Source: Massilibacteroides vaginae (lineage in GTDB: Bacteria > Bacteroidota > Bacteroidia > Bacteroidales > Tannerellaceae). Taken from it: 64,000 nt of DNA. Each line of letters opens with the position of its first letter. The stretch's first letter is position 1. The notes beneath the pieces are model-generated. The model searched no databases and was not told the DNA's origin. It saw only the letters and a program-made list of their open reading frames with translations. The stretch is from contig NZ_FXDJ01000008.1 in assembly GCF_900178525.1 (NCBI RefSeq), positions 501,001-565,000 on the forward strand. The letters run 5' to 3'. A program made the position numbers and the translations under genes. This document shows positions 1-64,000 of the stretch, piece by piece.

Positions 1-215
1 TGAAACTGTTTACCTTTCATCAGCAACCGCATACCTTCGGCAACCGAAGCCGGATTGTAAAGCGTGCCGAAAGGGTTGACATCAACCGGAAAGAAATGGT
101 TGTCTAACCTCTCGCCTATATTTTCGGCAAAGCAAGACCCCATTAACAAAATAGGCGTGTGATGTGAGAAAGTAAAAGATACCTTTTCAGGTTTTACCTG
201 TGTTCTGAAATCCAT
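1..215 (-). CDS. GSCFA domain-containing protein (partial, C-terminus outside window)
   Basis: Reading the minus strand from an ATG at 213-215 gives MDFRTQVKPEKVSFTFSHHT and then the signature GSCFAENIGERL, which names the GSCFA family of Bacteroidota. The family is distantly related to GDSL/SGNH hydrolases; the Ser-Cys of GSCFA sits where the catalytic serine block would be. No substrate is established that I can name. Only about 71 N-terminal residues are present and the frame is open to the left edge. There is no signal peptide, so it is probably cytoplasmic. It is divergent from the S41 protease lipoprotein that starts at 309. Family call is firm; function is unknown. Confidence 0.85.
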   Translation of the reverse strand, partial: MDFRTQVKPEKVSFTFSHHTPILLMGSCFAENIGERLDNHFFPVDVNPFGTLYNPASVAEGMRLLMKGKQF

Positions 216-283
216 GTTGTTCTTTTTTTACCTTACTACAATATTACTGGTTTTAACGGAATATCGCAAATATGAAAAATCAT

Positions 284-291
284 TACCTTTG
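284..291 (+). promoter_or_regulatory. Predicted -7 element (TAnnTTTG) for the S41 protease gene
   Basis: TACCTTTG matches the Bacteroidota primary-sigma -7 consensus TAnnTTTG. Transcription would begin near 298, about 10 bases before the first possible ATG (309) and 25 before the second (324). Confidence 0.5.
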
Positions 292-308
292 CGAAATACA
301 TTAATTTA

Positions 309-1679
309 ATGAAACACAGAAACATGAAAAAATTAATATACCCTTCCCTCCTATTCTTTATCATAGCAGGATTACCTTTCTTGACTTCGTGCGAAAAAGA
401 CACCAGCTTAGATAAAACCCCGGATAAGGTTAACGAATGGATATACAAAACCATGAAGAATAATTATTTGTGGGCAGATGAACTTCCTTCTTTTAAGGAG
501 ACTAATGCAAAGGCGGAAGACTTCTTCAGCTCGTTGCTTTCAGATCAAGATGGGAAACATACAAAAGATAAAAATTACTATTATTCTACCATTGAAGAAG
601 ACGTATCAACCAAAAGTGGAAGTTCTAACTTAACTTATGGCTTTAAACCGGCCTACCGCTATTTAGAAAGCAATCCTAATAATGTATACGCAGCCATAAA
701 GTATGTACTTCCTAACTCACCAGCGGAAAAAGCAGGACTTAAGCGTGGTGATTGGATTTCACATTACGATAACATCCGACTAACCCAAGACAATTTCACC
801 CAATTTCATTATCATACAGCAAAGACCAAACTCACTGTTGGTCAATTAACTGATAGAGAATTTAAAAATATTCGAAATGTAGAATTAGATGCTGCTATAA
901 CGATGCCAGAGAACCCAATTTTAGTTGACACGATTCTCTTAGTCAATAACAAAAAAATTGCATATTTAATGTATAACAGTTTTGTTGCCGGGCAAGATAG
1001 TAATGATGATCAGACTTACAACGATGATCTACGAGCAGTATTCGCCAAGTTTTCCGCGCAAAACCCCGAAGAATTCATCCTTGATCTCAGATACAATAAT
1101 GGCGGACTGTTGTCGTGTGCACAATTATTAGCTACAATGATGGCACCTAGAAGTGCTTTAGGAAGTATTTATTGCAAGCTTGTATACAATGAAACATTAA
1201 AAAAAGAGGATACCACATACCTTTTAGACGAAAATGTTATTGAAAACGGGGCAAATCTGAATCTTGATCATCTTTATGTTATAACTAGTTCTGAAACAGC
1301 ATCAGCCTCTGAATTAATCATAAATGGCTTGAGACCTTATATTGATGTAATACTGATTGGAGGACAAACGGAAGGTAAAAATGTTGGTTCTCAGGAATTT
1401 CCAGGAAAGTCTAAAAATTTCCCTTGGATATTACACCCAATCACCTGTTGGGTTCAAAACTCACAAGATTACAAAGACTACGAAAATGGATTTCTTCCGA
1501 ATATCAACGTAAATGACGAGTTTGACTCTGTATTAGGGAGTATCAGCGAAACTATGCTAAGCAAGGTGTTAAGTGTAATAGAATCAGGCAATCGACTCTC
1601 GTCATTCAAAAGTACCGAAAGTATGCTTCGCCCACTTCGGCTACCTCAAAAAGGAATACAAGGTATAATTATTGACTAA
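309..1679 (+). CDS. S41 family (C-terminal processing) peptidase, lipoprotein
   Basis: This is an envelope serine protease of the CtpA/tail-specific family, 456 aa. An N-terminal hydrophobic stretch ends in the lipobox LTSC (Cys28), so the protein is likely lipid-anchored. A PDZ-like segment follows (NSPAEKAGLKRGDWI, near residue 140), then LDLRYNNGG, and the catalytic region with TASASE (candidate nucleophile Ser332) and GKNVGSQ, whose Lys357 fits the general base of the Ser-Lys dyad. A second Met at codon 6 (nt 324) gives a more typical MKKLIYPSLL signal peptide and may be the true start. The gene is monocistronic and followed by a strong terminator. Its natural substrate cannot be inferred from the context. 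Confidence 0.88.
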   Translation: MKHRNMKKLIYPSLLFFIIAGLPFLTSCEKDTSLDKTPDKVNEWIYKTMKNNYLWADELPSFKETNAKAEDFFSSLLSDQDGKHTKDKNYYYSTIEEDVSTKSGSSNLTYGFKPAYRYLESNPNNVYAAIKYVLPNSPAEKAGLKRGDWISHYDNIRLTQDNFTQFHYHTAKTKLTVGQLTDREFKNIRNVELDAAITMPENPILVDTILLVNNKKIAYLMYNSFVAGQDSNDDQTYNDDLRAVFAKFSAQNPEEFILDLRYNNGGLLSCAQLLATMMAPRSALGSIYCKLVYNETLKKEDTTYLLDENVIENGANLNLDHLYVITSSETASASELIINGLRPYIDVILIGGQTEGKNVGSQEFPGKSKNFPWILHPITCWVQNSQDYKDYENGFLPNINVNDEFDSVLGSISETMLSKVLSVIESGNRLSSFKSTESMLRPLRLPQKGIQGIIID

Positions 1680-1724
1680 ACAAGCATAACGAGGTTATTC
1701 TTTATGGAATATTCACCTCAAATT

Positions 1725-1764
1725 AACGCTTCAAATTTCACGGTGAATTTGAAGCGTTTTTTTA
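1725..1764 (+). terminator. Rho-independent terminator after the S41 protease gene
   Basis: A perfect 13-bp stem (AACGCTTCAAATT at 1725-1737, AATTTGAAGCGTT at 1746-1758) with an 8-base loop is followed by a T run. Confidence 0.85.
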
Positions 1765-1925
1765 TAATACTATACAAAAAAAATTATATCCTTTATTTTT
1801 CAAAAGATAACCTTTATTTTTCGAAAAATAACCTTTATGTTTTTACACCCTCCCAATATGCTAATAATCAACCACATACAAAAACGCCAAAAAAGCGTAT
1901 TTTACCCCCGATTTTAACTTAAAAA
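1754..1925. repeat. Intergenic repeat family A, copy 1 (three 21-bp units plus conserved tail)
   Basis: The 375-bp gap between the protease gene and argR holds no gene. It contains three direct 21-bp units beginning ATATCC/ATAACC followed by TTTATTTTT (1786-1806, 1807-1827, 1828-1848), then about 55 less conserved bases and the block CCCCCGATTTTAACTTAAAA near 1905-1924. A second copy with the same order and almost the same spacing lies at 48706-48876. Both end shortly before the promoter of a plus-strand gene. The small frame at 1704-1922 is low-complexity translation of this repeat, not a gene. The unit start resembles the ends of the family B elements at 15852, 29596 and 36884. Confidence 0.7.
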
Positions 1926-1996
1926 GTGGAACACTTTATACCGCTAACTGATATACGGCTTAATTATGCATTATTATGTAATATAATTAGCAATAA

Positions 1997-2010
1997 TGTA
2001 TATTTATTCA
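1997..2010. promoter_or_regulatory. Candidate ARG box 1 (ArgR operator)
   Basis: TGTATATTTATTCA matches 13 of 14 positions of the classical ARG box core TGAATwwwwATTCA. It lies just upstream of the -7 element at 2022, where bound ArgR would block RNA polymerase. The consensus comes from other phyla, so the site is a prediction. Confidence 0.5.
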
Positions 2011-2021
2011 ATTTAATGCGC

Positions 2022-2029
2022 TATATTTG
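2022..2029 (+). promoter_or_regulatory. Predicted -7 element (TAnnTTTG) for the arginine operon
   Basis: TATATTTG matches the Bacteroidota -7 consensus 26 bases before the argR start codon, giving a leader of about 18 bases. Confidence 0.55.
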
Positions 2030-2038
2030 TCGTGTAAA

Positions 2039-2052
2039 TGTATAAATATACA
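2039..2052. promoter_or_regulatory. Candidate ARG box 2 (ArgR operator)
   Basis: TGTATAAATATACA matches 12 of 14 positions of TGAATwwwwATTCA and is nearly palindromic. It starts exactly 42 bp after box 1, about four helical turns, on the downstream side of the predicted transcription start and next to the argR ATG. Confidence 0.45.
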
Positions 2053-2054
2053 AC

Positions 2055-2501
2055 ATGAAGACTAAACAAGATCGTCTGAAAGATATTCGACATATTATTA
2101 CTACACAAAACATTGAGAGCCAGGAAGAGCTGCTCCAATTGTTGAATGAGAAGGGATATTCGACTACACAGGCTACCTTGTCACGGGATATAAGGCAACT
2201 TAAAATAGCGAAAATTCATGTGAACGGAAACTATGTTTATCGTTTTCCGGATCATGAATTAACGCCACAAATACAAAACGAACAAACACAATTGTATCCT
2301 GAGATCGAATTTTCGGGAAGTTTGGCTGTCATTAAAACACCTCCGGGCCATGCGATGAAAATCGCTTGGGACATAGACAATCAAACCATCAGAGAAATTG
2401 TTGGTACGATTGCCGGAGACGATACCATTCTGATTATTCCACGCGAAGGATACAATAGAGAACAAGTGGCGAAAGCCCTGGCGCGATTTATAAATAGATA
2501 A
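2055..2501 (+). CDS. argR: Arginine repressor ArgR
   Basis: This is the arginine-responsive repressor and first gene of the arginine operon, 148 aa, the usual family length. The N-terminal winged helix-turn-helix (residues 1-65) contains TTQATLSRDIRQL, the recognition helix signature. The C-terminal oligomerisation and arginine-binding domain carries GTIAGDDTILII, the classical ArgR motif whose aspartates contact arginine. It lies 28 bp before the acyltransferase gene and is co-oriented with argG, argC and argD. Two ARG-box-like sites around its promoter suggest it represses the whole operon including itself. Confidence 0.95.
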   Translation: MKTKQDRLKDIRHIITTQNIESQEELLQLLNEKGYSTTQATLSRDIRQLKIAKIHVNGNYVYRFPDHELTPQIQNEQTQLYPEIEFSGSLAVIKTPPGHAMKIAWDIDNQTIREIVGTIAGDDTILIIPREGYNREQVAKALARFINR

Positions 2502-2529
2502 TAGGTGTTAGTTAATTCCAATTCAGGAA

Positions 2530-3195
2530 ATGGAAAAAGAAGTAGAAATTGATGTGATGGTGGCTGACGAGAGCCACGAAAAGTACGTTGATACAATTTT
2601 AGACACAATAGAGGCAGCAGCCAAAGTACGTGGAACGGGTATCGCTAAACGAACACATGAATATGTTACCCAGAAAATGCGTGAAGGAAAGGTGATTATC
2701 GCCCTTGCGGGTGAGGAGTTTGCCGGCTTTACCTATATCGAATCATGGGGAAACAAGCAATATGTCGCTACATCGGGATTGATCGTAGCTGATAAATTTC
2801 GTAACAGAGGGTTGGCTAAGCGCATAAAAAACGCTTCCTTTACACTGGCAAGATTGCGATGGCCTAAAGCAAAGTTATTCAGTCTTACTTCGGGTAGCGC
2901 GGTAATGAAAATGAATACGGAACTGGGCTATGTGCCGGTTACTTTTGCTGATCTTACCGACGATGATTCTTTCTGGAAAGGATGCGAAGGTTGTGTGAAT
3001 CACGACGTACTGACTCGTACTAATCGTAAATATTGCATTTGCACAGCTATGATTTTCGACCCGAAAGATCCGCGTTGTCTGATACACGAAGAAATGTATG
3101 ATGTGCTGAGAAAAAAGACTCAATTGAAGCACGAAGAGATGAAGGCAAAAGAAGCGGAAGCAAATGAGGCCGACAACGAAAAAGAACAGAAATAA
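2530..3195 (+). CDS. GNAT acyltransferase, probable N-acylglutamate synthase of arginine synthesis
   Basis: The 221-aa protein has a GNAT core: the acyl-CoA loop region is GLIVADKFRNRGLAKRIK (about residues 84-101), followed by helix and strand elements. Its C-terminal half is unusual for GNATs, with a cysteine cluster CEGC ... CIC (about residues 155-181). Placement between argR and argG, in an operon otherwise lacking an argA or argJ, points to acylation of glutamate as the first committed step. From memory, the protein at the same position in Bacteroides was linked by transposon fitness data to N-acylglutamate synthesis, probably with succinyl-CoA; that transfer is inference. The tail is charged and lysine/glutamate rich. 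The start at 2530 follows TCAGGAA. Confidence 0.7.
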   Translation: MEKEVEIDVMVADESHEKYVDTILDTIEAAAKVRGTGIAKRTHEYVTQKMREGKVIIALAGEEFAGFTYIESWGNKQYVATSGLIVADKFRNRGLAKRIKNASFTLARLRWPKAKLFSLTSGSAVMKMNTELGYVPVTFADLTDDDSFWKGCEGCVNHDVLTRTNRKYCICTAMIFDPKDPRCLIHEEMYDVLRKKTQLKHEEMKAKEAEANEADNEKEQK

Positions 3196-3217
3196 AAAAC
3201 ATTAAATATATAACGTA

Positions 3218-4426
3218 ATGGGAAAGAAAAAAGTTGTATTGGCTTTTAGTGGGGGATTGGATACATCCTTCTGTGCCAAATACCTGTCTGAGGAAAAAGG
3301 ATATGAGGTATATACCGCTATCGCCAATACGGGTGGTTTTGACGAAGTAGAATGTAAGTTGATCGAAGAAAGAGCTTACAAACTGGGCGCGGTAAAACAC
3401 GTGACACTTAACGTAGAGCAGGAGTACTACGAAAAGAGTATAAAATATATGGTATTCGGGAATGTGCTGCGAAATGGCACCTACCCTATTTCGGTTAGCT
3501 CGGAACGTATTTTTCAGGCCATAGCCATTATTAACTATGCGAAAGAAATCGGTGCTGATGCAGTAGCTCACGGAAGTACAGGCGCGGGAAATGACCAGGT
3601 TCGTTTTGACCTCACCTTCGAAGTGTTGGCTCCGGATATCGAAATCATTACTCCTACCCGTGATATGGTGTTGAGTCGTGAATATGAAATCAATTACCTG
3701 AAGGAACATGGCTACGAGGCCGATTTCACAAAAATGGAATACTCCATCAACAAAGGGCTTTGGGGCACAAGTGTAGGGGGTAAAGAAACGCTACAATCTA
3801 ACCTTACCCTGCCGGACACGGCTTACCCATCTCAACTTGAGGCGGAAGAAGAGGAAGAGGATATGTTCATTGACTTTGTGAATGGTGAAATAAGTGGCGT
3901 GAACGGCGTAACTTATAAAAATAAGGTAGATGCTATCCGTGCCGTAGAGGAATTAGGTTCTCGCTGGGCAATCGGTCGGGATATGCACGTAGGAGATACG
4001 ATTATCGGTATCAAAGGCCGTGTTGGTTTCGAAGCAGCCGGTCCATTATTGATCATCAACGCGCACAAACTATTGGAAAAGCATACGCTGACCAAGTGGC
4101 AACAATACTGGAAAGATCAGCTGGGCAACTGGTACGGAATGTTTCTGCACGAAGCGCAGTACCTTGAGCCTGTAATGCGTGATATGGAAGCTTTCCTTGC
4201 AAGTACGCAACAAAACGTAACAGGTCGTGTGATTATCACATTGCGCCCTTACACCTACACCTTAGTAGGTATTGAAAGTGATTTTGATTTGATGAAGAGT
4301 GACTTTGGAGTGTATGGTGAAGAACAAAAAGCCTGGTCGGCAGATGATGTTAAAGGATTTACCCGTATCTTAGGCAACCAAATGAAATTATATTACTCAG
4401 TACAAAACAAGAATAAAAAGGCATGA
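3218..4426 (+). CDS. argG: Argininosuccinate synthase
   Basis: This enzyme joins citrulline and aspartate using ATP to form argininosuccinate in the cytoplasm. The 402-aa protein has the N-type ATP pyrophosphatase P-loop LAFSGGLDTSFC at residues 8-19 and the conserved AHGSTGAGNDQVRF citrulline/aspartate-binding segment near residue 118. Length matches the family. It lies 22 bp after the GNAT gene and its stop overlaps the argC start in ATGA, so translation is probably coupled. Confidence 0.96.
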   Translation: MGKKKVVLAFSGGLDTSFCAKYLSEEKGYEVYTAIANTGGFDEVECKLIEERAYKLGAVKHVTLNVEQEYYEKSIKYMVFGNVLRNGTYPISVSSERIFQAIAIINYAKEIGADAVAHGSTGAGNDQVRFDLTFEVLAPDIEIITPTRDMVLSREYEINYLKEHGYEADFTKMEYSINKGLWGTSVGGKETLQSNLTLPDTAYPSQLEAEEEEEDMFIDFVNGEISGVNGVTYKNKVDAIRAVEELGSRWAIGRDMHVGDTIIGIKGRVGFEAAGPLLIINAHKLLEKHTLTKWQQYWKDQLGNWYGMFLHEAQYLEPVMRDMEAFLASTQQNVTGRVIITLRPYTYTLVGIESDFDLMKSDFGVYGEEQKAWSADDVKGFTRILGNQMKLYYSVQNKNKKA

Positions 4427-5391
4427 TTAAAATTGGTATAATCGGCGGGGCAGGTTATACAGCAGGCGAACTAATACGCCTGCTACTAAATCACCCCGAT
4501 GCAGAGATTGTATTTGTGAACAGCTCCAGCAACGCGGGAAATAAAATAACAGATGTACATAGCGGACTTTATGGTGAAACCAATCTGGTTTTTACTAACG
4601 AACTTCCTCTTAAGGACATTAATCTTTTATTCTTCTGTACGGCTCATGGCGACACGAAGAAATTCTTAGACAGCCATTCGGTTCCGGAAACAGTGAAGAT
4701 TATTGACCTCTCCACGGATTATCGCATCGAGTCTGACGAACACAACTTCGTTTATGGACTACCGGAATTAAACCGTCGCCGGATTTGTTCGGCTCAGCGG
4801 ATTGCTAATCCTGGCTGCTTTGCCACTTGTATTCAATTAGGCGTATTGCCACTTGCCAAACATCTGATGTTAAACAAGGAGCTTCACGTTAATGCGATAA
4901 CCGGATCCACCGGAGCCGGCGTAAAGCCTTCGGCTACTTCGCACTTTAGCTGGCGCAATGACAATATTTCTATTTATAAGCCATTTACACATCAGCATTT
5001 AGGAGAGATAACGCAGAGTCTGAAACAATTGCAAAACAGTTTCGACGCAAGTATCAATTTCATCCCGGTACGTGGCAATTTCTCCCGTGGCATCTTTACT
5101 TCCATCTATATGGATTGCAAAGTTGAACTAAATGAAATCAAACGCATGTATGCAGAGTACTACGATGATCATTCATTTACCCACATAACCGATACCAATC
5201 CGGATTTAAAACAGGTAGTAAACACCAATAAATGTTTGCTTCATCTGGAAAAACACGGAGACAAACTTTTGATTATATCCGTAATCGATAATCTATTGAA
5301 AGGTGCCAGTGGTCAAGCTGTTCACAATATGAATTTACTATTCGGACTGGAAGAAACAGTAGGCTTACACCTGAAACCATCGGCATTCTAA
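4423..5391 (+). CDS. argC: N-acyl-gamma-glutamyl-phosphate reductase
   Basis: The enzyme makes the NADPH-dependent reduction of acylglutamyl phosphate to the semialdehyde, the third step of arginine synthesis. The 322-aa protein opens with the nucleotide motif GIIGGAGYTAGELIRLL, and the active-site cysteine lies in ANPGCFATCIQLG (about residue 131), followed by GSTGAGVKPS. The start overlaps argG by 4 bp. In Bacteroidales the acyl group is probably succinyl rather than acetyl, as known for the Bacteroides pathway; nothing in this sequence alone proves that here. Confidence 0.95.
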   Translation: MIKIGIIGGAGYTAGELIRLLLNHPDAEIVFVNSSSNAGNKITDVHSGLYGETNLVFTNELPLKDINLLFFCTAHGDTKKFLDSHSVPETVKIIDLSTDYRIESDEHNFVYGLPELNRRRICSAQRIANPGCFATCIQLGVLPLAKHLMLNKELHVNAITGSTGAGVKPSATSHFSWRNDNISIYKPFTHQHLGEITQSLKQLQNSFDASINFIPVRGNFSRGIFTSIYMDCKVELNEIKRMYAEYYDDHSFTHITDTNPDLKQVVNTNKCLLHLEKHGDKLLIISVIDNLLKGASGQAVHNMNLLFGLEETVGLHLKPSAF

Positions 5392-5396
5392 AGGAT

Positions 5397-5476
5397 GGAA
5401 GTTAGGAGTTGGAAGTTAGAAAAAAACAAACTCCCAACTTCTAACTCCCAACTTCTAACTACTAACTACTAACTAC
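5397..5476. repeat. Inverted and direct AACT-rich repeat between argC and argD
   Basis: The 91-bp spacer has GTTAGGAGTTGGAAGTTAG at 5401-5419 facing CTAACTCCCAACTTCTAAC at 5441-5459. These are complementary at 17 of 19 positions, with the two mismatches able to form G-U pairs. The right side continues as TAACTAC direct repeats up to argD. In mRNA this would be a hairpin close to the argD start, so it may affect argD translation or processing. It has no T run on the plus strand. Confidence 0.6.
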
Positions 5477-5482
5477 AAAAAA

Positions 5483-6610
5483 ATGAAACTCTTCGACGTA
5501 TATCCCTTATTCAATATAGAAATTGTAAAAGGAAAAGGAGCACATGTCTGGGATTCGGAAGGAACGGAATACCTTGACCTCTACGGAGGTCACGCGGTTA
5601 TTTCCGTAGGACACAGCCATCCGGACTATGTTGCCGCTATCACAGATCAGGTAAATAAACTGGGGTTCTATTCAAACTCAGTAATCAACAGTCTGCAACA
5701 AACATTCGCGGATAAGCTTGGTAAGGCTTGCGGATATGATGACTATGCGCTTTTCATCGTAAACACCGGAGCCGAAGCCAATGAAAATGCGATGAAGCTG
5801 GCTTCGTTTCATAACAATAAACGTCGCGTGATTGCTTTCCAGCATTCATTTCACGGACGTACTTCCGCGGCTGTACGAGTAACCGATAATCCAAAAATCG
5901 TAGCTCCAATCAATGATACTATGCCCGTAACTTTCCTTCCACTTAATGATATCAATCTTGTTAAAGCGGAGCTGGAAAAAGGAGATGTTTCTTCTGTTAT
6001 TATTGAAGGTATCTTAGGCGTAGGCGGTATTCAACTTCCGGACGATCAGTTTTTACGTGATCTTCGCGAAGCTTGTACGCAATACAATGCGGCCTTGATT
6101 CTGGATGAAATACAATCCGGCTATGGTAGAAGCGGAAAATTCTTCGCTCACCAACACGCCGGAATACGTCCTGATATGATTACCGTAGCTAAAGGTATCG
6201 CAAACGGCTTCCCCATGAGTGCGGTATTAATCAGTCCGGAGTTCAAGCCTGTGTACGGTATGCTGGGTACAACTTTCGGAGGAAATCACTTAGCTTGCGC
6301 GGGAGCAATAGCAGTTCTCGATATTATGGAAAAAGAACAGATGATTGCCAACACAGCTAAGGTCGGAGACTTTCTGATTGACGAACTTAAACATCTTCCC
6401 GGATTGAAAGAAATACGCGGAAGAGGATTAATGATAGGTGTTGAATTCAGTGATTCGATCAAAGAAGTACGTAACAAATTACTCTTCGAAGAAAAGGTGT
6501 TTACCGGAGTAGCCGGAACGAATACGATTCGTTTGCTTCCCCCACTCTGCCTTACTATAGAAGAGGCCAAAGAGTTTATCCGGCGCTTCAAAAAAGTATT
6601 AGGCTGCTAA
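5483..6610 (+). CDS. argD: N-acylornithine aminotransferase
   Basis: This class III PLP aminotransferase converts acylglutamate semialdehyde to acylornithine. The 375-aa protein has the PLP-site signature LDEIQSGYGRSGKFFAHQ (about residues 203-220) followed by the Schiff-base lysine in TVAKGIANGFPMS. NTGAEANENAMKLA and the HGRT segment (QHSFHGRTSAAVRVT) bind cofactor phosphate. It is the last gene of the arginine operon and is followed by a large terminator. The acyl substrate is probably succinyl-ornithine, by analogy with Bacteroides. Confidence 0.93.
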   Translation: MKLFDVYPLFNIEIVKGKGAHVWDSEGTEYLDLYGGHAVISVGHSHPDYVAAITDQVNKLGFYSNSVINSLQQTFADKLGKACGYDDYALFIVNTGAEANENAMKLASFHNNKRRVIAFQHSFHGRTSAAVRVTDNPKIVAPINDTMPVTFLPLNDINLVKAELEKGDVSSVIIEGILGVGGIQLPDDQFLRDLREACTQYNAALILDEIQSGYGRSGKFFAHQHAGIRPDMITVAKGIANGFPMSAVLISPEFKPVYGMLGTTFGGNHLACAGAIAVLDIMEKEQMIANTAKVGDFLIDELKHLPGLKEIRGRGLMIGVEFSDSIKEVRNKLLFEEKVFTGVAGTNTIRLLPPLCLTIEEAKEFIRRFKKVLGC

Positions 6611-6620
6611 TGTGTAGCTA

Positions 6621-6687
6621 ACAAATAAAGAGGGTGTCCCAAAAGTAAGCTGAAAACTACTTTGGGACACCCTCTTTTTATTTGTTA
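6621..6687. terminator. Bidirectional terminator between argD and the GH109-like gene
   Basis: AGAGGGTGTCCCAAA at 6629-6643 pairs with TTTGGGACACCCTCT at 6661-6675. The stem extends outward through AACAAATAA / TTATTTGTT with a small bulge. A and T runs on both sides fit termination of two converging operons. Confidence 0.85.
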
Positions 6688-6693
6688 TTTATT

Positions 6694-8094
6694 TCAAATC
6701 GCAAATTTCGGCTTTCTATGAATCCACTGACCACGAGTAAAGTCAGGAAAATCAACCAAAGCTCCGCCCCGTGCAATAGACATTTCAGACAAACCGGAGA
6801 TTGCACTCCAGGCTGCCGCGTCATAACAATCCATCGGTGCCGGTTTCTTGTTGCGAATCGCATCGATCAGGTCGTACATCATGATAAAGTCCATGCCTCC
6901 GTGGCCTGCTTCTTTTGCCTGAGCTTCCAAACCACTCCACAATTTATGATCGTATTTCTTGAACCAATCTTCCGAAGCATCCCACTGATGCGGCTTGGAT
7001 TTACCTTCGATGTGAACTCCGTTGCCGTCGTTCATCCACAGACCGTCGGTTCCCTGAATACGAAAAGCCAACGAATACGGACGAGGAGAGTTCGTGTCGT
7101 GCGTTACAATAACAGTCTGACCGTTAGCACATTTTATCATTGAAGTAACGATATCTCCCAGATTAAAACGAACGTTGGCCAATTTATGGTCACGACCGCC
7201 TTTGTCTACGATAAACTTATTCAAACCACGTGCCTGACTGGCCATAGCGCTTAGGGAAAGGAAGCGATTGCCGTGGTTAATATCCATGCAGTTTGCCACA
7301 GGACCAATGCCGTGTGTTGGATAGATATCACCGTTACGGGTAACCGAGTGTTGCGTGCGCCATTGTGCTTCAGCAAAAGCTGTCGGACCCATGCGCAGTT
7401 CGCCACCTTCTTTATATGAATAGCTCTTGCCATCGTTGAATTTAACCGCGCGAAGATCGTGCTGGTATCCGCAAGTACCGTGAAGAAGCTCACCGAACAG
7501 ATCCTGACGAACCATGTTCAATGCCGCCAGACAGTCACGACGGTAACAAACATTTTCCATTATATTCAATTGGCTACCTGTGGCTTCAGACACATTCACC
7601 AAATCCCAACATTCATCAATCGTATTGGCAGCCGAAACCTCAACACCAACATAAGGAACGCCGGCTTTCATGGCCGCTACCGACATGGGTACGTGCCATT
7701 CCCAAGGACTGGCAATAATAACACAGTCAAACTCTTCGTTGTTGAGCATCTTTTCGAACTCACGTTCGCTACCGGTATATACCTTAGGTGCAGGAACATT
7801 GAATTTAGAAATGTGCTTAAGGGTACTGTCAAGCGGTCCTTGCTGTGTATCACAGATGGCCACGATCTTGTTTCCCGGAATTGCCAATACATTATTAATA
7901 TGCTCCTGACAACGCGAACCGGTTCCGATAAAACCAAAGCGAAGTTTGCCGTCATCTTTTCCGGCTGTTTTTTTCTTCTGCTGCACTTCCGGCGCCGAAG
8001 TAGATGCAGCAGCTGTGCTTGTTGCTGCCAAACCTGCCGCTCCAATACCGGCGGCGGTTACTTTCTTCAGGAAAGAACGTCTTGTGTTTTCCAT
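6694..8094 (-). CDS. Gfo/Idh/MocA-fold enzyme, GH109 (alpha-N-acetylgalactosaminidase) type, Tat-exported
   Basis: The 466-aa protein starts with a twin-arginine signal (RRSFLKK at residues 5-11, then an Ala/Gly-rich stretch), so it is exported folded, with cofactor. The Rossmann motif FGFIGTGSRCQEH comes next. The segments MENVCYRRDCLAALNMVRQD, GPTAFAEAQWRTQHS, YPTHGIGPVANCMDINHGNR and GHGGMDF agree closely with what I remember of family GH109, which hydrolyses alpha-GalNAc using bound NAD in a redox mechanism. It is the last gene of the SusCD operon, 35 bp after the DUF3472 gene, which suggests that this locus handles GalNAc-containing glycans. An alternative is a plain dehydrogenase of the same fold. 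Confidence 0.85.
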   Translation of the reverse strand: MENTRRSFLKKVTAAGIGAAGLAATSTAAASTSAPEVQQKKKTAGKDDGKLRFGFIGTGSRCQEHINNVLAIPGNKIVAICDTQQGPLDSTLKHISKFNVPAPKVYTGSEREFEKMLNNEEFDCVIIASPWEWHVPMSVAAMKAGVPYVGVEVSAANTIDECWDLVNVSEATGSQLNIMENVCYRRDCLAALNMVRQDLFGELLHGTCGYQHDLRAVKFNDGKSYSYKEGGELRMGPTAFAEAQWRTQHSVTRNGDIYPTHGIGPVANCMDINHGNRFLSLSAMASQARGLNKFIVDKGGRDHKLANVRFNLGDIVTSMIKCANGQTVIVTHDTNSPRPYSLAFRIQGTDGLWMNDGNGVHIEGKSKPHQWDASEDWFKKYDHKLWSGLEAQAKEAGHGGMDFIMMYDLIDAIRNKKPAPMDCYDAAAWSAISGLSEMSIARGGALVDFPDFTRGQWIHRKPKFAI

Positions 8095-8129
8095 TTTTCT
8101 ATTTAGCTTTTACGTTTTTAAATAAAAGA

Positions 8130-9395
8130 TTATTCTAATTCTGTCCAATTAATTTCCGGCTGTTTGCCTGTCGGAGTTCTTTCAAAAAGACTTCCCGGTG
8201 TAGTATAATCATTCAGGAAACCTCCGTTTTCAAGAAAGAAACCTGCGTTATCTACTCCACCTTTGTAGTCCATACGAGCTGCTTTACGACCGGTTTCATC
8301 AACGGTAAATCTTCCGGAGGCTAATGCTATCCACTTCCCCTCTGTAGTATATATCCATTGATTATTATAAAAAGCCATACGACCTTTATAGCCTTGTTCC
8401 GTGAGGAAGTTTTCCAAAAAAGAATGTGGACGAGTATAATAAGTTGTTGTTCCCGGACGCAAGAATTGAGCGATCAATTGCCACTGATCAAGTTCCGGAG
8501 CAAAGAAATAAGCGGTATATTCGGAATATCCGTTTTGATGAGGTCTGATATGCGTAAGGAATTTATAGGTGTTTCCGGCTTTCCAGTTATACCTCATAAA
8601 ACTTTGTCCTCCGGAACCTTCATTACCAAACTCACCGGTCTGAACTCCTTTTCCTTTCTTCACCAGCTTTATTTTATGTTCTTCCGGAATAGCATTCGGA
8701 TCATCTGTTTCGAAAGGGCTCCATACAGAGAAAAGCACTCTACGCTCGGATTCCGAATTCACCTGAATACCAAAATACCCTTCGCCAAAACCGTTAGACA
8801 TAAAGTAACTCCCCACAATATCCTTTCCTTCGGGAACAGTAATTTCATTATAAAACCATTCCGCGGTATGATTTTCAGGTATGAAATAAGTCATGTGAAC
8901 AGAAGGACCTCTGCGCCCCCAATAGAAAGAAAAATCATCCACGAAATTCATATTCTCCGCCGCATCCCCCTCTACAACAAGCGAATGAAGAGTAGCATAT
9001 ATATCACCGGACTTTTTCACCCCAAGGAAATCAACTTTGAGATAGCCTTCTTTCTCACAAAAAACCTCCCCAATAAAAACAGCAGTATCCTGTTTAGACA
9101 AGACAACATTAAACAATTTGTCCAAACAACTTACCTTTATCTCACTATCACCGCCTTTTGTAGCATACGTCAACGACAGTCGTAGATTTCCGGTTTTATT
9201 CACTCTAAAGAAAGTGCTATAAACAGTCCCCGCGCCAATCATATCAATGCCGTCATTTGTAATTTCCCCGGATCCGGAAGAAGTGATATAAGAATTCCCT
9301 CCGAGAGGAATTATCCTTTGGTTTTCTGCTGCAATACCATGATGAGTAAAAAACAAAAAAATCGTTAGAAAAGATAGAATAGATATTTCCCGCAT
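8130..9395 (-). CDS. DUF3472 protein with N-terminal DUF5077-like domain, secreted
   Basis: The 421-aa protein has a signal peptide (residues 1-22, FLTIFLFFTHHGIAA). An N-terminal beta-rich domain resembles DUF5077 (about 25-150) and the DUF3472 region follows (about 155-380: MTYFIPENHTAEWFYNEITV, GYFGIQVNSESERRVLFSVW, FLTHIRPH, YFFAPELDQWQLIAQFLRP). These domains occur in glycan-utilisation loci of Bacteroidota and are probably carbohydrate binding, but no reaction is assigned. It sits between susD and the GH109-like gene on the same strand, so its role is likely in the same glycan pathway at the cell surface or in the periplasm. Confidence 0.8.
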   Translation of the reverse strand: MREISILSFLTIFLFFTHHGIAAENQRIIPLGGNSYITSSGSGEITNDGIDMIGAGTVYSTFFRVNKTGNLRLSLTYATKGGDSEIKVSCLDKLFNVVLSKQDTAVFIGEVFCEKEGYLKVDFLGVKKSGDIYATLHSLVVEGDAAENMNFVDDFSFYWGRRGPSVHMTYFIPENHTAEWFYNEITVPEGKDIVGSYFMSNGFGEGYFGIQVNSESERRVLFSVWSPFETDDPNAIPEEHKIKLVKKGKGVQTGEFGNEGSGGQSFMRYNWKAGNTYKFLTHIRPHQNGYSEYTAYFFAPELDQWQLIAQFLRPGTTTYYTRPHSFLENFLTEQGYKGRMAFYNNQWIYTTEGKWIALASGRFTVDETGRKAARMDYKGGVDNAGFFLENGGFLNDYTTPGSLFERTPTGKQPEINWTELE

Positions 9396-9427
9396 AATTG
9401 TAGGTTTAAGCTACTAAATATATGATA

Positions 9428-9464
9428 ATATTCACCGGCCTTTATAAAAAAAACCGGTGAATAT
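9428..9464 (-). other. Hairpin between susD and the DUF3472 gene
   Basis: ATATTCACCGG (9428-9438) pairs perfectly with CCGGTGAATAT (9454-9464) around an A/T-rich 15-base loop. On the minus strand no clear T run follows, so it is more likely an mRNA processing or stability element that lets susCD be expressed above the downstream genes than a full terminator. Confidence 0.55.
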
Positions 9465-9477
9465 ATTAATTAAGAAC

Positions 9478-11199
9478 TTAGTTTGATGTCGGATTTTGTG
9501 TCAAAGTTCCCGGATATGAATTTATCGCATTTTGAGGAATAAAATAAACCGTTCTGAAATCAGTCGGTTTAACTTCTTCCATCGCATTATGCGGTCCCGG
9601 ATATTGACGTGTAAGTGAACGTCCGTTACGGTAAACATCATAACTACGTTCTGCCTGAAATGCCAATTCCAACGTTCTCTCCTTTTCTATTCTTTCTTCC
9701 GCATTAGTAGCATCAAGAGAAGTATATCCTTTACCAGGCAGTGAACGTTCACGAATAATATTCAATGCAGTTAACGCTGAACCATAATCACCTATTTTAG
9801 CAGCTGCTTCCGCTTTATTAAGATACATTTCAGCCAGACGGGTGATTACAGGTGAGTGCAACTGAGACTCTTCACCTTCACGCGCACATTTTACAACATA
9901 GAACATAGGATAAACACGATTTAGTCTGATAAATTGATCTATATATCCCGTGTATGTCTTTCCATCTTTATATTTAATAGAATAAATTCCTTGTTCCGCA
10001 TCAATCGGTGTTAATATATATGTGTCAGATTTATCACCGTCTTTTTCGATACAACTAACTTTGTCTCCTTCTATTTTTAAAGTTGCTTGAACATAATTAA
10101 AGTTAGTATGAACGCCTTCTTTATTCTTCACATCTTTAATAAAACGAAAAACAAGTGAATCTTTTTTCTCATACTGTGGTTCAATAAATGCTGCACGTGC
10201 ATCTACAATTTTGTTCTTACGCCAGTCGTTACGGCTGGTTTCATCTAATAGAGCTATATATTTTGCACTTGCATACATCTCTCCCCAACCCATACCTCCA
10301 ATATTGGAATACATACCCGGGAAATCATAATAGTGATCATTACCGGAATATTCAGAAGCAACACGTTTTACAACAAAAATTGACTCTTTGTTGTTTTCCG
10401 GTTTGTATGTGTTATACTTCATGAAATCCTCGCGATTTAACAAAGAATATTTTCCTGAATTTATCACTTTATCAGCATATTCAACTGATAGACGAGCATA
10501 TTCTGCATTAGGATTATCCCAAGTACCACTCATATAAAGATATATACGTGACAACAAAGCCCAAGAAGCCTCTTTACTGGCATAAGCCGGACCGGAATTT
10601 ATCGTCAACATTTCGGCTGCTTTATTTAAGTCATTAATGGCTTGTTCATAAGATGCTTTTACTGTTGCCCTATCAGAGAATGACATATTTAAAACATCAT
10701 CCGGAGTCCCATTTACGATAGGTACTCCTAAATTCTTTTCAGATTCCTGATAGTAAGGACGTCCATAGGCTCTTGTCAGATAAAAATACAACATACCACG
10801 AATGAAATAACATTCACCTAATTGATTGTCAATTTTCTCATTCTGCCCTTCTTCAATCATTTTAACAACGTTAGAAGTTTGGGCTATAGCCTTGTAACTA
10901 TAATCCCAAAAATTTTGCAAACGATAATTGTTAGGAGTGCGAGAGTAAGAGATGAACTCATAAAAAGCATCTGTAGATGACCCTCTAATCATGATATTGT
11001 CTCCGGCATATTCTCCACAACGATGCATTACATCAGCCCATCTCTTCATCTGTGCATAACTTCCGCTCAACATTCCGTCAAGAAATACATCCGGATCTGC
11101 AACTACCTCTTCTGCTAGTAGATGGTTTTGTGGTAGTTTTTCTATATCGCAAGCGGTAAACAAACAACCTACCGCAGCTATTATTGCTAATTTTTTCAT
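9478..11199 (-). CDS. SusD/RagB family outer-membrane nutrient-binding lipoprotein
   Basis: The 573-aa lipoprotein (lipobox CLFTAC, Cys17) is the surface lid that partners the SusC-type transporter. The N-terminal half has tetratricopeptide-like helices (YFIRGMLYFYLTRAYGRPYY, ASKEASWALLSRIYLYMSGTW) and the C-terminus has the RagB/SusD signature (RLAEMYLNKAEAAAKIG, LELAFQAERSYDVYRNGRSL). It starts 9 bp after susC ends and is clearly co-transcribed with it. It delivers glycan fragments to SusC; the exact ligand is not visible. Confidence 0.93.
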   Translation of the reverse strand: MKKLAIIAAVGCLFTACDIEKLPQNHLLAEEVVADPDVFLDGMLSGSYAQMKRWADVMHRCGEYAGDNIMIRGSSTDAFYEFISYSRTPNNYRLQNFWDYSYKAIAQTSNVVKMIEEGQNEKIDNQLGECYFIRGMLYFYLTRAYGRPYYQESEKNLGVPIVNGTPDDVLNMSFSDRATVKASYEQAINDLNKAAEMLTINSGPAYASKEASWALLSRIYLYMSGTWDNPNAEYARLSVEYADKVINSGKYSLLNREDFMKYNTYKPENNKESIFVVKRVASEYSGNDHYYDFPGMYSNIGGMGWGEMYASAKYIALLDETSRNDWRKNKIVDARAAFIEPQYEKKDSLVFRFIKDVKNKEGVHTNFNYVQATLKIEGDKVSCIEKDGDKSDTYILTPIDAEQGIYSIKYKDGKTYTGYIDQFIRLNRVYPMFYVVKCAREGEESQLHSPVITRLAEMYLNKAEAAAKIGDYGSALTALNIIRERSLPGKGYTSLDATNAEERIEKERTLELAFQAERSYDVYRNGRSLTRQYPGPHNAMEEVKPTDFRTVYFIPQNAINSYPGTLTQNPTSN

Positions 11200-11208
11200 G
11201 TGTCGTTT

Positions 11209-14200
11209 TTATAATGTAAAGTTAATACCAAACATAAACTTACGCGTAATAGGATAATTATCAGCCTTAGATACTCCGGCTACAGATGCTGTTCCTTCTT
11301 TTGATGAATCACCATCCAATACTCTAACCGGAATTTCAGGATCTACACCTGAATAATTAGTGATAGTAAACAAGTTTTCTGCTGTAAACGATAGACGTAC
11401 ATTTTCAATTTTGAATTTTGGTAGCTTCAGATTATATCCAATAGAAAGACTACGAAGTTTCAAATAGTCACCATCTTCCAGAAAACGCGAAGAAACCTTA
11501 TTCGCATTTGAAGAGTTGTTATATGATGCTTTTGGGTGGGTTGCAATATCTCCTGGTTTTTCCCATCTACTCCATCCACTCATTAATTTCATTTGATTAC
11601 GATCTGTATAAGTTCCATCCGAATCGTATTCCTGACGAGCATAATTATATATCCTTCCGCCTACTGAATAAGAAAACACAGCATTAAGATCAATCTGTTT
11701 CCATGCTAATGAAGTAGAGAATCCTCCATAATAGTCAGGGCTATATTTACCCAACATCACTTCGTCAGCTTTTGCGTAATCGCTTGTCAAAACACGGTTC
11801 CCATTGTTATCTGTAGTATACCATTGAGGTGCACCGTCTTCAGGATTAACTCCAGCCCATTCTCTTCCATAGAATGTATCGCTACTATAGCCTTCTTTAA
11901 GAATACGACTGATACTTCCAGCTGGTCCTCCGAAATTGGTACTGATGATTTCGGCTTTATCTCCTGCACCATTTTTGTAAAGTTTCTTAATCTTATTAGT
12001 ATTAAAACCTATATTAAAATCAGCACTCCAATACCAGTCATCCGTTTTGATAATATCAGCACCAACAGCTAATTCAAATCCTCTATTTTGAACTTCTCCA
12101 ATATTTTGCCAAACTTCCGTTACACCAGAAATACCTGATACCGGTACAGCAAATAACACATTGCTTGTGTTTTTGTTATATAAATCAGCATTAACTCGAA
12201 AACGATTCAGAAAACTAAAATCCACTCCAACACCTAATGTACTAGTCTCTTCCCATGTGAAATTATCATTACCAATTTGATTAATCAAAGCACCGGATGT
12301 TCCATTATAGCTCTGATCTACTGAATAAAGATTATATTGTGGGTACAACTTCGGAGGGGTGTTACCTACGGTTCCGTAAGCAACCCTCAACTTTAACATA
12401 TCAATCCAGTCTTTTTGCAGGAATTCTTCTCTGTGCAAATTCCATCCCCCGCTAATTGAAAAGAAATTTCCGTATTTTTTGCTGTTCCCGAAATTTGAAG
12501 CACCGTCTCTACGAAGAGAAAATTGTGCCAGGTATTTATTATCGTATGAATAATTTCCATCAAAGAAATATGACTGTATAGCCGATTCGTTAATATATCC
12601 AGCTGTTTTTTCCGGCTTAGCCGTCGCGTCTAAGACTTCAAAGCCCGGGATAAATCCTGTAGCAATCGCCTCAACTCTTTTAAATTTATAATCTCTATAT
12701 TCATAGGCAACCAAAGCAGTTACAGAGTGCTTGTCAAATGCTTTGTTAAATCTCAAAAGCTGATTGGTATAATTGCGTTCAGTTTTATTGTTTACCTCTC
12801 TTAAACGACCGTTCACACCTGAGCCATCGTTTGAGCGAGAATCAGTGTAAGCTTGATACGCATAGTTGTTCCAAGCAAAGTTGTTTACAGAAGAGAATGT
12901 TAAAAAACTTGTCAGACGAATATCAAAGTCAATATTTCCCGTAAATGCATAAGTTTCGCTTTTAGCTTTATTCCACTGCAAATCATACAAGTAGTTAGTC
13001 TTGTTACTATTTACCCAAGTAGAAGACTTGTGTGGAGTAGGTTTTCCATCTTCTAAGTAAGGACTATCCCAAGGAAGATTTACATACATTGCTGTTACCG
13101 AATACTGTCTATCATCAACATTGGCTCTTGAGCCCGCGATCTGAGGCTTAATTGTCAACCAATCTGAAGCCTTATATTCTGTACGATAACGGAAACTATA
13201 TTTCTTGTAATCGTATCCTTTTATAGCTCCTTCCTCATCATATAAACCTAAAGAAAAGTAAGATTTAACCTTTTCGGAACCACCAGATATAGAGATATTA
13301 TAATCCTGAGCCATACCTGTTTGAGTTGCCAAATCCCACCAGCTATAATTATTATTTCTTAAATTGTCGTTCCAACGAGGGAAAGAAATCATTTCCTGAT
13401 TAGAAAAAGATTTAAAGTAATCATACAACTCTGAACCATTCATAACTTGCATGTTCCCGTTATCCAAACTGTTCACTCCTAATTTAGCAGATACACTGAT
13501 GCGTACTTTATCTCCACTTGCACGTTTGGTTGTAACAACAACAACCCCGTTTGCTCCTTGAGAACCATAGATTGAAGTTGAAGCAGCATCTTTAAGGATA
13601 CTCATTGTCTCAATATCGTTTGGATTCAGAAAATCAGCCGAGGAATTACCTACAATTACTCCATCAATAACCCAAAGTGGATCTGTGTTTCCGTTAATTG
13701 AGGCTTTACCACGGATGATAATATTTCCTTTCTCTCCAGGACGCCCTCCACCAGGAGCGACAAATACTCCAGGAGCTTTACCCGACAACATATTATCTAC
13801 GTTAGCTGAAGTTACTGTTGTAATCTTCTCACTCTTCAGCGTTTGTAATGCGCCGGTGAGGCTTTCGCGTTTCTGAACGGTGTAGCCAACCACCACTACT
13901 TCTTCCAAGGCTTGTGTGTCTTCTTTCAGACGTATGGTTAGGTTGGTTCCGCTTGCGGGAACTTCCAGGTTCAGGTAGCCAATGTAAGAAACGACAAGGG
14001 TTGCGCCTGAGGGCACTTCCAGCGAGAAATTACCGTCAAAGTCGGTACTTGTTCCGTTTGAGGTTCCTTTAACAATAATATTTGCACCGATTACCGGTTC
14101 GCCGCTTACCGCGTCAACAACAACTCCTGTAATTTTTTGAGTTTGTTGTGAAATTGACGTAGAGAAATTGGCTGCATTAGTTGTGTTTTCTTTTCCAGCT

Positions 14201-14535
14201 TTTGCTTTGTAAATAATAATTCTGTTTTCACTTACTGTGAAATCTGCGTTTTGATTTTTTAGGGCGTTTTTCAGAATATCTTCAACAGATCCGGTTTTTA
14301 AGTCAAACGAAACGCGTTCGCTCAGATCTATATCGTTATTCCGTATAAGGAAGGTGTAATCAAATTGTTCTTCTATTAATTCGAACAATGTTTTTAAAGT
14401 AGCGCTTTCCATCTGAATCGTCATTGTATATGATCGAAGTGGAGATGCCAGTGATAAATTGGGAGGCAATAATAAACCGACAGCTAAAAGAGCCGAAGCC
14501 AACTTGCCTGAAAAAATAAATTTATTTTTTTTCAT
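11209..14535 (-). CDS. SusC/RagA TonB-dependent outer-membrane transporter with STN domain
   Basis: The 1108-aa protein has a signal peptide (1-30), an STN (secretin/TonB N-terminal) domain at about 45-110 ending RIIIYK, a carboxypeptidase-regulatory-like domain at about 135-215 (ITGVVVDAVSGEPVIGANII), a TonB box and plug domain (EEVVVVGY onward, about 215-335, with GQGANGVVVVTT), and a 22-strand-type barrel ending KFMFGINFTL. The STN domain is the hallmark of transporters that signal through an anti-sigma factor, and the FecR and ECF sigma genes lie immediately upstream. It imports oligosaccharides using TonB energy together with SusD. Confidence 0.95.
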   Translation of the reverse strand: MKKNKFIFSGKLASALLAVGLLLPPNLSLASPLRSYTMTIQMESATLKTLFELIEEQFDYTFLIRNNDIDLSERVSFDLKTGSVEDILKNALKNQNADFTVSENRIIIYKAKAGKENTTNAANFSTSISQQTQKITGVVVDAVSGEPVIGANIIVKGTSNGTSTDFDGNFSLEVPSGATLVVSYIGYLNLEVPASGTNLTIRLKEDTQALEEVVVVGYTVQKRESLTGALQTLKSEKITTVTSANVDNMLSGKAPGVFVAPGGGRPGEKGNIIIRGKASINGNTDPLWVIDGVIVGNSSADFLNPNDIETMSILKDAASTSIYGSQGANGVVVVTTKRASGDKVRISVSAKLGVNSLDNGNMQVMNGSELYDYFKSFSNQEMISFPRWNDNLRNNNYSWWDLATQTGMAQDYNISISGGSEKVKSYFSLGLYDEEGAIKGYDYKKYSFRYRTEYKASDWLTIKPQIAGSRANVDDRQYSVTAMYVNLPWDSPYLEDGKPTPHKSSTWVNSNKTNYLYDLQWNKAKSETYAFTGNIDFDIRLTSFLTFSSVNNFAWNNYAYQAYTDSRSNDGSGVNGRLREVNNKTERNYTNQLLRFNKAFDKHSVTALVAYEYRDYKFKRVEAIATGFIPGFEVLDATAKPEKTAGYINESAIQSYFFDGNYSYDNKYLAQFSLRRDGASNFGNSKKYGNFFSISGGWNLHREEFLQKDWIDMLKLRVAYGTVGNTPPKLYPQYNLYSVDQSYNGTSGALINQIGNDNFTWEETSTLGVGVDFSFLNRFRVNADLYNKNTSNVLFAVPVSGISGVTEVWQNIGEVQNRGFELAVGADIIKTDDWYWSADFNIGFNTNKIKKLYKNGAGDKAEIISTNFGGPAGSISRILKEGYSSDTFYGREWAGVNPEDGAPQWYTTDNNGNRVLTSDYAKADEVMLGKYSPDYYGGFSTSLAWKQIDLNAVFSYSVGGRIYNYARQEYDSDGTYTDRNQMKLMSGWSRWEKPGDIATHPKASYNNSSNANKVSSRFLEDGDYLKLRSLSIGYNLKLPKFKIENVRLSFTAENLFTITNYSGVDPEIPVRVLDGDSSKEGTASVAGVSKADNYPITRKFMFGINFTL

Positions 14536-14647
14536 AAATATTCTGATTTAAATTTAGTGAATAGTATTGACTAAAATTTTTCTATTTATACAAAACATAC
14601 ATATTAACCGTCTTTATTCATAAGCTTCATTTTTTAGATTTATATTC

Positions 14648-15658
14648 TTATTTGTCTGTTATAATCAATGTTCTATTTTCAAAAGTGTATTTATACTTAT
14701 TGTCCATATCAATTTCTTTTAGGACTCTATCCAGCGTATAGTCTGAAGAAAAGCTGCCTGTAAACACTTCGCGGTTCAGTGATTTACTTCGTATTTCAAT
14801 GTCCGTATCGTATTTACGTTCTAATTCCCGGGCAATTTCGGGGAATGTTTTTTCATAGAAATACAATATTCCTTTTGTCCAAAGAATGGAATTAGCGCTA
14901 TTCACAACCGAAACGGTCGTCTTTTCTTCTTTCTTGTTGTAACTAATCTTCTGGTTGGGAGATAGTGCTATATCTTCTTGCTGGTTGTCGGCAAGTTGAA
15001 TATTCACTTTTCCCGAAATCAGTACCACATCAATTGTTTCCTCCTCTTCGTAGGCTTTCACGTTGAATGTTGTTCCTTTTACCTTTACATTCAGTTTATC
15101 GGAATACACGATAAAGGGTTTTTCCGGGTTTGATTGTATCTCGAAATAGGCTTCTCCGCGAAGTTCCACTTTCCTTTCCGAATCATTATAGTCACTCCGG
15201 TATTTTAAGAACGAACCCGAGTTGAGCAGTACCGTAGAACTGTCTGGCAATAAGATTTGTGTTTGAGACCCATTGGGTGCAAATGTTTCAGTATAGGCAA
15301 GCTTCTCGCCGTCGTTTGAGTTTCTGCCTAAAAAGAATGCGGACACCCCCACCCCGATCAGCAACAAAAGGATTGCCGCAGCCTGTATCCATACATTTAG
15401 CTGCCTATGTATTTGTTTTGTTTGTTTTTCGGGCACCGATCCGATCAGGAAATGAAAATACGCTTTGAAATCAGCTTCCAAATCAGACTTGAATAACGGC
15501 ACATGCGCAACTGCCCACCAATCGCTCATTTTATCCATTAAATATCTATGCTCTTCTTTTTCTTTGAGCCAGATCAAAAGTTCTTCCTTTTCCGCATGAG
15601 ATAGACTTCCTGAAAAGTATTTAAATAATAATTCCCAATATAGTTCTTCTGTTTCCAT
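14648..15658 (-). CDS. FecR family anti-sigma factor
   Basis: The 336-aa inner-membrane protein has a cytoplasmic N-terminal part (1-88, sigma-binding), one membrane helix (about 88-112, VWIQAAAILLLLIGVGVSAF), a periplasmic FecR domain (about 120-220, ETFAPNGSQTQILLPDSSTV) and a C-terminal DUF4974 domain (about 255-334). The periplasmic part receives the signal from the STN domain of the SusC encoded next. It lies between the ECF sigma gene and susC on the same strand. Unusually, the spacer to the sigma gene is 378 bp and contains a repeat element. Confidence 0.92.
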   Translation of the reverse strand: METEELYWELLFKYFSGSLSHAEKEELLIWLKEKEEHRYLMDKMSDWWAVAHVPLFKSDLEADFKAYFHFLIGSVPEKQTKQIHRQLNVWIQAAAILLLLIGVGVSAFFLGRNSNDGEKLAYTETFAPNGSQTQILLPDSSTVLLNSGSFLKYRSDYNDSERKVELRGEAYFEIQSNPEKPFIVYSDKLNVKVKGTTFNVKAYEEEETIDVVLISGKVNIQLADNQQEDIALSPNQKISYNKKEEKTTVSVVNSANSILWTKGILYFYEKTFPEIARELERKYDTDIEIRSKSLNREVFTGSFSSDYTLDRVLKEIDMDNKYKYTFENRTLIITDK

Positions 15659-15851
15659 GCTGCATCTTAATTACATTTCATTTATGTTCTTATTACTACT
15701 TACACCATAACGATACAATGTGTTTAAATGTTTATTAAAATTTTTCAACTTTAACATTTCAAGCATCGTCACGGTTGTTTTTCTTTTCTCACTGTTTATG
15801 AAATTCTTCACATAGATTAAAAAAGAAATTCTTTCTTTTATTTTAAAAAAC

Positions 15852-15971
15852 ATATCCTTTATTTTTCTTTTTCCACAGATATAGAAAAAGCTTTCCACAG
15901 ATATAGAAAAGTTTTTCTACAGTTGTCGAACTGTTTTTCCACAGTTGTCGAAAAAGAAAAAGAAAGGTTAT
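15852..15971. repeat. Intergenic palindromic repeat family B, copy 1
   Basis: The 378-bp gap between the sigma and fecR genes (15659-16036) has no gene. At 15852-15971 it holds four 21-23-bp units of the form TTTTTCCACAGATATAGAAA, the third and fourth with the core ACAGTTGTCG. Each unit is quasi-palindromic (TTTTTC ... GAAAAA). The array is bounded by inverted ends (CCTTTATTTTTC left, GAAAAAGAAAGG right). Two other copies are at 29596-29708 and 36884-36978. No transposase is associated. The rest of the gap shows nothing recognisable. Confidence 0.75.
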
Positions 15972-16036
15972 AAATAAATTAATATCCTATTGTTCTGTTT
16001 TTTCTTAGTAAAAGATTTTCCGGTTGCAACAAAGCG

Positions 16037-16630
16037 TTAGTAATCGGATGTAAGTGAGTAAAGAACAAGGAATAAGAGATAGTAGTCCTTAAGGGTGTCT
16101 TTTAATTTTGAGAGTGCGATTTTAACTTGTACGCGTACGGTACTTGATGATATATCATACAATTTGGCAATTTCTTCGTATGATTTATGATTATACAGGT
16201 ATTCGGTAAATATTCTACGGCATTTATCGGGAAGAGATTGCACAGCTTCTTCAACCAACTTTTCAAATTCGCTGTTTTCGAGGTATGTTAACGGCTGTTG
16301 CCCCAAATTAACCTGTTCTTCGTGAAAAGCCAGTACATATTCATCTAATTCCGACAGCGATATTTCTTCGGTTTGTTTATTACGCAGATGGTTAAGACTT
16401 CGGTTCTGTACGGATCGGGTAAGGTATGTTTTAATGGGATATTCAAGTGATCCCCTCTTATTCCAAATATTCAGAAAAACATCATTAACAATTTCTTTGG
16501 CTATTTCATAGTTGTATACATACTTGGTTGAAACGGCACAAAGATAGACATAGTAAGTCGTATATAGCGATTTGAAGGCATCTGTATCTCCCTTATTGAG
16601 TTTTCGTATAATGCTTTTATCGATAAACAT
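16037..16630 (-). CDS. ECF RNA polymerase sigma factor (Bacteroidota SusC/FecR-linked type)
   Basis: The 197-aa sigma factor has region 2 at about 20-90 (FKSLYTTYYVYLCAVSTKYV, ending LTRSVQNRSLNHLRNK) and region 4 at about 130-185 (LPDKCRRIFTEYLYNHKSYEEIAKLY with the helix-turn-helix DISSSTVRVQVKIALSKLKD). Together with the adjacent FecR and STN-bearing SusC it forms a cell-surface signalling system that turns on its own locus when the glycan is present. It has its own divergent promoter at 16667-16674, back to back with that of the permease. Confidence 0.94.
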   Translation of the reverse strand: MFIDKSIIRKLNKGDTDAFKSLYTTYYVYLCAVSTKYVYNYEIAKEIVNDVFLNIWNKRGSLEYPIKTYLTRSVQNRSLNHLRNKQTEEISLSELDEYVLAFHEEQVNLGQQPLTYLENSEFEKLVEEAVQSLPDKCRRIFTEYLYNHKSYEEIAKLYDISSSTVRVQVKIALSKLKDTLKDYYLLFLVLYSLTSDY

Positions 16631-16666
16631 AAATTCTTTTCTCTTTTCTTTTCCTTACTAATAGTA

Positions 16667-16674
16667 CAAAAATA
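16667..16674 (-). promoter_or_regulatory. Predicted -7 element for the ECF sigma gene
   Basis: On the minus strand the sequence reads TATTTTTG (TAnnTTTG), about 37 bases before the sigma start codon. It is separated by only 13 bp from the divergent permease -7 element. Confidence 0.5.
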
Positions 16675-16687
16675 GGGAAAACATATC

Positions 16688-16695
16688 TATTTTTG
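16688..16695 (+). promoter_or_regulatory. Predicted -7 element for the nucleobase permease gene
   Basis: TATTTTTG fits TAnnTTTG. Transcription from it begins after 16700, so the in-frame TTG at 16693 cannot be the start and the ATG at 16747 is preferred. Confidence 0.5.
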
Positions 16696-16746
16696 TATTA
16701 TCTCTGTATCATAATCATTGTAGAACCAATTATATCTGTATTTTCA

Positions 16747-18033
16747 ATGAAATATAATGTTGACGACAAATTAGGAGTAAGAGATTCGATACTGTATGGG
16801 CTACAGTGGTTTTCGGTTATTTTACCTACACTCATCATTATTTCGGGTGTAGCGTCTGTTCTGCATACCGAATCAATTTCTGCTCAGCTTTTCTATTCGC
16901 AAAAGATATTTATTATTGCGGGTATTGCCCTGATTATCCAAATAATATACGGACACAAACTGCCTGTTTTATCGGGGCCTGCTTCTGTATTACTTATCGG
17001 GATATTGGGCAGTCACGACGCAACGCCCAATGCCATTTACACCGCAATGGCAATTGGCGGTTTATTTGTTGCTTTGCTTTCTTACGGCAAGTTTTTTATT
17101 TTTCTTCAAAAGGTATTTACCACCAGAGTAGTTATTGTGATTCTTTTATTGGTTGCACTTACCATGCAGCCATTGATTATTAAACTTTCAGGAGGAACAA
17201 ACGGACAAACATTTATCAATTTCGTGTTTTCGGCAGCGTTGGCATTGCTGATGGTTTATGCGAATTATCTGTTGAAGGGGGTTTATAAATCGCTGGTTGT
17301 TCTAACCGGACTGTTCGTAGGCAGTTTGCTCTATTTATTGCTAACAGGTATGCCTTCCTTGCCTGAAGTAAACTTTATCGACCTTGGGGTATGGAAGGAG
17401 CATTTACTAATCCGTCCGGAAGTAGACATCCCGACTATTCTGGCTTTTCTCTTCTGCTTTCTGGCACTGACGGTAAACGAATTCGGGGCTATTCAGGCTA
17501 CCGGTCGACTTATAAACGCGGATAATCTGAACGAACGGAGTAAAAAGGGGTTAAGGATCACCGGATTTTCCAATATTTTTTCCGGTTTATTCGGCGTTAT
17601 CGGAATTGTCGATTATTCCATGAGTCCGGGTATAATCTCTGCCACGCACTGTGCCTCACGTTATCCCCTTATCATTACCGGGGTAATTTTAATTATTTGC
17701 GCCTGTATACCTCAATCCTTGTTGATTTTTTCCTGTATACCTGAGGTTGTAATGGGAAGCATATTGCTCTATGTTATGTCGGCACAGCTGTCGTCCGGCT
17801 TTCAGTTGATGCTTGTGGAGAAAGCGATCTTTGATTTTGGAAGTGCCATTACCATTAGCATTCCTATTATGATAGGAACCATTATTTCTTTTGCTCCTGA
17901 AGCTTTTATAGAAAGTATTCCGTCATTACTACGTCCGTTGTTTGGCAACGGGTTCGTAATGGGAACCATTATTGTTCTTGTTTTAGAGCATACGTTAAAC
18001 AGGAAAGATAATAAGCAAAAGATGGAGAACTGA
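16747..18033 (+). CDS. Nucleobase:cation symporter-2 family permease (xanthine/uracil type)
   Basis: The protein, 428 aa from the ATG at 16747, is an inner-membrane permease with about 12-14 hydrophobic helices. It has family features: LYGLQWFSVILPTLIIISG near the N-terminus, VLSGPASVLLIGILGS for helix 3, and NEFGAIQATGRL (about residue 245), where the conserved Glu lies in the substrate site. The QATGRL and SMSPGIISATHCASR segments fit the NCS2 family. Substrate is a purine or pyrimidine base with H+ or Na+; which one is not decided. The gene stands alone, convergent with the UpxY gene. The longer frame from 16693 uses a TTG that overlaps the promoter. Confidence 0.88.
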   Translation: MKYNVDDKLGVRDSILYGLQWFSVILPTLIIISGVASVLHTESISAQLFYSQKIFIIAGIALIIQIIYGHKLPVLSGPASVLLIGILGSHDATPNAIYTAMAIGGLFVALLSYGKFFIFLQKVFTTRVVIVILLLVALTMQPLIIKLSGGTNGQTFINFVFSAALALLMVYANYLLKGVYKSLVVLTGLFVGSLLYLLLTGMPSLPEVNFIDLGVWKEHLLIRPEVDIPTILAFLFCFLALTVNEFGAIQATGRLINADNLNERSKKGLRITGFSNIFSGLFGVIGIVDYSMSPGIISATHCASRYPLIITGVILIICACIPQSLLIFSCIPEVVMGSILLYVMSAQLSSGFQLMLVEKAIFDFGSAITISIPIMIGTIISFAPEAFIESIPSLLRPLFGNGFVMGTIIVLVLEHTLNRKDNKQKMEN

Positions 18034-18050
18034 TGTTTATTTCTACTTAA

Positions 18051-18539
18051 TTATAACCGTTTTACCTTAGCCACATCCGTCAGGTCAACACAAACAGTAG
18101 CACCTAATTGTTCGATGTATAAGAGAAGATGTTTCTTATTGATTTTCTTTATACGACCGGAAACTTGCTTCATCGCTCCACGCAGAATTTCCACTTCTTC
18201 TCCTTCGCATAATTCATGGCAGGCGGCTTCTTCCAGAAATTGTTTTATCGCATCGATTTCTACCTGACGCACTGCTGCCGGCTTTCCATCATAATAAACT
18301 ATCCGAGACACACCATATATATTCAGTAGTCCGAGTAGCTTAGATTCATGGCAGTTTACGAAAACATACGAATTAAAAAGCGGGATTTCAACAATCTTTA
18401 CCCGGTCAGACCAGACACGGGGCGAACGGTGCAGCGGCAACCAATTGTCTACACCTGCTAAGGATAATCTTTCGGCTACTTGTTTTTCCGCACGGGGGGC
18501 CGTATATAAAACGTACCATTGAGGTTTTGAAGTTATCAT
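18051..18539 (-). CDS. UpxY-type NusG-family transcription antiterminator
   Basis: The 162-aa protein has an N-terminal NGN domain (WYVLYTAPRAEKQVAERL at residues 8-25, then PLFNSYVFVNC) and a C-terminal KOW segment (GEEVEILRGAMKQVSGRIKKI). It matches the UpxY/LoaP-like specialised NusG paralogues that in Bacteroides allow transcription through long capsule operons. No polysaccharide gene lies nearby, so here it is an orphan acting in trans or on a distant operon. It converges with the permease and has its own promoter. Confidence 0.88.
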   Translation of the reverse strand: MITSKPQWYVLYTAPRAEKQVAERLSLAGVDNWLPLHRSPRVWSDRVKIVEIPLFNSYVFVNCHESKLLGLLNIYGVSRIVYYDGKPAAVRQVEIDAIKQFLEEAACHELCEGEEVEILRGAMKQVSGRIKKINKKHLLLYIEQLGATVCVDLTDVAKVKRL

Positions 18540-18559
18540 CTTTTAATTGTTTGCGTACA

Positions 18560-18567
18560 CAAATATA
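18560..18567 (-). promoter_or_regulatory. Predicted -7 element for the UpxY gene
   Basis: The minus strand reads TATATTTG (TAnnTTTG) 21 bases upstream of the start codon. Confidence 0.5.
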
Positions 18568-18647
18568 ACGGTTTTTTCGTATAATTGTGGTTGAATAGAT
18601 TTTATCATCACACGTTAACTCATAATACCAGATAAACACAATAAAAA

Positions 18648-19970
18648 ATGAACAGAAGAAATTTTCTCCAAAAATCAGCATTTACTGCTGCCGGAATCGG
18701 GTTAACTCCTCTTTTCGGAGGTTCTTACCAGTCTGTGTTTGGACAGACTGCTCCCAGTAATAAAGTAAAAGTAGCACTCATTGGCTGCCGAAGCATGGGT
18801 TGGAGCAACCTGAATACTTTTCTGGATTATCCGGAAGTAGAGTGCGTTGCGCTTTGCGATATAGACGATGAGTGGTTAAACAAGCGTGCCGGTGATGTAG
18901 AGAAGAAATCAGGCAAGAAAGCACCTAAACTTTACAAAGACTGGAGAAAGGTTATTGACAACAAAGATGTGGATGCCGTTATCATCGGAACCCCCGACCA
19001 TTGGCATTGCCTCCCGTTAATTTATGCCTGTCAGGCAGGAAAAGATGTATACGTTGAAAAACCATTAGCCAATACCATCGAAGAATGCGACCTGATGGTG
19101 AAAGCGGCACGTAAATACAACCGTATAGCTCAGGTAGGTCAATGGCAACGCAGTGATCCGCATTGGGACGAATCCGCTTCTTATCTTCGTGCCGGCAATA
19201 TCGGGCGTATTCGTACGGTTAAGGTTTGGGCTTATCAGGATGGTAAACCCACATTGCCAGTCATAGCAGACGAACCTGTTCCGGCGGGTGTAGACTATGA
19301 TATGTGGTTAGGCCCGGCTCCTAAACGTCCTTTCAACATGTATCGTTTCCATTATAATTTCCGCTTTTTCTGGGATTACGCAGGCGGATTAATGTCTGAC
19401 TGGGGTGTACACTTGCTGGATTACGCACTTGAAGGCATGGGCGCTCCACTACCAACACACACCTTTTCAGGCGGTGGTAAATTCGCTTATCCGAATGACG
19501 CGATGGAAACTCCGGATACATTAATGGCGACTTATGCTTATGATGATTTCAATATTATCTGGGATCATGCCTGCGGTATAAACCACGGACCATTTGACAA
19601 AAAAGAAGGTCTTGCATTTTACGGAGAAAACGGTACACTTGTACTCACACGCGCAGGATGGGAAGTAATCCCTGTCGTTGCCGGCAAAGAAGCCCGTATG
19701 GAAGCTGTTCCGTTCAAGAAAGGAGAAGGTAAAGGTTTATACAATCACGTGGGTAACTTCCTGAGCTGTATAAAGAGTCGCAATCTACCGGCAGGGGATA
19801 TTGAAATAGGTGCCCGGGTAGCAAAAATGTCTCACTTCGCAAACATATCTTCCCGTCTGAAACGAGAAGTTCGTTGGAACGAAGCCACTCGCAGCTTCAT
19901 AAACGACAATGAGGCCAATCAATTGGCAAAAGCACATTACAGAGCTCCCTGGACTCTTCCTGTTTTGTAA
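18648..19970 (+). CDS. Gfo/Idh/MocA family oxidoreductase, Tat-exported
   Basis: The 440-aa protein has a twin-arginine signal (NRRNFLQKSAFTAAG). The Rossmann motif is VALIGCRSMGWSNL, and the NAD(P)-domain EKP motif VYVEKPLANTIEECD is intact, as expected of an active oxidoreductase. The C-terminal alpha/beta domain contains GGLMSDWGVHLLDYAL. Such secreted members often act on sugars or sugar acids in the periplasm. It is monocistronic, and the adjacent genes give no substrate. It differs in sequence from the GH109-like protein at 6694-8094, lacking GHGGMDF. Confidence 0.87.
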   Translation: MNRRNFLQKSAFTAAGIGLTPLFGGSYQSVFGQTAPSNKVKVALIGCRSMGWSNLNTFLDYPEVECVALCDIDDEWLNKRAGDVEKKSGKKAPKLYKDWRKVIDNKDVDAVIIGTPDHWHCLPLIYACQAGKDVYVEKPLANTIEECDLMVKAARKYNRIAQVGQWQRSDPHWDESASYLRAGNIGRIRTVKVWAYQDGKPTLPVIADEPVPAGVDYDMWLGPAPKRPFNMYRFHYNFRFFWDYAGGLMSDWGVHLLDYALEGMGAPLPTHTFSGGGKFAYPNDAMETPDTLMATYAYDDFNIIWDHACGINHGPFDKKEGLAFYGENGTLVLTRAGWEVIPVVAGKEARMEAVPFKKGEGKGLYNHVGNFLSCIKSRNLPAGDIEIGARVAKMSHFANISSRLKREVRWNEATRSFINDNEANQLAKAHYRAPWTLPVL

Positions 19971-19980
19971 TAGGTATCAA

Positions 19981-20022
19981 AAAAAGAACAGCGACACAAA
20001 ATTGTATGTCGCTGTTCTTTTT
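19981..20022. terminator. Bidirectional terminator between the Gfo/Idh/MocA and MscS genes
   Basis: AAAAAGAACAGCGACA (19981-19996) pairs perfectly with TGTCGCTGTTCTTTTT (20007-20022) over a 10-base loop. It serves both converging genes. Confidence 0.88.
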
Positions 20023-20025
20023 TTA

Positions 20026-21894
20026 TTACTCTTCAGAAGTAGTTTCTTCCGTCTTTGGTTGCTTAAATTCTGCCGGAATAAGCAAATCATTACCATCACG
20101 ATTCGCAACAAAACGAGGCGAAAGCAATTCAATTCCGGCTTCATTGCAAACATCCTTTATGTTCTGGTTTAAATCAGAATAGATAACAGCAATCCGATCT
20201 ACATCCCTTATATACGCATTAATCTGATAACAAGGATAATCATCCTGCAACTCCGTATCAAGAACAAATGGCTTAGGACGCGCATGCACGCCGTTGGTAC
20301 GTAATGCCGCTTTGATTAATAAATCATGCACATGACGCCAATTAACATCATAGCCAAAAGAAACGGTTGTATGAATAATCAAGCCGTAATTTCGGGCAGA
20401 CGAGCTATAATTGGTGGTATGCGAAGACATGATAAACGAATTCGGAATGGTTACCACCTCGTTTTTAGGTGTTCGGATACGTGTTACTAAAGGTGTCTTT
20501 TCAATCACGTTTCCGGTTGTTTCATTCAGTTTTATCCTATCCCCTATTTTAAACGGACGCATATACGTTATTACTAATCCGGCAATAATATTACCGATAA
20601 TCGCAGTCGATCCCAAAGAAAGTATTAATCCTACAAAAACAGATATACCCTGAAAAACGCCATCGTCAGCACCGGGTAAATAAGGATAGATCATTGCGAT
20701 CATAAACGCGTAAAGCAAGAAACGGATGATATTATAGGTAGGCATAGCCCAATCAGGATAAAAACCGCCTATTTTAAGCTTTTTGGTTTCAATTTCTTTC
20801 GACACATAAAAAATGCCTTTCACAATATACCTGATGCACAAATAAATAACTATAATAATAAAAAGATTAGGTATATATTCCACGACTGACCTGAATACCA
20901 TTTTTATCGGAGAAAGAAGGTAGCCGAATAATCTTAACGCTAAGCTCTCTGTTTGAGGAAATATCGAAAAGATAATCGGAATACTTATCATCAATTGCAG
21001 TAAAATAACAAAATAGCGAACCAGGTTTGTACAAAAGAGAAGTATCAAACTTTGGCGATGCGTATTTAAAAACTCATAATCCCGGAGCGTTATCGGCTTA
21101 AGTTTGTTTTGTTTTAACCAGATCACCTTACGCTTTAATTTCCGAAACAAGAAATTAGTTAGCCTGAATAGAAAATACTGTGCGATTAACACCAACAGAA
21201 AGAGTGCTACCCGTTTAAGAACCTGCAAAACATTATGTTCTTTACGTAAATCGACAATAACATCCGTTAAGATCGGAATATAATCCTGCGCTAATTCCGC
21301 ATGTGTTTTATTCTGCCAAAGGGCGTCTTGCTCGGTTACACTAAAAACAACCTTCTCTCCCGACATTATGTCTGAGAAATGCTCGGATTCCAAAACATAC
21401 AGCGAGTCCATCTTCAAACTGTAGTTTTTGCCGATTTCAGTAATTACCCTCTCCACATTATTCGCACGTTCAAGCGGGGTTAGTCCTCCACGCTTAACAT
21501 AAATGGAGAATAACGTATCCTTCCCAACAACAACAGAAACACCGGATGTTGATGCACGTAATGAATCGATACGATTACGTTTTATCGCCATTTTCAAGGA
21601 ATCCTCAAGTTGACTTTGGTTTCGTGCTTCTTCAAGAGAGGAAAGTAATAGTATCTCGTTCAACTTCATTTCTTGAAGCTGCAACTCTATCTCTACCAGT
21701 CGCAGAGAATCTTGCTTGTGAATTGAATCGGACGATGATGTTAGCTGTACTGAATCAACCTGATCGAGTGTGGATCCGCTACCTAAAGTGGACTGGATTA
21801 TTTCTCCGGCTTTCTCTATCAGTTGCGCATCTACATTTATTGGTACTGCAATCAAGAACGTTAAAAGCAGTACTAATTGCATAAAACGGCTCAT
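20026..21894 (-). CDS. Mechanosensitive ion channel, MscS family, large
   Basis: The 622-aa protein has a signal peptide (1-23), a long periplasmic region with a coiled-coil-like part (about 50-120), several membrane helices (about 210-450) and the MscS core: GLILSLGSTAIIGNIIAGLVI (pore helix, about residues 424-444), MRPFKIGDRI, then the beta domain VIEKTPLVTRIRTPKNEVVTIPNSFIM and the C-terminal cage. It releases solutes on hypo-osmotic shock. It follows the dipeptidyl peptidase gene by 30 bp on the same strand and may be co-transcribed with it. Confidence 0.92.
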   Translation of the reverse strand: MSRFMQLVLLLTFLIAVPINVDAQLIEKAGEIIQSTLGSGSTLDQVDSVQLTSSSDSIHKQDSLRLVEIELQLQEMKLNEILLLSSLEEARNQSQLEDSLKMAIKRNRIDSLRASTSGVSVVVGKDTLFSIYVKRGGLTPLERANNVERVITEIGKNYSLKMDSLYVLESEHFSDIMSGEKVVFSVTEQDALWQNKTHAELAQDYIPILTDVIVDLRKEHNVLQVLKRVALFLLVLIAQYFLFRLTNFLFRKLKRKVIWLKQNKLKPITLRDYEFLNTHRQSLILLFCTNLVRYFVILLQLMISIPIIFSIFPQTESLALRLFGYLLSPIKMVFRSVVEYIPNLFIIIVIYLCIRYIVKGIFYVSKEIETKKLKIGGFYPDWAMPTYNIIRFLLYAFMIAMIYPYLPGADDGVFQGISVFVGLILSLGSTAIIGNIIAGLVITYMRPFKIGDRIKLNETTGNVIEKTPLVTRIRTPKNEVVTIPNSFIMSSHTTNYSSSARNYGLIIHTTVSFGYDVNWRHVHDLLIKAALRTNGVHARPKPFVLDTELQDDYPCYQINAYIRDVDRIAVIYSDLNQNIKDVCNEAGIELLSPRFVANRDGNDLLIPAEFKQPKTEETTSEE

Positions 21895-21924
21895 ATTTCG
21901 CTGTCAATTAAGATTAAACTTATT

Positions 21925-24165
21925 TTATTTCCCGCCCGAAGATAGGTATTTCCGCCAATAATCCGCCATACTTTTACGTAAATGATAGGTAGTCCCTTCT
22001 CCTTCACTGATACCGTGGCTGCGCATGGGATAAGCTATCTGACTAAATATTTTTTCATGCTTTATTAATTCATTAACGAGAAGTTCGCAATTCTGATAGT
22101 GCACATTGTCATCCCCCGTACCATGAATAAGAAGCAGGTTTCCTTTTAATCCTGCCGCATGACTTATAGGCGAACCTTTGTGATATCCTTCCGGATTATT
22201 TTGCGGTGTATTCATGTAACGTTCCTGATAGATGGTGTCATATAATCTCTGATCGGCAACAAAAGCGATGGCTATACCTGTTTGGAACACTTCGGGATAA
22301 CGAAACATACAGTTCAGCGTTTGGCTGCCTCCACCACTCCATCCTGTTATTCCAATACGGGCAGTATCTATGAATGGGAACTGACTGGCCAGATCTTGCA
22401 CACCTCTTGCCTGATCTTCAGAAGCGAAAGTTCCTACTTCACCATATATGCACTTGCGCCACACTCGTCCACGGGGAGTATTTGCTCCTCTATTTTCGAT
22501 ACTCACTACAATGTAACCAAGGTTAGCCATGTATTGATTCCAAAGATCTCCTCCACCCCATACATCTTGTACTGTGGCTGAAGCCGGCTCACCATAAACT
22601 TCTACAATTACGGGATATTTCTTTGTGGCGTCAAAGTTTTTTGGTTTTATCATCCAGGCATCCAAAAGGAGTTCACCGGAGCGAACTTTCAGGAATTCTT
22701 TAGGCGAAAGACCTAAACTCTTGTATTGCTCTGCGGCAAGCTTATTGTCTTCAATCAAACGTATTGTTTTATGCAGGGGGAAAGAAACCATACTGATCAC
22801 GGAAGGTGTTACCGCATTACTATACGTATGTACAGCCCACTTTCCGGTTGGCGACATATTGTATCTATGTTGTCCGGACTGTTCCAGCGGACTTAATCGC
22901 TTCACCTCTCCTTTTCCGAATAGTTTCGCGCTATACAAATAACGTTGGGTATAATTATCCGGCGACGCGATGAAGTAAACCAATCCCTTATCAATATCAA
23001 GCCCTGTTTGTTGGATAAAGTCGAATTCGCCTGTTGTTATCGGAGTAATTTCTTTTCCATCACGACTTACGCGATATAGATGGCGCCAACCGCTTCGTTC
23101 GCTTTGCCAGGTGAAATAACGATTATCCTTCAGCCAGGTGATATTATCATTCGTTTCCAGCCAAGCGGCATCTGTATCTGTGAAAATATTGGCAGGTATT
23201 TCATTTCCTACTTCAGCGATCCATACTTTATTGGTATTCTGTTCGCGGTTCATCTGTTGGATAAACAGCTCACGACTTTCCGGGATAAACTCCATCCGGG
23301 GGATATAGTTATTGCGGGAATCACCAGGGATAGCAATCCAGGTAGTTTGTCCTCCTGCTACAGGAACGGTTCCAACCCGTACTGCTGAATTTGCTGTTCC
23401 TGCCTTTGGATATGGAAAATGTATTACAGAAGCGTAGATCGAGTCTACATTATTAATAATATCGAACACACCCGTTCCTTCGGTATCGCTTTGCCAGTAA
23501 GCGATGGATGCTCCGTCGGGACTCCAGCGAAAACCATCACGGCAGCCGAATTCTTCCTCGTACACCCAATCAAACGTACCGTTAACGATTGTTTCACTTC
23601 CATCCGAAGTCAATGAGGTTATCTTTCCACTTGCCACATCTTCAACATAGATGTTGTTTTTCGAAACATAAGCAACTTTAGAGGCATCGGGCGAGAACTT
23701 CGCAAACATAAGTGATGATTCAGGCATTCCTTTACCTACTTGCCTTAACATACCGTCGGTCAACGAAAGCACCCAGTAATCTCCCCTTGTATCATAGCGC
23801 CACACACGCTTTGTGTTGTTATAGATCAGTACCTTTGTATTGTCTTCACTCCATATAACACTACGTATGCCTAATTGCTTACCTGTTGTTTTATCCATCA
23901 GCATGGAAGAAGGAATCAGCACTTTACGGGCATTGTTTTTGGCTGTATACGCAACCAATTCCATCCCTCCGGTTTGCGGATTACGCTCCACACAACTGTA
24001 AGACTCGCCGTCTTTCATCCATGTTATACCTCCGAAACCTTTCGTTTCAATCATTTTTCCGGATAGCACTTGTTTAAGGTCAAGTTCGGAATTAGTCTGC
24101 GCAGTTGAATTTGTTCCGATCAGTAGCGCAAGTATCAAACCTACTCCCATTTTTTTCATTAACAT
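21925..24165 (-). CDS. S9 family dipeptidyl peptidase IV-like serine protease
   Basis: The 746-aa exported enzyme has a signal peptide (MKKMGVGLILALLIGTNSTAQ), an N-terminal beta-propeller (DPPIV_N, about 90-450) and a C-terminal alpha/beta hydrolase. The nucleophile lies in GITGWSGGGSQTL (GWSxGG block), the Asp in HGTGDDNVHYQN and the His in MRSHGISEG. The propeller shows the GTFDWVYEEEFGCRDGFRW segment with the double Glu that recognises the free N-terminus of substrates, so dipeptidyl- or tripeptidyl-peptidase activity on Pro/Ala peptides is likely. It lies downstream of a SusCD pair, consistent with peptide use. Confidence 0.92.
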   Translation of the reverse strand: MLMKKMGVGLILALLIGTNSTAQTNSELDLKQVLSGKMIETKGFGGITWMKDGESYSCVERNPQTGGMELVAYTAKNNARKVLIPSSMLMDKTTGKQLGIRSVIWSEDNTKVLIYNNTKRVWRYDTRGDYWVLSLTDGMLRQVGKGMPESSLMFAKFSPDASKVAYVSKNNIYVEDVASGKITSLTSDGSETIVNGTFDWVYEEEFGCRDGFRWSPDGASIAYWQSDTEGTGVFDIINNVDSIYASVIHFPYPKAGTANSAVRVGTVPVAGGQTTWIAIPGDSRNNYIPRMEFIPESRELFIQQMNREQNTNKVWIAEVGNEIPANIFTDTDAAWLETNDNITWLKDNRYFTWQSERSGWRHLYRVSRDGKEITPITTGEFDFIQQTGLDIDKGLVYFIASPDNYTQRYLYSAKLFGKGEVKRLSPLEQSGQHRYNMSPTGKWAVHTYSNAVTPSVISMVSFPLHKTIRLIEDNKLAAEQYKSLGLSPKEFLKVRSGELLLDAWMIKPKNFDATKKYPVIVEVYGEPASATVQDVWGGGDLWNQYMANLGYIVVSIENRGANTPRGRVWRKCIYGEVGTFASEDQARGVQDLASQFPFIDTARIGITGWSGGGSQTLNCMFRYPEVFQTGIAIAFVADQRLYDTIYQERYMNTPQNNPEGYHKGSPISHAAGLKGNLLLIHGTGDDNVHYQNCELLVNELIKHEKIFSQIAYPMRSHGISEGEGTTYHLRKSMADYWRKYLSSGGK

Positions 24166-24207
24166 ATATTCTTGTATCTGTATTTTTCAGTTACCTCATC
24201 TATCATT

Positions 24208-24215
24208 CAAAGATA
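24208..24215 (-). promoter_or_regulatory. Predicted -7 element for the dipeptidyl peptidase gene
   Basis: The minus strand reads TATCTTTG (TAnnTTTG), 42 bases before the start codon. It lies downstream of the terminator that follows the second susD. Confidence 0.5.
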
Positions 24216-24270
24216 ACAAGCCTAAAACATTAACGTGTATAAACACAATAAAAAAATATCCGCCAAAAGA

Positions 24271-24312
24271 AAAAGGGATACCGTACATTAAAGACAGTAT
24301 CCCCCTTTCGTT
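24271..24312 (-). terminator. Terminator after the second susD
   Basis: On the minus strand GGGGGATAC (near 24300) pairs with GTATCCC (near 24277) around a loop, followed by a T-rich run (TTTTTCTTTT). One C of the five-C run is unpaired. Confidence 0.65.
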
Positions 24313-24357
24313 AAGGTCGGTCGTGTGTTTAGATAATATTAGATGATAAAAAAAAAA

Positions 24358-25860
24358 TTAATTAACCCCTGTACGTTTATCCCACCAAAGCTGCTCGCCC
24401 CAAACATAATCTACCACATTGGCAGACGCAGCTTTTAAATAGTCTAAATTGTACAAGTACTGATTATTCGGGTACGGAAAGCGGAACGGCACATCATTGT
24501 GTATGCCATTAAATCCGGAACGCGCACCCGGATACTTCGGAGAAACTCCGTCGGCAGCCTTAGCTGTGTGTATGTAAGTAGGATAGCCGGTTCTGCGGTA
24601 AAGAGACCAGGCTTCAATGTTTTGTTTGAATAATGCCACCCACTGTTCAAAATAAAGACGGGCATACGTTCCATCCCATTTGCCTTTACCGGCCAGATAG
24701 GCCTCTGTGTCAGCGTCTTCAATCTCATTATCAGCCATAGACAAACGAACAGCCTTTTCGTAAGCCTCCGCTGCCGTCATAGGTACATTCCAACCATTCA
24801 GAGCCGCTTCGGCCATGATAAAATAACTTTCACACGCACGATAGAAAGGTGAAAAGCCCGCAGGATCTTCACGATATTTCACGCCTATACGAGATATAGC
24901 CTTACGATTTTCCGGATCGGTTTTCGAACCGTTTTCAAAACCACGGTATTCACCGTCTGATTCTGCCGGTTTTGCTATTACGGCAATACGCGGATCTTCC
25001 ATCATCTTCAGATGATCAATAAAAATATCGGCCATACCGTCATCATCACGGGTTCTGAAATTGTTATAATAGCGTTCAAAATAATCACCTGAACCTTGCC
25101 ACCAGAAATAAGCGTTTTCCTTAGTTTCTGCGATATAGGGATATTTATCCGGATTATTGAATATTTCTTCTATGATAGCCTTGGATTCCGGATATACACC
25201 CGATATACGCATGGCAATACGCAAACGAATGGAATTACAGAATCTTTGCCATTGCTTCACATCTTCATTGAATAAGAAATCGCCTTCTCCAAGATTATCG
25301 TTTCCTAACCCTTCAGCCCAACTATCAGCCACTGATTTCAAATTAGCTAATAAAATCGGATAGATGTCGGCCTGTTTATCATACGAGCTTTTAAAAACAG
25401 AACCTTTGTCTTCAGCGCCTTTGAATGCTTCCGAATAAGGGACGTCTCCAAAACAATTCACCGCCATAAACATCAGGTAATTTTGCATCAGAACAGACAC
25501 ATTGCGGATATTTTTGTTCAGTTCGGCGGCATTCTCTGTTTTGTCCAATATATCTTGCAGTTGAGTGTGCCCCCAATAGCAATGACTCCAACGGTTTCCA
25601 TACGTGTTGTTTGTTGGAATATAACCGCTGTAATCATTTAAATACTGAATAGAAGATACATAACCTGCCCATTGTGCTATATCCAGATCACCACCGAATT
25701 GCTCTCCTGTTCTGCGAAGCACATCTGCAAGTACGTTCGTGTAGGGAACAGATGTAAACGCATCCGGGTCTGTATTGATTTCATCAAAAGAACTGGTACA
25801 TCCCACAGACGAAGCAAACAAAAGGGACGAAACAGCTAATATTTTATATATTTTTTTCAT
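24358..25860 (-). CDS. SusD/RagB family lipoprotein (SusD-like_2 type)
   Basis: The 500-aa lipoprotein has the lipobox SSVGC (Cys21) followed by SSFDEINTDPDAFTSV, the characteristic start of the SusD-like_2 branch. SIRLRIAMRIS and YFIMAEAALNGW match the helical repeat region. It lies 18 bp after the SusC gene, and a terminator follows it. Members of this branch are found with both glycan and peptide systems. The dipeptidyl peptidase downstream makes a peptide substrate plausible but not proven. Confidence 0.92.
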   Translation of the reverse strand: MKKIYKILAVSSLLFASSVGCTSSFDEINTDPDAFTSVPYTNVLADVLRRTGEQFGGDLDIAQWAGYVSSIQYLNDYSGYIPTNNTYGNRWSHCYWGHTQLQDILDKTENAAELNKNIRNVSVLMQNYLMFMAVNCFGDVPYSEAFKGAEDKGSVFKSSYDKQADIYPILLANLKSVADSWAEGLGNDNLGEGDFLFNEDVKQWQRFCNSIRLRIAMRISGVYPESKAIIEEIFNNPDKYPYIAETKENAYFWWQGSGDYFERYYNNFRTRDDDGMADIFIDHLKMMEDPRIAVIAKPAESDGEYRGFENGSKTDPENRKAISRIGVKYREDPAGFSPFYRACESYFIMAEAALNGWNVPMTAAEAYEKAVRLSMADNEIEDADTEAYLAGKGKWDGTYARLYFEQWVALFKQNIEAWSLYRRTGYPTYIHTAKAADGVSPKYPGARSGFNGIHNDVPFRFPYPNNQYLYNLDYLKAASANVVDYVWGEQLWWDKRTGVN

Positions 25861-25878
25861 AACTCAAACAGCTTTTAA

Positions 25879-28800
25879 TTAAAATGTTAAACCTAACTTA
25901 AGACCGATACTGCGTGAGCCCGGGGTTGAAGCCTGTTCAAAACCTACACCACGGCTATCGCTGGACACACCACCGGTTTCCGGATCTAAACGCATCGTAT
26001 TGGATGAGTGCACCCAAAGTAAGGCGAGGTTTGTACCGATCAACGACACGGTTGCCTTATTGAAATACTTTGTTTTATTCAATACAGATTTCGGAATATC
26101 GTATGACAGATATACCTCACGCAGTTTCAGGAACGAACCGTCAAACACATACGTTTCAGACGTTCCATAAGAGTTAAACCAGGTATAAGCATCCGTCTTG
26201 ATCGTGTTTTCAACCCAACTTCCACTTGCGTCTTGCATCACAAAACGTTCATTTGTCTGCACATCTTTTCCGCCGATGATATCCCGTTCACGAATACCAT
26301 TCTTGGCTGTTTCGTAAGCAACACCCGCGGAGTATGAGTGAGACATGGATTGAGACCAAATATCACCGCCTACACGTAAGTCAAGTAAAAATCCGAAAGC
26401 GAGGTTTTTATAATTGAAATCCTGGCGCCATCCCATCAAGAAATCAGGCGTAACATTTCCAATAACCGAAGCAGAAGCCGTAGTCGGTCTGCCGTTTGCA
26501 TTTACTTTTATTGCGCCAAGCTGGTCTGATGTGGCTACATTTTTCTTAACATCCTCTTCCGAAATACGAGCATAACCGGTACCCACCAGGTCGCCCCATG
26601 CCGAACCAACTCTCGCTTGAGTAGCAATCCCCCAGGTCCATCCGATTTGATATGTTTCCAATCCCGGATACAAGCTTATTACCTTACTTTTATCCTTCGA
26701 AAAGTTCAATGTAGACGTCCAGTTCAAACCCTCGTTGTTGCGTAAAACATCTCCTTTAAGTTGAATTTCGATTCCTTTGTTATCAATCCGTCCGGCGTTA
26801 ACCAGCATAGACGAAAAACCAATCACGTTTGATGTTGTTACCGAAAGAATCTGATCTTTAGTTTGTTTTTGATAGTAAGCCAAGTCCAAACGGATTCTGT
26901 CGTCAAACAAACCTACTTCTGTACCCACTTCCCAAGTAGTAATACTTTCAGGCTTCAAATCAAAATTAGGATAAGTATAGCTTTTATACATCTGAGCTAC
27001 TCCGTTAAACGCGGAAGTTTCGGCATAATAATAATAGCTGTTGCGATACGCACTTGTGGCAGAACCAATCTGAGCAATACCCGCGCGAAGTTTCAGGAAT
27101 GAAAGCACATTTCCCTTAATGCTTTCAAAAGAAGCCGTTGGAATCCAGCTTAAGCTTACAGACGGATAAAAGAAATCTTCATGAATCGTTGAACTCCAGT
27201 CGTTACGCGCGCTGGCATCTAAATAAAGCTGACTTTTCCAACCAAGGGAAGCATTGGCATACACCGAATTTGAACGTATATGGCTGTGGTCCATTGTTGT
27301 TGTAGCATCCCCTCGTTTGTTGGCCAATGTGTAACCACCCGGAACCGTTAATGCCGTTGCTCCCAAATCATGTGTTTCCCATGATACATCACGGTAGTTC
27401 GCGCCAATAATACCCGAAAGGTTAAAATCACCGAACACTTTATTTACAGCAGCGATAAAGTCCATGTTCAGTTCGGTATTTTTGGTTGTTTGTTGCAAAA
27501 ATCCGCCATCAGGCCAATCACCACGATCAAAATAGTGCTTCTCGAATGTTTGCGCGTTATAATAATCAAAACCAAGGCGACCTTCGAATTTCAGCCATTC
27601 AAAAGGTTGATAGAATAACGACGACTTACCGAAAATACGGTCACGCTGATAGCTGTTCGTATTCTCATTTAACGAGAAATAAGGATTCATGTGGTAATAA
27701 TCGATCCAGTTATAATACGTATAATTACCGTTGGCATCCTTTTGATCCCAATTGTCTTTTAACGTTTTCATGTTGATCTGACGACCGGACCAGGTAATCA
27801 ATGAATTGATCGGGTTATTCCCGTAACCCTGCGTAATCAGGTTGTCACTTTGGGTACGGGTGTAGCTGGCGTTCATGTTATAGGTAATATACTTATTCAG
27901 CTTCATTTCCGTGCTGAGCTGACCGGAATATTTCTTTTGATCGGTATTAGGCACAGTACCTGCCTGATCACGAAAAGAAAGCGACGCACGTGTAGTGATG
28001 TTTTCACTTTTAGCCTGTACGGAAACCATGTGGTTCATAGACACACCCGTTTGGAAGAAATCTTTCACGTTATTCGGACGAGCCACCCAGTCCACATATT
28101 CGCCATTACTGTCGTATTGACTAATCTTTAATCCGGCATTCAATCGTGGTCCCCAAGATTCATCATAGCCTGTATTAACATCGGTAGCATAATCAAACCC
28201 ATACCGTACTGCATAATCCTGATAACTCAAATCCGAATATTTCCCGTTTTTCCAATGCCACTCATCACCGTCGTGTCCCTGACCGTAAGCGTTCTGAAGT
28301 TTTGGAAGATTTGCCACCCTGTCCATGGTTATGTTCATATCATAGGATATAGAAACTCCACTTGAGCCTTTGCCCGATTTCGTTGTGATCAAGATTACAC
28401 CGTTACCGGCACGCATACCATACAAAGCGGCTGATCCTCCCTTCAACACGGAGATAGATTCAATATCTTCAGGGTTAATGTCATTCAATCCGGAACCATA
28501 GTCAACCCCATTATATGTATTGTCTCCGGAACGTTGTGTGTCATTGGCAATCGGAACGCCATCTACAACAATTAAAGGTTGCTGATCGGCACTAAGCGAA
28601 GAGTTACCCCGAATCGCAATACGCGAAGAAGCACCAACAGAACCCCCGAATTGGTTGATTTGAACCCCGGCTACCTTTCCGGACAAAGAACTTGTTAAGC
28701 TTGTTGCACCGGCTTTGGTTAATTCGCCTGCTTTCACTTCCTGCACAGCATAACCAAGCGATTTCTTTTCGCGGTTAAGCCCCATGGCAGTTACCACAAC

Positions 28801-29112
28801 CTCGTCTAAAGCCTGTGAATCAGTAGATAGAAGTACCTCAATTTTGGATTTTACAGCCACTTCCTGACTTTTCATACCTAAATAAGAAACCACTAAAGTA
28901 GTAGCCGAACCCGGAACATTGAGCGTAAACGCCCCATCAAAATTGGTAACCGTACCGATGGTTGTACCTTTCACAACAATTGATGCCCCAATAATCGGTT
29001 CTCGATCTTCTGCGGAAAGAACCACCCCCTCCACCGGTAGCGTTTGAGCCTTTGTGGCTCCTATGCTTACCAAGAAGCATAACAAAAGATAAGTCAATCT
29101 TTTCATAAACAC
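25879..29112 (-). CDS. SusC/RagA TonB-dependent outer-membrane transporter (no STN domain)
   Basis: The 1077-aa protein has a signal peptide (1-22), a carboxypeptidase-regulatory-like domain (about 26-105: VEGVVLSAEDREPIIGASIVVKG), a TonB box and plug (LDEVVVTAMGLNREKKSLGYA, then SVLKGGSAALYGMRAGNGVILITT, about 105-225) and a long barrel to the C-terminus (SRSIGLKLGLTF). It lacks the STN domain present in the other SusC of this window, and no sigma/anti-sigma pair is near, so it is probably regulated by another route. It forms a pair with the SusD encoded next. Confidence 0.95.
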   Translation of the reverse strand: MFMKRLTYLLLCFLVSIGATKAQTLPVEGVVLSAEDREPIIGASIVVKGTTIGTVTNFDGAFTLNVPGSATTLVVSYLGMKSQEVAVKSKIEVLLSTDSQALDEVVVTAMGLNREKKSLGYAVQEVKAGELTKAGATSLTSSLSGKVAGVQINQFGGSVGASSRIAIRGNSSLSADQQPLIVVDGVPIANDTQRSGDNTYNGVDYGSGLNDINPEDIESISVLKGGSAALYGMRAGNGVILITTKSGKGSSGVSISYDMNITMDRVANLPKLQNAYGQGHDGDEWHWKNGKYSDLSYQDYAVRYGFDYATDVNTGYDESWGPRLNAGLKISQYDSNGEYVDWVARPNNVKDFFQTGVSMNHMVSVQAKSENITTRASLSFRDQAGTVPNTDQKKYSGQLSTEMKLNKYITYNMNASYTRTQSDNLITQGYGNNPINSLITWSGRQINMKTLKDNWDQKDANGNYTYYNWIDYYHMNPYFSLNENTNSYQRDRIFGKSSLFYQPFEWLKFEGRLGFDYYNAQTFEKHYFDRGDWPDGGFLQQTTKNTELNMDFIAAVNKVFGDFNLSGIIGANYRDVSWETHDLGATALTVPGGYTLANKRGDATTTMDHSHIRSNSVYANASLGWKSQLYLDASARNDWSSTIHEDFFYPSVSLSWIPTASFESIKGNVLSFLKLRAGIAQIGSATSAYRNSYYYYAETSAFNGVAQMYKSYTYPNFDLKPESITTWEVGTEVGLFDDRIRLDLAYYQKQTKDQILSVTTSNVIGFSSMLVNAGRIDNKGIEIQLKGDVLRNNEGLNWTSTLNFSKDKSKVISLYPGLETYQIGWTWGIATQARVGSAWGDLVGTGYARISEEDVKKNVATSDQLGAIKVNANGRPTTASASVIGNVTPDFLMGWRQDFNYKNLAFGFLLDLRVGGDIWSQSMSHSYSAGVAYETAKNGIRERDIIGGKDVQTNERFVMQDASGSWVENTIKTDAYTWFNSYGTSETYVFDGSFLKLREVYLSYDIPKSVLNKTKYFNKATVSLIGTNLALLWVHSSNTMRLDPETGGVSSDSRGVGFEQASTPGSRSIGLKLGLTF

Positions 29113-29595
29113 TTTTTTTACATTTTTATTAACATTAAGTAAAGTTCTTCACAAACACACATTAACACAGATAACCCATTTTTACAATCAAAAAGATAAT
29201 TCTAAACACAAATATAAAACAGAATATAAAATCAAATATTAATTATTCTTTGCCATTTTTTACAACAGCAAATATAGTAACATCCTAAAACTACAAACTA
29301 TATTATTTCTTTTTTTTATTGTTAATATGACATTTTTTCAATCATATCATAACCGGAGCAACACAAACCATAGATAAAACGAATTAAAATACACTATTTA
29401 ATCAAAGTATAAAGCTTAAAATAAAACTAATTACAAGCATGTAAAGAGGCACAAAATGCATTATCATTTTAACACACAAAAACTCAATCAAGTTACTTAT
29501 ACATAAACAAAACAGAAAAGGCAAGTATTGCAGATAATTAACAATTAATGATCACATCTTTTATTTTTCTTTTTTAAACCTATATTTTTTATCCG
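29113..29595. other. Long A/T-rich leader upstream of the second susC
   Basis: No gene or RNA family is recognised in this very A/T-rich stretch. Two minus-strand TAnnTTTG elements (TATATTTG at 29209-29216 and at 29269-29276) are candidate promoters for susC, giving leaders of about 90-150 bases. CAAA (TTTG on the minus strand) occurs about 17 bp further upstream of each, as a possible -33 element. The region ends at a family B repeat (29596-29708). Confidence 0.45.
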
Positions 29596-29708
29596 ATAAC
29601 CTTTGTTTTCCTTTTTCCACAGATATAGAAAAAGCTTTCTACAGATATAGAAAAGTTTTTCCACAATTGTCGAACTGTTTTTCCACAGATATAGAAAAAG
29701 AAAAATAT
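29596..29708. repeat. Intergenic palindromic repeat family B, copy 2
   Basis: Four 21-22-bp units of the TTTTTCCACAGATATAGAAA type, the third with the variant core ACAATTGTCG, follow the left end ATAACCTTTG. The order and core variants parallel copy 1 at 15852-15971: the unit with the TTGTCG core sits at the third place in both. It lies between acpH and the leader of the second susC. Confidence 0.75.
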
Positions 29709-29760
29709 ACTTTAAACAGATAAGTTTATCCTTATTAAAAGAAGATTTTAAAGGATAGTA

Positions 29761-30345
29761 TCAGGCTTTGGTTATATAATCCCGACAAAAGAGCCTGAGG
29801 TCGGTAAAGAACAACATGAATTGGTTAAACAATTCGTCTTCATGTTCGGACAGATACACCATAGCATTATCAACAGAAATATCCAGGTTGCGGTATTTAA
29901 CCATTATTTCAAGGGATTGACGAATTCCTTCCGGTTTGGCGTATTTACCAAGCCGGTCGGTTAAAATAAAATGCCACATAAAGCTTTTCATTCTGGCAGG
30001 TAGGTAACGGTAGTTTAAAACGAGCGTAATATAAAAGTTCTTTGTGTAAAAAGTCAACGATTTGTCTGAATACAGATGAAACCGGGAAGCGAGAAAATAA
30101 TCAAAATAAATATCCAGTAAGATAGCGGAATAACGCCCAAAATCCGGGCGTAATTTAACAACCATCTCCCGTACAACCGGATGGTTATCTGTGTAATAAT
30201 CAATAGCTCTATGAAATAAAATACCATCGGCAATATCTTTGGGGTAGTTTTCATACCCCTTTCCTTTTACAGCATCTCCAATATAATTTCCCAGCTGCCG
30301 TTTACGGACCGAACCCGAAAGAAAAATATGAGCTAAATAATTCAT
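29761..30345 (-). CDS. acpH: Acyl carrier protein phosphodiesterase (AcpH/DUF479 family)
   Basis: The 194-aa cytoplasmic protein of the AcpH family removes the phosphopantetheine arm from holo-ACP. Recognisable segments are MNYLAHIFLSG at the start, LGNYIGDAVKG, GILFHRAIDYYTDNHPVV (with the metal-binding His and Asp of the family) and RPDFGRYSAILLDIYFDYFLA. The length is typical. Its start overlaps the stop of the glucosaminidase gene by 4 bp, so the two are co-transcribed, though no functional link is known. Confidence 0.88.
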   Translation of the reverse strand: MNYLAHIFLSGSVRKRQLGNYIGDAVKGKGYENYPKDIADGILFHRAIDYYTDNHPVVREMVVKLRPDFGRYSAILLDIYFDYFLASRFHLYSDKSLTFYTKNFYITLVLNYRYLPARMKSFMWHFILTDRLGKYAKPEGIRQSLEIMVKYRNLDISVDNAMVYLSEHEDELFNQFMLFFTDLRLFCRDYITKA

Positions 30346-31256
30346 CGTAGTTTCAACACGTCACCCTCTTCGGGAACATAATCGTCGTTTTTCTTATTCA
30401 TTTTGTACAGATTCTTTATTCTGATTCCATACTTCTGAGCTATACTGTGCATAGATTCACCGATTTGCACAACATGGTCATAATAAGGTTTGTCGGCTTT
30501 CTTCTTTTTCTTTTGAAGATAGATAACATCGCCTTTTTGAAGCGGAAAATCGACCGGCACTTCATTGTATTTTTGCAGATCTTTCGGTTTAAACCCTAAA
30601 TCTCTCGCCACATCCTCGAAGCTGTCATTCGCGTTGGCATATACATATATTAAACCGTGCGTTTTATAAACCGCGCGCTTACTTATCGCTTTAGAAGAAG
30701 GCACGGAAACCGAGGTGTTTTTCCGTCCTTTATTGGAATCGAATTTATACAACTCATAATCTTCGATCATTTTTATAAGCTTGTTGGCGTAGGCTTTATC
30801 GGTAGCGTATCCGCTTTTCTGAAGCCCTCTTGCCCAGCCTTTGTAATCTTTAACATTAAGCTTAAACAGATTAGCGTATCGAGGTCTGCCGGTAAGAAAC
30901 AAAGCATGGTCGTCATACGAATCTTCTACTTTCCGATATTTACGAAAGCACTCTCCGCGGAAGTCGTCGTCATGATACGCACGCGCGCCGGTCCAATCGT
31001 TGTGACATTTTATACCAAAATGATTATTTGACTTTCTGGCCAACTGGCTCTGGCCCGCGCCAGATTCCAAAATTCCCTGAGCCAATGTAATACTGGCCGG
31101 AATTCCATACTTAGCCTGATGTTTCACAGCTATAGAATTATACTTATCTATATAGTTAATATAAGATGTGTTTTTGCGTTGGGCCTGCATCTGAGTAACA
31201 CCAAACAGGCAGAATACAAATAATAAGAGTTTGTATGATTGCAGCATCAACTTCAT
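30342..31256 (-). CDS. Glucosaminidase (GH73 type) with two LysM domains, exported
   Basis: The start is set at 31256 (304 aa): MKLMLQSYKLLLFVFCLFGVTQMQA is a good signal peptide, while the longer frame (to 31310) would begin upstream of the predicted transcript start near 31280. The catalytic domain (about 30-175) shows the FlgJ/Bax-type pattern GIPASITLAQGILESGAGQS with the catalytic Glu, then NNHFGIKCH and YDDHALFL. Two LysM peptidoglycan-binding repeats follow (about 200-250 and 260-304). It cleaves N-acetylglucosaminyl bonds in peptidoglycan for remodelling. The gene is translationally linked with acpH. Confidence 0.9.
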   Translation of the reverse strand: MKLMLQSYKLLLFVFCLFGVTQMQAQRKNTSYINYIDKYNSIAVKHQAKYGIPASITLAQGILESGAGQSQLARKSNNHFGIKCHNDWTGARAYHDDDFRGECFRKYRKVEDSYDDHALFLTGRPRYANLFKLNVKDYKGWARGLQKSGYATDKAYANKLIKMIEDYELYKFDSNKGRKNTSVSVPSSKAISKRAVYKTHGLIYVYANANDSFEDVARDLGFKPKDLQKYNEVPVDFPLQKGDVIYLQKKKKKADKPYYDHVVQIGESMHSIAQKYGIRIKNLYKMNKKNDDYVPEEGDVLKLR

Positions 31257-31286
31257 AAATGTGTTCTTTTTTTCTTGGATAATGCA

Positions 31287-31294
31287 CAAAGATA
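31287..31294 (-). promoter_or_regulatory. Predicted -7 element for the glucosaminidase gene
   Basis: The minus strand reads TATCTTTG (TAnnTTTG) between the upstream in-frame ATG (31310) and the chosen start (31256). It therefore supports the shorter protein. Confidence 0.55.
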
Positions 31295-31403
31295 TACTAT
31301 TTCCTGTCATTATACTATGTTAAATTAATAAGCAACAGGAATAAGTACACATAAGCATCGTTCGATTTTGCACGCTTTTATTGTTCATTCCTTATTATTA
31401 TTT

Positions 31404-31411
31404 TACCTTTG
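31404..31411 (+). promoter_or_regulatory. Predicted -7 element for mutA-mutB
   Basis: TACCTTTG (TAnnTTTG) predicts a transcript start near 31418 and a leader of about 60 bases to the ATG at 31480. Confidence 0.5.
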
Positions 31412-31479
31412 ATGTCTGTTATTGAACTGTAAGATTATTGAACATTACTAATACCAAAAGAATTAAAGTAACTAACATT

Positions 31480-33339
31480 ATGTCAGAGTTAAAAGAAAAA
31501 CTTTTCTCCGAATTTCCGCCGGTTACTACAGATGAATGGATGGCGAAAATTACGGCAGACCTAAAAGGTGTGCCATTTGAGAAAAAACTAATCTGGAAAA
31601 CGAATGAAGGGTTTGAAGTAAAACCTTTTTACAGAGAAGAAGACATTCAAGACCTGAAGTCCATCAAGTCTTTGCCGGGTGAGTTCCCTTTCGTTAGGGG
31701 CACTAAAAAAGACAATAACTGGGATGTACGGCAGGACATTGAAGTGGAAGACTTTGCCGCTGCTAACAAAAAAGCGCTTGATCTCTTGAATAAAGGGATT
31801 ACTTCTCTCGGGTTTTCTTTCAAGAAAGACAAAATTACGGCAGAAAACATTGCACTATTACTTAGTGGCATTGTAGCCGAATCGGTTGAACTAAACTTCA
31901 GAACCTGTCTTAGCGGAGCTACGAAACTTTTAGGAATACTAACAAGTTACCTGAAAGCAGCCGGTGCCGACCTTAGCAAATGTTACGGTTCGGTTAATTA
32001 TGATGTGTTTAAAAATCCTTTATTAAAAGGATACAAGGCAGAAGACTGGAGCGATGAGGCTATTGAAGTGCTTAACGCCGCCGCCGAATTACCTAAATTC
32101 AGAGTGCTTGCTGTAAATGCAATGCTCTTAAACAACTCGGGAGCCTACATTTCGCAGGAGTTAGGTTATGCTTTAGCATGGGGTAACGATTTGCTTGCCA
32201 AATTAACAGAAAAAGGACTTTCGGTTGATGAAGTTGCTAAAAGAATTAAGTTTAATTTCGGAGTAAGTTCCAATTACTTCATGGAAATCGCGAAATTCCG
32301 TACCGCTCGTTGGTTATGGGCACAAATCGTAGCTCAATACAATCCGGCTTGTGATTGTTCGGCCAAGATGGACGCACACGCAATTACCTCAAAATGGAAC
32401 ATGACTATATATGACGCGCACGTGAACCTATTGCGTACGCAAACCGAAGCAATGTCGGCAGCTATTGCCGGAGTTAACTCAATAACTGTTCTTCCGTTTG
32501 ATGATGTATATCAGAATTCAGACGATTTCTCTGAACGCATTGCTCGCAATCAACAATTGTTATTGAAAGAGGAATGCCATTTTGATAAGGTAGCTGACCC
32601 TGCGGCAGGTTCATATTATGTAGAAGTACTGACAAGTTCGTTGGCCGATGTGGCTTGGAAATTGTTCCTTGAAGTGGAAGAGGCCGGAGGTTTTACCACT
32701 TTAGCGGATAAAGGCCAAATACAGAATGCGGTTAATGCATCAGCTATTGCAAGACAAAAAGCTGTAGCTACCCGTCGTGAGGTATTATTAGGAACAAATC
32801 AGTTCCCTAACTTCACTGAAGTGGCAGGAGATAAAATAAAGAAAAATTCCGAATGCGGTTGCGGTTGTGGCTGTGGTGACGAAAAAGCGGTTCCTACATT
32901 AAACAATTCTCGCGGATCATCAGAATTTGAAGCACTTCGCTTGGCTACAGAAAAAAGCGGCAATACACCAAAAGTATTTATGCTTACTATCGGTAATCTG
33001 GCTATGCGTTTGGCTCGCTCGCAATTCTCATCAAACTTCTTTGGCTGTGCAGGTTATAAAGTAATCGATAATTTAGGTTTTGAAACCGTTGAAGCTGGTG
33101 TTGAAGCAGCAGTAAAAGCCGGTGCTAACATAGTGGTACTGTGTTCAAGTGACGACGAATACGTTGACTTTGCTCCTGCAGCTTTTAAAGCGATCAACGG
33201 AAGAGCTGAATTTGTTGTTGCTGGTGCTCCTGAATGCATGGAGGACCTGAAAACACAAGGCATAACTCAATTTATCAATGTAAGAAGCAACGTGCTGGAA
33301 ACATTGAAAACCTTTAACGCTAAATTAGGAATTGCTTAA
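31480..33339 (+). CDS. mutA: Methylmalonyl-CoA mutase small subunit
   Basis: The non-catalytic subunit of the B12 enzyme interconverts succinyl-CoA and methylmalonyl-CoA in the propionate branch. The ATG at 31480 ([20 protein letters not shown], 619 aa) is preferred over an in-frame TTG at 31438. The TIM-barrel part contains [14 protein letters not shown] and [13 protein letters not shown]. The C-terminal B12-fold part lacks the DxHxxG cobalt-ligand motif that MutB has, as usual for this subunit. Odd feature: between the two domains is the Cys/Gly run [11 protein letters not shown] (about residue 463). mutB begins 11 bp later. Confidence 0.94.
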
Positions 33340-33350
33340 GTAGAAGAATC

Positions 33351-35498
33351 ATGAGACCGAATTTTAAAAATATAGATATAAAAAACGCCGGATTCACAGC
33401 TACTAATACGCAAGAGTGGATCAAAGAGAACGGCATTAATGCAGACTGGAAAACTCCTGAACATATAGAAGTTAAGTCTGTTTATACCAAAGAAGATCTT
33501 GAAGGAATGGAGCATTTGAATTATGCTTCAGGTCTTCCTCCTTATTTAAGAGGCCCGTATAGCGGTATGTATGCTATGCGTCCTTGGACAATCCGTCAGT
33601 ACGCCGGATTCTCAACCGCAGAAGAATCGAATGCTTTCTATAGAAGAAACCTTGCTTCAGGGCAAAAGGGTCTTTCTGTAGCTTTCGACTTAGCTACGCA
33701 CCGCGGATATGACGCTGATCACGACCGTGTAGTTGGTGATGTAGGTAAAGCAGGCGTGTCAATCTGTTCTTTGGAAGATATGAAAGTATTGTTTGATGGT
33801 ATTCCATTGAATAAGATGTCTGTTTCCATGACTATGAACGGTGCTGTGCTTCCTATATTGGCATTCTATATCAATGCAGGATTAGAGCAAGGTGCTAAAT
33901 TGGAAGAAATGGCAGGAACAATTCAGAATGACATTCTGAAAGAGTTCATGGTGCGTAACACCTACATTTATCCACCGGAGTTTTCCATGAAGATTATTGC
34001 TGATATCTTCGAATACACTTCGCAAAAGATGCCTAAATTTAACTCAATCTCTATCTCCGGTTACCACATGCAGGAAGCAGGAGCTACAGCCGATATTGAG
34101 ATGGCTTATACACTTTGTGATGGTATGGAGTATTTGCGTGCAGGTATTGATGCAGGTATCGATGTAGATGCCTTCGCTCCTCGCCTGTCTTTCTTCTGGG
34201 CAATCGGCATGAATCACTTTATGGAAATCGCGAAAATGCGTGCCGCTCGTATGCTTTGGGCGAAGATTGTGAAAAGCTTCGGAGCAAAGAATCCGAAATC
34301 ATTAGCACTTCGTACGCATAGTCAGACTTCAGGATGGTCGTTAACGGAACAAGATCCGTTTAACAATGTAGGTCGTACTTGTATTGAAGCTATGGCTGCT
34401 GCATTAGGACATACACAATCATTACACACGAACGCATTGGACGAAGCAATCGCTTTACCGACCGACTTCTCTGCCCGTATTGCTCGTAACACACAGATTT
34501 ATATTCAGGAAGAAACGCAGATATGTAAAGAAATCGACCCTTGGGCAGGTTCTTATTATGTAGAAACGTTGACAAACGAACTTGTTCATAAAGGCTGGGC
34601 ACTGATTCAGGAAGTACAAAGCATGGGTGGAATGGCAAAAGCAATCGAAACCGGTCTGCCGAAGATGCGTATCGAAGAAGCTGCTGCCCGCACACAAGCA
34701 CGTATCGACTCTAACTTGCAGACAATTGTTGGTGTAAACAAATATCGTTTGGCTAAAGAAGCACCGATCGACATTCTGGAAATCGACAATACCGCAGTGC
34801 GCGTTCAGCAAATCGAACGTCTTAACACAGTACGTGGCAAACGCGACGAAGCTGCTGTAAAAGAAGCGTTGAATGCTATTACCGAATGTGCTCGTACGAA
34901 GAAAGGAAACTTGTTGGAATTAGCGGTAAAAGCTGCCGGACTTCGTGCTACTCTTGGTGAAATATCCGATGCTTGCGAAGAAATCGCAGGACGTTATAAA
35001 GCAATTATCAGAACTATTTCAGGCGTGTATTCATCAGAAACAAAACAAGATGCAGACTTTATCAGAGCCTGCGAACTGACAGAGAAATTCGCGAAGAAAG
35101 AAGGTCGTCAACCTCGTATTATGATCGCGAAAATGGGACAAGACGGTCACGACCGTGGTGCTAAAGTAGTAGCAACAGGGTATGCAGACTGTGGATTCGA
35201 CGTAGATATGGGACCTTTGTTCCAGACTCCGGCCGAAGCCGCTCGTCAGGCTGTAGAAAATGATGTACACGTAATGGGTGTTTCTTCACTTGCAGCAGGA
35301 CATAAAACACTTGTTCCTCAGGTAATAGAAGAACTCAAAAAATTAGGACGTGAAGATATAATCGTAATTGCCGGAGGAGTAATTCCTGCTCAGGATTATG
35401 ATTATCTTTATAAAGCCGGTGTAGCAGCAATCTTTGGTCCGGGTTCACCCGTTGCCAAGGCAGCATGCCAGATTTTAGAAATCCTGTTGGATGAATAA
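33351..35498 (+). CDS. mutB: Methylmalonyl-CoA mutase large (catalytic) subunit
   Basis: The 715-aa catalytic subunit has the N-terminal substrate-binding TIM barrel ([38 protein letters not shown]) and the C-terminal cobalamin domain with [15 protein letters not shown] (DxHxxG, His cobalt ligand, about residue 602) and [12 protein letters not shown]. Length is the family standard. It forms the heterodimer with MutA and feeds propionate formation from succinate, a typical Bacteroidales fermentation route. A terminator follows. Confidence 0.96.
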
Positions 35499-35520
35499 TT
35501 GAAACAGAATAAATAATTAG

Positions 35521-35555
35521 AAGCGTGGTTTTCATTGTTAAGCCACGCTTTTTTT
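35521..35555 (+). terminator. Terminator after mutB
   Basis: AAGCGTGG (35521-35528) pairs with CCACGCTT (35543-35550) and is followed by a run of T. Confidence 0.8.
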
Positions 35556-35610
35556 GTCAAAAAAAATATCATTCGCAAGAATGGACAACCAGTTAATCAA
35601 AAAAAGAAGA

Positions 35611-35618
35611 TAGCTTTG
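35611..35618 (+). promoter_or_regulatory. Predicted -7 element for the zinc-ribbon gene
   Basis: TAGCTTTG (TAnnTTTG) lies inside the longer open frame that begins at 35535. Transcription from it supports the ATG at 35646. Confidence 0.55.
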
Positions 35619-35645
35619 TTTCATTATCAATTAAAACAAACGGTT

Positions 35646-35921
35646 ATGGAAACAAAATTTTGTCAAAGTTGCGGAATGCCTCTTCAAAAGGCTGACGATC
35701 ACGGAACAAACAAAGATTTAACAAGCAATGACGACTATTGCTGCTATTGTTACAACGAAGGTACTTTTACACAAAACGTGACTATGGATGAAATGATTAT
35801 CCATTGCGCTCAATTTGTGGATGAATTCAACAAAGGCTCAGACAAAAAAATGTCGAAAGAGGAAGCAATCGCTCAAATGAAACTTTACTTTCCAACATTG
35901 AAACGTTGGGCAGCCAACTAA
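35646..35921 (+). CDS. Small zinc-ribbon protein
   Basis: The 91-aa protein, METKFCQSCGMPL at the start, has a four-cysteine ribbon: CxxC (FCQSC) and later YCCYCYNEG. The C-terminal helix part (DEMIIHCAQFVDEF ... AIAQMKLYFPTLKRW) matches the putative zinc-ribbon domain family of Bacteroidota, of unknown role. The start is set at 35646 because the promoter at 35611 lies within the longer frame. A truncated relative follows 7 bp downstream. Confidence 0.82.
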   Translation: METKFCQSCGMPLQKADDHGTNKDLTSNDDYCCYCYNEGTFTQNVTMDEMIIHCAQFVDEFNKGSDKKMSKEEAIAQMKLYFPTLKRWAAN

Positions 35922-35928
35922 GTATTGT

Positions 35929-36207
35929 ATGAAGGAACTCTTTTGTCAAAGCTGTGGCATGCCTCTATCTGTTCCCGAACATTTCGGCATTTCACCATCA
36001 GCCTACAGAAAATCCCCCACTCCATGGAAAGACATACCCCAAATTAACAACACACAATGTAAGTTATCTCCTGAAATCAGAGAAATTTCATCCACAAACA
36101 GCATCTACATCCGTATTATTGATGCCTATAGCTCTCCTAAATCATACAATATTGCCTGGGGTAAACTATATCACTTTGCCGTAGATAACCAATTAGAATG
36201 CCTGTAA
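35929..36207 (+). pseudogene. Degenerate zinc-ribbon paralogue
   Basis: A 92-codon frame begins MKELFCQSCGMPLSVPEHFG, a clear copy of the zinc-ribbon N-terminus, but the second cysteine pair and the rest of the family pattern are absent. The remaining 70 residues (SPSAYRKSPTPWKDI onward) resemble nothing I recognise, and no other frame restores the domain. It is likely a truncated paralogue of the upstream gene joined to unrelated sequence; a short functional protein with only one CxxC is possible but less likely. Confidence 0.55.
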
Positions 36208-36281
36208 GAAATTTTCCTTTCATAAACAGAAAATACTAACCGCAAAGAAAACTTTCTAAACCATTACAAAGCATTTAAAAC

Positions 36282-36317
36282 AAAAAAGGATGTACCGTGT
36301 TGGTACATCCTTTTTTT
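36282..36317 (-). terminator. Terminator after rplS
   Basis: AAAAAAGGATGTACC (36282-36296) and GGTACATCCTTTTTT (36302-36316) form a perfect 15-bp stem with a 5-base loop. On the minus strand it ends with the T run expected after rplS; it can also act on the plus strand. Confidence 0.88.
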
Positions 36318-36333
36318 GCGAAATATGAGTAGA

Positions 36334-36681
36334 TTAAACTCTTTTTTCTTTGATTCTTGCTTTTTTACCGGTACGTTCACGTAGGTAGTACAATTTAGCT
36401 CTGCGAACTTTACCCACTTTGTTAAGTGTGATACTTTCGATAAATGGAGAATCCATTGGGAAAATTCTTTCTACACCAACGTTTTCAGACATTTTACGAA
36501 CAGTGAAACGTTTTTTGTCACCATGTCCTGAGATACGGATAACAACACCTCTGTACTGCTGGATACGTTCTTTGTTACCTTCTTTAATACGGTAAGCAAT
36601 TGTTACTGTATCTCCACTTTTAAATGCAGGATACTCTTTTTTTACAGCAAATGCTTCCTCTGCAACTTTAATAAAATCCAT
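36334..36681 (-). CDS. rplS: 50S ribosomal protein L19
   Basis: L19 lies at the interface of the ribosomal subunits. The start at 36681 (MDFIKVAEEAFAVKKEYPAF, 115 aa) matches the family; the in-frame extension to 36735 adds residues not seen in L19. Signature segments are FKSGDTVTIAYRIKEGNKERIQQYRGVVI and VERIFPMDSPFIESITL, ending KVGKVRRAKLYYLRERTGKKARIKEKRV. A near-consensus minus-strand -7 element (TTACTTTG, one mismatch) is at 36765-36772. It stands alone. Confidence 0.96.
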   Translation of the reverse strand: MDFIKVAEEAFAVKKEYPAFKSGDTVTIAYRIKEGNKERIQQYRGVVIRISGHGDKKRFTVRKMSENVGVERIFPMDSPFIESITLNKVGKVRRAKLYYLRERTGKKARIKEKRV

Positions 36682-36883
36682 TTTTGTATAGCTTTTAATT
36701 GTTATTTTAACGAAACGCAATGTAACGGGCCCCATGTCCCGACAGAGATTACGTAAAGCGGTTGCAAAGTAACGAAAGATTTATGTGATAAACAAAATTC
36801 TTACCGCTTAAATTACTATATATACGGGTAATACTCCTCTATCTATTAAATGTACACGAATAACCTGTCAATTCTTTTTTATA

Positions 36884-36978
36884 AAGGATATTTTCCTTTT
36901 TCTATATCTGTGGAAAAACTTTTCTATATCTGTGGTAAAGTTTTTCTATATATATGGAAAAAGGAAAATAAAGGTTAT
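36884..36978. repeat. Intergenic palindromic repeat family B, copy 3 (inverted, three units)
   Basis: The 463-bp gap between rplS and the Crp/Fnr gene (36682-37144) has no gene. At 36884-36978 it contains three units of TTTTTCTATATCTGTGGAAA, the reverse complement of the units in copies 1 and 2, bounded by AAGGATATTTTCC on the left and GGAAAATAAAGGTTAT on the right. The TTGTCG-type unit is missing. The remainder of the gap holds only the promoter elements of the two flanking genes. Confidence 0.75.
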
Positions 36979-37048
36979 TTACAGAAAACAATAGTAATAG
37001 TAGCAAAAAAGGGAACAATTAATAATTAGTTCAATCACAACTTTCAGG

Positions 37049-37056
37049 TATTTTTG
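37049..37056 (+). promoter_or_regulatory. Predicted -7 element for the Crp/Fnr gene
   Basis: TATTTTTG (TAnnTTTG) predicts transcription from near 37063 and a leader of about 80 bases to the ATG at 37145. Confidence 0.45.
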
Positions 37057-37144
37057 TTCATTAAACGGTGTATTATGCAGAAAAGAAGGTTGATGTAAAG
37101 AAGTATGCTTACATTTGAGCATCTCAATTCAATACAATGATACA

Positions 37145-37816
37145 ATGAATACAGAAGAGATCGCAAAAACCAATCTTTTTGCCGGTTTAACAGCAGATGA
37201 AATCGAGCAGATACTCACGTCTGTTCAGGTTAGTGAATCTACCTACCCGAAAGGAAGTATACTTGCTATGCAAGATGAGCCGTGCAATCGCCTGATATTT
37301 TTACTGAAAGGAAGTGTTAAAGCCGAAATGACGGATCCTTCGGGAAAAATCGTCAAGGTGGAGGATATTGAGGCGCCTAATCCGTTAGCTCCACTGTTTT
37401 TGTTTGGGAAAGAGAGTCGGTTTCCCGTACAGGTTACCACACGTGAAAATGTAACAGCACTGATTATACCCAAGGGTTCTGTTTTGAAAATGCTTCGGAT
37501 GCACGAACAGCTTCTACAAAATTATCTGGATATTTCCGCGTATTACGCTTCCGCGCTCAGTAAGAAGCTGCATCTGATGTCGTTCAGAACGATCAGACAA
37601 AAGATCATTATTTATCTGCTGAATCTGCCGGAAGAAAAAGCAAATCAGGTAGAACTGGATCGAACCCAGCATGCGTTAGCAGAATACTTTGGGGTTTCAC
37701 GTCCGGCTTTAGCCCGTGAACTGCGCAATATGCAAGACGACGGCCTAATCGAACTGGAGAAAAAGATGGTTAGATTTGTAAATAAGCCTAAATTAGTACA
37801 GCTTATCCGGTTCTAA
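37145..37816 (+). CDS. Crp/Fnr family transcription regulator
   Basis: The 223-aa protein starts at the ATG of 37145 (an upstream in-frame TTG at 37115 is not needed). An N-terminal cyclic-nucleotide-binding-type domain (about 10-125) is followed by a dimerisation helix and a C-terminal Crp-type winged helix (about 150-215: TQHALAEYFGVSRPALARELRNMQDDGLI). It has no FNR-type cysteine cluster, so it is not a classical Fe-S oxygen sensor; the ligand is unknown. Similar Bacteroidota proteins regulate stress and redox genes. It is divergent from rplS and convergent with the barrel protein gene. Confidence 0.87.
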   Translation: MNTEEIAKTNLFAGLTADEIEQILTSVQVSESTYPKGSILAMQDEPCNRLIFLLKGSVKAEMTDPSGKIVKVEDIEAPNPLAPLFLFGKESRFPVQVTTRENVTALIIPKGSVLKMLRMHEQLLQNYLDISAYYASALSKKLHLMSFRTIRQKIIIYLLNLPEEKANQVELDRTQHALAEYFGVSRPALARELRNMQDDGLIELEKKMVRFVNKPKLVQLIRF

Positions 37817-37822
37817 GCGTGA

Positions 37823-38554
37823 TTAGAAGAGGAATCCTAAAGAGAAGCCCATCATGTTCAATCGTTTGTCGAGAACGATATTTCCGGCCAAAGGGAGATC
37901 ATCTCCTATCCTCTTGAAGTTTTTTTCACGATGATTTAAACCGACTTCGTAAGTAAAATCAAAAAACAACTGCCATAAAGTAACTCCAATACCTCCCATC
38001 AGGTTCACTCTAAACTTCGTGTCGTCGGTGGTGTATTTATCGTTATAATAATCGAGATTGGAGGTATACTGTATGCTATAATTGTATTTCATTGAAGCAC
38101 CTGCCATTATAGATAAACCAAAGGGTTTTTCTTTAACAAGATTATACCCAATCAGAACAGGTAGTGCGAGCGAGTGGATTTTAAGATTTAATTGGTCGGA
38201 CATTTGTTTGGTAGGCGTTGATCTCAATGGATTTACTCCTTCCGGAATATTGAAATTAAACCTGCTTTCTGTGGTATGCCAGGCCAAACTGGGTTGTAAA
38301 AAGAATCGATCGAAGTTTAAGCGTAAAAAAAGGGCTGCCATATAGCCCACCTTATATTCTACATTCGATTCAATAGGTATATCCTCTATTGTGAATGTAT
38401 TTACAACCGGTAATACGGAACTGAAACCTACTTTGGCTCCCCAGTTAAAATAAGCGCTTTGTTTTGGCTTAATCTGCACGGAATCAGTTTCCACAGCCTT
38501 TAAAACACTGCACGAAAGAAGCAACAGCGATAAAATGAGGAGCCAATGTTTCAT
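37823..38554 (-). CDS. PorT-like outer-membrane beta-barrel protein
   Basis: The 243-aa protein has a signal peptide (MKHWLLILSLLLLSCSVLKAV) and alternating strands typical of an eight-stranded barrel (FNWGAKVGFSSVLPVV ... FFDFTYEVGLNHR ... LNMMGFSLGFLF). The aromatic C-terminal residue fits outer-membrane assembly. It resembles the PorT/outer-membrane beta-barrel group with no assigned function. It is the last gene of a tight run pyrB-pyrI-flavin reductase-barrel, 7 bp after the reductase gene. Confidence 0.8.
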   Translation of the reverse strand: MKHWLLILSLLLLSCSVLKAVETDSVQIKPKQSAYFNWGAKVGFSSVLPVVNTFTIEDIPIESNVEYKVGYMAALFLRLNFDRFFLQPSLAWHTTESRFNFNIPEGVNPLRSTPTKQMSDQLNLKIHSLALPVLIGYNLVKEKPFGLSIMAGASMKYNYSIQYTSNLDYYNDKYTTDDTKFRVNLMGGIGVTLWQLFFDFTYEVGLNHREKNFKRIGDDLPLAGNIVLDKRLNMMGFSLGFLF

Positions 38555-38561
38555 GTAATTC

Positions 38562-39128
38562 TTATTTTTTCTTTTTCACGGACCAGCCGAATTTACCGAC
38601 CAATTCACCTAACTCATAATATTTACCATGCGAATAAGCAAGTAAGCCGGCTTTTTCCATATCAAAGGCACCGGTTTCAGCATTCAGGTATTTTTCGTCA
38701 GCCCGTACATTCACCACATCCGCAATAAACATATCGTGACTACCTAATGGGATAATTTCTTTCACTCTGCATTCTATACAAAGGGGAGATTCCTCTATTA
38801 ACGGAGCATTAACAAGAGAGGCTTTTCCCGGTGTGAGGTTCATTTCTTCAAACTTATGATAGGTCCGTCCGCTGTTCACACCGCACCAATCCGTCGCAAA
38901 AGCCAGGTCTTTTGTCGTCAGATTGATTACAAACTCCATATTCTTCTTTATAATAGGATACGAATGACGCTCCGGTCGTACAGAAATATAACACATGGGG
39001 GGATTTGTACAAATTGTACCCAGCCAACTTATCGTCAAAATATTATACTCATCCGGTTCACTTCCGCATGTAATCATCGCAGCAGGAAGCGGATAAATCA
39101 TCGTTCCCGGTTTCCAGTCTTGTTTCAT
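38562..39128 (-). CDS. Flavin reductase-like FMN-binding protein
   Basis: The 188-aa protein belongs to the split-barrel flavin reductase family: YPLPAAMITCGSEPDEYNILTISWLGTICTNPPMCYISVRPERHS contains the FMN-binding core and the His of the family, and FVINLTTKDLAFATDWCGVNSGR follows. It probably binds FMN and uses NAD(P)H; the partner is unknown. Its start overlaps pyrI by 4 bp, so it is part of the pyrimidine operon in transcription, but a role in pyrimidine synthesis is not established. Confidence 0.85.
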   Translation of the reverse strand: MKQDWKPGTMIYPLPAAMITCGSEPDEYNILTISWLGTICTNPPMCYISVRPERHSYPIIKKNMEFVINLTTKDLAFATDWCGVNSGRTYHKFEEMNLTPGKASLVNAPLIEESPLCIECRVKEIIPLGSHDMFIADVVNVRADEKYLNAETGAFDMEKAGLLAYSHGKYYELGELVGKFGWSVKKKK

Positions 39129-39589
39129 TTTAACACAATATCTTCCTTGTTAATTTTACGTTCGCAATAACGGCATCTGAGCGTTCCCTTTTCCCGGTCT
39201 ATTACGTCAAAATGCGTTGGCATTGGTTCATTGTTGGTAATACATTTAGGATTATTACACTTCACCAATGCTGTAATTTCGTCGGGCAATATAACCGCTT
39301 TCTTTTCTACCACTTCAAAATCGCGGATTATATTCAGTATCACGTTGGGAGCAATCAAAGCGATCCTGTTAATAATATCTTCCTGAAAGAACTTATCCGA
39401 TATTTTAATAACTCCCTTCGATCCCATTTTTGAGCTCTTAAAGTTATTGCCGATCGTAATGGTATTATTCATTTTTTCCAGTCCTAACAAGTTGGCTACC
39501 TTGAACAGGCGATCGGGGGGGATATGATCTATTGCTGTTCCATTTTCTAATGCAGCAACCTGCATTTCACGTTTTTTTTGCGCTGACAT
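39125..39589 (-). CDS. pyrI: Aspartate carbamoyltransferase regulatory subunit
   Basis: The 154-aa regulatory chain of ATCase has an N-terminal allosteric nucleotide domain (VAALENGTAIDHIPPDRLFKV) and a C-terminal zinc domain with four cysteines (CNNPKC and CRYC) that docks to the catalytic chain. It confers CTP/ATP control on PyrB. Its gene follows pyrB by 9 bp and overlaps the flavin reductase gene by 4 bp. Confidence 0.95.
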   Translation of the reverse strand: MSAQKKREMQVAALENGTAIDHIPPDRLFKVANLLGLEKMNNTITIGNNFKSSKMGSKGVIKISDKFFQEDIINRIALIAPNVILNIIRDFEVVEKKAVILPDEITALVKCNNPKCITNNEPMPTHFDVIDREKGTLRCRYCERKINKEDIVLK

Positions 39590-39598
39590 AACTTTACA

Positions 39599-40516
39599 TC
39601 AATTAATGGTAATACCTAAAACTTCACAGATAATGGCCTCACGCGTAAACAGTCCATTTCGTGCCTGCTGAATATAATAAGCCTTCGGACTATCGTCAAC
39701 GTCGTATTCAATTTCATTGACACGCGGAAGCGGATGCAGTATCCTCAAGTTATCACGACTATTATCCAACATACTATTACGTAAGATATAGACATTCTTC
39801 ACCCGTTCATATTCTTCCAGATCCGTAAAACGTTCACGTTGAACGCGTGTCATGTATAAAATATCTGATTCATTTATTATCTCTTCGGAAAAGGCCGTAT
39901 GTTCATAATACTTAATCCCGTGTTCATCACAAAAATTTTTTTGTTCTTCAGGCATACGCAACTCCTCCGGCGCGATGAAATGAAAAGTCGGATTAAAGTG
40001 AGACATACCCACAATCAGCGAATGCACTGTGCGCCCGTATTTAAGATCTCCCACCATAGTTATGGTCAGATTATTTAAATCTCCTTGTGTTTTGCGGATT
40101 GAATATAAATCAAGCAAGGTTTGAGATGGATGCTGATTGGCTCCGTCTCCTGCATTTACAATTGGAATAGTTGTGATTTCGGAAGCATAGCGGGCGGCAC
40201 CTTCCAAATAATGACGCATAATGATCAGATCGGCATAATTGCTCACCATAAGAATGGTGTCTTTTAATGTTTCACCCTTGGAGGAACTTGTTGTAGAGGC
40301 GTCCTGAAAACCAATCACTCGTCCACCCAAACGGTTAATTGCTGTTTCAAAACTCAGTCGGGTACGCGTGGAAGGTTCAAAAAACAAAGTAGCTACCACC
40401 TTTCCTTCCAACAATCGCCGATTCGGGTTCGCTTCAAATAAAGCCGCGTTATCCAAGATACGGATTATATCCTCTTCAGTACACTGATCAATAGAAACTA
40501 AACTGTTACTTTTCAT
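39599..40516 (-). CDS. pyrB: Aspartate carbamoyltransferase catalytic subunit
   Basis: The enzyme condenses aspartate and carbamoyl phosphate, the first committed step of pyrimidine synthesis. The 305-aa protein has the carbamoyl-phosphate motif [13 protein letters not shown] (about residues 47-59), the [10 protein letters not shown] loop and the HPLPRVNEI segment for aspartate. It forms the class B holoenzyme with PyrI. It is the first gene of a four-gene run with a promoter at 40542. Confidence 0.96.
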
Positions 40517-40541
40517 GTTTTAAGTATTCTGTCTATATATG

Positions 40542-40549
40542 CAAATGTA
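40542..40549 (-). promoter_or_regulatory. Predicted -7 element for the pyrB operon
   Basis: The minus strand reads TACATTTG (TAnnTTTG), giving a leader of about 20 bases before the pyrB ATG. Confidence 0.5.
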
Positions 40550-40552
40550 TAA

Positions 40553-40586
40553 AAAAAGCGGAGACCTTTCAGCCTCCGCTTTTTAT
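40553..40586 (-). terminator. Terminator after the alkaline phosphatase gene
   Basis: AAAAAGCGGAG (40553-40563) pairs with CTCCGCTTTTT (40574-40584). It sits directly after the phosphatase stop codon and just before the pyrB promoter. Confidence 0.85.
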
Positions 40587-42277
40587 TATTTCAAGTAATC
40601 TGTTAATGCTTGCGGTAAATAAAATGTATTGTTTTTATCTACATAAACAACCACCGAATTCAACCGGATTTCTTCATTGGCTTTCTTGCCGGCCTTCACA
40701 ATATTAGAGAAAGGCGTAATTGTCAGCTGTTTCTTCTTATTCTTAACAATTAAAACAGGTAAGCCTCCCTCCTCTTTTGAAGGTATTACTTCAAATTTAT
40801 AATCACTGAACACGTCGGTATGCTTTGCGAAATATTGATTGCTTAAATCATCTAATTTTCCACTGAAGCCCATAACTTCACAAAGATACTGGTTCAACTC
40901 TATATTCGTTTGCATACCTAACGGTATTGTGTTTTGCGGATGATAAGCAGCCAGGAAAACTTCCTCGCCGGTATGTCCACCCGTTGTAAAACCAAAACAA
41001 GTCTTAGATGTAATTATTTTTGCCATAAAAGAGGTAAGCGAACCACTATACATAGAAGCCTCAACCCCATCCGCCGAACGTTGATCTTCAGGAATAGGAC
41101 TATTTTTATAGTCTTTACAGTTGTTTAACGCATGTAATTCCTGTTCACTCAATTCAAATCCGGCATATTCTCTGAAAAGATTCTGCACTTCAGCCGCAGG
41201 GATTTCATTAACCTTACGAGCAAATCCCTGAGCCGTCATTTTAAATTTGGAGAACTGTCCGAACAACTGATGTTTTGACAACTTATCATATCCGGTACAA
41301 CGACTTACGCCAATACTGAGTCCGCTATTACCATGATCGGGTAGGATAACTACAGCTGTTTCTCCGTTTTGACGTGCAAAATCCAATGCAACTCCACACG
41401 CTTTATCAAAAGCGATGAAATCAGTAGCCATACCAATAGGATCATTGCCATGTGCTGCCCAGTCAACCTTACTACCTTCTACCATCAAAAAGAAACCATT
41501 TTCGTTTCGAGACAGTTTTTCAATAGCAATACGCGTCATTTCTTCAATAGAAGGCTGTTCGTTCACGTTACGATCCAGATCATAATCCATATCTCTTTCA
41601 CCGTATAAAGCCCACATCTTGTCTCCCTTATCGGCGCGCATGGCTTTCAAATCATCTTTGTAAACCGAATAGCCGTTTGCTTTCAGATAAGCTTCGCTTT
41701 CAGCAGGAAGCAGCGTCGTTCCTCCACCGATAACGACAGACAAATCATTGTGTGCCATCTGCGGAGCGATCCATTCATACTTTCCTCTATTGTAGCTATG
41801 CGCAGAACAGTCGGCAGGTGTAGCATGTGGAAATTCACAAGTAAAAACAAGTCCGCCTGCCTTGCCATCCAATAATTTCGCAGCTTCCAATACGGTTATC
41901 AGCGGTTGGTAAGCACGCTCAGGATCCATCGGATAGATATCATTACCCGGATCTGCAACAGGATAAGTAGACACGTAGCCTGTACGACTTGGATGACCGG
42001 TCATATAACAAGACGTAGTAGGCGCCGAATCTCCGATAGGAGCATTAGACGAATGCGTACGCACCGTACCACATAGGTATGGATCAATATTCAACTTCGG
42101 TTTGTCCGGGTTAGAATACCATTGCAACCAACGAGCAGTCGACATTGTAGCCAACGATGCACCATCCGGAATCAACACGATTAAATTCTTTACAGGTTTT
42201 ACTTCTCCTTTGTTTGTCGCGTTCAAGGGCAACAAAATCGCTAAAAGCAGAAGACCTAATGCAAGAGTTCTTTTCAT
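40586..42277 (-). CDS. Alkaline phosphatase, exported
   Basis: The 563-aa protein has a signal peptide (residues 1-20) and the metal-dependent alkaline phosphatase fold. Metal and nucleophile residues are visible in LIPDGASLATM (first Asp), APIGDSAPTTSCYMTGH (nucleophilic Ser after Asp), VEGSKVDWAAHGNDP, VILPDHGNSG and TTGGHTGEEV. It releases phosphate from phosphomonoesters in the periplasm. It follows the M24 peptidase gene by 14 bp and is last in a three-gene run. No Pho-type regulatory site was recognised. Confidence 0.92.
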   Translation of the reverse strand: MKRTLALGLLLLAILLPLNATNKGEVKPVKNLIVLIPDGASLATMSTARWLQWYSNPDKPKLNIDPYLCGTVRTHSSNAPIGDSAPTTSCYMTGHPSRTGYVSTYPVADPGNDIYPMDPERAYQPLITVLEAAKLLDGKAGGLVFTCEFPHATPADCSAHSYNRGKYEWIAPQMAHNDLSVVIGGGTTLLPAESEAYLKANGYSVYKDDLKAMRADKGDKMWALYGERDMDYDLDRNVNEQPSIEEMTRIAIEKLSRNENGFFLMVEGSKVDWAAHGNDPIGMATDFIAFDKACGVALDFARQNGETAVVILPDHGNSGLSIGVSRCTGYDKLSKHQLFGQFSKFKMTAQGFARKVNEIPAAEVQNLFREYAGFELSEQELHALNNCKDYKNSPIPEDQRSADGVEASMYSGSLTSFMAKIITSKTCFGFTTGGHTGEEVFLAAYHPQNTIPLGMQTNIELNQYLCEVMGFSGKLDDLSNQYFAKHTDVFSDYKFEVIPSKEEGGLPVLIVKNKKKQLTITPFSNIVKAGKKANEEIRLNSVVVYVDKNNTFYLPQALTDYLK

Positions 42278-42291
42278 AGCTTGATTATCAT

Positions 42292-43467
42292 TTAAAAATT
42301 AATAATATTTTCAGCAGCACAGGTAAGCTTTTCAACCCCTGCGGCTGTTACCAAATAACTGTTTTCAACACCCACAGCTCCCACTCCGGGAATAACAAAT
42401 TTAGGCTCAAGGGCGAACACCATTCCTTCCGCCAGCAAATCTTTAGAACGAGCAGTAAGCACCGGCAATTCATTTATCTGAAGCCCGATACCGTGCCCCA
42501 CGAATTTAGCTTGTTGCTTAGTTCCCATAAAATACGCTGACAAACCCTCTTTACCGGCAATCGATTCCGCCAGATTAAAAATTTCCGCAGTAGAAAATCC
42601 GGGCTGAGCTTTACTTTCCATTTCATACTGTATATCCAAAGACACCTGATGTGCTTTATAAGCCAATTCAGGCAGTTTACCTACGGCAAATACCCGTGTC
42701 ATATCTGTGCAATACGCGGTATAATTACCGGCCATATCAACCATAACGGCTGTGCCGTCTTTGAGTAATGTTCCGTTTGCGCCAATCGGACAGGAAACAT
42801 CTACTCCGGCCCCACCCAAAGCGAAGTCAAACGGAGAAGGAGCCTCTGCATTCTCTCCGGCAAGAATACTCCCCATAAAAATATCCATATTTGATCCGAA
42901 CGTACGAAAAACGCCAAAAGAACCGTTCTTCCTCATTCGCCGTTCTATTTCGTACTGAAATTCGAGATCAGTCATTCCTGCGCGATAGCATTCGGGAATT
43001 TCAGAATAAGTCTTTGTATGCATCTTACCTGAAATTCTAAACTGTTCGATCTCCCAGGGAGTTTTTATCCGGCGGATTTCACGCATCATTGTTGTTGCAT
43101 TACCCGTCTTTTCCGGTGTAAACAAAGCCTGTAACCTTACATAATCATTATAAGTAAGTTCATCGGCTTCAAGCATGATCGACTTAGGCTTTTCCATTCC
43201 GAGATCAGCCATATAATCGACTATTTGTTCCGGTTTACGGATATAAAAAACCGATTTACCGTCCAACCCATTCGGGCGTTTTACAAAAAAAAGCGGATCA
43301 CCGGTAGCCGGAAGATAAAAATAACCATTATAAATTTGTCCGGATACGTAAAAGAGGTTTACATCCATGCTCAACAAACAAGCATCATACCCTTTTTCAG
43401 ACAGATAGGATTGGATATTTTTCCACTTGATCCTTATATCATCAATTAAATTCTCTTTGATCATCAT
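42292..43467 (-). CDS. M24 family metallopeptidase (Xaa-Pro aminopeptidase-like)
   Basis: The 391-aa protein has an N-terminal creatinase-like domain (about 1-130) and a C-terminal pita-bread domain. Metal ligands are visible as VDMAGNYTAYCTDMTRVF (two Asp), GHGIGLQINELPVL (His) and GVENSYLV (Glu). In the GHGIG block the HExP motif of many members reads NELP, a known variation between subfamilies rather than clear inactivation. No signal peptide; cytoplasmic. It removes residues next to proline or cleaves Xaa-Pro dipeptides. It lies between the UPF0597 and phosphatase genes. Confidence 0.88.
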   Translation of the reverse strand: MMIKENLIDDIRIKWKNIQSYLSEKGYDACLLSMDVNLFYVSGQIYNGYFYLPATGDPLFFVKRPNGLDGKSVFYIRKPEQIVDYMADLGMEKPKSIMLEADELTYNDYVRLQALFTPEKTGNATTMMREIRRIKTPWEIEQFRISGKMHTKTYSEIPECYRAGMTDLEFQYEIERRMRKNGSFGVFRTFGSNMDIFMGSILAGENAEAPSPFDFALGGAGVDVSCPIGANGTLLKDGTAVMVDMAGNYTAYCTDMTRVFAVGKLPELAYKAHQVSLDIQYEMESKAQPGFSTAEIFNLAESIAGKEGLSAYFMGTKQQAKFVGHGIGLQINELPVLTARSKDLLAEGMVFALEPKFVIPGVGAVGVENSYLVTAAGVEKLTCAAENIINF

Positions 43468-43499
43468 AAACTAAAATCTTCTTTCAAAACTCAAAGATA

Positions 43500-44819
43500 T
43501 TAATAATTCTTTTTTTCGGTGGAAGTATTCTGTTTTTTTCCGGTCATAATTTCAAGTACCATTTTATCGGTCGTTTCCATTCCTATGGAACCTATCCGCG
43601 TAAGGTTGCTGATTGTATTGTCTACATCCTCGTCAATAATACCTTCAATATCGGTCACCACTTTATTTTCCATAGCCATCAACGCGGAAAGCATAGCCGT
43701 GGAAACACCGCTGGAAACTTTCATCGCGCAACTTGGCTTGGCTCCATCGCAGATCATTCCGGTCAGGTTGCCGATCATATTCTTTACCGCGTATGAAACC
43801 TGCTCCCTGTTTCCACCCATCAGGTATGTTATTCCACAACTTGCTCCGGTAGCAGCAACTACACAACCGCACAAGGCAGACAAACGGCCAAGACTCTGTT
43901 TTATATAAACAACCATCAAATGACTTAACATCAACGAGCGGATCAATTGTTCCTCTGTGCATTGCACATCTTCGGCAAAAGACAAAACAGGTAGCGTAGC
44001 CGCGATTCCCTGATTTCCACTGCCCGAATTGCTCATTACCGGAACCATCGCTCCATCCATACGCACATCACAAGCCGAGGAAGTCATTGCCAACATACGG
44101 GTCAGCGAAGTATCTCCCATGTATTTTTTACCATACGTTCCGGTTACGATCCGGCCCACCGAGTGACCATATTCATGCTTTGATGCTTCTTCAGCCGCTT
44201 TCTTATTCAGCCGGGCAGCATCCAGAATAAAACGAATATCTTCCAAAGGCACAGTCATCGCGAACTCATATACCGTTGCAAATGAAAGGCGAAAATCAGT
44301 CTCTTCCCCATTTTCATCCGGTTTGCAAACAGCAGAAGTAGAATCCAGCAAGACCACGCCCTCCTTTTCCAGGTAAACAAATTGCGTATGTCCATGCGAA
44401 ATAATCGCCTTTGCGCTGACTGATTTATTTGAACATACAACTTCGATATAAAGCTTGTCTACATTTTCTTTCAGCGAAACAAAAATCATCTTATCAGCTA
44501 TCATTTTACGCCCTTCCTCCACCGCTTCCGGTGTCAGATCACGCAATACCTCCAGTCCATAAGCCGATTTTCCAATCAATGCACCTAAAGCAATAGCAAT
44601 AGGCAGCCCCACCATTCCGGTTCCGGGAATTCCCACTCCCATGGCATTTTTCAGCACATTCGCACTAAGAAAAACGTCAATCCGATCCGGTTTAGCTTCC
44701 AACAACTCAGTAGCCCTGGCAGAAGCCAAAGCAACAGCAACCGGCTCGGTGCAACCGATAGCCGGAACAACTTCTTTTTTAAGTAATCTGATAATCTGAT
44801 TGATCGTGTTTCTTTCCAT
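43500..44819 (-). CDS. UPF0597/L-serine dehydratase alpha-like protein, probable L-cysteine desulfidase
   Basis: The 439-aa protein matches the UPF0597 (YhaM/CyuA) family, [4Fe-4S] enzymes that break L-cysteine to pyruvate, ammonia and sulfide. Conserved cysteines are in PAIGCTEPVAVALASA (about residue 23), CDGAKPSCAMKVSSG and CGCVVAATGASCGITYLMGG. MSNSGSGNQGIAATLPV is the other family block. The substrate could be another amino acid of the serine dehydratase group. It heads a run with the M24 peptidase and the phosphatase and has its own promoter. Confidence 0.85.
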   Translation of the reverse strand: MERNTINQIIRLLKKEVVPAIGCTEPVAVALASARATELLEAKPDRIDVFLSANVLKNAMGVGIPGTGMVGLPIAIALGALIGKSAYGLEVLRDLTPEAVEEGRKMIADKMIFVSLKENVDKLYIEVVCSNKSVSAKAIISHGHTQFVYLEKEGVVLLDSTSAVCKPDENGEETDFRLSFATVYEFAMTVPLEDIRFILDAARLNKKAAEEASKHEYGHSVGRIVTGTYGKKYMGDTSLTRMLAMTSSACDVRMDGAMVPVMSNSGSGNQGIAATLPVLSFAEDVQCTEEQLIRSLMLSHLMVVYIKQSLGRLSALCGCVVAATGASCGITYLMGGNREQVSYAVKNMIGNLTGMICDGAKPSCAMKVSSGVSTAMLSALMAMENKVVTDIEGIIDEDVDNTISNLTRIGSIGMETTDKMVLEIMTGKKQNTSTEKKNY

Positions 44820-44858
44820 TGTGTATTTATTCGGACGTTTAAGTCATATATCGAGCCA

Positions 44859-44866
44859 CAAAGATA
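44859..44866 (-). promoter_or_regulatory. Predicted -7 element for the UPF0597-M24-phosphatase run
   Basis: The minus strand reads TATCTTTG (TAnnTTTG), 39 bases before the start codon at 44819. Confidence 0.5.
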
Positions 44867-44959
44867 GTGTTTAACAGGCTGAAAAATGCAAAAAACATTA
44901 ATTCCTTAACCTACCGTTATCATATATACCTTAGTTTCAGTTTGGATTCTAATATTTTA

Positions 44960-44967
44960 TATATTTG
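44960..44967 (+). promoter_or_regulatory. Predicted -7 element for the pnt operon
   Basis: TATATTTG (TAnnTTTG) lies 92 bases before the pntAA ATG. Confidence 0.5.
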
Positions 44968-45059
44968 TATCACTTTGTAAACGCTCAGGTCTGCCAAAAA
45001 TAGTTATTCATATTCAAAGCACCTGAAAGCGGCTTTAAAACAATTAAAAAAATATTATT

Positions 45060-46217
45060 ATGATTATTGGAATTCCTAAAGAAATTATGCCCGGCGAAGC
45101 GCGCGTATCTGCAACACCGGAAACAGTCAAAAAGTTTATTGCAGATGGAGCAACAGTTTTAGTAGAAAAAAACGCAGGTGCCGGATCTTTCTATTTCGAT
45201 GAAGATTACATAAATTCCGGAGCTCAAATCATTGATTCGGCAAAAGAAGTTTTTGAAAAAGCCGATCTTATCTTAAAGGTAAAAGAGCCCTTGTTCAACA
45301 AAACGTATGACACCCATGAAGTAGACCTGATGCATAAAGGTCAGCATCTGATCACGTTTATACATCCGGCATCTCCGGTTAACCACCAAATGGTAAAAAA
45401 ACTGGCGGCAAACGGCATTACAAGCATGACCCTTGATGGTGTTCCCCGTATATCACGGGCGCAAACTATGGACGCGCTCACCTCTATGAGCACATGCGCG
45501 GGATACAAAGGTATTTTATTGGCCGCAAACGCGATGTCTAAATTTATGCCTCCTATGTTCACCGCGGTGGGTTCCATACCTCCGGCTAAAGTATTGGTTA
45601 TCGGTGTGGGCGTAGGCGGATTGCAGGCATTAGCTACCGCGAAACGACTCGGAGCGATCACGTATGCAACAGATATTCGTCCGGCGGCAATCGAACAAGC
45701 TCAAAGTTTGGGTGCAAAAATAGTGGATGCCGGAGTTCCTTCCGAATTAGCAATCGCTGAAGGTGGCTATGCAAAAAATTTACCGAAAGAATGGGTGGAG
45801 AAAGAGCGTGAAAAACTACGTGAAACGATCAAAGATATGGACATTGTTTTCTGCAGTGCTTTAGTGCCGGGCAAAGTGGCCCCTATACTTATAACGGAAG
45901 ACATGGTAAAGGAAATGAAAAACGGTTCGGTTATCGTTGACATATCCGTTGATCAGGGCGGCAACTGCGACATAACTCCGGCAGGAACAACCGAAGTAAA
46001 ACACGGCGTTACAATAATAGGTATTAAAAACATTCCGGGAATGCTCCCCAGCAGCTCAACATGGATGTTCTCTAATAATGTATACAACTTAGCGAAATAC
46101 CTGATCAAAGACGGTAAAATAAGTTTAGATACGACTGACGAAATAGTTAAATCCATATTGGTTACTATTGACGGTGAAATAGTGCATGCCGGAACACTGG
46201 AGGCTATGCAACAATAA
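45060..46217 (+). CDS. pntAA: NAD(P) transhydrogenase subunit alpha part 1 (domain I)
   Basis: The 385-aa soluble NAD(H)-binding domain I of the proton-pumping transhydrogenase has MIIGIPKEIMPGEARVSATP at the start, the Rossmann motif VLVIGVGVGGLQALATAKRLGA (about residues 180-201) and SVDQGGNCDIT. In this split form the membrane part of the alpha subunit is a separate gene (pntAB), as in Rhodospirillum. The enzyme exchanges hydride between NADH and NADPH driven by the proton gradient. Confidence 0.95.
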   Translation: MIIGIPKEIMPGEARVSATPETVKKFIADGATVLVEKNAGAGSFYFDEDYINSGAQIIDSAKEVFEKADLILKVKEPLFNKTYDTHEVDLMHKGQHLITFIHPASPVNHQMVKKLAANGITSMTLDGVPRISRAQTMDALTSMSTCAGYKGILLAANAMSKFMPPMFTAVGSIPPAKVLVIGVGVGGLQALATAKRLGAITYATDIRPAAIEQAQSLGAKIVDAGVPSELAIAEGGYAKNLPKEWVEKEREKLRETIKDMDIVFCSALVPGKVAPILITEDMVKEMKNGSVIVDISVDQGGNCDITPAGTTEVKHGVTIIGIKNIPGMLPSSSTWMFSNNVYNLAKYLIKDGKISLDTTDEIVKSILVTIDGEIVHAGTLEAMQQ

Positions 46218-46240
46218 CCGGATTGAGAATTTTTCTGACT

Positions 46241-46268
46241 GTAGATGCGCACGACCGCGCGCATCTAC
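46241..46268 (+). other. Hairpin between pntAA and pntAB
   Basis: GTAGATGCGC (46241-46250) pairs perfectly with GCGCATCTAC (46259-46268). No T run follows, so it is unlikely to end transcription completely. It may be a processing or stability element that sets subunit ratios. Confidence 0.5.
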
Positions 46269-46297
46269 ATACACCACCTATCACAAAATAAAAGCAA

Positions 46298-46609
46298 ATG
46301 AATCCGATCTTTTTAATCCTGATTTTTATCGCATCCTCGATTGTAGGATACTTTATTATAAAAAATGTGCCCAGTCTATTGCATACTCCCTTGATGACAG
46401 GCATGAATGCTCTGGCCGGTATTTGTCTGTTAGGCGCTGTTGTAACTGTAGGTTACTCTTACCAAACAGAAGGAGCCGATATGCTTATCGGACAGGTTTT
46501 CGGTGGTATAGGCATAATTCTTGCCACAGTAAATGTCGTAGCCGGTTTTGCCGTTACACATCGAATGCTGAAAATGTTTAAACACAAAGATAACTCCGAC
46601 AAGAAATGA
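46298..46609 (+). CDS. pntAB: NAD(P) transhydrogenase subunit alpha part 2 (membrane part)
   Basis: The 103-aa membrane protein has three helices (LILIFIASSIVGYFII, ALAGICLLGAVVTVGYS, IGIILATVNVVAGFAVTHRML). It supplies the alpha-side membrane helices of domain II next to the proton channel. The ending VTHRMLKMF is typical. Its stop overlaps the pntB start in ATGA. Confidence 0.93.
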   Translation: MNPIFLILIFIASSIVGYFIIKNVPSLLHTPLMTGMNALAGICLLGAVVTVGYSYQTEGADMLIGQVFGGIGIILATVNVVAGFAVTHRMLKMFKHKDNSDKK

Positions 46610-48564
46610 CAGACACATTATATTATATCATTTGTGGCCTGCTCTCTCTGTTAGCCCTCGCCGGTATATCGATGATGAGCAAAGTTAAAACAGCCACCCG
46701 GGGAAATTTAATTCTTTCACTCTCTTTACTTGCCGGTTTTATAACCACGTTATTACACTACAAAATCGTAGAAGTCACTACCATTTATGTTTTCATCCTT
46801 GTGGGTTGTGTTATTGGTGCATACATTGCACGTAAGGTACAGATGATGCAGATGCCACAAACCGTTGCCATGCTTAATGGTCTTGGCGGACTTGCGGGAG
46901 CGATTGTAGGCGGACTTACTTATATTGGCATTGGTGTTGATGAAGTGATAAAGTACCCTTTGTTTGTAAACGTAACTGCTGTAGTTGCAGTTATTGTGGG
47001 GATGGTAACTTTTGTAGGCAGTATGGTTGCAGCCGGAAAACTGCACCGTTTATTATCTCAAAAACCTGTTATATGGAAAAATCATGAAGCTATTCTGCTG
47101 CTTACCATTATTGGTTCTTTAACAGCCATTGCGCTGAGCTTCTTTACAGGCAGAGGCTTCGGGGTTTTAGCTGATCCTTACTTCATTCTTACACTTGCCA
47201 TACTCTCCGGTTCTTTATTCGGATTAGCCTTCTCCATCCGTGTAGGTGGAGCAGATATGCCGATTACAATTTCCTTGCTAACTTCTTTAGCCGGGGTTGC
47301 CGCTGCTATTGCCGGTCTGGCTATCGGCGATTTATTAGTTGTTTCTATCGGAGGTATCGTTGGCTCGTCCGGGTTAATTCTTACACAGATTATGTGTCGT
47401 GCCATGAACCGTAATTTAATGGTTATCCTGACCGGTAAAACATCGGTAGCAAGCGGTAATGTGGTGAAGGTTACCGGCGATTCGGCAGCAACGCCTCCTG
47501 AAGAGTCTAAACCGTGCGACTATAGTACCTTATTAAACAACGCCAAACGGGCAATTATTGTGCCCGGATATGGCATGGCGTTAGCACAAGCCCAGCACTT
47601 GGTAAGGCAATTGGCGGATAAACTCGAAGCACAGGGAACGGATGTAAAATACGCCATACACCCTGTTGCAGGACGTATGCCCGGACACATGAACGTATTA
47701 TTGGCAGAAGCCGATGTGCCCTACGACAAGCTATATGAAATGGACGCCGTGAACGATGACTTCAAGGATACGGATATTGTAATTGTGATCGGAGCAAACG
47801 ATGTGCTCAACCCGGCCGCCCGTGACGCTGTAGACACCCCGATTTACGGCATGCCGGTATTGAATGTAGATCAGGCAAAGCACATTATTATCTGCAACTA
47901 CGACTTAAGTCCCGGATACGCCGGAGTGCCTAATCCGCTTTACGAAATGAAGGATAAGGTAACCTTGCTGTTGGGCGACGCGAAAGAATCGCTCACTACA
48001 TTGATTTATAAAGATGAGCAGTCCGGTCTATCTACAGAAGAAGAAACAAATACGGACAGCCCGTTGAACGACACTGCCTCCCTGCTGAAAAACGCCAAAC
48101 GGGCAATTATTGTACCCGGATATGGTATGGCGTTAGCACAAGCTCAGCACTTGGTAAGGCAATTGGCGGATAAACTTGAAGCACAGGGAACGGATGTAAA
48201 ATACGCCATACACCCCGTTGCAGGACGTATGCCCGGACACATGAACGTATTATTGGCAGAAGCCGATGTGCCCTACGACAAGTTATACGAAATGGACGCC
48301 GTGAACGATGACTTCAAGGATACGGATATTGTAATTGTGATCGGAGCAAACGATGTGCTCAACCCGGCCGCCCGTGATGCTGTAGACACCCCAATATATG
48401 GTATGCCGGTATTGAATGTAGATCAGGCAAAACACATTATTATCTGCAACTACGACTTAAATCCCGGATACGCCGGAGTGCCTAATCCGCTTTACGAAAT
48501 GAAGGATAAGGTAACCTTACTGTTGGGCGACGCGAAAGAATCGCTCACTACATTGATTTCTTAG
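46606..48564 (+). CDS. pntB: NAD(P) transhydrogenase subunit beta with two tandem NADP-binding domains
   Basis: This 652-aa protein is far longer than the usual PntB of about 460 aa. Residues 1-285 are the standard membrane domain II (nine or so helices, MLNGLGGLAGAIVGGL). Two copies of the NADP(H)-binding domain III follow in frame: residues 312-467 and 496-651, joined by an acidic, Ser/Thr-rich 28-residue linker. Each has PGYGMALAQAQHLVRQLADK, HPVAGRMPGHMNVLLAEA, VIGANDVLNPAARD, GMPVLNVDQAK and GYAGVPNPLY. The two 469-bp DNA copies (47539-48007, 48091-48559) differ at about 15 bases, and only one changes a residue (Ser to Asn in NYDLSPGY). The frame is intact to the stop. Confidence 0.95.
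   Translation: MTDTLYYIICGLLSLLALAGISMMSKVKTATRGNLILSLSLLAGFITTLLHYKIVEVTTIYVFILVGCVIGAYIARKVQMMQMPQTVAMLNGLGGLAGAIVGGLTYIGIGVDEVIKYPLFVNVTAVVAVIVGMVTFVGSMVAAGKLHRLLSQKPVIWKNHEAILLLTIIGSLTAIALSFFTGRGFGVLADPYFILTLAILSGSLFGLAFSIRVGGADMPITISLLTSLAGVAAAIAGLAIGDLLVVSIGGIVGSSGLILTQIMCRAMNRNLMVILTGKTSVASGNVVKVTGDSAATPPEESKPCDYSTLLNNAKRAIIVPGYGMALAQAQHLVRQLADKLEAQGTDVKYAIHPVAGRMPGHMNVLLAEADVPYDKLYEMDAVNDDFKDTDIVIVIGANDVLNPAARDAVDTPIYGMPVLNVDQAKHIIICNYDLSPGYAGVPNPLYEMKDKVTLLLGDAKESLTTLIYKDEQSGLSTEEETNTDSPLNDTASLLKNAKRAIIVPGYGMALAQAQHLVRQLADKLEAQGTDVKYAIHPVAGRMPGHMNVLLAEADVPYDKLYEMDAVNDDFKDTDIVIVIGANDVLNPAARDAVDTPIYGMPVLNVDQAKHIIICNYDLNPGYAGVPNPLYEMKDKVTLLLGDAKESLTTLIS
47539..48007 (+). repeat. Domain III repeat, copy 1 (within pntB)
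   Basis: A 469-bp direct repeat encoding one complete NADP-binding domain. Period to copy 2 is 552 bp, exactly 184 codons, so the frame is preserved. Confidence 0.95.
48091..48559 (+). repeat. Domain III repeat, copy 2 (within pntB)
   Basis: It is about 97% identical to copy 1. The differences I counted are nearly all at third codon positions, which argues that both copies stayed under selection for protein sequence, or that gene conversion is acting. Confidence 0.95.
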
Positions 48565-48705
48565 CAACGCATAATCCGGTATAGACACGCGGTATCGCGT
48601 CTATACCGGCATAACGATCTGGTGAAAATTCCGGATAAAAACCGACTCCGACTAAGAGCCTGTTTAACAATTCAGATTCACGATAAATCCGGGGATATAT
48701 TCCGC

Positions 48706-48876
48706 TTGTTTTTTACAATACTATATGTTTTAAAATATATCCTTTATTTTTTCGGAAATAACCTTTATTTTTGGAAAAATAACCTTTATGTTTTTACCAC
48801 TATACAAGAAGCTGATATTCAGACTAATTGATCTCAAGCATAAAAAAGTAACTTTTCCCCCAATTTTAACTTAAAA
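48706..48876. repeat. Intergenic repeat family A, copy 2
   Basis: The gap between pntB and guaD (48565-48943) holds no gene. Three 21-bp units (48737-48757, 48758-48778, 48779-48799) beginning ATATCC/ATAACC with TTTATTTTT are followed by the block CCCCCAATTTTAACTTAAAA (48857-48876). Order, unit number and the distance from the first unit to the C run (about 120 bp) match copy 1 at 1754-1925. The guaD promoter follows about 55 bp after the block. Confidence 0.7.
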
Positions 48877-48929
48877 TTGAAAAAATGTGATTGTGCAGAC
48901 AAGTGTTGCATACATTACCGGCTTTTTTA

Positions 48930-48937
48930 TAAATTTG
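48930..48937 (+). promoter_or_regulatory. Predicted -7 element for guaD
   Basis: TAAATTTG (TAnnTTTG) with a possible -33 TTG at 48905-48907 lies immediately before the ATG at 48944. The transcript would be leaderless or nearly so, and the upstream GTG at 48887 is excluded. Confidence 0.45.
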
Positions 48938-48943
48938 GGCAAT

Positions 48944-50248
48944 ATGCAGGAGAAACATCATTTATTTAAAGGAGATATATTTCATTTCACAAAATCGCCT
49001 TTGGAGTATAAAGATTCTTATGAATTTATCCCCAACGGAGCGCTTGTTATTGCCGACGGTAAGGTGTTGGAAACCGGAGTTTACGCGTCTCTCAAATCTA
49101 AATACGCATCGATTCGGGAAACGGATTACAGCGGACAATTACTTATGCCCGGCCTGATTGACGCGCACGTGCATTATGCTCAAACGGAAATGTTGGGAAT
49201 GTACGGCAAACAATTGCTCGATTGGCTTAACGACTATACTTTTCCGGCCGAACTGCAATTTAACGCAGCCGATCACGCGACTCGTATCGCACGTAGTTTT
49301 ATTGAAGAATTACTTCGCAACGGCACAACCTCATGCGTGGCCTACCCTACGGTTCATACCAACTCGGTCAATGCGTTATTCCAAGTTGCTTCCGAATACA
49401 ATATGCGCCTTATCACAGGCAAAATCCTCATGGACAGAAATGCACCGGAAGGGCTGACAGACAACGTGGAAACAGGAGAAAAAGCGTGTCGGGAATTAAT
49501 CGAAAAATGGCATGGAAGCGGAAGAAACAGCTATGCGATCACCCCTCGTTTTGCCCTGACAAGCACCCCGGAACAGCTCCGTATGGCTGGTCGTTTGCAC
49601 GCTCTCTATCCGGACACTTATATACAGACGCATTTATCTGAAAACCGAAACGAAATAGCTTCTACTTTAGCATTATATCCCGGTTGTTCGGACTATCTGG
49701 AAGTTTACGAACGGGCAGGACTAATAACAGACCGAACGCTGTTAGGACACGGCGTTCATTTATCAGACAGCGAGCTGAAAAGAATAGCCGCGGCAAAAGC
49801 CATCATTGCGCATTGTCCTACTTCCAATCTGTTTTTAGGAAGCGGACTTTTCGAAATGAAGCGCGCGAATAACATGGGCATACAGACAGTTCTTGCCACC
49901 GACGTAGGTGCCGGAACCTCTTTTTCCATGCTGAAAACAATGGCCGAATCCTACAAAATTCAGCAAACAACAGGGTATTCGATGTCCGTATTGGAAACAT
50001 TATACAAATCAACCCTGGGCACAGCCAAGGCATTGAATATGGCAGATAAAACAGGCAGTTTCCTACCCGGAACAGAAGCCGATTTCATAGTCGTAAACAG
50101 CGCAACCACCCCTACCCAACAACTAAGACGTGATTATTTAGTGCGCTCCGGCAAATGGACAATCGAAAACCAATTGTTCGGATTACAAACATTAGGCGAC
50201 GACCGAAACATCTCAGCCACTTATCTTATGGGGAAGAAGGTTTGGTAA
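48944..50248 (+). CDS. guaD: Guanine deaminase
   Basis: The 434-aa amidohydrolase converts guanine to xanthine. The zinc-site motif is GLIDAHVHYAQTEMLGMYGKQLLDWLNDYTFPAE; the HYAQ and YTFPAE blocks are specific to guanine deaminases. Later metal ligands lie in IQTHLSENRNEI, LLGHGVHLSDSEL and VLATDVGAGTSFSML. The ATG at 48944 (MQEKHHLFKGDIFHF) is chosen because the earlier GTG frame adds a non-homologous stretch and lies before the promoter. The last 14 codons lie in a 148-bp sequence repeated at 52076. The nucleobase permease at 16747 could supply the substrate, but is far away. Confidence 0.92.
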   Translation: MQEKHHLFKGDIFHFTKSPLEYKDSYEFIPNGALVIADGKVLETGVYASLKSKYASIRETDYSGQLLMPGLIDAHVHYAQTEMLGMYGKQLLDWLNDYTFPAELQFNAADHATRIARSFIEELLRNGTTSCVAYPTVHTNSVNALFQVASEYNMRLITGKILMDRNAPEGLTDNVETGEKACRELIEKWHGSGRNSYAITPRFALTSTPEQLRMAGRLHALYPDTYIQTHLSENRNEIASTLALYPGCSDYLEVYERAGLITDRTLLGHGVHLSDSELKRIAAAKAIIAHCPTSNLFLGSGLFEMKRANNMGIQTVLATDVGAGTSFSMLKTMAESYKIQQTTGYSMSVLETLYKSTLGTAKALNMADKTGSFLPGTEADFIVVNSATTPTQQLRRDYLVRSGKWTIENQLFGLQTLGDDRNISATYLMGKKVW

Positions 50249-50352
50249 GGATCAAAACACTGACATGCTGTTCTGTACTCTTTCAAAACCAATCAGGCGA
50301 TCATAACGCGCACCTATCGGACGGTAATAAACTGCAATGGCGTATTCGTTTT
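50205..50352. repeat. 148-bp direct repeat, left copy (guaD end plus remnant of the T9SS plug gene end)
   Basis: This copy contains the genuine 3' end of guaD (to 50248) and, on the minus strand from 50252, a dead 33-codon remnant of the 3' end of the plug-domain gene. It matches 52076-52223 at 146 of 148 positions; the two differences are in the remnant. The two copies flank the AbiE pair. Confidence 0.95.
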
Positions 50353-50404
50353 ATGATGTCATAACAGAATACTTACCTGTAATCGTTAAACGGAAATAAT
50401 TCAT

Positions 50405-50412
50405 TACATTTG
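50405..50412 (+). promoter_or_regulatory. Predicted -7 element for the AbiE operon
   Basis: TACATTTG (TAnnTTTG) overlaps the left arm of the operator-like inverted repeat by two bases. The transcript start would fall inside that repeat. Confidence 0.55.
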
Positions 50413-50439
50413 TCCGAAATTTACCGAATATTTCGGACA
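50411..50439. promoter_or_regulatory. Candidate AbiEi operator (perfect 10-bp inverted repeat)
   Basis: TGTCCGAAAT (50411-50420) and ATTTCGGACA (50430-50439) are perfect complements with a 9-base spacer. The repeat covers the predicted transcription start of the toxin-antitoxin pair, 24 bp before the antitoxin ATG. AbiEi antitoxins are known to repress their own operon by binding inverted repeats. Confidence 0.65.
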
Positions 50440-50462
50440 CATTAGATAAAAGAATACCAGTT

Positions 50463-51080
50463 ATGGATGATAGTATTTCAAAAAAAATAAGAGAGCGAGT
50501 TAGCCAATCTGAAAAGGGTAAATTATTCTCAATCAATGATTTTGAAGATTTAAACAACGATAATCTCGTTACGCGAACACTGTCCCGTCTACAAAACGAA
50601 GGCGTCATTGTCCGTGTGGCAACCGGTATTTATATAAATCCCCAAAAAACACAGTTTGGTATTGTCTATCCTACTATTGACCAAATTGCCCATAAAATAG
50701 CTGAGCGTGATAAAGCACAAATTATGCCTACAGGCGATACAGCATTAAACATATTGGGGTTTTCTACGCAAGTACCCATGAATGCTGTTTATATAACCAA
50801 TGGTGCAAAGCGAAAAGTGAAGGTTGGCGAAAGAAATATTGTCTTCAAAAATGTTGTTCAAAAAAATTTTCAGTTCAAAGGCAATCTTCTTCCATTGATT
50901 ATCATTGCATTAAAAGAAGTTGGAGAAAACCGTGTGACTAACGAAATGAGGAACAGAATAGTTGAACTTATTACGGCGGGTGCGGCTAATGAACGGGCAA
51001 CCATGATGCACGACCTATACCTATCGCCAGTATGGATTAAGGAATTACTTCTACCAATCATAAAAACAGTAACAGAATGA
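50463..51080 (+). CDS. AbiEi-like antitoxin/repressor (DUF6088 family)
   Basis: The 205-aa protein has an N-terminal winged-helix part (FSINDFEDLNNDNLVTRTLSRLQNEGVIVRVATGIYINP, about residues 22-60) and a C-terminal domain (PTGDTALNILGFSTQVPMNAVYITNGAKRKV) seen in DUF6088/AbiEi proteins. In type IV AbiE systems the N-terminal domain represses the operon and the C-terminal domain counters the toxin. The stop overlaps the start of the toxin gene in ATGA, the usual arrangement. Base usage appears more A/T-rich than in the flanking host genes, consistent with acquisition. Confidence 0.85.
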   Translation: MDDSISKKIRERVSQSEKGKLFSINDFEDLNNDNLVTRTLSRLQNEGVIVRVATGIYINPQKTQFGIVYPTIDQIAHKIAERDKAQIMPTGDTALNILGFSTQVPMNAVYITNGAKRKVKVGERNIVFKNVVQKNFQFKGNLLPLIIIALKEVGENRVTNEMRNRIVELITAGAANERATMMHDLYLSPVWIKELLLPIIKTVTE

Positions 51081-52069
51081 GTATTTGGCTGAATTATACC
51101 AATGAAGAGAAATTGGTTTTGTTACAACAGACAGCTGAAGCTAAAAGGATTGCAGCAGAACAAGCGATAGAAAAGGATTGGTGGGTAAGTGTCGTTTTAG
51201 TAGCACTCTCGAAAACGTCTTGGGCTGACGTTCTTCAATTCAAAGGTGGAACGTCGCTCAGTAAATCATGGGGACTGATTAATCGGTTTAGTGAAGATAT
51301 TGATTTGGCTATAAACCGATCTTTCTTTCACTTACCCGAAGAAACAAATCAACAACGAACTAAAATTCGCAGAAAGGCATTTCATTATATAGATAAGAAA
51401 CTACTTCCGGAGTTAGATGGCATACTTTCTTCAGAAGGAATAACAGGTTATAAAATTGAGCTTATTACCAAAAACAGCAGCGATATGGTTACTGTTGTGG
51501 AAGTAAAATATCAGAGTATTCTTCCGAATAGAATAGATTACCTACTTCCGGTTATAAAGATTGAGTTTAGTGCTATGTCATTGGATGAACCATTTGTAAA
51601 ACAAGAAATAACTACGCTTATCCATTCCCATTTCCCAGTAATTGACAGCAAGCTAACATGTCTTTTTAAATCGGTATTGCCGGAACGAACCTTTTTGGAA
51701 AAGATATTCTTGTTGCACGAGGAGTATCAAAAGGAAAATCCACGTACGGATAGGATGTCGAGACATCTGTATGATCTGGAAAAGATGATGGATAGTTCAT
51801 TTGCGCAATCAGCATTGGAGAACATTGATTTATATAAGGCGGTAGTCAATCACAGACAAAAGTTCAACAACTTGAAAGAGATTGACTATGCGACGCATAC
51901 ACCGGCTCTGATACAAATTTCTCCTCCGGACCATTTGATAGGTAGCTGGAGAAAAGACTACGAAAATATGAAAGAGAGTTTCATTTACGATGAAAACAAA
52001 AAATCATTCGATACAATTATTGAAAGGATGGACGAACTTATCAGCAGAATAAGAAAAATCGACCTATAA
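51077..52069 (+). CDS. AbiEii-type nucleotidyltransferase toxin
   Basis: The 330-aa protein of the AbiEii/AbiGii family has the nucleotidyltransferase motif FKGGTSLSKSWGL (residues 55-67, Gly-Gly-Thr-Ser nucleotide loop and Lys63) and the acidic pair in FSEDIDLAI (Asp74 and Asp76). Both are intact, so the toxin is predicted active. AbiEii relatives transfer nucleotides, in studied cases to tRNA, and cause growth arrest; some give phage defence by abortive infection. It is translationally coupled to the antitoxin. The right 148-bp repeat begins 7 bp after its stop. Confidence 0.88.
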   Translation: MSIWLNYTNEEKLVLLQQTAEAKRIAAEQAIEKDWWVSVVLVALSKTSWADVLQFKGGTSLSKSWGLINRFSEDIDLAINRSFFHLPEETNQQRTKIRRKAFHYIDKKLLPELDGILSSEGITGYKIELITKNSSDMVTVVEVKYQSILPNRIDYLLPVIKIEFSAMSLDEPFVKQEITTLIHSHFPVIDSKLTCLFKSVLPERTFLEKIFLLHEEYQKENPRTDRMSRHLYDLEKMMDSSFAQSALENIDLYKAVVNHRQKFNNLKEIDYATHTPALIQISPPDHLIGSWRKDYENMKESFIYDENKKSFDTIIERMDELISRIRKIDL

Positions 52070-52075
52070 TGAAAG

Positions 52076-52223
52076 GAAACATCTCAGCCACTTATCTTAT
52101 GGGGAAGAAGGTTTGGTAAGGATCAAAACACTGACATGCTGTTCTGTACTCTTTCAAAACCAATCAGGCGATCATAACGCGCACCTATCGGACGGTAATA
52201 AACCGCAATGGTGTATTCGTTTT
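52076..52223. repeat. 148-bp direct repeat, right copy (remnant of guaD end plus genuine plug-gene end)
   Basis: This copy holds a dead remnant of the last 14 guaD codons including its TAA (52117-52119) and the genuine 3' end of the plug-domain gene. The two stops face each other across 3 bp, which is probably the original junction of the two host genes before the AbiE pair entered. Confidence 0.95.
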
Positions 52224-53391
52224 CCGTTTCTGCGAAATCCCCTTCAACAGGATAAGTCAGGCCTATTTTTTCTCCATCAGGCACAAACAGGTATTGGTAA
52301 TTGTAACTACCGGCTTTCAGCAACAAACTTTTTTCATACTGCCCGGCTTCATGGTTATACTCCATCCGGCTCTCCTCATTGAAGTTGTTGCAAAGAAACT
52401 GTCCGTTAAGATATACATCCCCCCCCGGAATTTCATCCTCTGCCAAGGTGAAATGAACAATGAAATAATCGGCTTCCGTATCCGGATCGCTACAATCGCT
52501 GCATCGCGTAAAAAAACGTCCGTTCTGATCCTGATCGTATTGGTAAGAGAACTGATTTCTGCTGTGATCCGGGAAAAGTGTCATGTGATAAAATGGATTA
52601 AAAAACTGAACCTGCTCCACATGCATTCCATTGTATTTATTGCTCAGAAACTCCATCCTCCGGTATTCATTCCCCGCCTTAAAAATAAGTTCACTATTAT
52701 GCGAATAGACCAATTGGTTTTGCAAAATGGAGGACGGTTTAAGATCGGTCACAAAATTATCCCGGCGTTCATTTTGATAAACACAAACCTTCATATCAGT
52801 AAGGGGATGAGGAATAGGAAAGTTTTTGTGATCAATGGAGAATTCAAGTTGCTGATGATTTTTATTCACATCGATATCAGTAATACCCGATATTTTCGTG
52901 CTTATCGAAACAAGAGATTCAGCTACATAGAAACAAGCCGTAAAAAGAATCTTGTCGGGCTCGGATTCGTCGTAAACTTTCACCGCATAATTGCCGGACA
53001 GTTTGAATTGAACATCTTCATTAGGCAAATAAAACCGATAATTAGCGTAAGCAGTAGTCGTTGCCATTGAGTTGGCAAAATCATCAATCGTGGTCCCCTG
53101 AAATCCGGAAATATACTCAATAGGTAAAACCGGTGAAGGGGTCCAATCCGCGTTGCAATGCACAATAGAATACGCATAACGGGTATAACCATCACCCAAC
53201 ACATCAAAATTTATTTCCAATTGCTTATCACCGTTCAGATTTATCACCGGATTTGAAAAAAATTCACCCGCGTTTTTTATTTGTAAATTTTTAATTGTCC
53301 GGCTAAAAACAGAAGTGTTATAAATTTCCTCTGTTTTACCATTAAAAGCAACAATCAGAAACAAAAATAAGAAGGATACTACTCGTTTCAT
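52123..53391 (-). CDS. Type IX secretion system plug-domain protein (DUF5103)
   Basis: The 422-aa exported protein starts at 53391 (MKRVVSFLFLFLIVAFNG signal peptide); the longer frame to 53424 begins before the predicted transcript start. The beta-rich body (LQIKNAGEFFSNPVINLNGDKQLEINFDVLG, RYAYSIVHCNADWTPSPVLPIEYISGFQG) matches the DUF5103 family, some members of which plug the SprA translocon of the type IX system in Bacteroidota. No other T9SS gene is in the window. Its last 34 codons lie in the 148-bp repeat but remain intact. Confidence 0.85.
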   Translation of the reverse strand: MKRVVSFLFLFLIVAFNGKTEEIYNTSVFSRTIKNLQIKNAGEFFSNPVINLNGDKQLEINFDVLGDGYTRYAYSIVHCNADWTPSPVLPIEYISGFQGTTIDDFANSMATTTAYANYRFYLPNEDVQFKLSGNYAVKVYDESEPDKILFTACFYVAESLVSISTKISGITDIDVNKNHQQLEFSIDHKNFPIPHPLTDMKVCVYQNERRDNFVTDLKPSSILQNQLVYSHNSELIFKAGNEYRRMEFLSNKYNGMHVEQVQFFNPFYHMTLFPDHSRNQFSYQYDQDQNGRFFTRCSDCSDPDTEADYFIVHFTLAEDEIPGGDVYLNGQFLCNNFNEESRMEYNHEAGQYEKSLLLKAGSYNYQYLFVPDGEKIGLTYPVEGDFAETENEYTIAVYYRPIGARYDRLIGFERVQNSMSVF

Positions 53392-53421
53392 ACCTATTAC
53401 GACTTTTATTCTATAAGGATA

Positions 53422-53429
53422 CAAATTTA
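53422..53429 (-). promoter_or_regulatory. Predicted -7 element for the plug-domain gene
   Basis: The minus strand reads TAAATTTG (TAnnTTTG), 31 bases before the chosen start at 53391. Confidence 0.5.
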
Positions 53430-53485
53430 TGGATTTATTTCATTAATTAATTAGGTCATCATGCTCTTAAACATAAATAAATGTG

Positions 53486-53493
53486 TATTTTTG
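53486..53493 (+). promoter_or_regulatory. Predicted -7 element for the nqr operon
   Basis: TATTTTTG (TAnnTTTG) lies 33 bases before the nqrA ATG. Confidence 0.5.
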
Positions 53494-53526
53494 CGATAAA
53501 ATTACATAAACATCTTAAGTTGTATT

Positions 53527-54879
53527 ATGACAAATGTGATTAAGCTTAAAAAAGGCTTAGACATCCAACTGAAAGGCAAACCCGCGGAAGTACTGTTATC
53601 GAACGGGCGTAGCGCTAATTATGCTATCGTTCCAGATAATTTTAACGGTATTACCCCAAAGGTTGTTGTCCGCGTAGGGGATAAAGTTAAAGCCGGTTCT
53701 GTCCTTATCATAGACAAGACCTATCCCGAAATCAAATTCGTCTCTCCTGTAAGCGGTGAAGTAACTGCCGTGAACAGAGGTGAAAAGCGTAAAGTGCTTA
53801 GCGTCGTTGTTAAGCCCGACGCGGAAAACCAATACGAAGATTTCGGAAAGAAAAGTGTTTCATCCCTCAACGGTGAAGAAATAAAAGAAGCACTTTTAAA
53901 TGCCGGCCTCTGGCCTTGTATCAAACAACGTCCTTACGACATCATAGCGCGTCCGAACGAAGTTCCACGCGATATTTTTGTTTCTGCGTTTTACACTGTT
54001 CCTCTTGCGCCAAATTTCGATTTTGTGATAAAAGGACAGGAAAACGATTTTCAAACAGGGATTGATGCGCTCGCTAAATTAACCGACGGAAAATTATATG
54101 TCAGTTTGAAAAAAGGATCGGCCATTAAAGTGAACAACGCTGAAGTTGTTGAGTTTGAAGGACCTCATCCGGCAGGAAACTTAGGTATACAAATTAATCA
54201 AATCAAACCAGTCAATAAAGGAGAAACTGTTTGGGCTGTTCGTCCTGACGATGTAATTCAGATTGGCCGTTTATTTAACACCGGCATTGCCGACTTTACC
54301 CGTTTGATCGCGCTAACCGGCTCCGAACTATCCAAAACAGGATATGTGAAAGCCATTTCAGGTTGCGACATTAACAGTTTAGTTGGAGACAAACTGCAAC
54401 CTACGCAAGGAAACGTTCGTATCGTTAGCGGAGATGTACTGACAGGAACAAAAGTTTCTAAAGAAGAATTCCTCGGATTCTACGACACACAAATCAGCAC
54501 ACTTCCGGAAGGAGACGAAACCCATGAGTTTTTAGGTTGGGCCGCTTTAGGTGTAAATAAATTCAGCGCAGGATATACATTCTTAAGCAGTCTGTTTGGC
54601 GGTGTTAAGAAAGAACGTGTTATCGACGCCCGTATCAAAGGGGGTAAACGCGCCATGATTATGTCCAACGAATACGACAAGGTATTCCCGATGGATATAT
54701 TCCCTGAATATCTGCTGAAGGCTATTATCACTTTTGACATTGACAAGATGGAAAATCTGGGAATTTACGAAGTAGCTCCTGAGGATTTCGCCTTGTGCGA
54801 AGTGGTGGATACATCTAAGATCGAGTTACAGAAGATTGTTCGTAACGGACTGGATCTTCTTTATAAGGAAATGAATTAA
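53527..54879 (+). CDS. nqrA: Na+-translocating NADH:quinone reductase subunit A
   Basis: The 450-aa cytoplasm-facing subunit A of the sodium-pumping respiratory enzyme has IKLKKGLDIQLKGKP at the start and a barrel-hybrid-like domain (VVRVGDKVKAGSVLIIDKTYPEIKFVSPVSGEV). Length matches the family. It is the first gene of the six-gene nqr operon. The complex oxidises NADH, reduces quinone (here probably menaquinone for fumarate reduction) and exports Na+. Confidence 0.95.
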   Translation: MTNVIKLKKGLDIQLKGKPAEVLLSNGRSANYAIVPDNFNGITPKVVVRVGDKVKAGSVLIIDKTYPEIKFVSPVSGEVTAVNRGEKRKVLSVVVKPDAENQYEDFGKKSVSSLNGEEIKEALLNAGLWPCIKQRPYDIIARPNEVPRDIFVSAFYTVPLAPNFDFVIKGQENDFQTGIDALAKLTDGKLYVSLKKGSAIKVNNAEVVEFEGPHPAGNLGIQINQIKPVNKGETVWAVRPDDVIQIGRLFNTGIADFTRLIALTGSELSKTGYVKAISGCDINSLVGDKLQPTQGNVRIVSGDVLTGTKVSKEEFLGFYDTQISTLPEGDETHEFLGWAALGVNKFSAGYTFLSSLFGGVKKERVIDARIKGGKRAMIMSNEYDKVFPMDIFPEYLLKAIITFDIDKMENLGIYEVAPEDFALCEVVDTSKIELQKIVRNGLDLLYKEMN

Positions 54880-54902
54880 TAATACAATAAACAGAATACA
54901 CA

Positions 54903-56096
54903 TTGAAAGCGTTAAGAAAATATCTCGACAAGATTAAGCCTAATTTTGAAGAGGGGGGAAAGCTGGGAATGTTCCGTTCTGTCTTTGACGGGTTCGAAAC
55001 TTTTTTATTTACACCGAACACAACGTCAAAATCAGGAGTGCACATTCACGACAGCATAGATTCTAAACGTACCATGATAGTGGTAATCATCGCTTTGATT
55101 CCTGCTCTATTATTTGGTATGTATAATGTCGGTCACCAACACAATCTGGCAATTGGCGCAGATCCGGGTTTTTGGGCGACATTTATTTTTGGTTTTCTGG
55201 CAGTATTACCTCAGATCATCGTTTCGTATGGTGTTGGTTTAGGTATTGAATTTGTCGTTGCCCAGATCAAAAAAGAAGAAATTCAAGAGGGATTCCTGGT
55301 ATCAGGTATGTTGATCCCAATGATCGTACCTGTAGATACACCGCTTTGGATGATCGCTATTGCTACGGCATTCGCGGTTATTTTTGCGAAAGAAGTATTT
55401 GGTGGTACCGGTTATAATATATTTAATGTGGCGTTAGTTACGCGCGCATTCTTATTCTTTGCTTATCCGGCAGCCATGTCCGGTGATAAAGTGTTTGTAC
55501 GCACATCGACTACTTTTGGTTTAGGAGATGGCACAGTTGTAGATTCATTCTCCGGAGCAACTCCTTTAGGACAGATTGGTACAGCAACAACAAACAGCAC
55601 AGCCGTTACCGACGTATTAGGCGATCCTTTATCATTAATGGATATGTTTATCGGTTTAATACCGGGGTCAATAGGTGAAACTTCCAAATTAGCGATCCTT
55701 ATCGGAGCCGTTATTTTATTAGTTACCAAAATAGCCAGTTGGAAAACAATGTTTTCCGTATTTATCGGAGGTGCCGTAACCGCATCGTTGTTTAATCTGA
55801 TCGGAACTACAGCATCTATGTCTTTAGGTCCGTTAGAGCATATTTTATTAGGTGGTTTCGCGTTTGGTGCCGTGTTTATGGCAACAGACCCTGTTACTTC
55901 GGCTCGTACTGAAAAAGGAAAATACATTTATGGATTGTTAGTTGGCTTCATGGCTGTAGTGATTCGTGTACTGAACCCTGGTTATCCGGAAGGTATGATG
56001 TTGGCAATTCTGCTGATGAACATATTCGCTCCATTAATTGACTATTATGTGGTTGAGGCAAACATCAAACAACGCTTAAAGAGAGCAATTAAGTAA
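54903..56096 (+). CDS. nqrB: Na+-translocating NADH:quinone reductase subunit B
   Basis: The 397-aa multi-helix membrane subunit holds riboflavin and covalent FMN. The FMN-linking threonine is Thr220 in FSGATPLGQIG. The start is a TTG at 54903: no ATG precedes LRKYLDKIKPNFEEGGK, a segment that aligns with the N-terminus of known NqrB proteins, so the rare start codon is real rather than an artefact. nqrA ends 23 bp upstream. Confidence 0.94.
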   Translation: MKALRKYLDKIKPNFEEGGKLGMFRSVFDGFETFLFTPNTTSKSGVHIHDSIDSKRTMIVVIIALIPALLFGMYNVGHQHNLAIGADPGFWATFIFGFLAVLPQIIVSYGVGLGIEFVVAQIKKEEIQEGFLVSGMLIPMIVPVDTPLWMIAIATAFAVIFAKEVFGGTGYNIFNVALVTRAFLFFAYPAAMSGDKVFVRTSTTFGLGDGTVVDSFSGATPLGQIGTATTNSTAVTDVLGDPLSLMDMFIGLIPGSIGETSKLAILIGAVILLVTKIASWKTMFSVFIGGAVTASLFNLIGTTASMSLGPLEHILLGGFAFGAVFMATDPVTSARTEKGKYIYGLLVGFMAVVIRVLNPGYPEGMMLAILLMNIFAPLIDYYVVEANIKQRLKRAIK

Positions 56097-56115
56097 TAAA
56101 GAGGGAATATAAGAT

Positions 56116-56796
56116 ATGAATACACAAAGTAATCTATATACCGTTATATATGCGGCTTTGCTTGTAATTTTCGTGGCGGCAGCATTAGCTTTCACGAATC
56201 AGGTGTTAAAAGATACGCAAAAGAAAAACGAAGAGATTGATAAAAAGATACAGATACTGCGCTGCGTTAATGTTGTAGCTACAGCAAAAGACGTAGAGGC
56301 AAAATATGATGAACTGGTTCAGGAAACTTTTCTTGTAAACAAAGATGGCGATAAAGTTGAAGGTGATGCTTTCAAGACAGATGTTGCTAAGGCTTTTGCA
56401 GGCGGAACTGCCCTGCCGGTTTTTGTTACAAAAATTGATGGTCAGGTCAAATATATCGTCGCTATGCGTGGCACCGGTTTATGGGGTCCGCTGTGGGGAT
56501 ATTTGGCTTTGAATGATGATAAGAACACGGTTTTTGGTGCAGACTTCAGTCATGCCGGTGAAACTCCGGGGTTAGGGGCAGAAATCACGCTTCCATTTTT
56601 CGGACGCCAATTTGTTGGCAAAGAAATTTTCAAAAATGGGGAGTTTAAAAGTATTGCCATTGTGAAGCCTGGTAAAACAGCTGAAGGACAGGACTACGTA
56701 GATGGTATTTCCGGTGGTACGATTACCAGTCAGGGAGTAGATAAAATGATCTACAACAGTTTGAATAATTATGTGGAATTTTTAAAATCTAAATAA
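56116..56796 (+). CDS. nqrC: Na+-translocating NADH:quinone reductase subunit C
   Basis: The 226-aa subunit has one N-terminal membrane helix (LYTVIYAALLVIFVAAALAF) and a periplasmic flavin domain. The covalent FMN site is Thr202 in GISGGTITSQGV (SGxT motif). GLWGPLWGYLAL and HAGETPGLGAEI are family blocks. It is followed by nqrD after 11 bp. Confidence 0.95.
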   Translation: MNTQSNLYTVIYAALLVIFVAAALAFTNQVLKDTQKKNEEIDKKIQILRCVNVVATAKDVEAKYDELVQETFLVNKDGDKVEGDAFKTDVAKAFAGGTALPVFVTKIDGQVKYIVAMRGTGLWGPLWGYLALNDDKNTVFGADFSHAGETPGLGAEITLPFFGRQFVGKEIFKNGEFKSIAIVKPGKTAEGQDYVDGISGGTITSQGVDKMIYNSLNNYVEFLKSK

Positions 56797-56807
56797 CTAA
56801 GCAGACT

Positions 56808-57440
56808 ATGAGTTTATTTTCTGGAAAAAACAAAGATATTTTACTGGGACCTATTAGTAAGAAAAACCCGGTTGTTGTACAAATGCTTGGTATTTGTTCG
56901 GCACTGGCCGTTACTGCTAAGTTAGAACCTTCTATCGTAATGGCAATTTCCGTTGTTGTGGTTATTGCGTTTGCGAATGTGATCATTTCTTTGATCCGTA
57001 AAACGATACCTAACCGTATCCGTATTATTGTTCAGTTAGTAGTAGCCGCTACATTGGTTACATTAGTTAGTGAAATATTAAAAGCATTTGCTTACGATGT
57101 AAGTAAACAGTTGTCTGTTTTTATCGGACTGATCCTAACAAACTGTATTTTGATGGGACGTATGGAAGCATTCGGTTTGAGCAACGGCCCCTGGGAGTCT
57201 TTCTTGGATGGGGTTGGTCACGGAGCCGGCTATGGTGTAATTCTTATTATTGTAGGTTTCTTCCGTGAACTATTAGGTTCGGGCACTCTTTTAGGTATAC
57301 AAATAGTTCCTCAGATTTTTTATGACTGGGGCTATGTTAATAATGGATTGATGATTCTCCCACCAATGGCACTTATTGTTATTGCTGTGATTATCTGGAT
57401 TCATCGAGCGAGAAATAAAGACCTTCAGGAGGAAAAATAA
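56808..57440 (+). CDS. nqrD: Na+-translocating NADH:quinone reductase subunit D
   Basis: The 210-aa membrane protein of the NqrDE/RnfAE family has six helices. GPISKKNPVVVQMLGICSALAVT and FIGLILTNCILMGRMEAF contain the two cysteines (GICSAL, TNCIL) that with NqrE bind an iron centre within the membrane. It is located in the nqr operon between C and E. Confidence 0.95.
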   Translation: MSLFSGKNKDILLGPISKKNPVVVQMLGICSALAVTAKLEPSIVMAISVVVVIAFANVIISLIRKTIPNRIRIIVQLVVAATLVTLVSEILKAFAYDVSKQLSVFIGLILTNCILMGRMEAFGLSNGPWESFLDGVGHGAGYGVILIIVGFFRELLGSGTLLGIQIVPQIFYDWGYVNNGLMILPPMALIVIAVIIWIHRARNKDLQEEK

Positions 57441-57461
57441 AACAGGTAAATAAGAAATAAC

Positions 57462-58079
57462 ATGCAAGAAATATTAAGTACGTTAGTCAGTTCAGTATTC
57501 GTTGAAAATATGGTTTTCGCATACTATTTGGGTATGTGTTCGTATCTGGCTGTATCTAAGAACGTAAAAACAGCTTTAGGCTTAGGGCTTGCGGTCACGT
57601 TTTTCCTTGTCTTTACCGTTCCAATCAATTTTTTGTTGGATAATTATGTGTTAAAAGAAGGTGCATTAAGCTGGTTAGGCGAAGGTTTCGCAAACGTAGA
57701 TTTAAGTTTCATCAGTTTAATCATTTTCATAACAGTTATTGCTTCGTTCGGTCAGTTGGTTGAAATGATAATCGAGCAATTTATGCCTTCTTTGCAAGCA
57801 GCGTTAGGTATTTTCCTTCCTTTGCTTTGTATCAACTGTGCTATCCTTGGGGGTGTGTTATTCATGCAACAGAAAGCATTCGCGAACGTAGGCGTTGCAA
57901 CTGTTTACGGATTAGGTTCGGGTATCGGTTGGTTATTGGCCATCGTCGGACTGGCTGCAATTCGTGAGAAATTAGGCTATTCTGATGTGCCTAAACCATT
58001 GAAAGGGTTAGGTATCACATTTATCATCACCGGATTAATGGGTATGGCATTTATGTGTTTCTCCGGATTGAAGATATAA
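57462..58079 (+). CDS. nqrE: Na+-translocating NADH:quinone reductase subunit E
   Basis: The 205-aa six-helix partner of NqrD contains LGMCSYLAVSK and LLCINCAILGG with the matching cysteines for the shared iron centre. The length and order of helices are standard. Confidence 0.95.
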   Translation: MQEILSTLVSSVFVENMVFAYYLGMCSYLAVSKNVKTALGLGLAVTFFLVFTVPINFLLDNYVLKEGALSWLGEGFANVDLSFISLIIFITVIASFGQLVEMIIEQFMPSLQAALGIFLPLLCINCAILGGVLFMQQKAFANVGVATVYGLGSGIGWLLAIVGLAAIREKLGYSDVPKPLKGLGITFIITGLMGMAFMCFSGLKI

Positions 58080-58106
58080 TATTAACGAATTAAGTAATAA
58101 ATAAAG

Positions 58107-59369
58107 ATGACAATACTTATATCAGGTGGGTTTACAATCATCGTCAGTGTAATCGTATTCTTTACGCTGACAATGGTTATCGTAGCCACTCTATTATATG
58201 CAAAAGCAAAATTGATTCCCTCCGGTAATGTGAAATTAACTGTAAATGGGGAGAAAGAGTTTAGTGTAGCTCAAGGTGCTACTCTTTTAAATACACTTCA
58301 GGGTGAAGGCATTTATTTGTCTTCCGCTTGTGGTGGTGGTGGTAGTTGTGGACAATGCCGTTGTCAGGTATTAGAAGGAGGAGGTACTATCCTTCCTACT
58401 GAAGTTGGCTTCTTCTCACGCAAACAAATTAAGGAAAACTGGAGACTTGGTTGCCAGACTAAGGTAAAAGGTGATCTGTTAGTTCAGGTTCCTGAAGAGG
58501 TGTTCGGAGTAAACGAATGGGAATGTACAGTAGTTTCTAACCATAACGTTGCTTCTTTCATCAAAGAATTTACCGTTAAATTGCCGGAAGGCGAAACGAT
58601 GAACTTTAAATCCGGTAGTTACGCGCAAATCGCTATTCCGAAATTCGATATCAAATTTGCAGACATGGAAATTGACGACCGATTCAAAGCGGAATGGGAT
58701 AAGTTCAAACTATGGCCTTTAACATGTAAGAATAATGAAGAAACAATTCGTGCTTACTCTATGGCCAACTACCCTGCCGAAGGAAATATTGTGACCCTTA
58801 ACGTTCGTATTGCAACACCTCCATTTGACCGTGCAACCGGAACATGGAAAGCCGGTGTTACTCCGGGTATCGCGTCTTCCTACATATTCTCACTCAAACC
58901 GGGAGACAAAGTAAAGATGTCCGGTCCTTATGGAGATTTCCATATCTTAGATACCAAACGTGAAATGTTATACATTGGTGGTGGTGCAGGTATGGCTCCT
59001 TTGCGTGCGCACTTGCTTCACTTATTCAAAACGCTTAAAACTACGGATCGTACAGTGACTTACTGGTATGGAGCCCGTTCTAAGAATGAAATATTCTACG
59101 AAGAAGATTTCCGCGAAATAGAAAGGGAATTCCCGAACTTTAAGTTCAACATTGCACTGTCTGAACCACGTCCGGAAGATAACTGGACAGGTTATGTAGG
59201 ATTTATTCATCAGGTTATTTATGATCACTACCTGAAAGATCATGAAGCACCGGAAGATATTGAATACTACATGTGCGGTCCCGGTCCAATGTCTAATGCA
59301 GTAAAAGTGATGTTAGATAACCTTGGCGTCCCTCGTGAAATGTTATTATTCGACGATTTCGGAGCTTAA
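58107..59369 (+). CDS. nqrF: Na+-translocating NADH:quinone reductase subunit F
   Basis: The 420-aa NADH-oxidising subunit has one N-terminal membrane helix (about 5-28), a [2Fe-2S] ferredoxin domain with SACGGGGSCGQCRCQVLEGG and the fourth ligand in RLGCQTKV, then an FAD domain (RAYSMANYPAEGN) and an NAD domain (YIGGGAGMAPLRAHLLHL, MCGPGPM) with the usual aromatic C-terminus (FDDFGA). It is the last gene of the operon and is followed by a long palindromic terminator. Confidence 0.96.
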   Translation: MTILISGGFTIIVSVIVFFTLTMVIVATLLYAKAKLIPSGNVKLTVNGEKEFSVAQGATLLNTLQGEGIYLSSACGGGGSCGQCRCQVLEGGGTILPTEVGFFSRKQIKENWRLGCQTKVKGDLLVQVPEEVFGVNEWECTVVSNHNVASFIKEFTVKLPEGETMNFKSGSYAQIAIPKFDIKFADMEIDDRFKAEWDKFKLWPLTCKNNEETIRAYSMANYPAEGNIVTLNVRIATPPFDRATGTWKAGVTPGIASSYIFSLKPGDKVKMSGPYGDFHILDTKREMLYIGGGAGMAPLRAHLLHLFKTLKTTDRTVTYWYGARSKNEIFYEEDFREIEREFPNFKFNIALSEPRPEDNWTGYVGFIHQVIYDHYLKDHEAPEDIEYYMCGPGPMSNAVKVMLDNLGVPREMLLFDDFGA

Positions 59370-59386
59370 CAAAGTTTAGCTTACTA

Positions 59387-59432
59387 TATAAAGAAAGGGC
59401 GGTTGAAAATTTTCAACCGCCCTTTCTTTATA
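59387..59432. terminator. Bidirectional terminator between nqrF and gltA (46-bp perfect palindrome)
   Basis: The two halves 59387-59409 and 59410-59432 are exact reverse complements centred on GAAAATTTTC, with a GGGCGG/CCGCCC core and T-rich flanks on each strand. It ends two converging operons. Confidence 0.9.
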
Positions 59433-59446
59433 GTAGCTAAAACTTA

Positions 59447-60796
59447 TTATCTTTTCTTCAAAGGAATATAAGCCTCTTCGTCTAAAACATTCTTATATGC
59501 CGGACGTATAATACGTTTTCCATCGAATGTCAATTCTTCAATACGATGTGCCATCCATCCTACGATACGTGACATCGCAAATAATGGAGTGTAAATTTCT
59601 TGTGGTAAACCAATCATTTCATATACAAATCCGGAATAGAAGTCAACATTTGAAGATACACGTTTCTTCGTACCTTTAAATTTAGCGAAACTGTCGATCG
59701 CGCGTTCTTCCAACAGTTCCAGGAATTTAAATTCTTCTTCACGACCTTTTTCTTTAGCTAAATCACGGGCTAATTCTTTAAGAAGAACAGCTCTGGGGTC
59801 GGAAATAGTGTAAACAGCATGCCCGATACCATAAATTAAGCCGGAATTGTCATATACTTCCTTATTTAACATGCGCATGAAATAAGCGTCAATTTCTTCC
59901 ACACTGTTCCAATCAACAATATTTTCTTTCAAATGATGAAACATATCTGCCACCTGAATATTAGCACCTCCGTGCAAAGGACCTTTCAATGAACCAATAC
60001 CTGCTGCTATTGACGAGTAAGTATCCGTTCCACTGGAACTCGTAACGCGCACTGTAAATGTTGAGTTGTTACCACCACCGTGTTCAGCTTGTAATACTAA
60101 CAATAAGTCCAACGTACGTGCATCAAGTTCTGTATATTCTTTCTGTAACATAAACAAGAAGTTTTCAGCCAAAGAAACGTTTTCTTTTGGATGACGAATA
60201 TGCAGCGAACGACCCTGTGTACTGTGACGATAGATATTATAAGCGTAAGCAATAATTGTCGGGAATTTAGAAATTAACTCAATAGCCTGACGCATCAGAT
60301 TGTCTCGTGATGTATCATCCGGGTTTATATCGAATGTATACATTTCCAATACGCTACGCGCTAGAATATTCATGATATTTTGTCCTTCCAGATCAAGAAT
60401 ATTCATTTTTGTTTTTTGCTCAAGAGCCATATTCTCATTAAGCAATTCTTTAAATGCCGCTAACTCCTCCTTGTCCGGAAGCTTAGCAGAGAGCAACAAA
60501 TAGCAAACTTCTTCAAATCCGAAGCGTTTTTCTTTCAGTAAAGCGTGGGCTAAATCTTCCACATCATACCCACGATAAAACAATTTTCCGGGGATAGCCT
60601 TCAAACCACCTTCCGGCAGTCGTTCGTAACCTACAACATTACCAACTTTTGTGAGTCCTACCAGTACACCTGTTCCATCCTCATTACGTAATCCTCTTTT
60701 CACATCGAACTTCGGGAACAATTCATTGTCTATTTTAGTACACTCTTTCGCCAATTCGGAAAGACGGTAAATTATATATTCTTTTTTCATGAGCAT
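59447..60796 (-). CDS. gltA: Citrate synthase
   Basis: The 449-aa enzyme condenses oxaloacetate and acetyl-CoA. Catalytic residues are visible in LQAEHGGGNNSTF (His), YGIGHAVYTISDPRA (His) and SSNVDFYSGFVYEMIG (Asp). It is longer at the N-terminus than the enterobacterial form, as seen in related Bacteroidota. Its gene follows icd by 15 bp, forming the operon acn-icd-gltA that supplies 2-oxoglutarate for glutamate synthesis. A second Met at codon 3 is an equally good start. Confidence 0.95.
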   Translation of the reverse strand: MLMKKEYIIYRLSELAKECTKIDNELFPKFDVKRGLRNEDGTGVLVGLTKVGNVVGYERLPEGGLKAIPGKLFYRGYDVEDLAHALLKEKRFGFEEVCYLLLSAKLPDKEELAAFKELLNENMALEQKTKMNILDLEGQNIMNILARSVLEMYTFDINPDDTSRDNLMRQAIELISKFPTIIAYAYNIYRHSTQGRSLHIRHPKENVSLAENFLFMLQKEYTELDARTLDLLLVLQAEHGGGNNSTFTVRVTSSSGTDTYSSIAAGIGSLKGPLHGGANIQVADMFHHLKENIVDWNSVEEIDAYFMRMLNKEVYDNSGLIYGIGHAVYTISDPRAVLLKELARDLAKEKGREEEFKFLELLEERAIDSFAKFKGTKKRVSSNVDFYSGFVYEMIGLPQEIYTPLFAMSRIVGWMAHRIEELTFDGKRIIRPAYKNVLDEEAYIPLKKR

Positions 60797-60811
60797 TATA
60801 TTTTAATTTGT

Positions 60812-62074
60812 TTATAATAAAGTAATAAGCATTTGCCCAAATTCCTTAGTACCTAATGATGTTCCATTTGGCATAAAGCGAGCTAAATCATGTGTTGCCT
60901 TCCCGCTTTGAAAAGACTTTTCTAATGCTTCCGTAATTAAAGTTGCAGCAGCATTCCAGCCTAAATATTCCAACAACATCACAGACGAAAGCAGTAAGGA
61001 GGAAGGATTCACAATATTCTTTCCGGCAATGTTAGGAGCGGTTCCGTGGGTAGCTTCAAAAACGGCATGTCCTGTATTGTAATTGATATTTGCTCCCGGA
61101 GCTATACCAATACCTCCAACCATTGCAGCCAATTGATCCGAAACGTAATCACCATTCAAGTTCAGCGTGGCTATAACAGAATATTCTTCCGGGATAAGTA
61201 GCGTGTTCTGCAAAAATGCATCGGCAATCACATCTTTAATGATAATCTTGCCTTCTTTTTCTGCTTTTGACAAAGCAGCCTTAGCGGCTTCTTCGCCTTG
61301 TTCTTTTTTCAATTGTTCATACTGAGGCCAGGTAAAAACACGATCTCCAAATTCTCTTTCAGCCATCGCATATCCCCAAAGTTTGAATCCTCCTTCGGTA
61401 AATTTCATTATATTCCCCTTATGCACAATTGTTACACTCGGCAAATTATGTTTTAACGCATATTCGATAGCCGCACGGATCAATCGCTCGCTTCCCTCTA
61501 TAGAAACCGGCTTAACGCCAAACGATGATGTTTCCGGAAAACGAACTTTGGTTACGCCCATCTCTTCGGTAAGGAATTTTAGGAATTTCTTTGCCTCAGG
61601 CGTTCCCTGCTGCCATTCAATGCCTGCATAAATATCTTCCGTATTTTCACGGAAAATATACATATCCACTTTCTGAGGTTCTTTCACCGGAGTTTCCACA
61701 CCTTTAAACCAACGAACAGGGCGCAAACAAACAAAGAGATCCAACGTTTGTCTCAAGGCAACATTCAACGAGCGGATTCCTCCGCCAATAGGAGTAGTTA
61801 ATGGACCTTTTATTCCTACTAAGTATTCTCTGAACGCTGTCATAGTTTCTTCAGGAAGCCAACTACCCGTTGCATTAAATGCTTTTTCACCGGCAAGTAC
61901 TTCTTTCCATTCTATTTTTCGTTCACCGTTATATGCTTTTTCTACCGCTGCATCTACAATACGCTGGCTTACGGGTGTAATCTCCGCCCCTACTCCATCT
62001 CCTTCAATAAAAGGAATAATAACATGATGCGGAACAATAAGTTCTCCGTTTTGTTTTATTATTTTTTCTGACAT
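60812..62074 (-). CDS. icd: Isocitrate dehydrogenase (NADP type)
   Basis: The 420-aa homodimeric isocitrate/isopropylmalate dehydrogenase family enzyme has the substrate serine region [14 protein letters not shown], the metal/substrate segment [26 protein letters not shown] and [21 protein letters not shown]. Cofactor is judged NADP by overall similarity to the bacterial Icd type; not proven here. It lies 4 bp after the aconitase gene. Confidence 0.94.
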
Positions 62075-62078
62075 AGAA

Positions 62079-64000
62079 TTAGTTAGTTTTCAAATAGTTC
62101 AATGCACTTCCTGCCTTAAACCATTCAATTTGTAAATCATTATATGTGTGATTAACCGGGAATGATTCCTCAGAACCATCTTTGTGTTTCACCACAACGG
62201 TCAACTGTTTTCCCGGAGCAAATTCTGCCAATCCAATAACAGAAAGCGTATCTCCTTCGGCTATTTTATCATAATCCCCTTTATTAACAAAGGTCAAGGC
62301 CAGCATACCTTGCTTCTTGAGGTTCGTTTCATGAATACGCGCAAAACTTTTTACCAATATTGCTTTTACATTCAAGAAACGGGGTTCCATTGCAGCATGT
62401 TCACGAGAAGACCCTTCTCCATAGTTTTCTTCGGCTACAACAATAGAAGAAATTCCTTTTGCTTTGTATTGTTTTGCAACAGAAGAAACACCTTCATATT
62501 CACCGGTCAGACCATTCAATACAGCATTTGCATTTCCATTAAAAGCATTGATTGCTCCCATCAGCATATTATCCGAAATATTTTCCAGATGACCTCTGAA
62601 ACGCAACCATGGACCAGCCATTGAAATATGATCTGTCGTACATTTTCCTTCAGCCTTCAACAATAGAGGTAAATCTAAATAGTCTTTCCCGTCCCACTTA
62701 GAGAAAGGCGATAAAGCTTGCAAGCGATTTGAATCCGGGGCAATCTGAACATTTTCATTACTTTGTCCTGGAGCAATATAACCGTTGTCTTCTACAGCAA
62801 ATCCGTTTGCAGGAAAATCAGAACCTACCGGTTCTTTGAGTTTTACTTCCCGACCATCTTTCGTTTTTAACGTATCTGTCAATGGATTAAAACATAAATC
62901 ACCCGCTATCGTAAGCGCCAATGTTAATTCGGGAGAAGCAACAAACGCATGGGTATTCGGATTTCCATCAGCCCGTTTAGCAAAGTTACGATTGAAAGAT
63001 GTCACAATTGAGTTTTTACGCGTATTATCATCCGTATGCCTTTTCCACTGTCCAATACAAGGTCCGCAGGCATTCGCCATAATAACAGCGCCGATTTGTT
63101 CGAAGTCATTTAATATCCCGTCTCTTTCCGCTGTATAGCGGATCATTTCAGATCCCGGATTTATAATTAAAGGAGCAGCTACTTCAATCTGCTCGGCTCT
63201 GGCCTGACGAGCAATGGAAACGGCACGACTTAAATCCTGATAAGACGAGTTCGTACAAGAACCGATCAAGCCAACTTCCATTTTACGTGGGTATCCTTTC
63301 TCCTTAACGATTGCAGCAAATTGAGAAATTGGAGTTGCAGCATCCGGAGTAAACGGTCCGTTAATGTAAGGTTCAAGTTCAGATAGATTGATTTCAATCA
63401 CCTGGTCATAATATTTCTCCGGCGAAGCAATTACTTCCGGATCCGGTTGTAAATGTTCGGCTACTTTTTCTGCCCATTCTGCGATCTGACTACGTCCGGT
63501 GTTACGCAAATAAGCAGCCATGTTTTCATCAAACCCAAACAAAGAAGTGGTTGCTCCAACTTCAGCACCCATATTACAAATTGTAGCCTTTCCTGTAGCA
63601 GAAAGAGAAGAAGCTCCGTCTCCAAAGTATTCAATAATGGAGTTTGTTCCCCCTTTAACAGTCAGAATTCCGGCTACTTTCAGAATAACATCTTTAGGAG
63701 AAGCCCATCCGTTCAATTTACCTGTCAGTTTTACGCCGATAAGTTTAGGCATTTTCAGTTCCCATTCCATACCACTCATCACATCCACTGCATCAGCTCC
63801 TCCTACTCCAATGGCAATCATTGCAAGACCACCGGCATTTGGTGTATGCGAATCTGTGCCGACCATCATTCCTCCGGGAAACGCATAATTTTCCAGTACT
63901 ACTTGATGAATAATACCAGCTCCCGGTTTCCAAAAACCAATGTTGTATTTATTTGAAACAGATTTAAGGAAATCGTATACTTCCCGATTACTATCAGTTG
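62079..64000 (-). CDS. acn: Aconitate hydratase (partial, N-terminus outside window)
   Basis: The frame is open to the right edge: before the first internal Met pair (near 63869) it continues upstream as [20 protein letters not shown], so the Met is not the start. The three [4Fe-4S] cysteines are in [14 protein letters not shown] and [26 protein letters not shown] and [20 protein letters not shown] are the other aconitase signatures. The sequence is closer to the mitochondrial-type aconitase than to AcnB. About 640 C-terminal residues are present. It is the first gene of the TCA operon seen here. Confidence 0.95.

Follow-up and report, generated by a model that had tools for sequence, protein, structure and literature searches.

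Tandem domain III repeats in a transhydrogenase-type beta subunit: a possible membrane-coupled amino-acid dehydrogenase

Introduction

The proton-translocating NAD(P) transhydrogenase (PntAB, NNT) is built from domain I (dI), the membrane domain II (dII) and domain III (dIII). In the accessible text of PMC5742237 this three-domain architecture is called universally conserved, two dIIIs alternate between dI and dII, and the dII-dIII linker of known enzymes measures 14-19 residues. The NADPH site contains a KRS motif, given as K424-R425-S426 in the accessible text of PMC9529548; that of PMC5026163 contains nothing on the NADPH site. The second system that bears on the present locus is L-alanine dehydrogenase (Ald, TIGR00518), for which the available portions of PMC10401832 and PMC4691113 identify R15, K75, H96 and D270 as pyruvate-binding or catalytic residues. 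Ald is also one step of taurine respiration, described in the open excerpts of PMC10507020 and PMC8667426 as Tpa-Ald-Xsc, in which Ald is needed to remake pyruvate.

Here, a pnt locus was analysed within a 64,000-nucleotide stretch of DNA from Massilibacteroides vaginae, termed the window. A sequence-only reading of this stretch had proposed that PntB carries two tandem NADP-binding domains and knew of no described PntB of such design. Our literature searches, which covered few subscription journals, likewise found no PntB with several dIII, including in the accessible text of PMC5742237, PMC9529548, PMC5026163 and PMC7614955.

Results

The window contains three co-directional genes in the order pntAA-pntAB-pntB, which encode dI (AlaDh_PNT), dII and dIII (PNTB) as in a transhydrogenase, and the start of pntB overlaps the alpha2 gene (pntAB) by 4 bp. 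The relevant features are listed below.

43503-44819: SDH_alpha gene, neighbour of the window pnt genes
45060..46217, plus strand: pntAA (alpha1, domain I), 385 aa; Pfam AlaDh_PNT_N and AlaDh_PNT_C; structure model pLDDT 87.3
45102..45104, plus strand: R15 codon, equivalent of alanine dehydrogenase R15 by alignment with alanine dehydrogenases
45282..45284, plus strand: K75 codon, equivalent of alanine dehydrogenase K75; K in 56/56 lineage rows and 0/25 canonical rows
45363..45365, plus strand: H102 codon, equivalent of alanine dehydrogenase H96; H in 56/56 lineage rows and 0/25 canonical rows
45951..45953, plus strand: D298 codon, equivalent of alanine dehydrogenase D270; D in 56/56 lineage rows and 0/25 canonical rows
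46298..46609, plus strand: pntAB (alpha2, part of domain II), 103 aa; Pfam PNTB_4TM
46606..48564, plus strand: pntB, one domain II and two domain III, 652 aa, ATG start; open reading frame and Pfam PNTB
46606..47445, plus strand: membrane domain II, residues ∼1-280; D213 and R265 equivalents kept
47446..47538, plus strand: dII-dIII linker
47539..48006, plus strand: domain III copy 1, residues 312-467; repeat search and alignment
47896..47904, plus strand: N431-Y432-D433 at the KRS position of dIII copy 1, by alignment
48007..48090, plus strand: linker between the two dIII copies
48091..48558, plus strand: domain III copy 2, residues 496-651; repeat search and alignment
48448..48456, plus strand: N615-Y616-D617 at the KRS position of dIII copy 2, by alignment

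The window PntB carries two intact dIII (residues 312-467 and 496-651) after one dII, as the sequence-only reading had claimed; the open reading frame, the repeat search and the match to Pfam PNTB (778 bits, in two stretches) all agree on this point. The protein scored 582.9 bits against the NCBIfam PntB equivalog PRK09444, below the cut-off of 689. The alpha equivalogs were also missed (PRK09424, 381.6 against 383; TIGR00561, 338.6 against 444.4), which is a weaker test because both models were built for an unsplit alpha subunit. A structure model of the window PntB had a pLDDT of 59.5, too weak for a fold search, and so lends no support to the carrier geometry considered below.

Comparison of dIII copies 1 and 2 revealed 15 differences in 468 bases, of which 14 are silent and one is a replacement (S435 versus N619), so that the earlier count of about 15 with a single amino-acid change proved correct. 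Nei-Gojobori (NG86) values were 0.147 for dS and 0.0028 for dN, a dN/dS of ∼0.02. This value excludes a decaying second copy and bears out the view that the copies are selected or homogenised; the nucleotide-site motifs are kept in both. The window gene holds one direct-repeat family with a spacing of 552 bp and 97% identity. The repeat is domain-exact, in that similarity runs no further than the domain boundaries and neither the linkers nor the flanks resemble each other, which rules out a chance repeat.

The window genome, of 3.71 Mb in 9 contigs, has a second pnt locus with two dIII on contig C3. Its own dIII pair is 96.1% identical at the amino-acid level with a dS of 0.34, and these domains differ from those of the window, silent sites being saturated between the loci. 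Within each locus, then, the two copies are kept similar to each other.

The multi-dIII architecture is widespread and not the one-off that it had first been taken for. A GTDB scan with one peptide pattern kept 80 loci of at least 589 matching stretches, and among these listed matches L016 has four dIII, L017 three and L018 (Desulfobacterales bacterium) two. Genome samples, which overlap and include the starting genomes, were then searched for single PntB proteins that carry at least two dIII. In the window's family, 123 genomes were searched and 5 of 9 with a PNTB match had such a protein; the order sample of 393 gave 8 of 105 (in G397 the gene is split over two contigs). The family of the L016 genome, titled Desulfovibrio sp. 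MES5 and hence called here the Desulfovibrio family, gave 8 of 14 (199 searched; G586 runs off its contig), and the L016 phylum 3 of 20 (247 searched). In the order of the L017 genome only the starting genome was positive (1/9; 295 searched). Its phylum, called here Bacillota from the genome title (Oscillospiraceae bacterium), gave 13 of 35 (299 searched), and in four further members (G1155, G1256, G1166 and G1017) the gene is cut or gapped with at least two copies evident. Apparent programmed or inserted breaks in the dIII of G1017 and G1166 proved to be runs of N in the assemblies. Frames of 648-1030 aa with two to four dIII thus occur in other species, and the repeat is not confined to this assembly. 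The design is present on long contigs in G712 (3,464,070 b; a three-copy and a four-copy gene), G1241 (3,695,371 b; four copies), G462 (2,186,370 b; three) and G1234 (2,309,262 b; two).

Alignment to E. coli dIII (2bru) placed N-Y-D of the window protein where E. coli has K-R-S. The KRS motif presumably holds the 2'-phosphate, and in other Rossmann enzymes a D-like residue at such a position often accompanies a preference for NAD(H) over NADP(H). While the presence of two near-identical dIII stood, the designation of these domains as NADP-binding is doubtful, since KRS is replaced by N-x-D in both copies; on these three residues, the N-x-D dIII suggests NAD(H) and not NADP(H). Among 151 readable dIII copies, 28 were KR[SG] and 123 N-x-D (one with its third residue unread), the classes being defined by the motif itself. 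A tree of 85 membrane domains, from which the motif is absent, nevertheless splits the KRS and N-x-D types by one change with a support of 100 (G1017, G1166, G692 and G1068, broken or gapped, were omitted from the trees). In this assembled set, which was chosen and is not random, multi-copy genes account for 36 of 59 N-x-D members versus 1 of 26 KRS members, so 36 of 37 multi-copy genes fall in the N-x-D lineage. The remaining 23 of 59 lineage members have one copy, and the repeats are therefore not essential to the chemistry; nor do they require N-x-D, since the KRS-type G1472 has two dIII. The dII Asp-Arg pair of transhydrogenases is kept in the lineage (D213 in 59/59 rows, R265 in 58/59), so that coupling to the membrane remains plausible.

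Domain I of the lineage was aligned with alanine dehydrogenases of relatives that score above the TIGR00518 cut-off. The complete set R15/K75/H96/D270 was present in 53 of 53 lineage rows that reach the N-terminus and in 0 of 25 canonical rows, in which R15 is kept and the other three residues are not; K75, H96 and D270 occur together in 56/56 lineage rows. A NIPG stretch is common to N-x-D-type dI and the alanine dehydrogenases. A fold search with the dI model returned R. rubrum transhydrogenase dI (1f8g) as the best match with a Z of 45.6, and alanine dehydrogenase 2vhw with a Z of 39.1. Against the TIGR00518 equivalog the window dI scored 182.4, below the cut-off of 391.85. A switch of dI to NADP was considered and rejected, as the acidic residue that closes the second strand is D throughout (56/56 lineage and 25/25 canonical rows). 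In a dI tree with alanine dehydrogenase as the outgroup, canonical dI fell inside the N-x-D group, and 0% of 200 bootstraps kept N-x-D on one side. Once 25 columns around the tetrad were removed, a separate N-x-D clade was not rejected (p_AU 0.314), which makes the N-x-D dI no more than a possible ancestral state.

Gene neighbourhoods were compared between 40 N-x-D loci, the window included, and 20 KRS loci, four of them from the Desulfovibrio family. Within that family an alanine-related neighbour was observed at 8 of 10 N-x-D loci. A gene closely related (E <= 1e-199) to one class III aminotransferase, of the taurine:pyruvate-aminotransferase-like (Tpa-like) kind, adjoins pnt in G712a, G653, G603, G662 and G578, and alanine racemase with an amino-acid permease does so in G712b, G699 and G511; the G524 and G586 loci have neither aminotransferase nor racemase as a neighbour. 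No such aminotransferase or racemase was found at the 20 KRS loci. At G712a the series runs pnt, aminotransferase, regulator, sulfoacetaldehyde acetyltransferase (Xsc) and ABC transporter. The Xsc assignment there exceeds its cut-off (TIGR03457, 779.4 against 676.4), and this was the only Xsc in the examined flanks. Of the Tpa-like genes scanned against a generic aminotransferase cut-off of 488, that of G712a alone passes (494.6), and those of G653 (470.8) and G578 (474.0) miss. In the deep-branching G1423, too, the gene after pntB is an alanine racemase, which scores above the TIGR00492 cut-off. Over all loci, alanine racemase lies near pnt at 4/40 versus 0/20 (Fisher p 0.29), which is not significant alone.

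The distribution of alanine dehydrogenase itself was also assessed. No match over the TIGR00518 cut-off was found in 9 of 10 Desulfovibrio-family N-x-D genomes, and 8 of 10 are without even a fragment; the exceptions are G524, which has the enzyme, and G578, with a fragment at a contig end. All four canonical-pnt genomes of the family have alanine dehydrogenase. With the G578 fragment counted as present, and genome completeness not given, the difference in absence has a Fisher p of 0.015; G712 consists of a single 3.46 Mb contig. Outside this family the enzyme occurs in 9 of 42 N-x-D genomes; the window genome has none over the TIGR00518 cut-off and G001 has one. The figure of 1/20 for canonical (KRS) genomes outside the family, plus fragments in G1215 and G924, says little because these come mostly from the window's order, where the gene is rare. 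Among Bacillota, alanine dehydrogenase was detected in 8/29 lineage genomes versus 12/18 pnt-less genomes (p 0.015, uncontrolled for phylogeny and completeness), and it is not less common in multi-copy than in one-copy genomes (2/14 versus 6/15, p 0.21).

The pnt neighbours of Bacteroidales and Bacillota are varied. A kynureninase, which makes alanine, lies near the second pnt locus of the window genome, nicotinamidase and an EamA-type transporter near pnt of G1182 and G1207, and an AsnC-type regulator near that of G757. The SDH_alpha neighbour in the window was dropped as a clue to pyruvate and ammonia because it lacks specificity, 4 of 20 canonical loci having homologues nearby. Only within the Desulfovibrio family is the genomic context informative.

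The membrane-domain tree requires at least 14 switches between single- and multi-copy states. Of the 36 multi-copy genes in the dIII tree, 21 have all their copies together in one clade, and the remaining 15 include copies that cluster with the copy at the same position in a relative (as in G024/G030, G310/G462 and G511/G699/G712). For G310 the dS between copies 1 and 2 is 0.26, lower than the 0.41 between copy 1 of G310 and copy 1 of G462, which implies homogenisation within the gene. To judge from these comparisons, the copies are homogenised within genes and yet kept across species. The three-copy and four-copy genes on the G712 chromosome are identical over their first 900 bases. This pair, together with the changes of copy state, supports the gain and loss of dIII copies by recombination, of which loss had been foreseen from the window sequence. 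Inter-dIII linkers (n=62) span 24-59 residues with a median of 30, contain 22.8% alanine versus 11.9% in dIII, and are hypervariable.

Discussion

The N-x-D complexes resemble the proton-translocating transhydrogenase in the dI-dII-dIII order, the alpha1-alpha2-beta operon, the D213-R265 pair and the dI fold. They differ in a beta subunit that, in the multi-copy members, has two to four dIII where known enzymes have one, in N-x-D at the KRS position, in a dI with K75/H96/D270 and, for the window protein, in a score below the PRK09444 cut-off. The doubling of dIII may alter the half-site mechanism, as the sequence-only reading suggested, but the greater departure is that the entire enzyme falls in a lineage with alanine dehydrogenase residues in dI. 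With L-alanine dehydrogenase they share R15/K75/H96/D270, the NIPG stretch, a related fold (Z 39.1) and, in the Desulfovibrio family, a neighbourhood of alanine enzymes; by contrast, the lineage has separate membrane and dIII subunits, and the window dI scores below the TIGR00518 threshold. Repeated lipoyl domains in the E2 component of pyruvate dehydrogenase are a familiar case of near-identical tandem carriers. The likeness to multi-lipoyl E2, with its tandem near-identical carrier domains and Ala-rich variable linkers, is one of working principle only; the dIII carrier would be a non-covalent nucleotide site and not a lipoyl arm, and no homology is claimed.

Our best explanation, in which we place slightly less than even confidence, is that the pntB product serves as beta subunit in an amino-acid dehydrogenase that is coupled to the membrane and built on a transhydrogenase scaffold, with the dIII repeats as mobile nucleotide carriers. 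From the architecture, motifs, conservation, homogenisation and gene context observed, we infer substrate, nucleotide, coupling and carrier role as follows. Hydride would be exchanged in dI between an amino or 2-oxo acid and bound NAD(H) at an alanine-dehydrogenase-type site, the substrate pair being alanine/pyruvate plus NH4+ in at least some members. A dIII would then give or take hydride and swivel to dII, whose proton channel would link the hydride step with the proton gradient. If both dI and dIII contain NAD(H), ordinary transhydrogenation would have no net effect, a difficulty that a substrate site in dI would resolve: the reaction would then be driven by the difference in potential between NADH and the amino-acid couple. 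Oxidation of alanine by NAD+ is uphill by redox potentials. It is therefore reasonable for an alanine dehydrogenase to draw on the gradient for this reaction, and energy could be conserved in the opposite direction, with amination of pyruvate charging the gradient. Between two and four dIII on flexible linkers may serve as alternating mobile carriers for one dI/dII, one dIII standing at dI while another is at dII, and recombination would homogenise the copies and alter their number.

The main rival to a coupled amino-acid dehydrogenase is an ordinary NAD(P) transhydrogenase in which other, unusual residues recognise NADP(H), the dI residues serve nucleotide or domain contacts and recombination has raised the number of dIII with mild benefit. 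Its three-gene order and Pfam domains would be the same, the dII pair is kept (D213 59/59, R265 58/59), the dI fold is nearest to transhydrogenase dI (Z 45.6 versus 39.1), and the KRS-type G1472 likewise has two dIII. It accounts less readily for N-x-D in place of KRS in all 123 copies, for four alanine dehydrogenase residues that are invariant in the lineage and together in none of 25 canonical rows, and for Desulfovibrio-family operons with alanine-making or racemising enzymes where Ald is missing; we regard it as possible but rather doubtful.

An unlikely alternative restricts catalysis to the first or the last dIII and takes the others to be neutral by-products of unequal recombination or a reserve of bound nucleotide. 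The labile copy number, with 14 changes between single and multiple copies, and the hypervariable linkers would be expected of such products. The window copies, however, all keep their nucleotide-site motifs under a dN/dS of ∼0.02, and positional counterparts persist between species (G024/G030, G511/G699/G712). An assembly artefact is improbable in the extreme. Near-identical repeats do break short-read assemblies, as seen in the split G397 and the N runs of G1017 and G1166, but an assembly duplicate is excluded by two different loci in the window genome, by unrelated linkers and by near-genome-size contigs elsewhere, the design being carried on long contigs of G712, G1241, G1234 and G462.

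Extended to the whole anaerobe lineage, the coupled-dehydrogenase reading is more tentative: these complexes may be proton-coupled alanine (amino-acid) dehydrogenases, with oxidation driven by the proton-motive force or pumping driven by amination, and with tandem NAD(H)-dIII as swinging carriers. The lineage may also keep an intermediate from which the NADP-dependent transhydrogenase arose. A literature phrase search for a proton-translocating, proton-pumping or membrane-bound alanine dehydrogenase, again covering few subscription journals, returned no paper. Enzymes that occur in nature with two, three or four dIII, among them the three- and four-copy pair of G712, offer ready material for testing how the swivelling domain works. 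Should the N-x-D lineage prove to be a coupled amino-acid dehydrogenase, it would tie amino-acid or taurine metabolism to the proton gradient in a manner for which no description was found, and current annotation would give such an enzyme the name NAD(P) transhydrogenase.

Repeated Domain III in Additional pnt Operons

The genome from which the window derives carries a second pnt operon, on contig C3, and the pntB gene of this operon also encodes two copies of the nucleotide-binding domain III (dIII). Two genes upstream, a Pfam KYNU_C match marks a kynureninase-like gene. In the window, an SDH_alpha gene (serine dehydratase alpha/cysteine desulfidase type) is divergent from pnt.

Contig C3, 59000-78000 (L331): second pnt operon, with pntB at 9425-11401 of L331
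Window, 43503-44819, (-) strand: SDH_alpha gene

SDH_alpha homologues were also observed close to canonical pnt in genomes G518, G560, G561 and G581. In G1182 and G1207 (L325 and L326), pntAA is immediately preceded by a nicotinamidase gene, and an EamA-type transporter gene lies downstream.

Both a three-dIII and a four-dIII pntB (L317 and L318) are present on the chromosome of G712, a Desulfovibrio-family genome. The former sits within a taurine-type cluster, and the latter follows genes for alanine racemase and an amino-acid permease. Over their first 900 bases, both reading frames match exactly.

Given that contig breaks or N runs interrupt the dIII repeats in draft assemblies of G1166 (L272), G1017 (L273) and G397 (L143/L144), copy numbers from short-read genomes are probably underestimated. 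In G1068 (L277; 1.6-Mb genome), in-frame stops (TGA and TAG) separate pntB fragments, and this gene is likely a pseudogene.

The canonical, KRS-type PntB of G1472 (L274/L361) contains two dIII copies, 87.6% identical to each other, and is a case of repeated dIII outside the N-x-D lineage.
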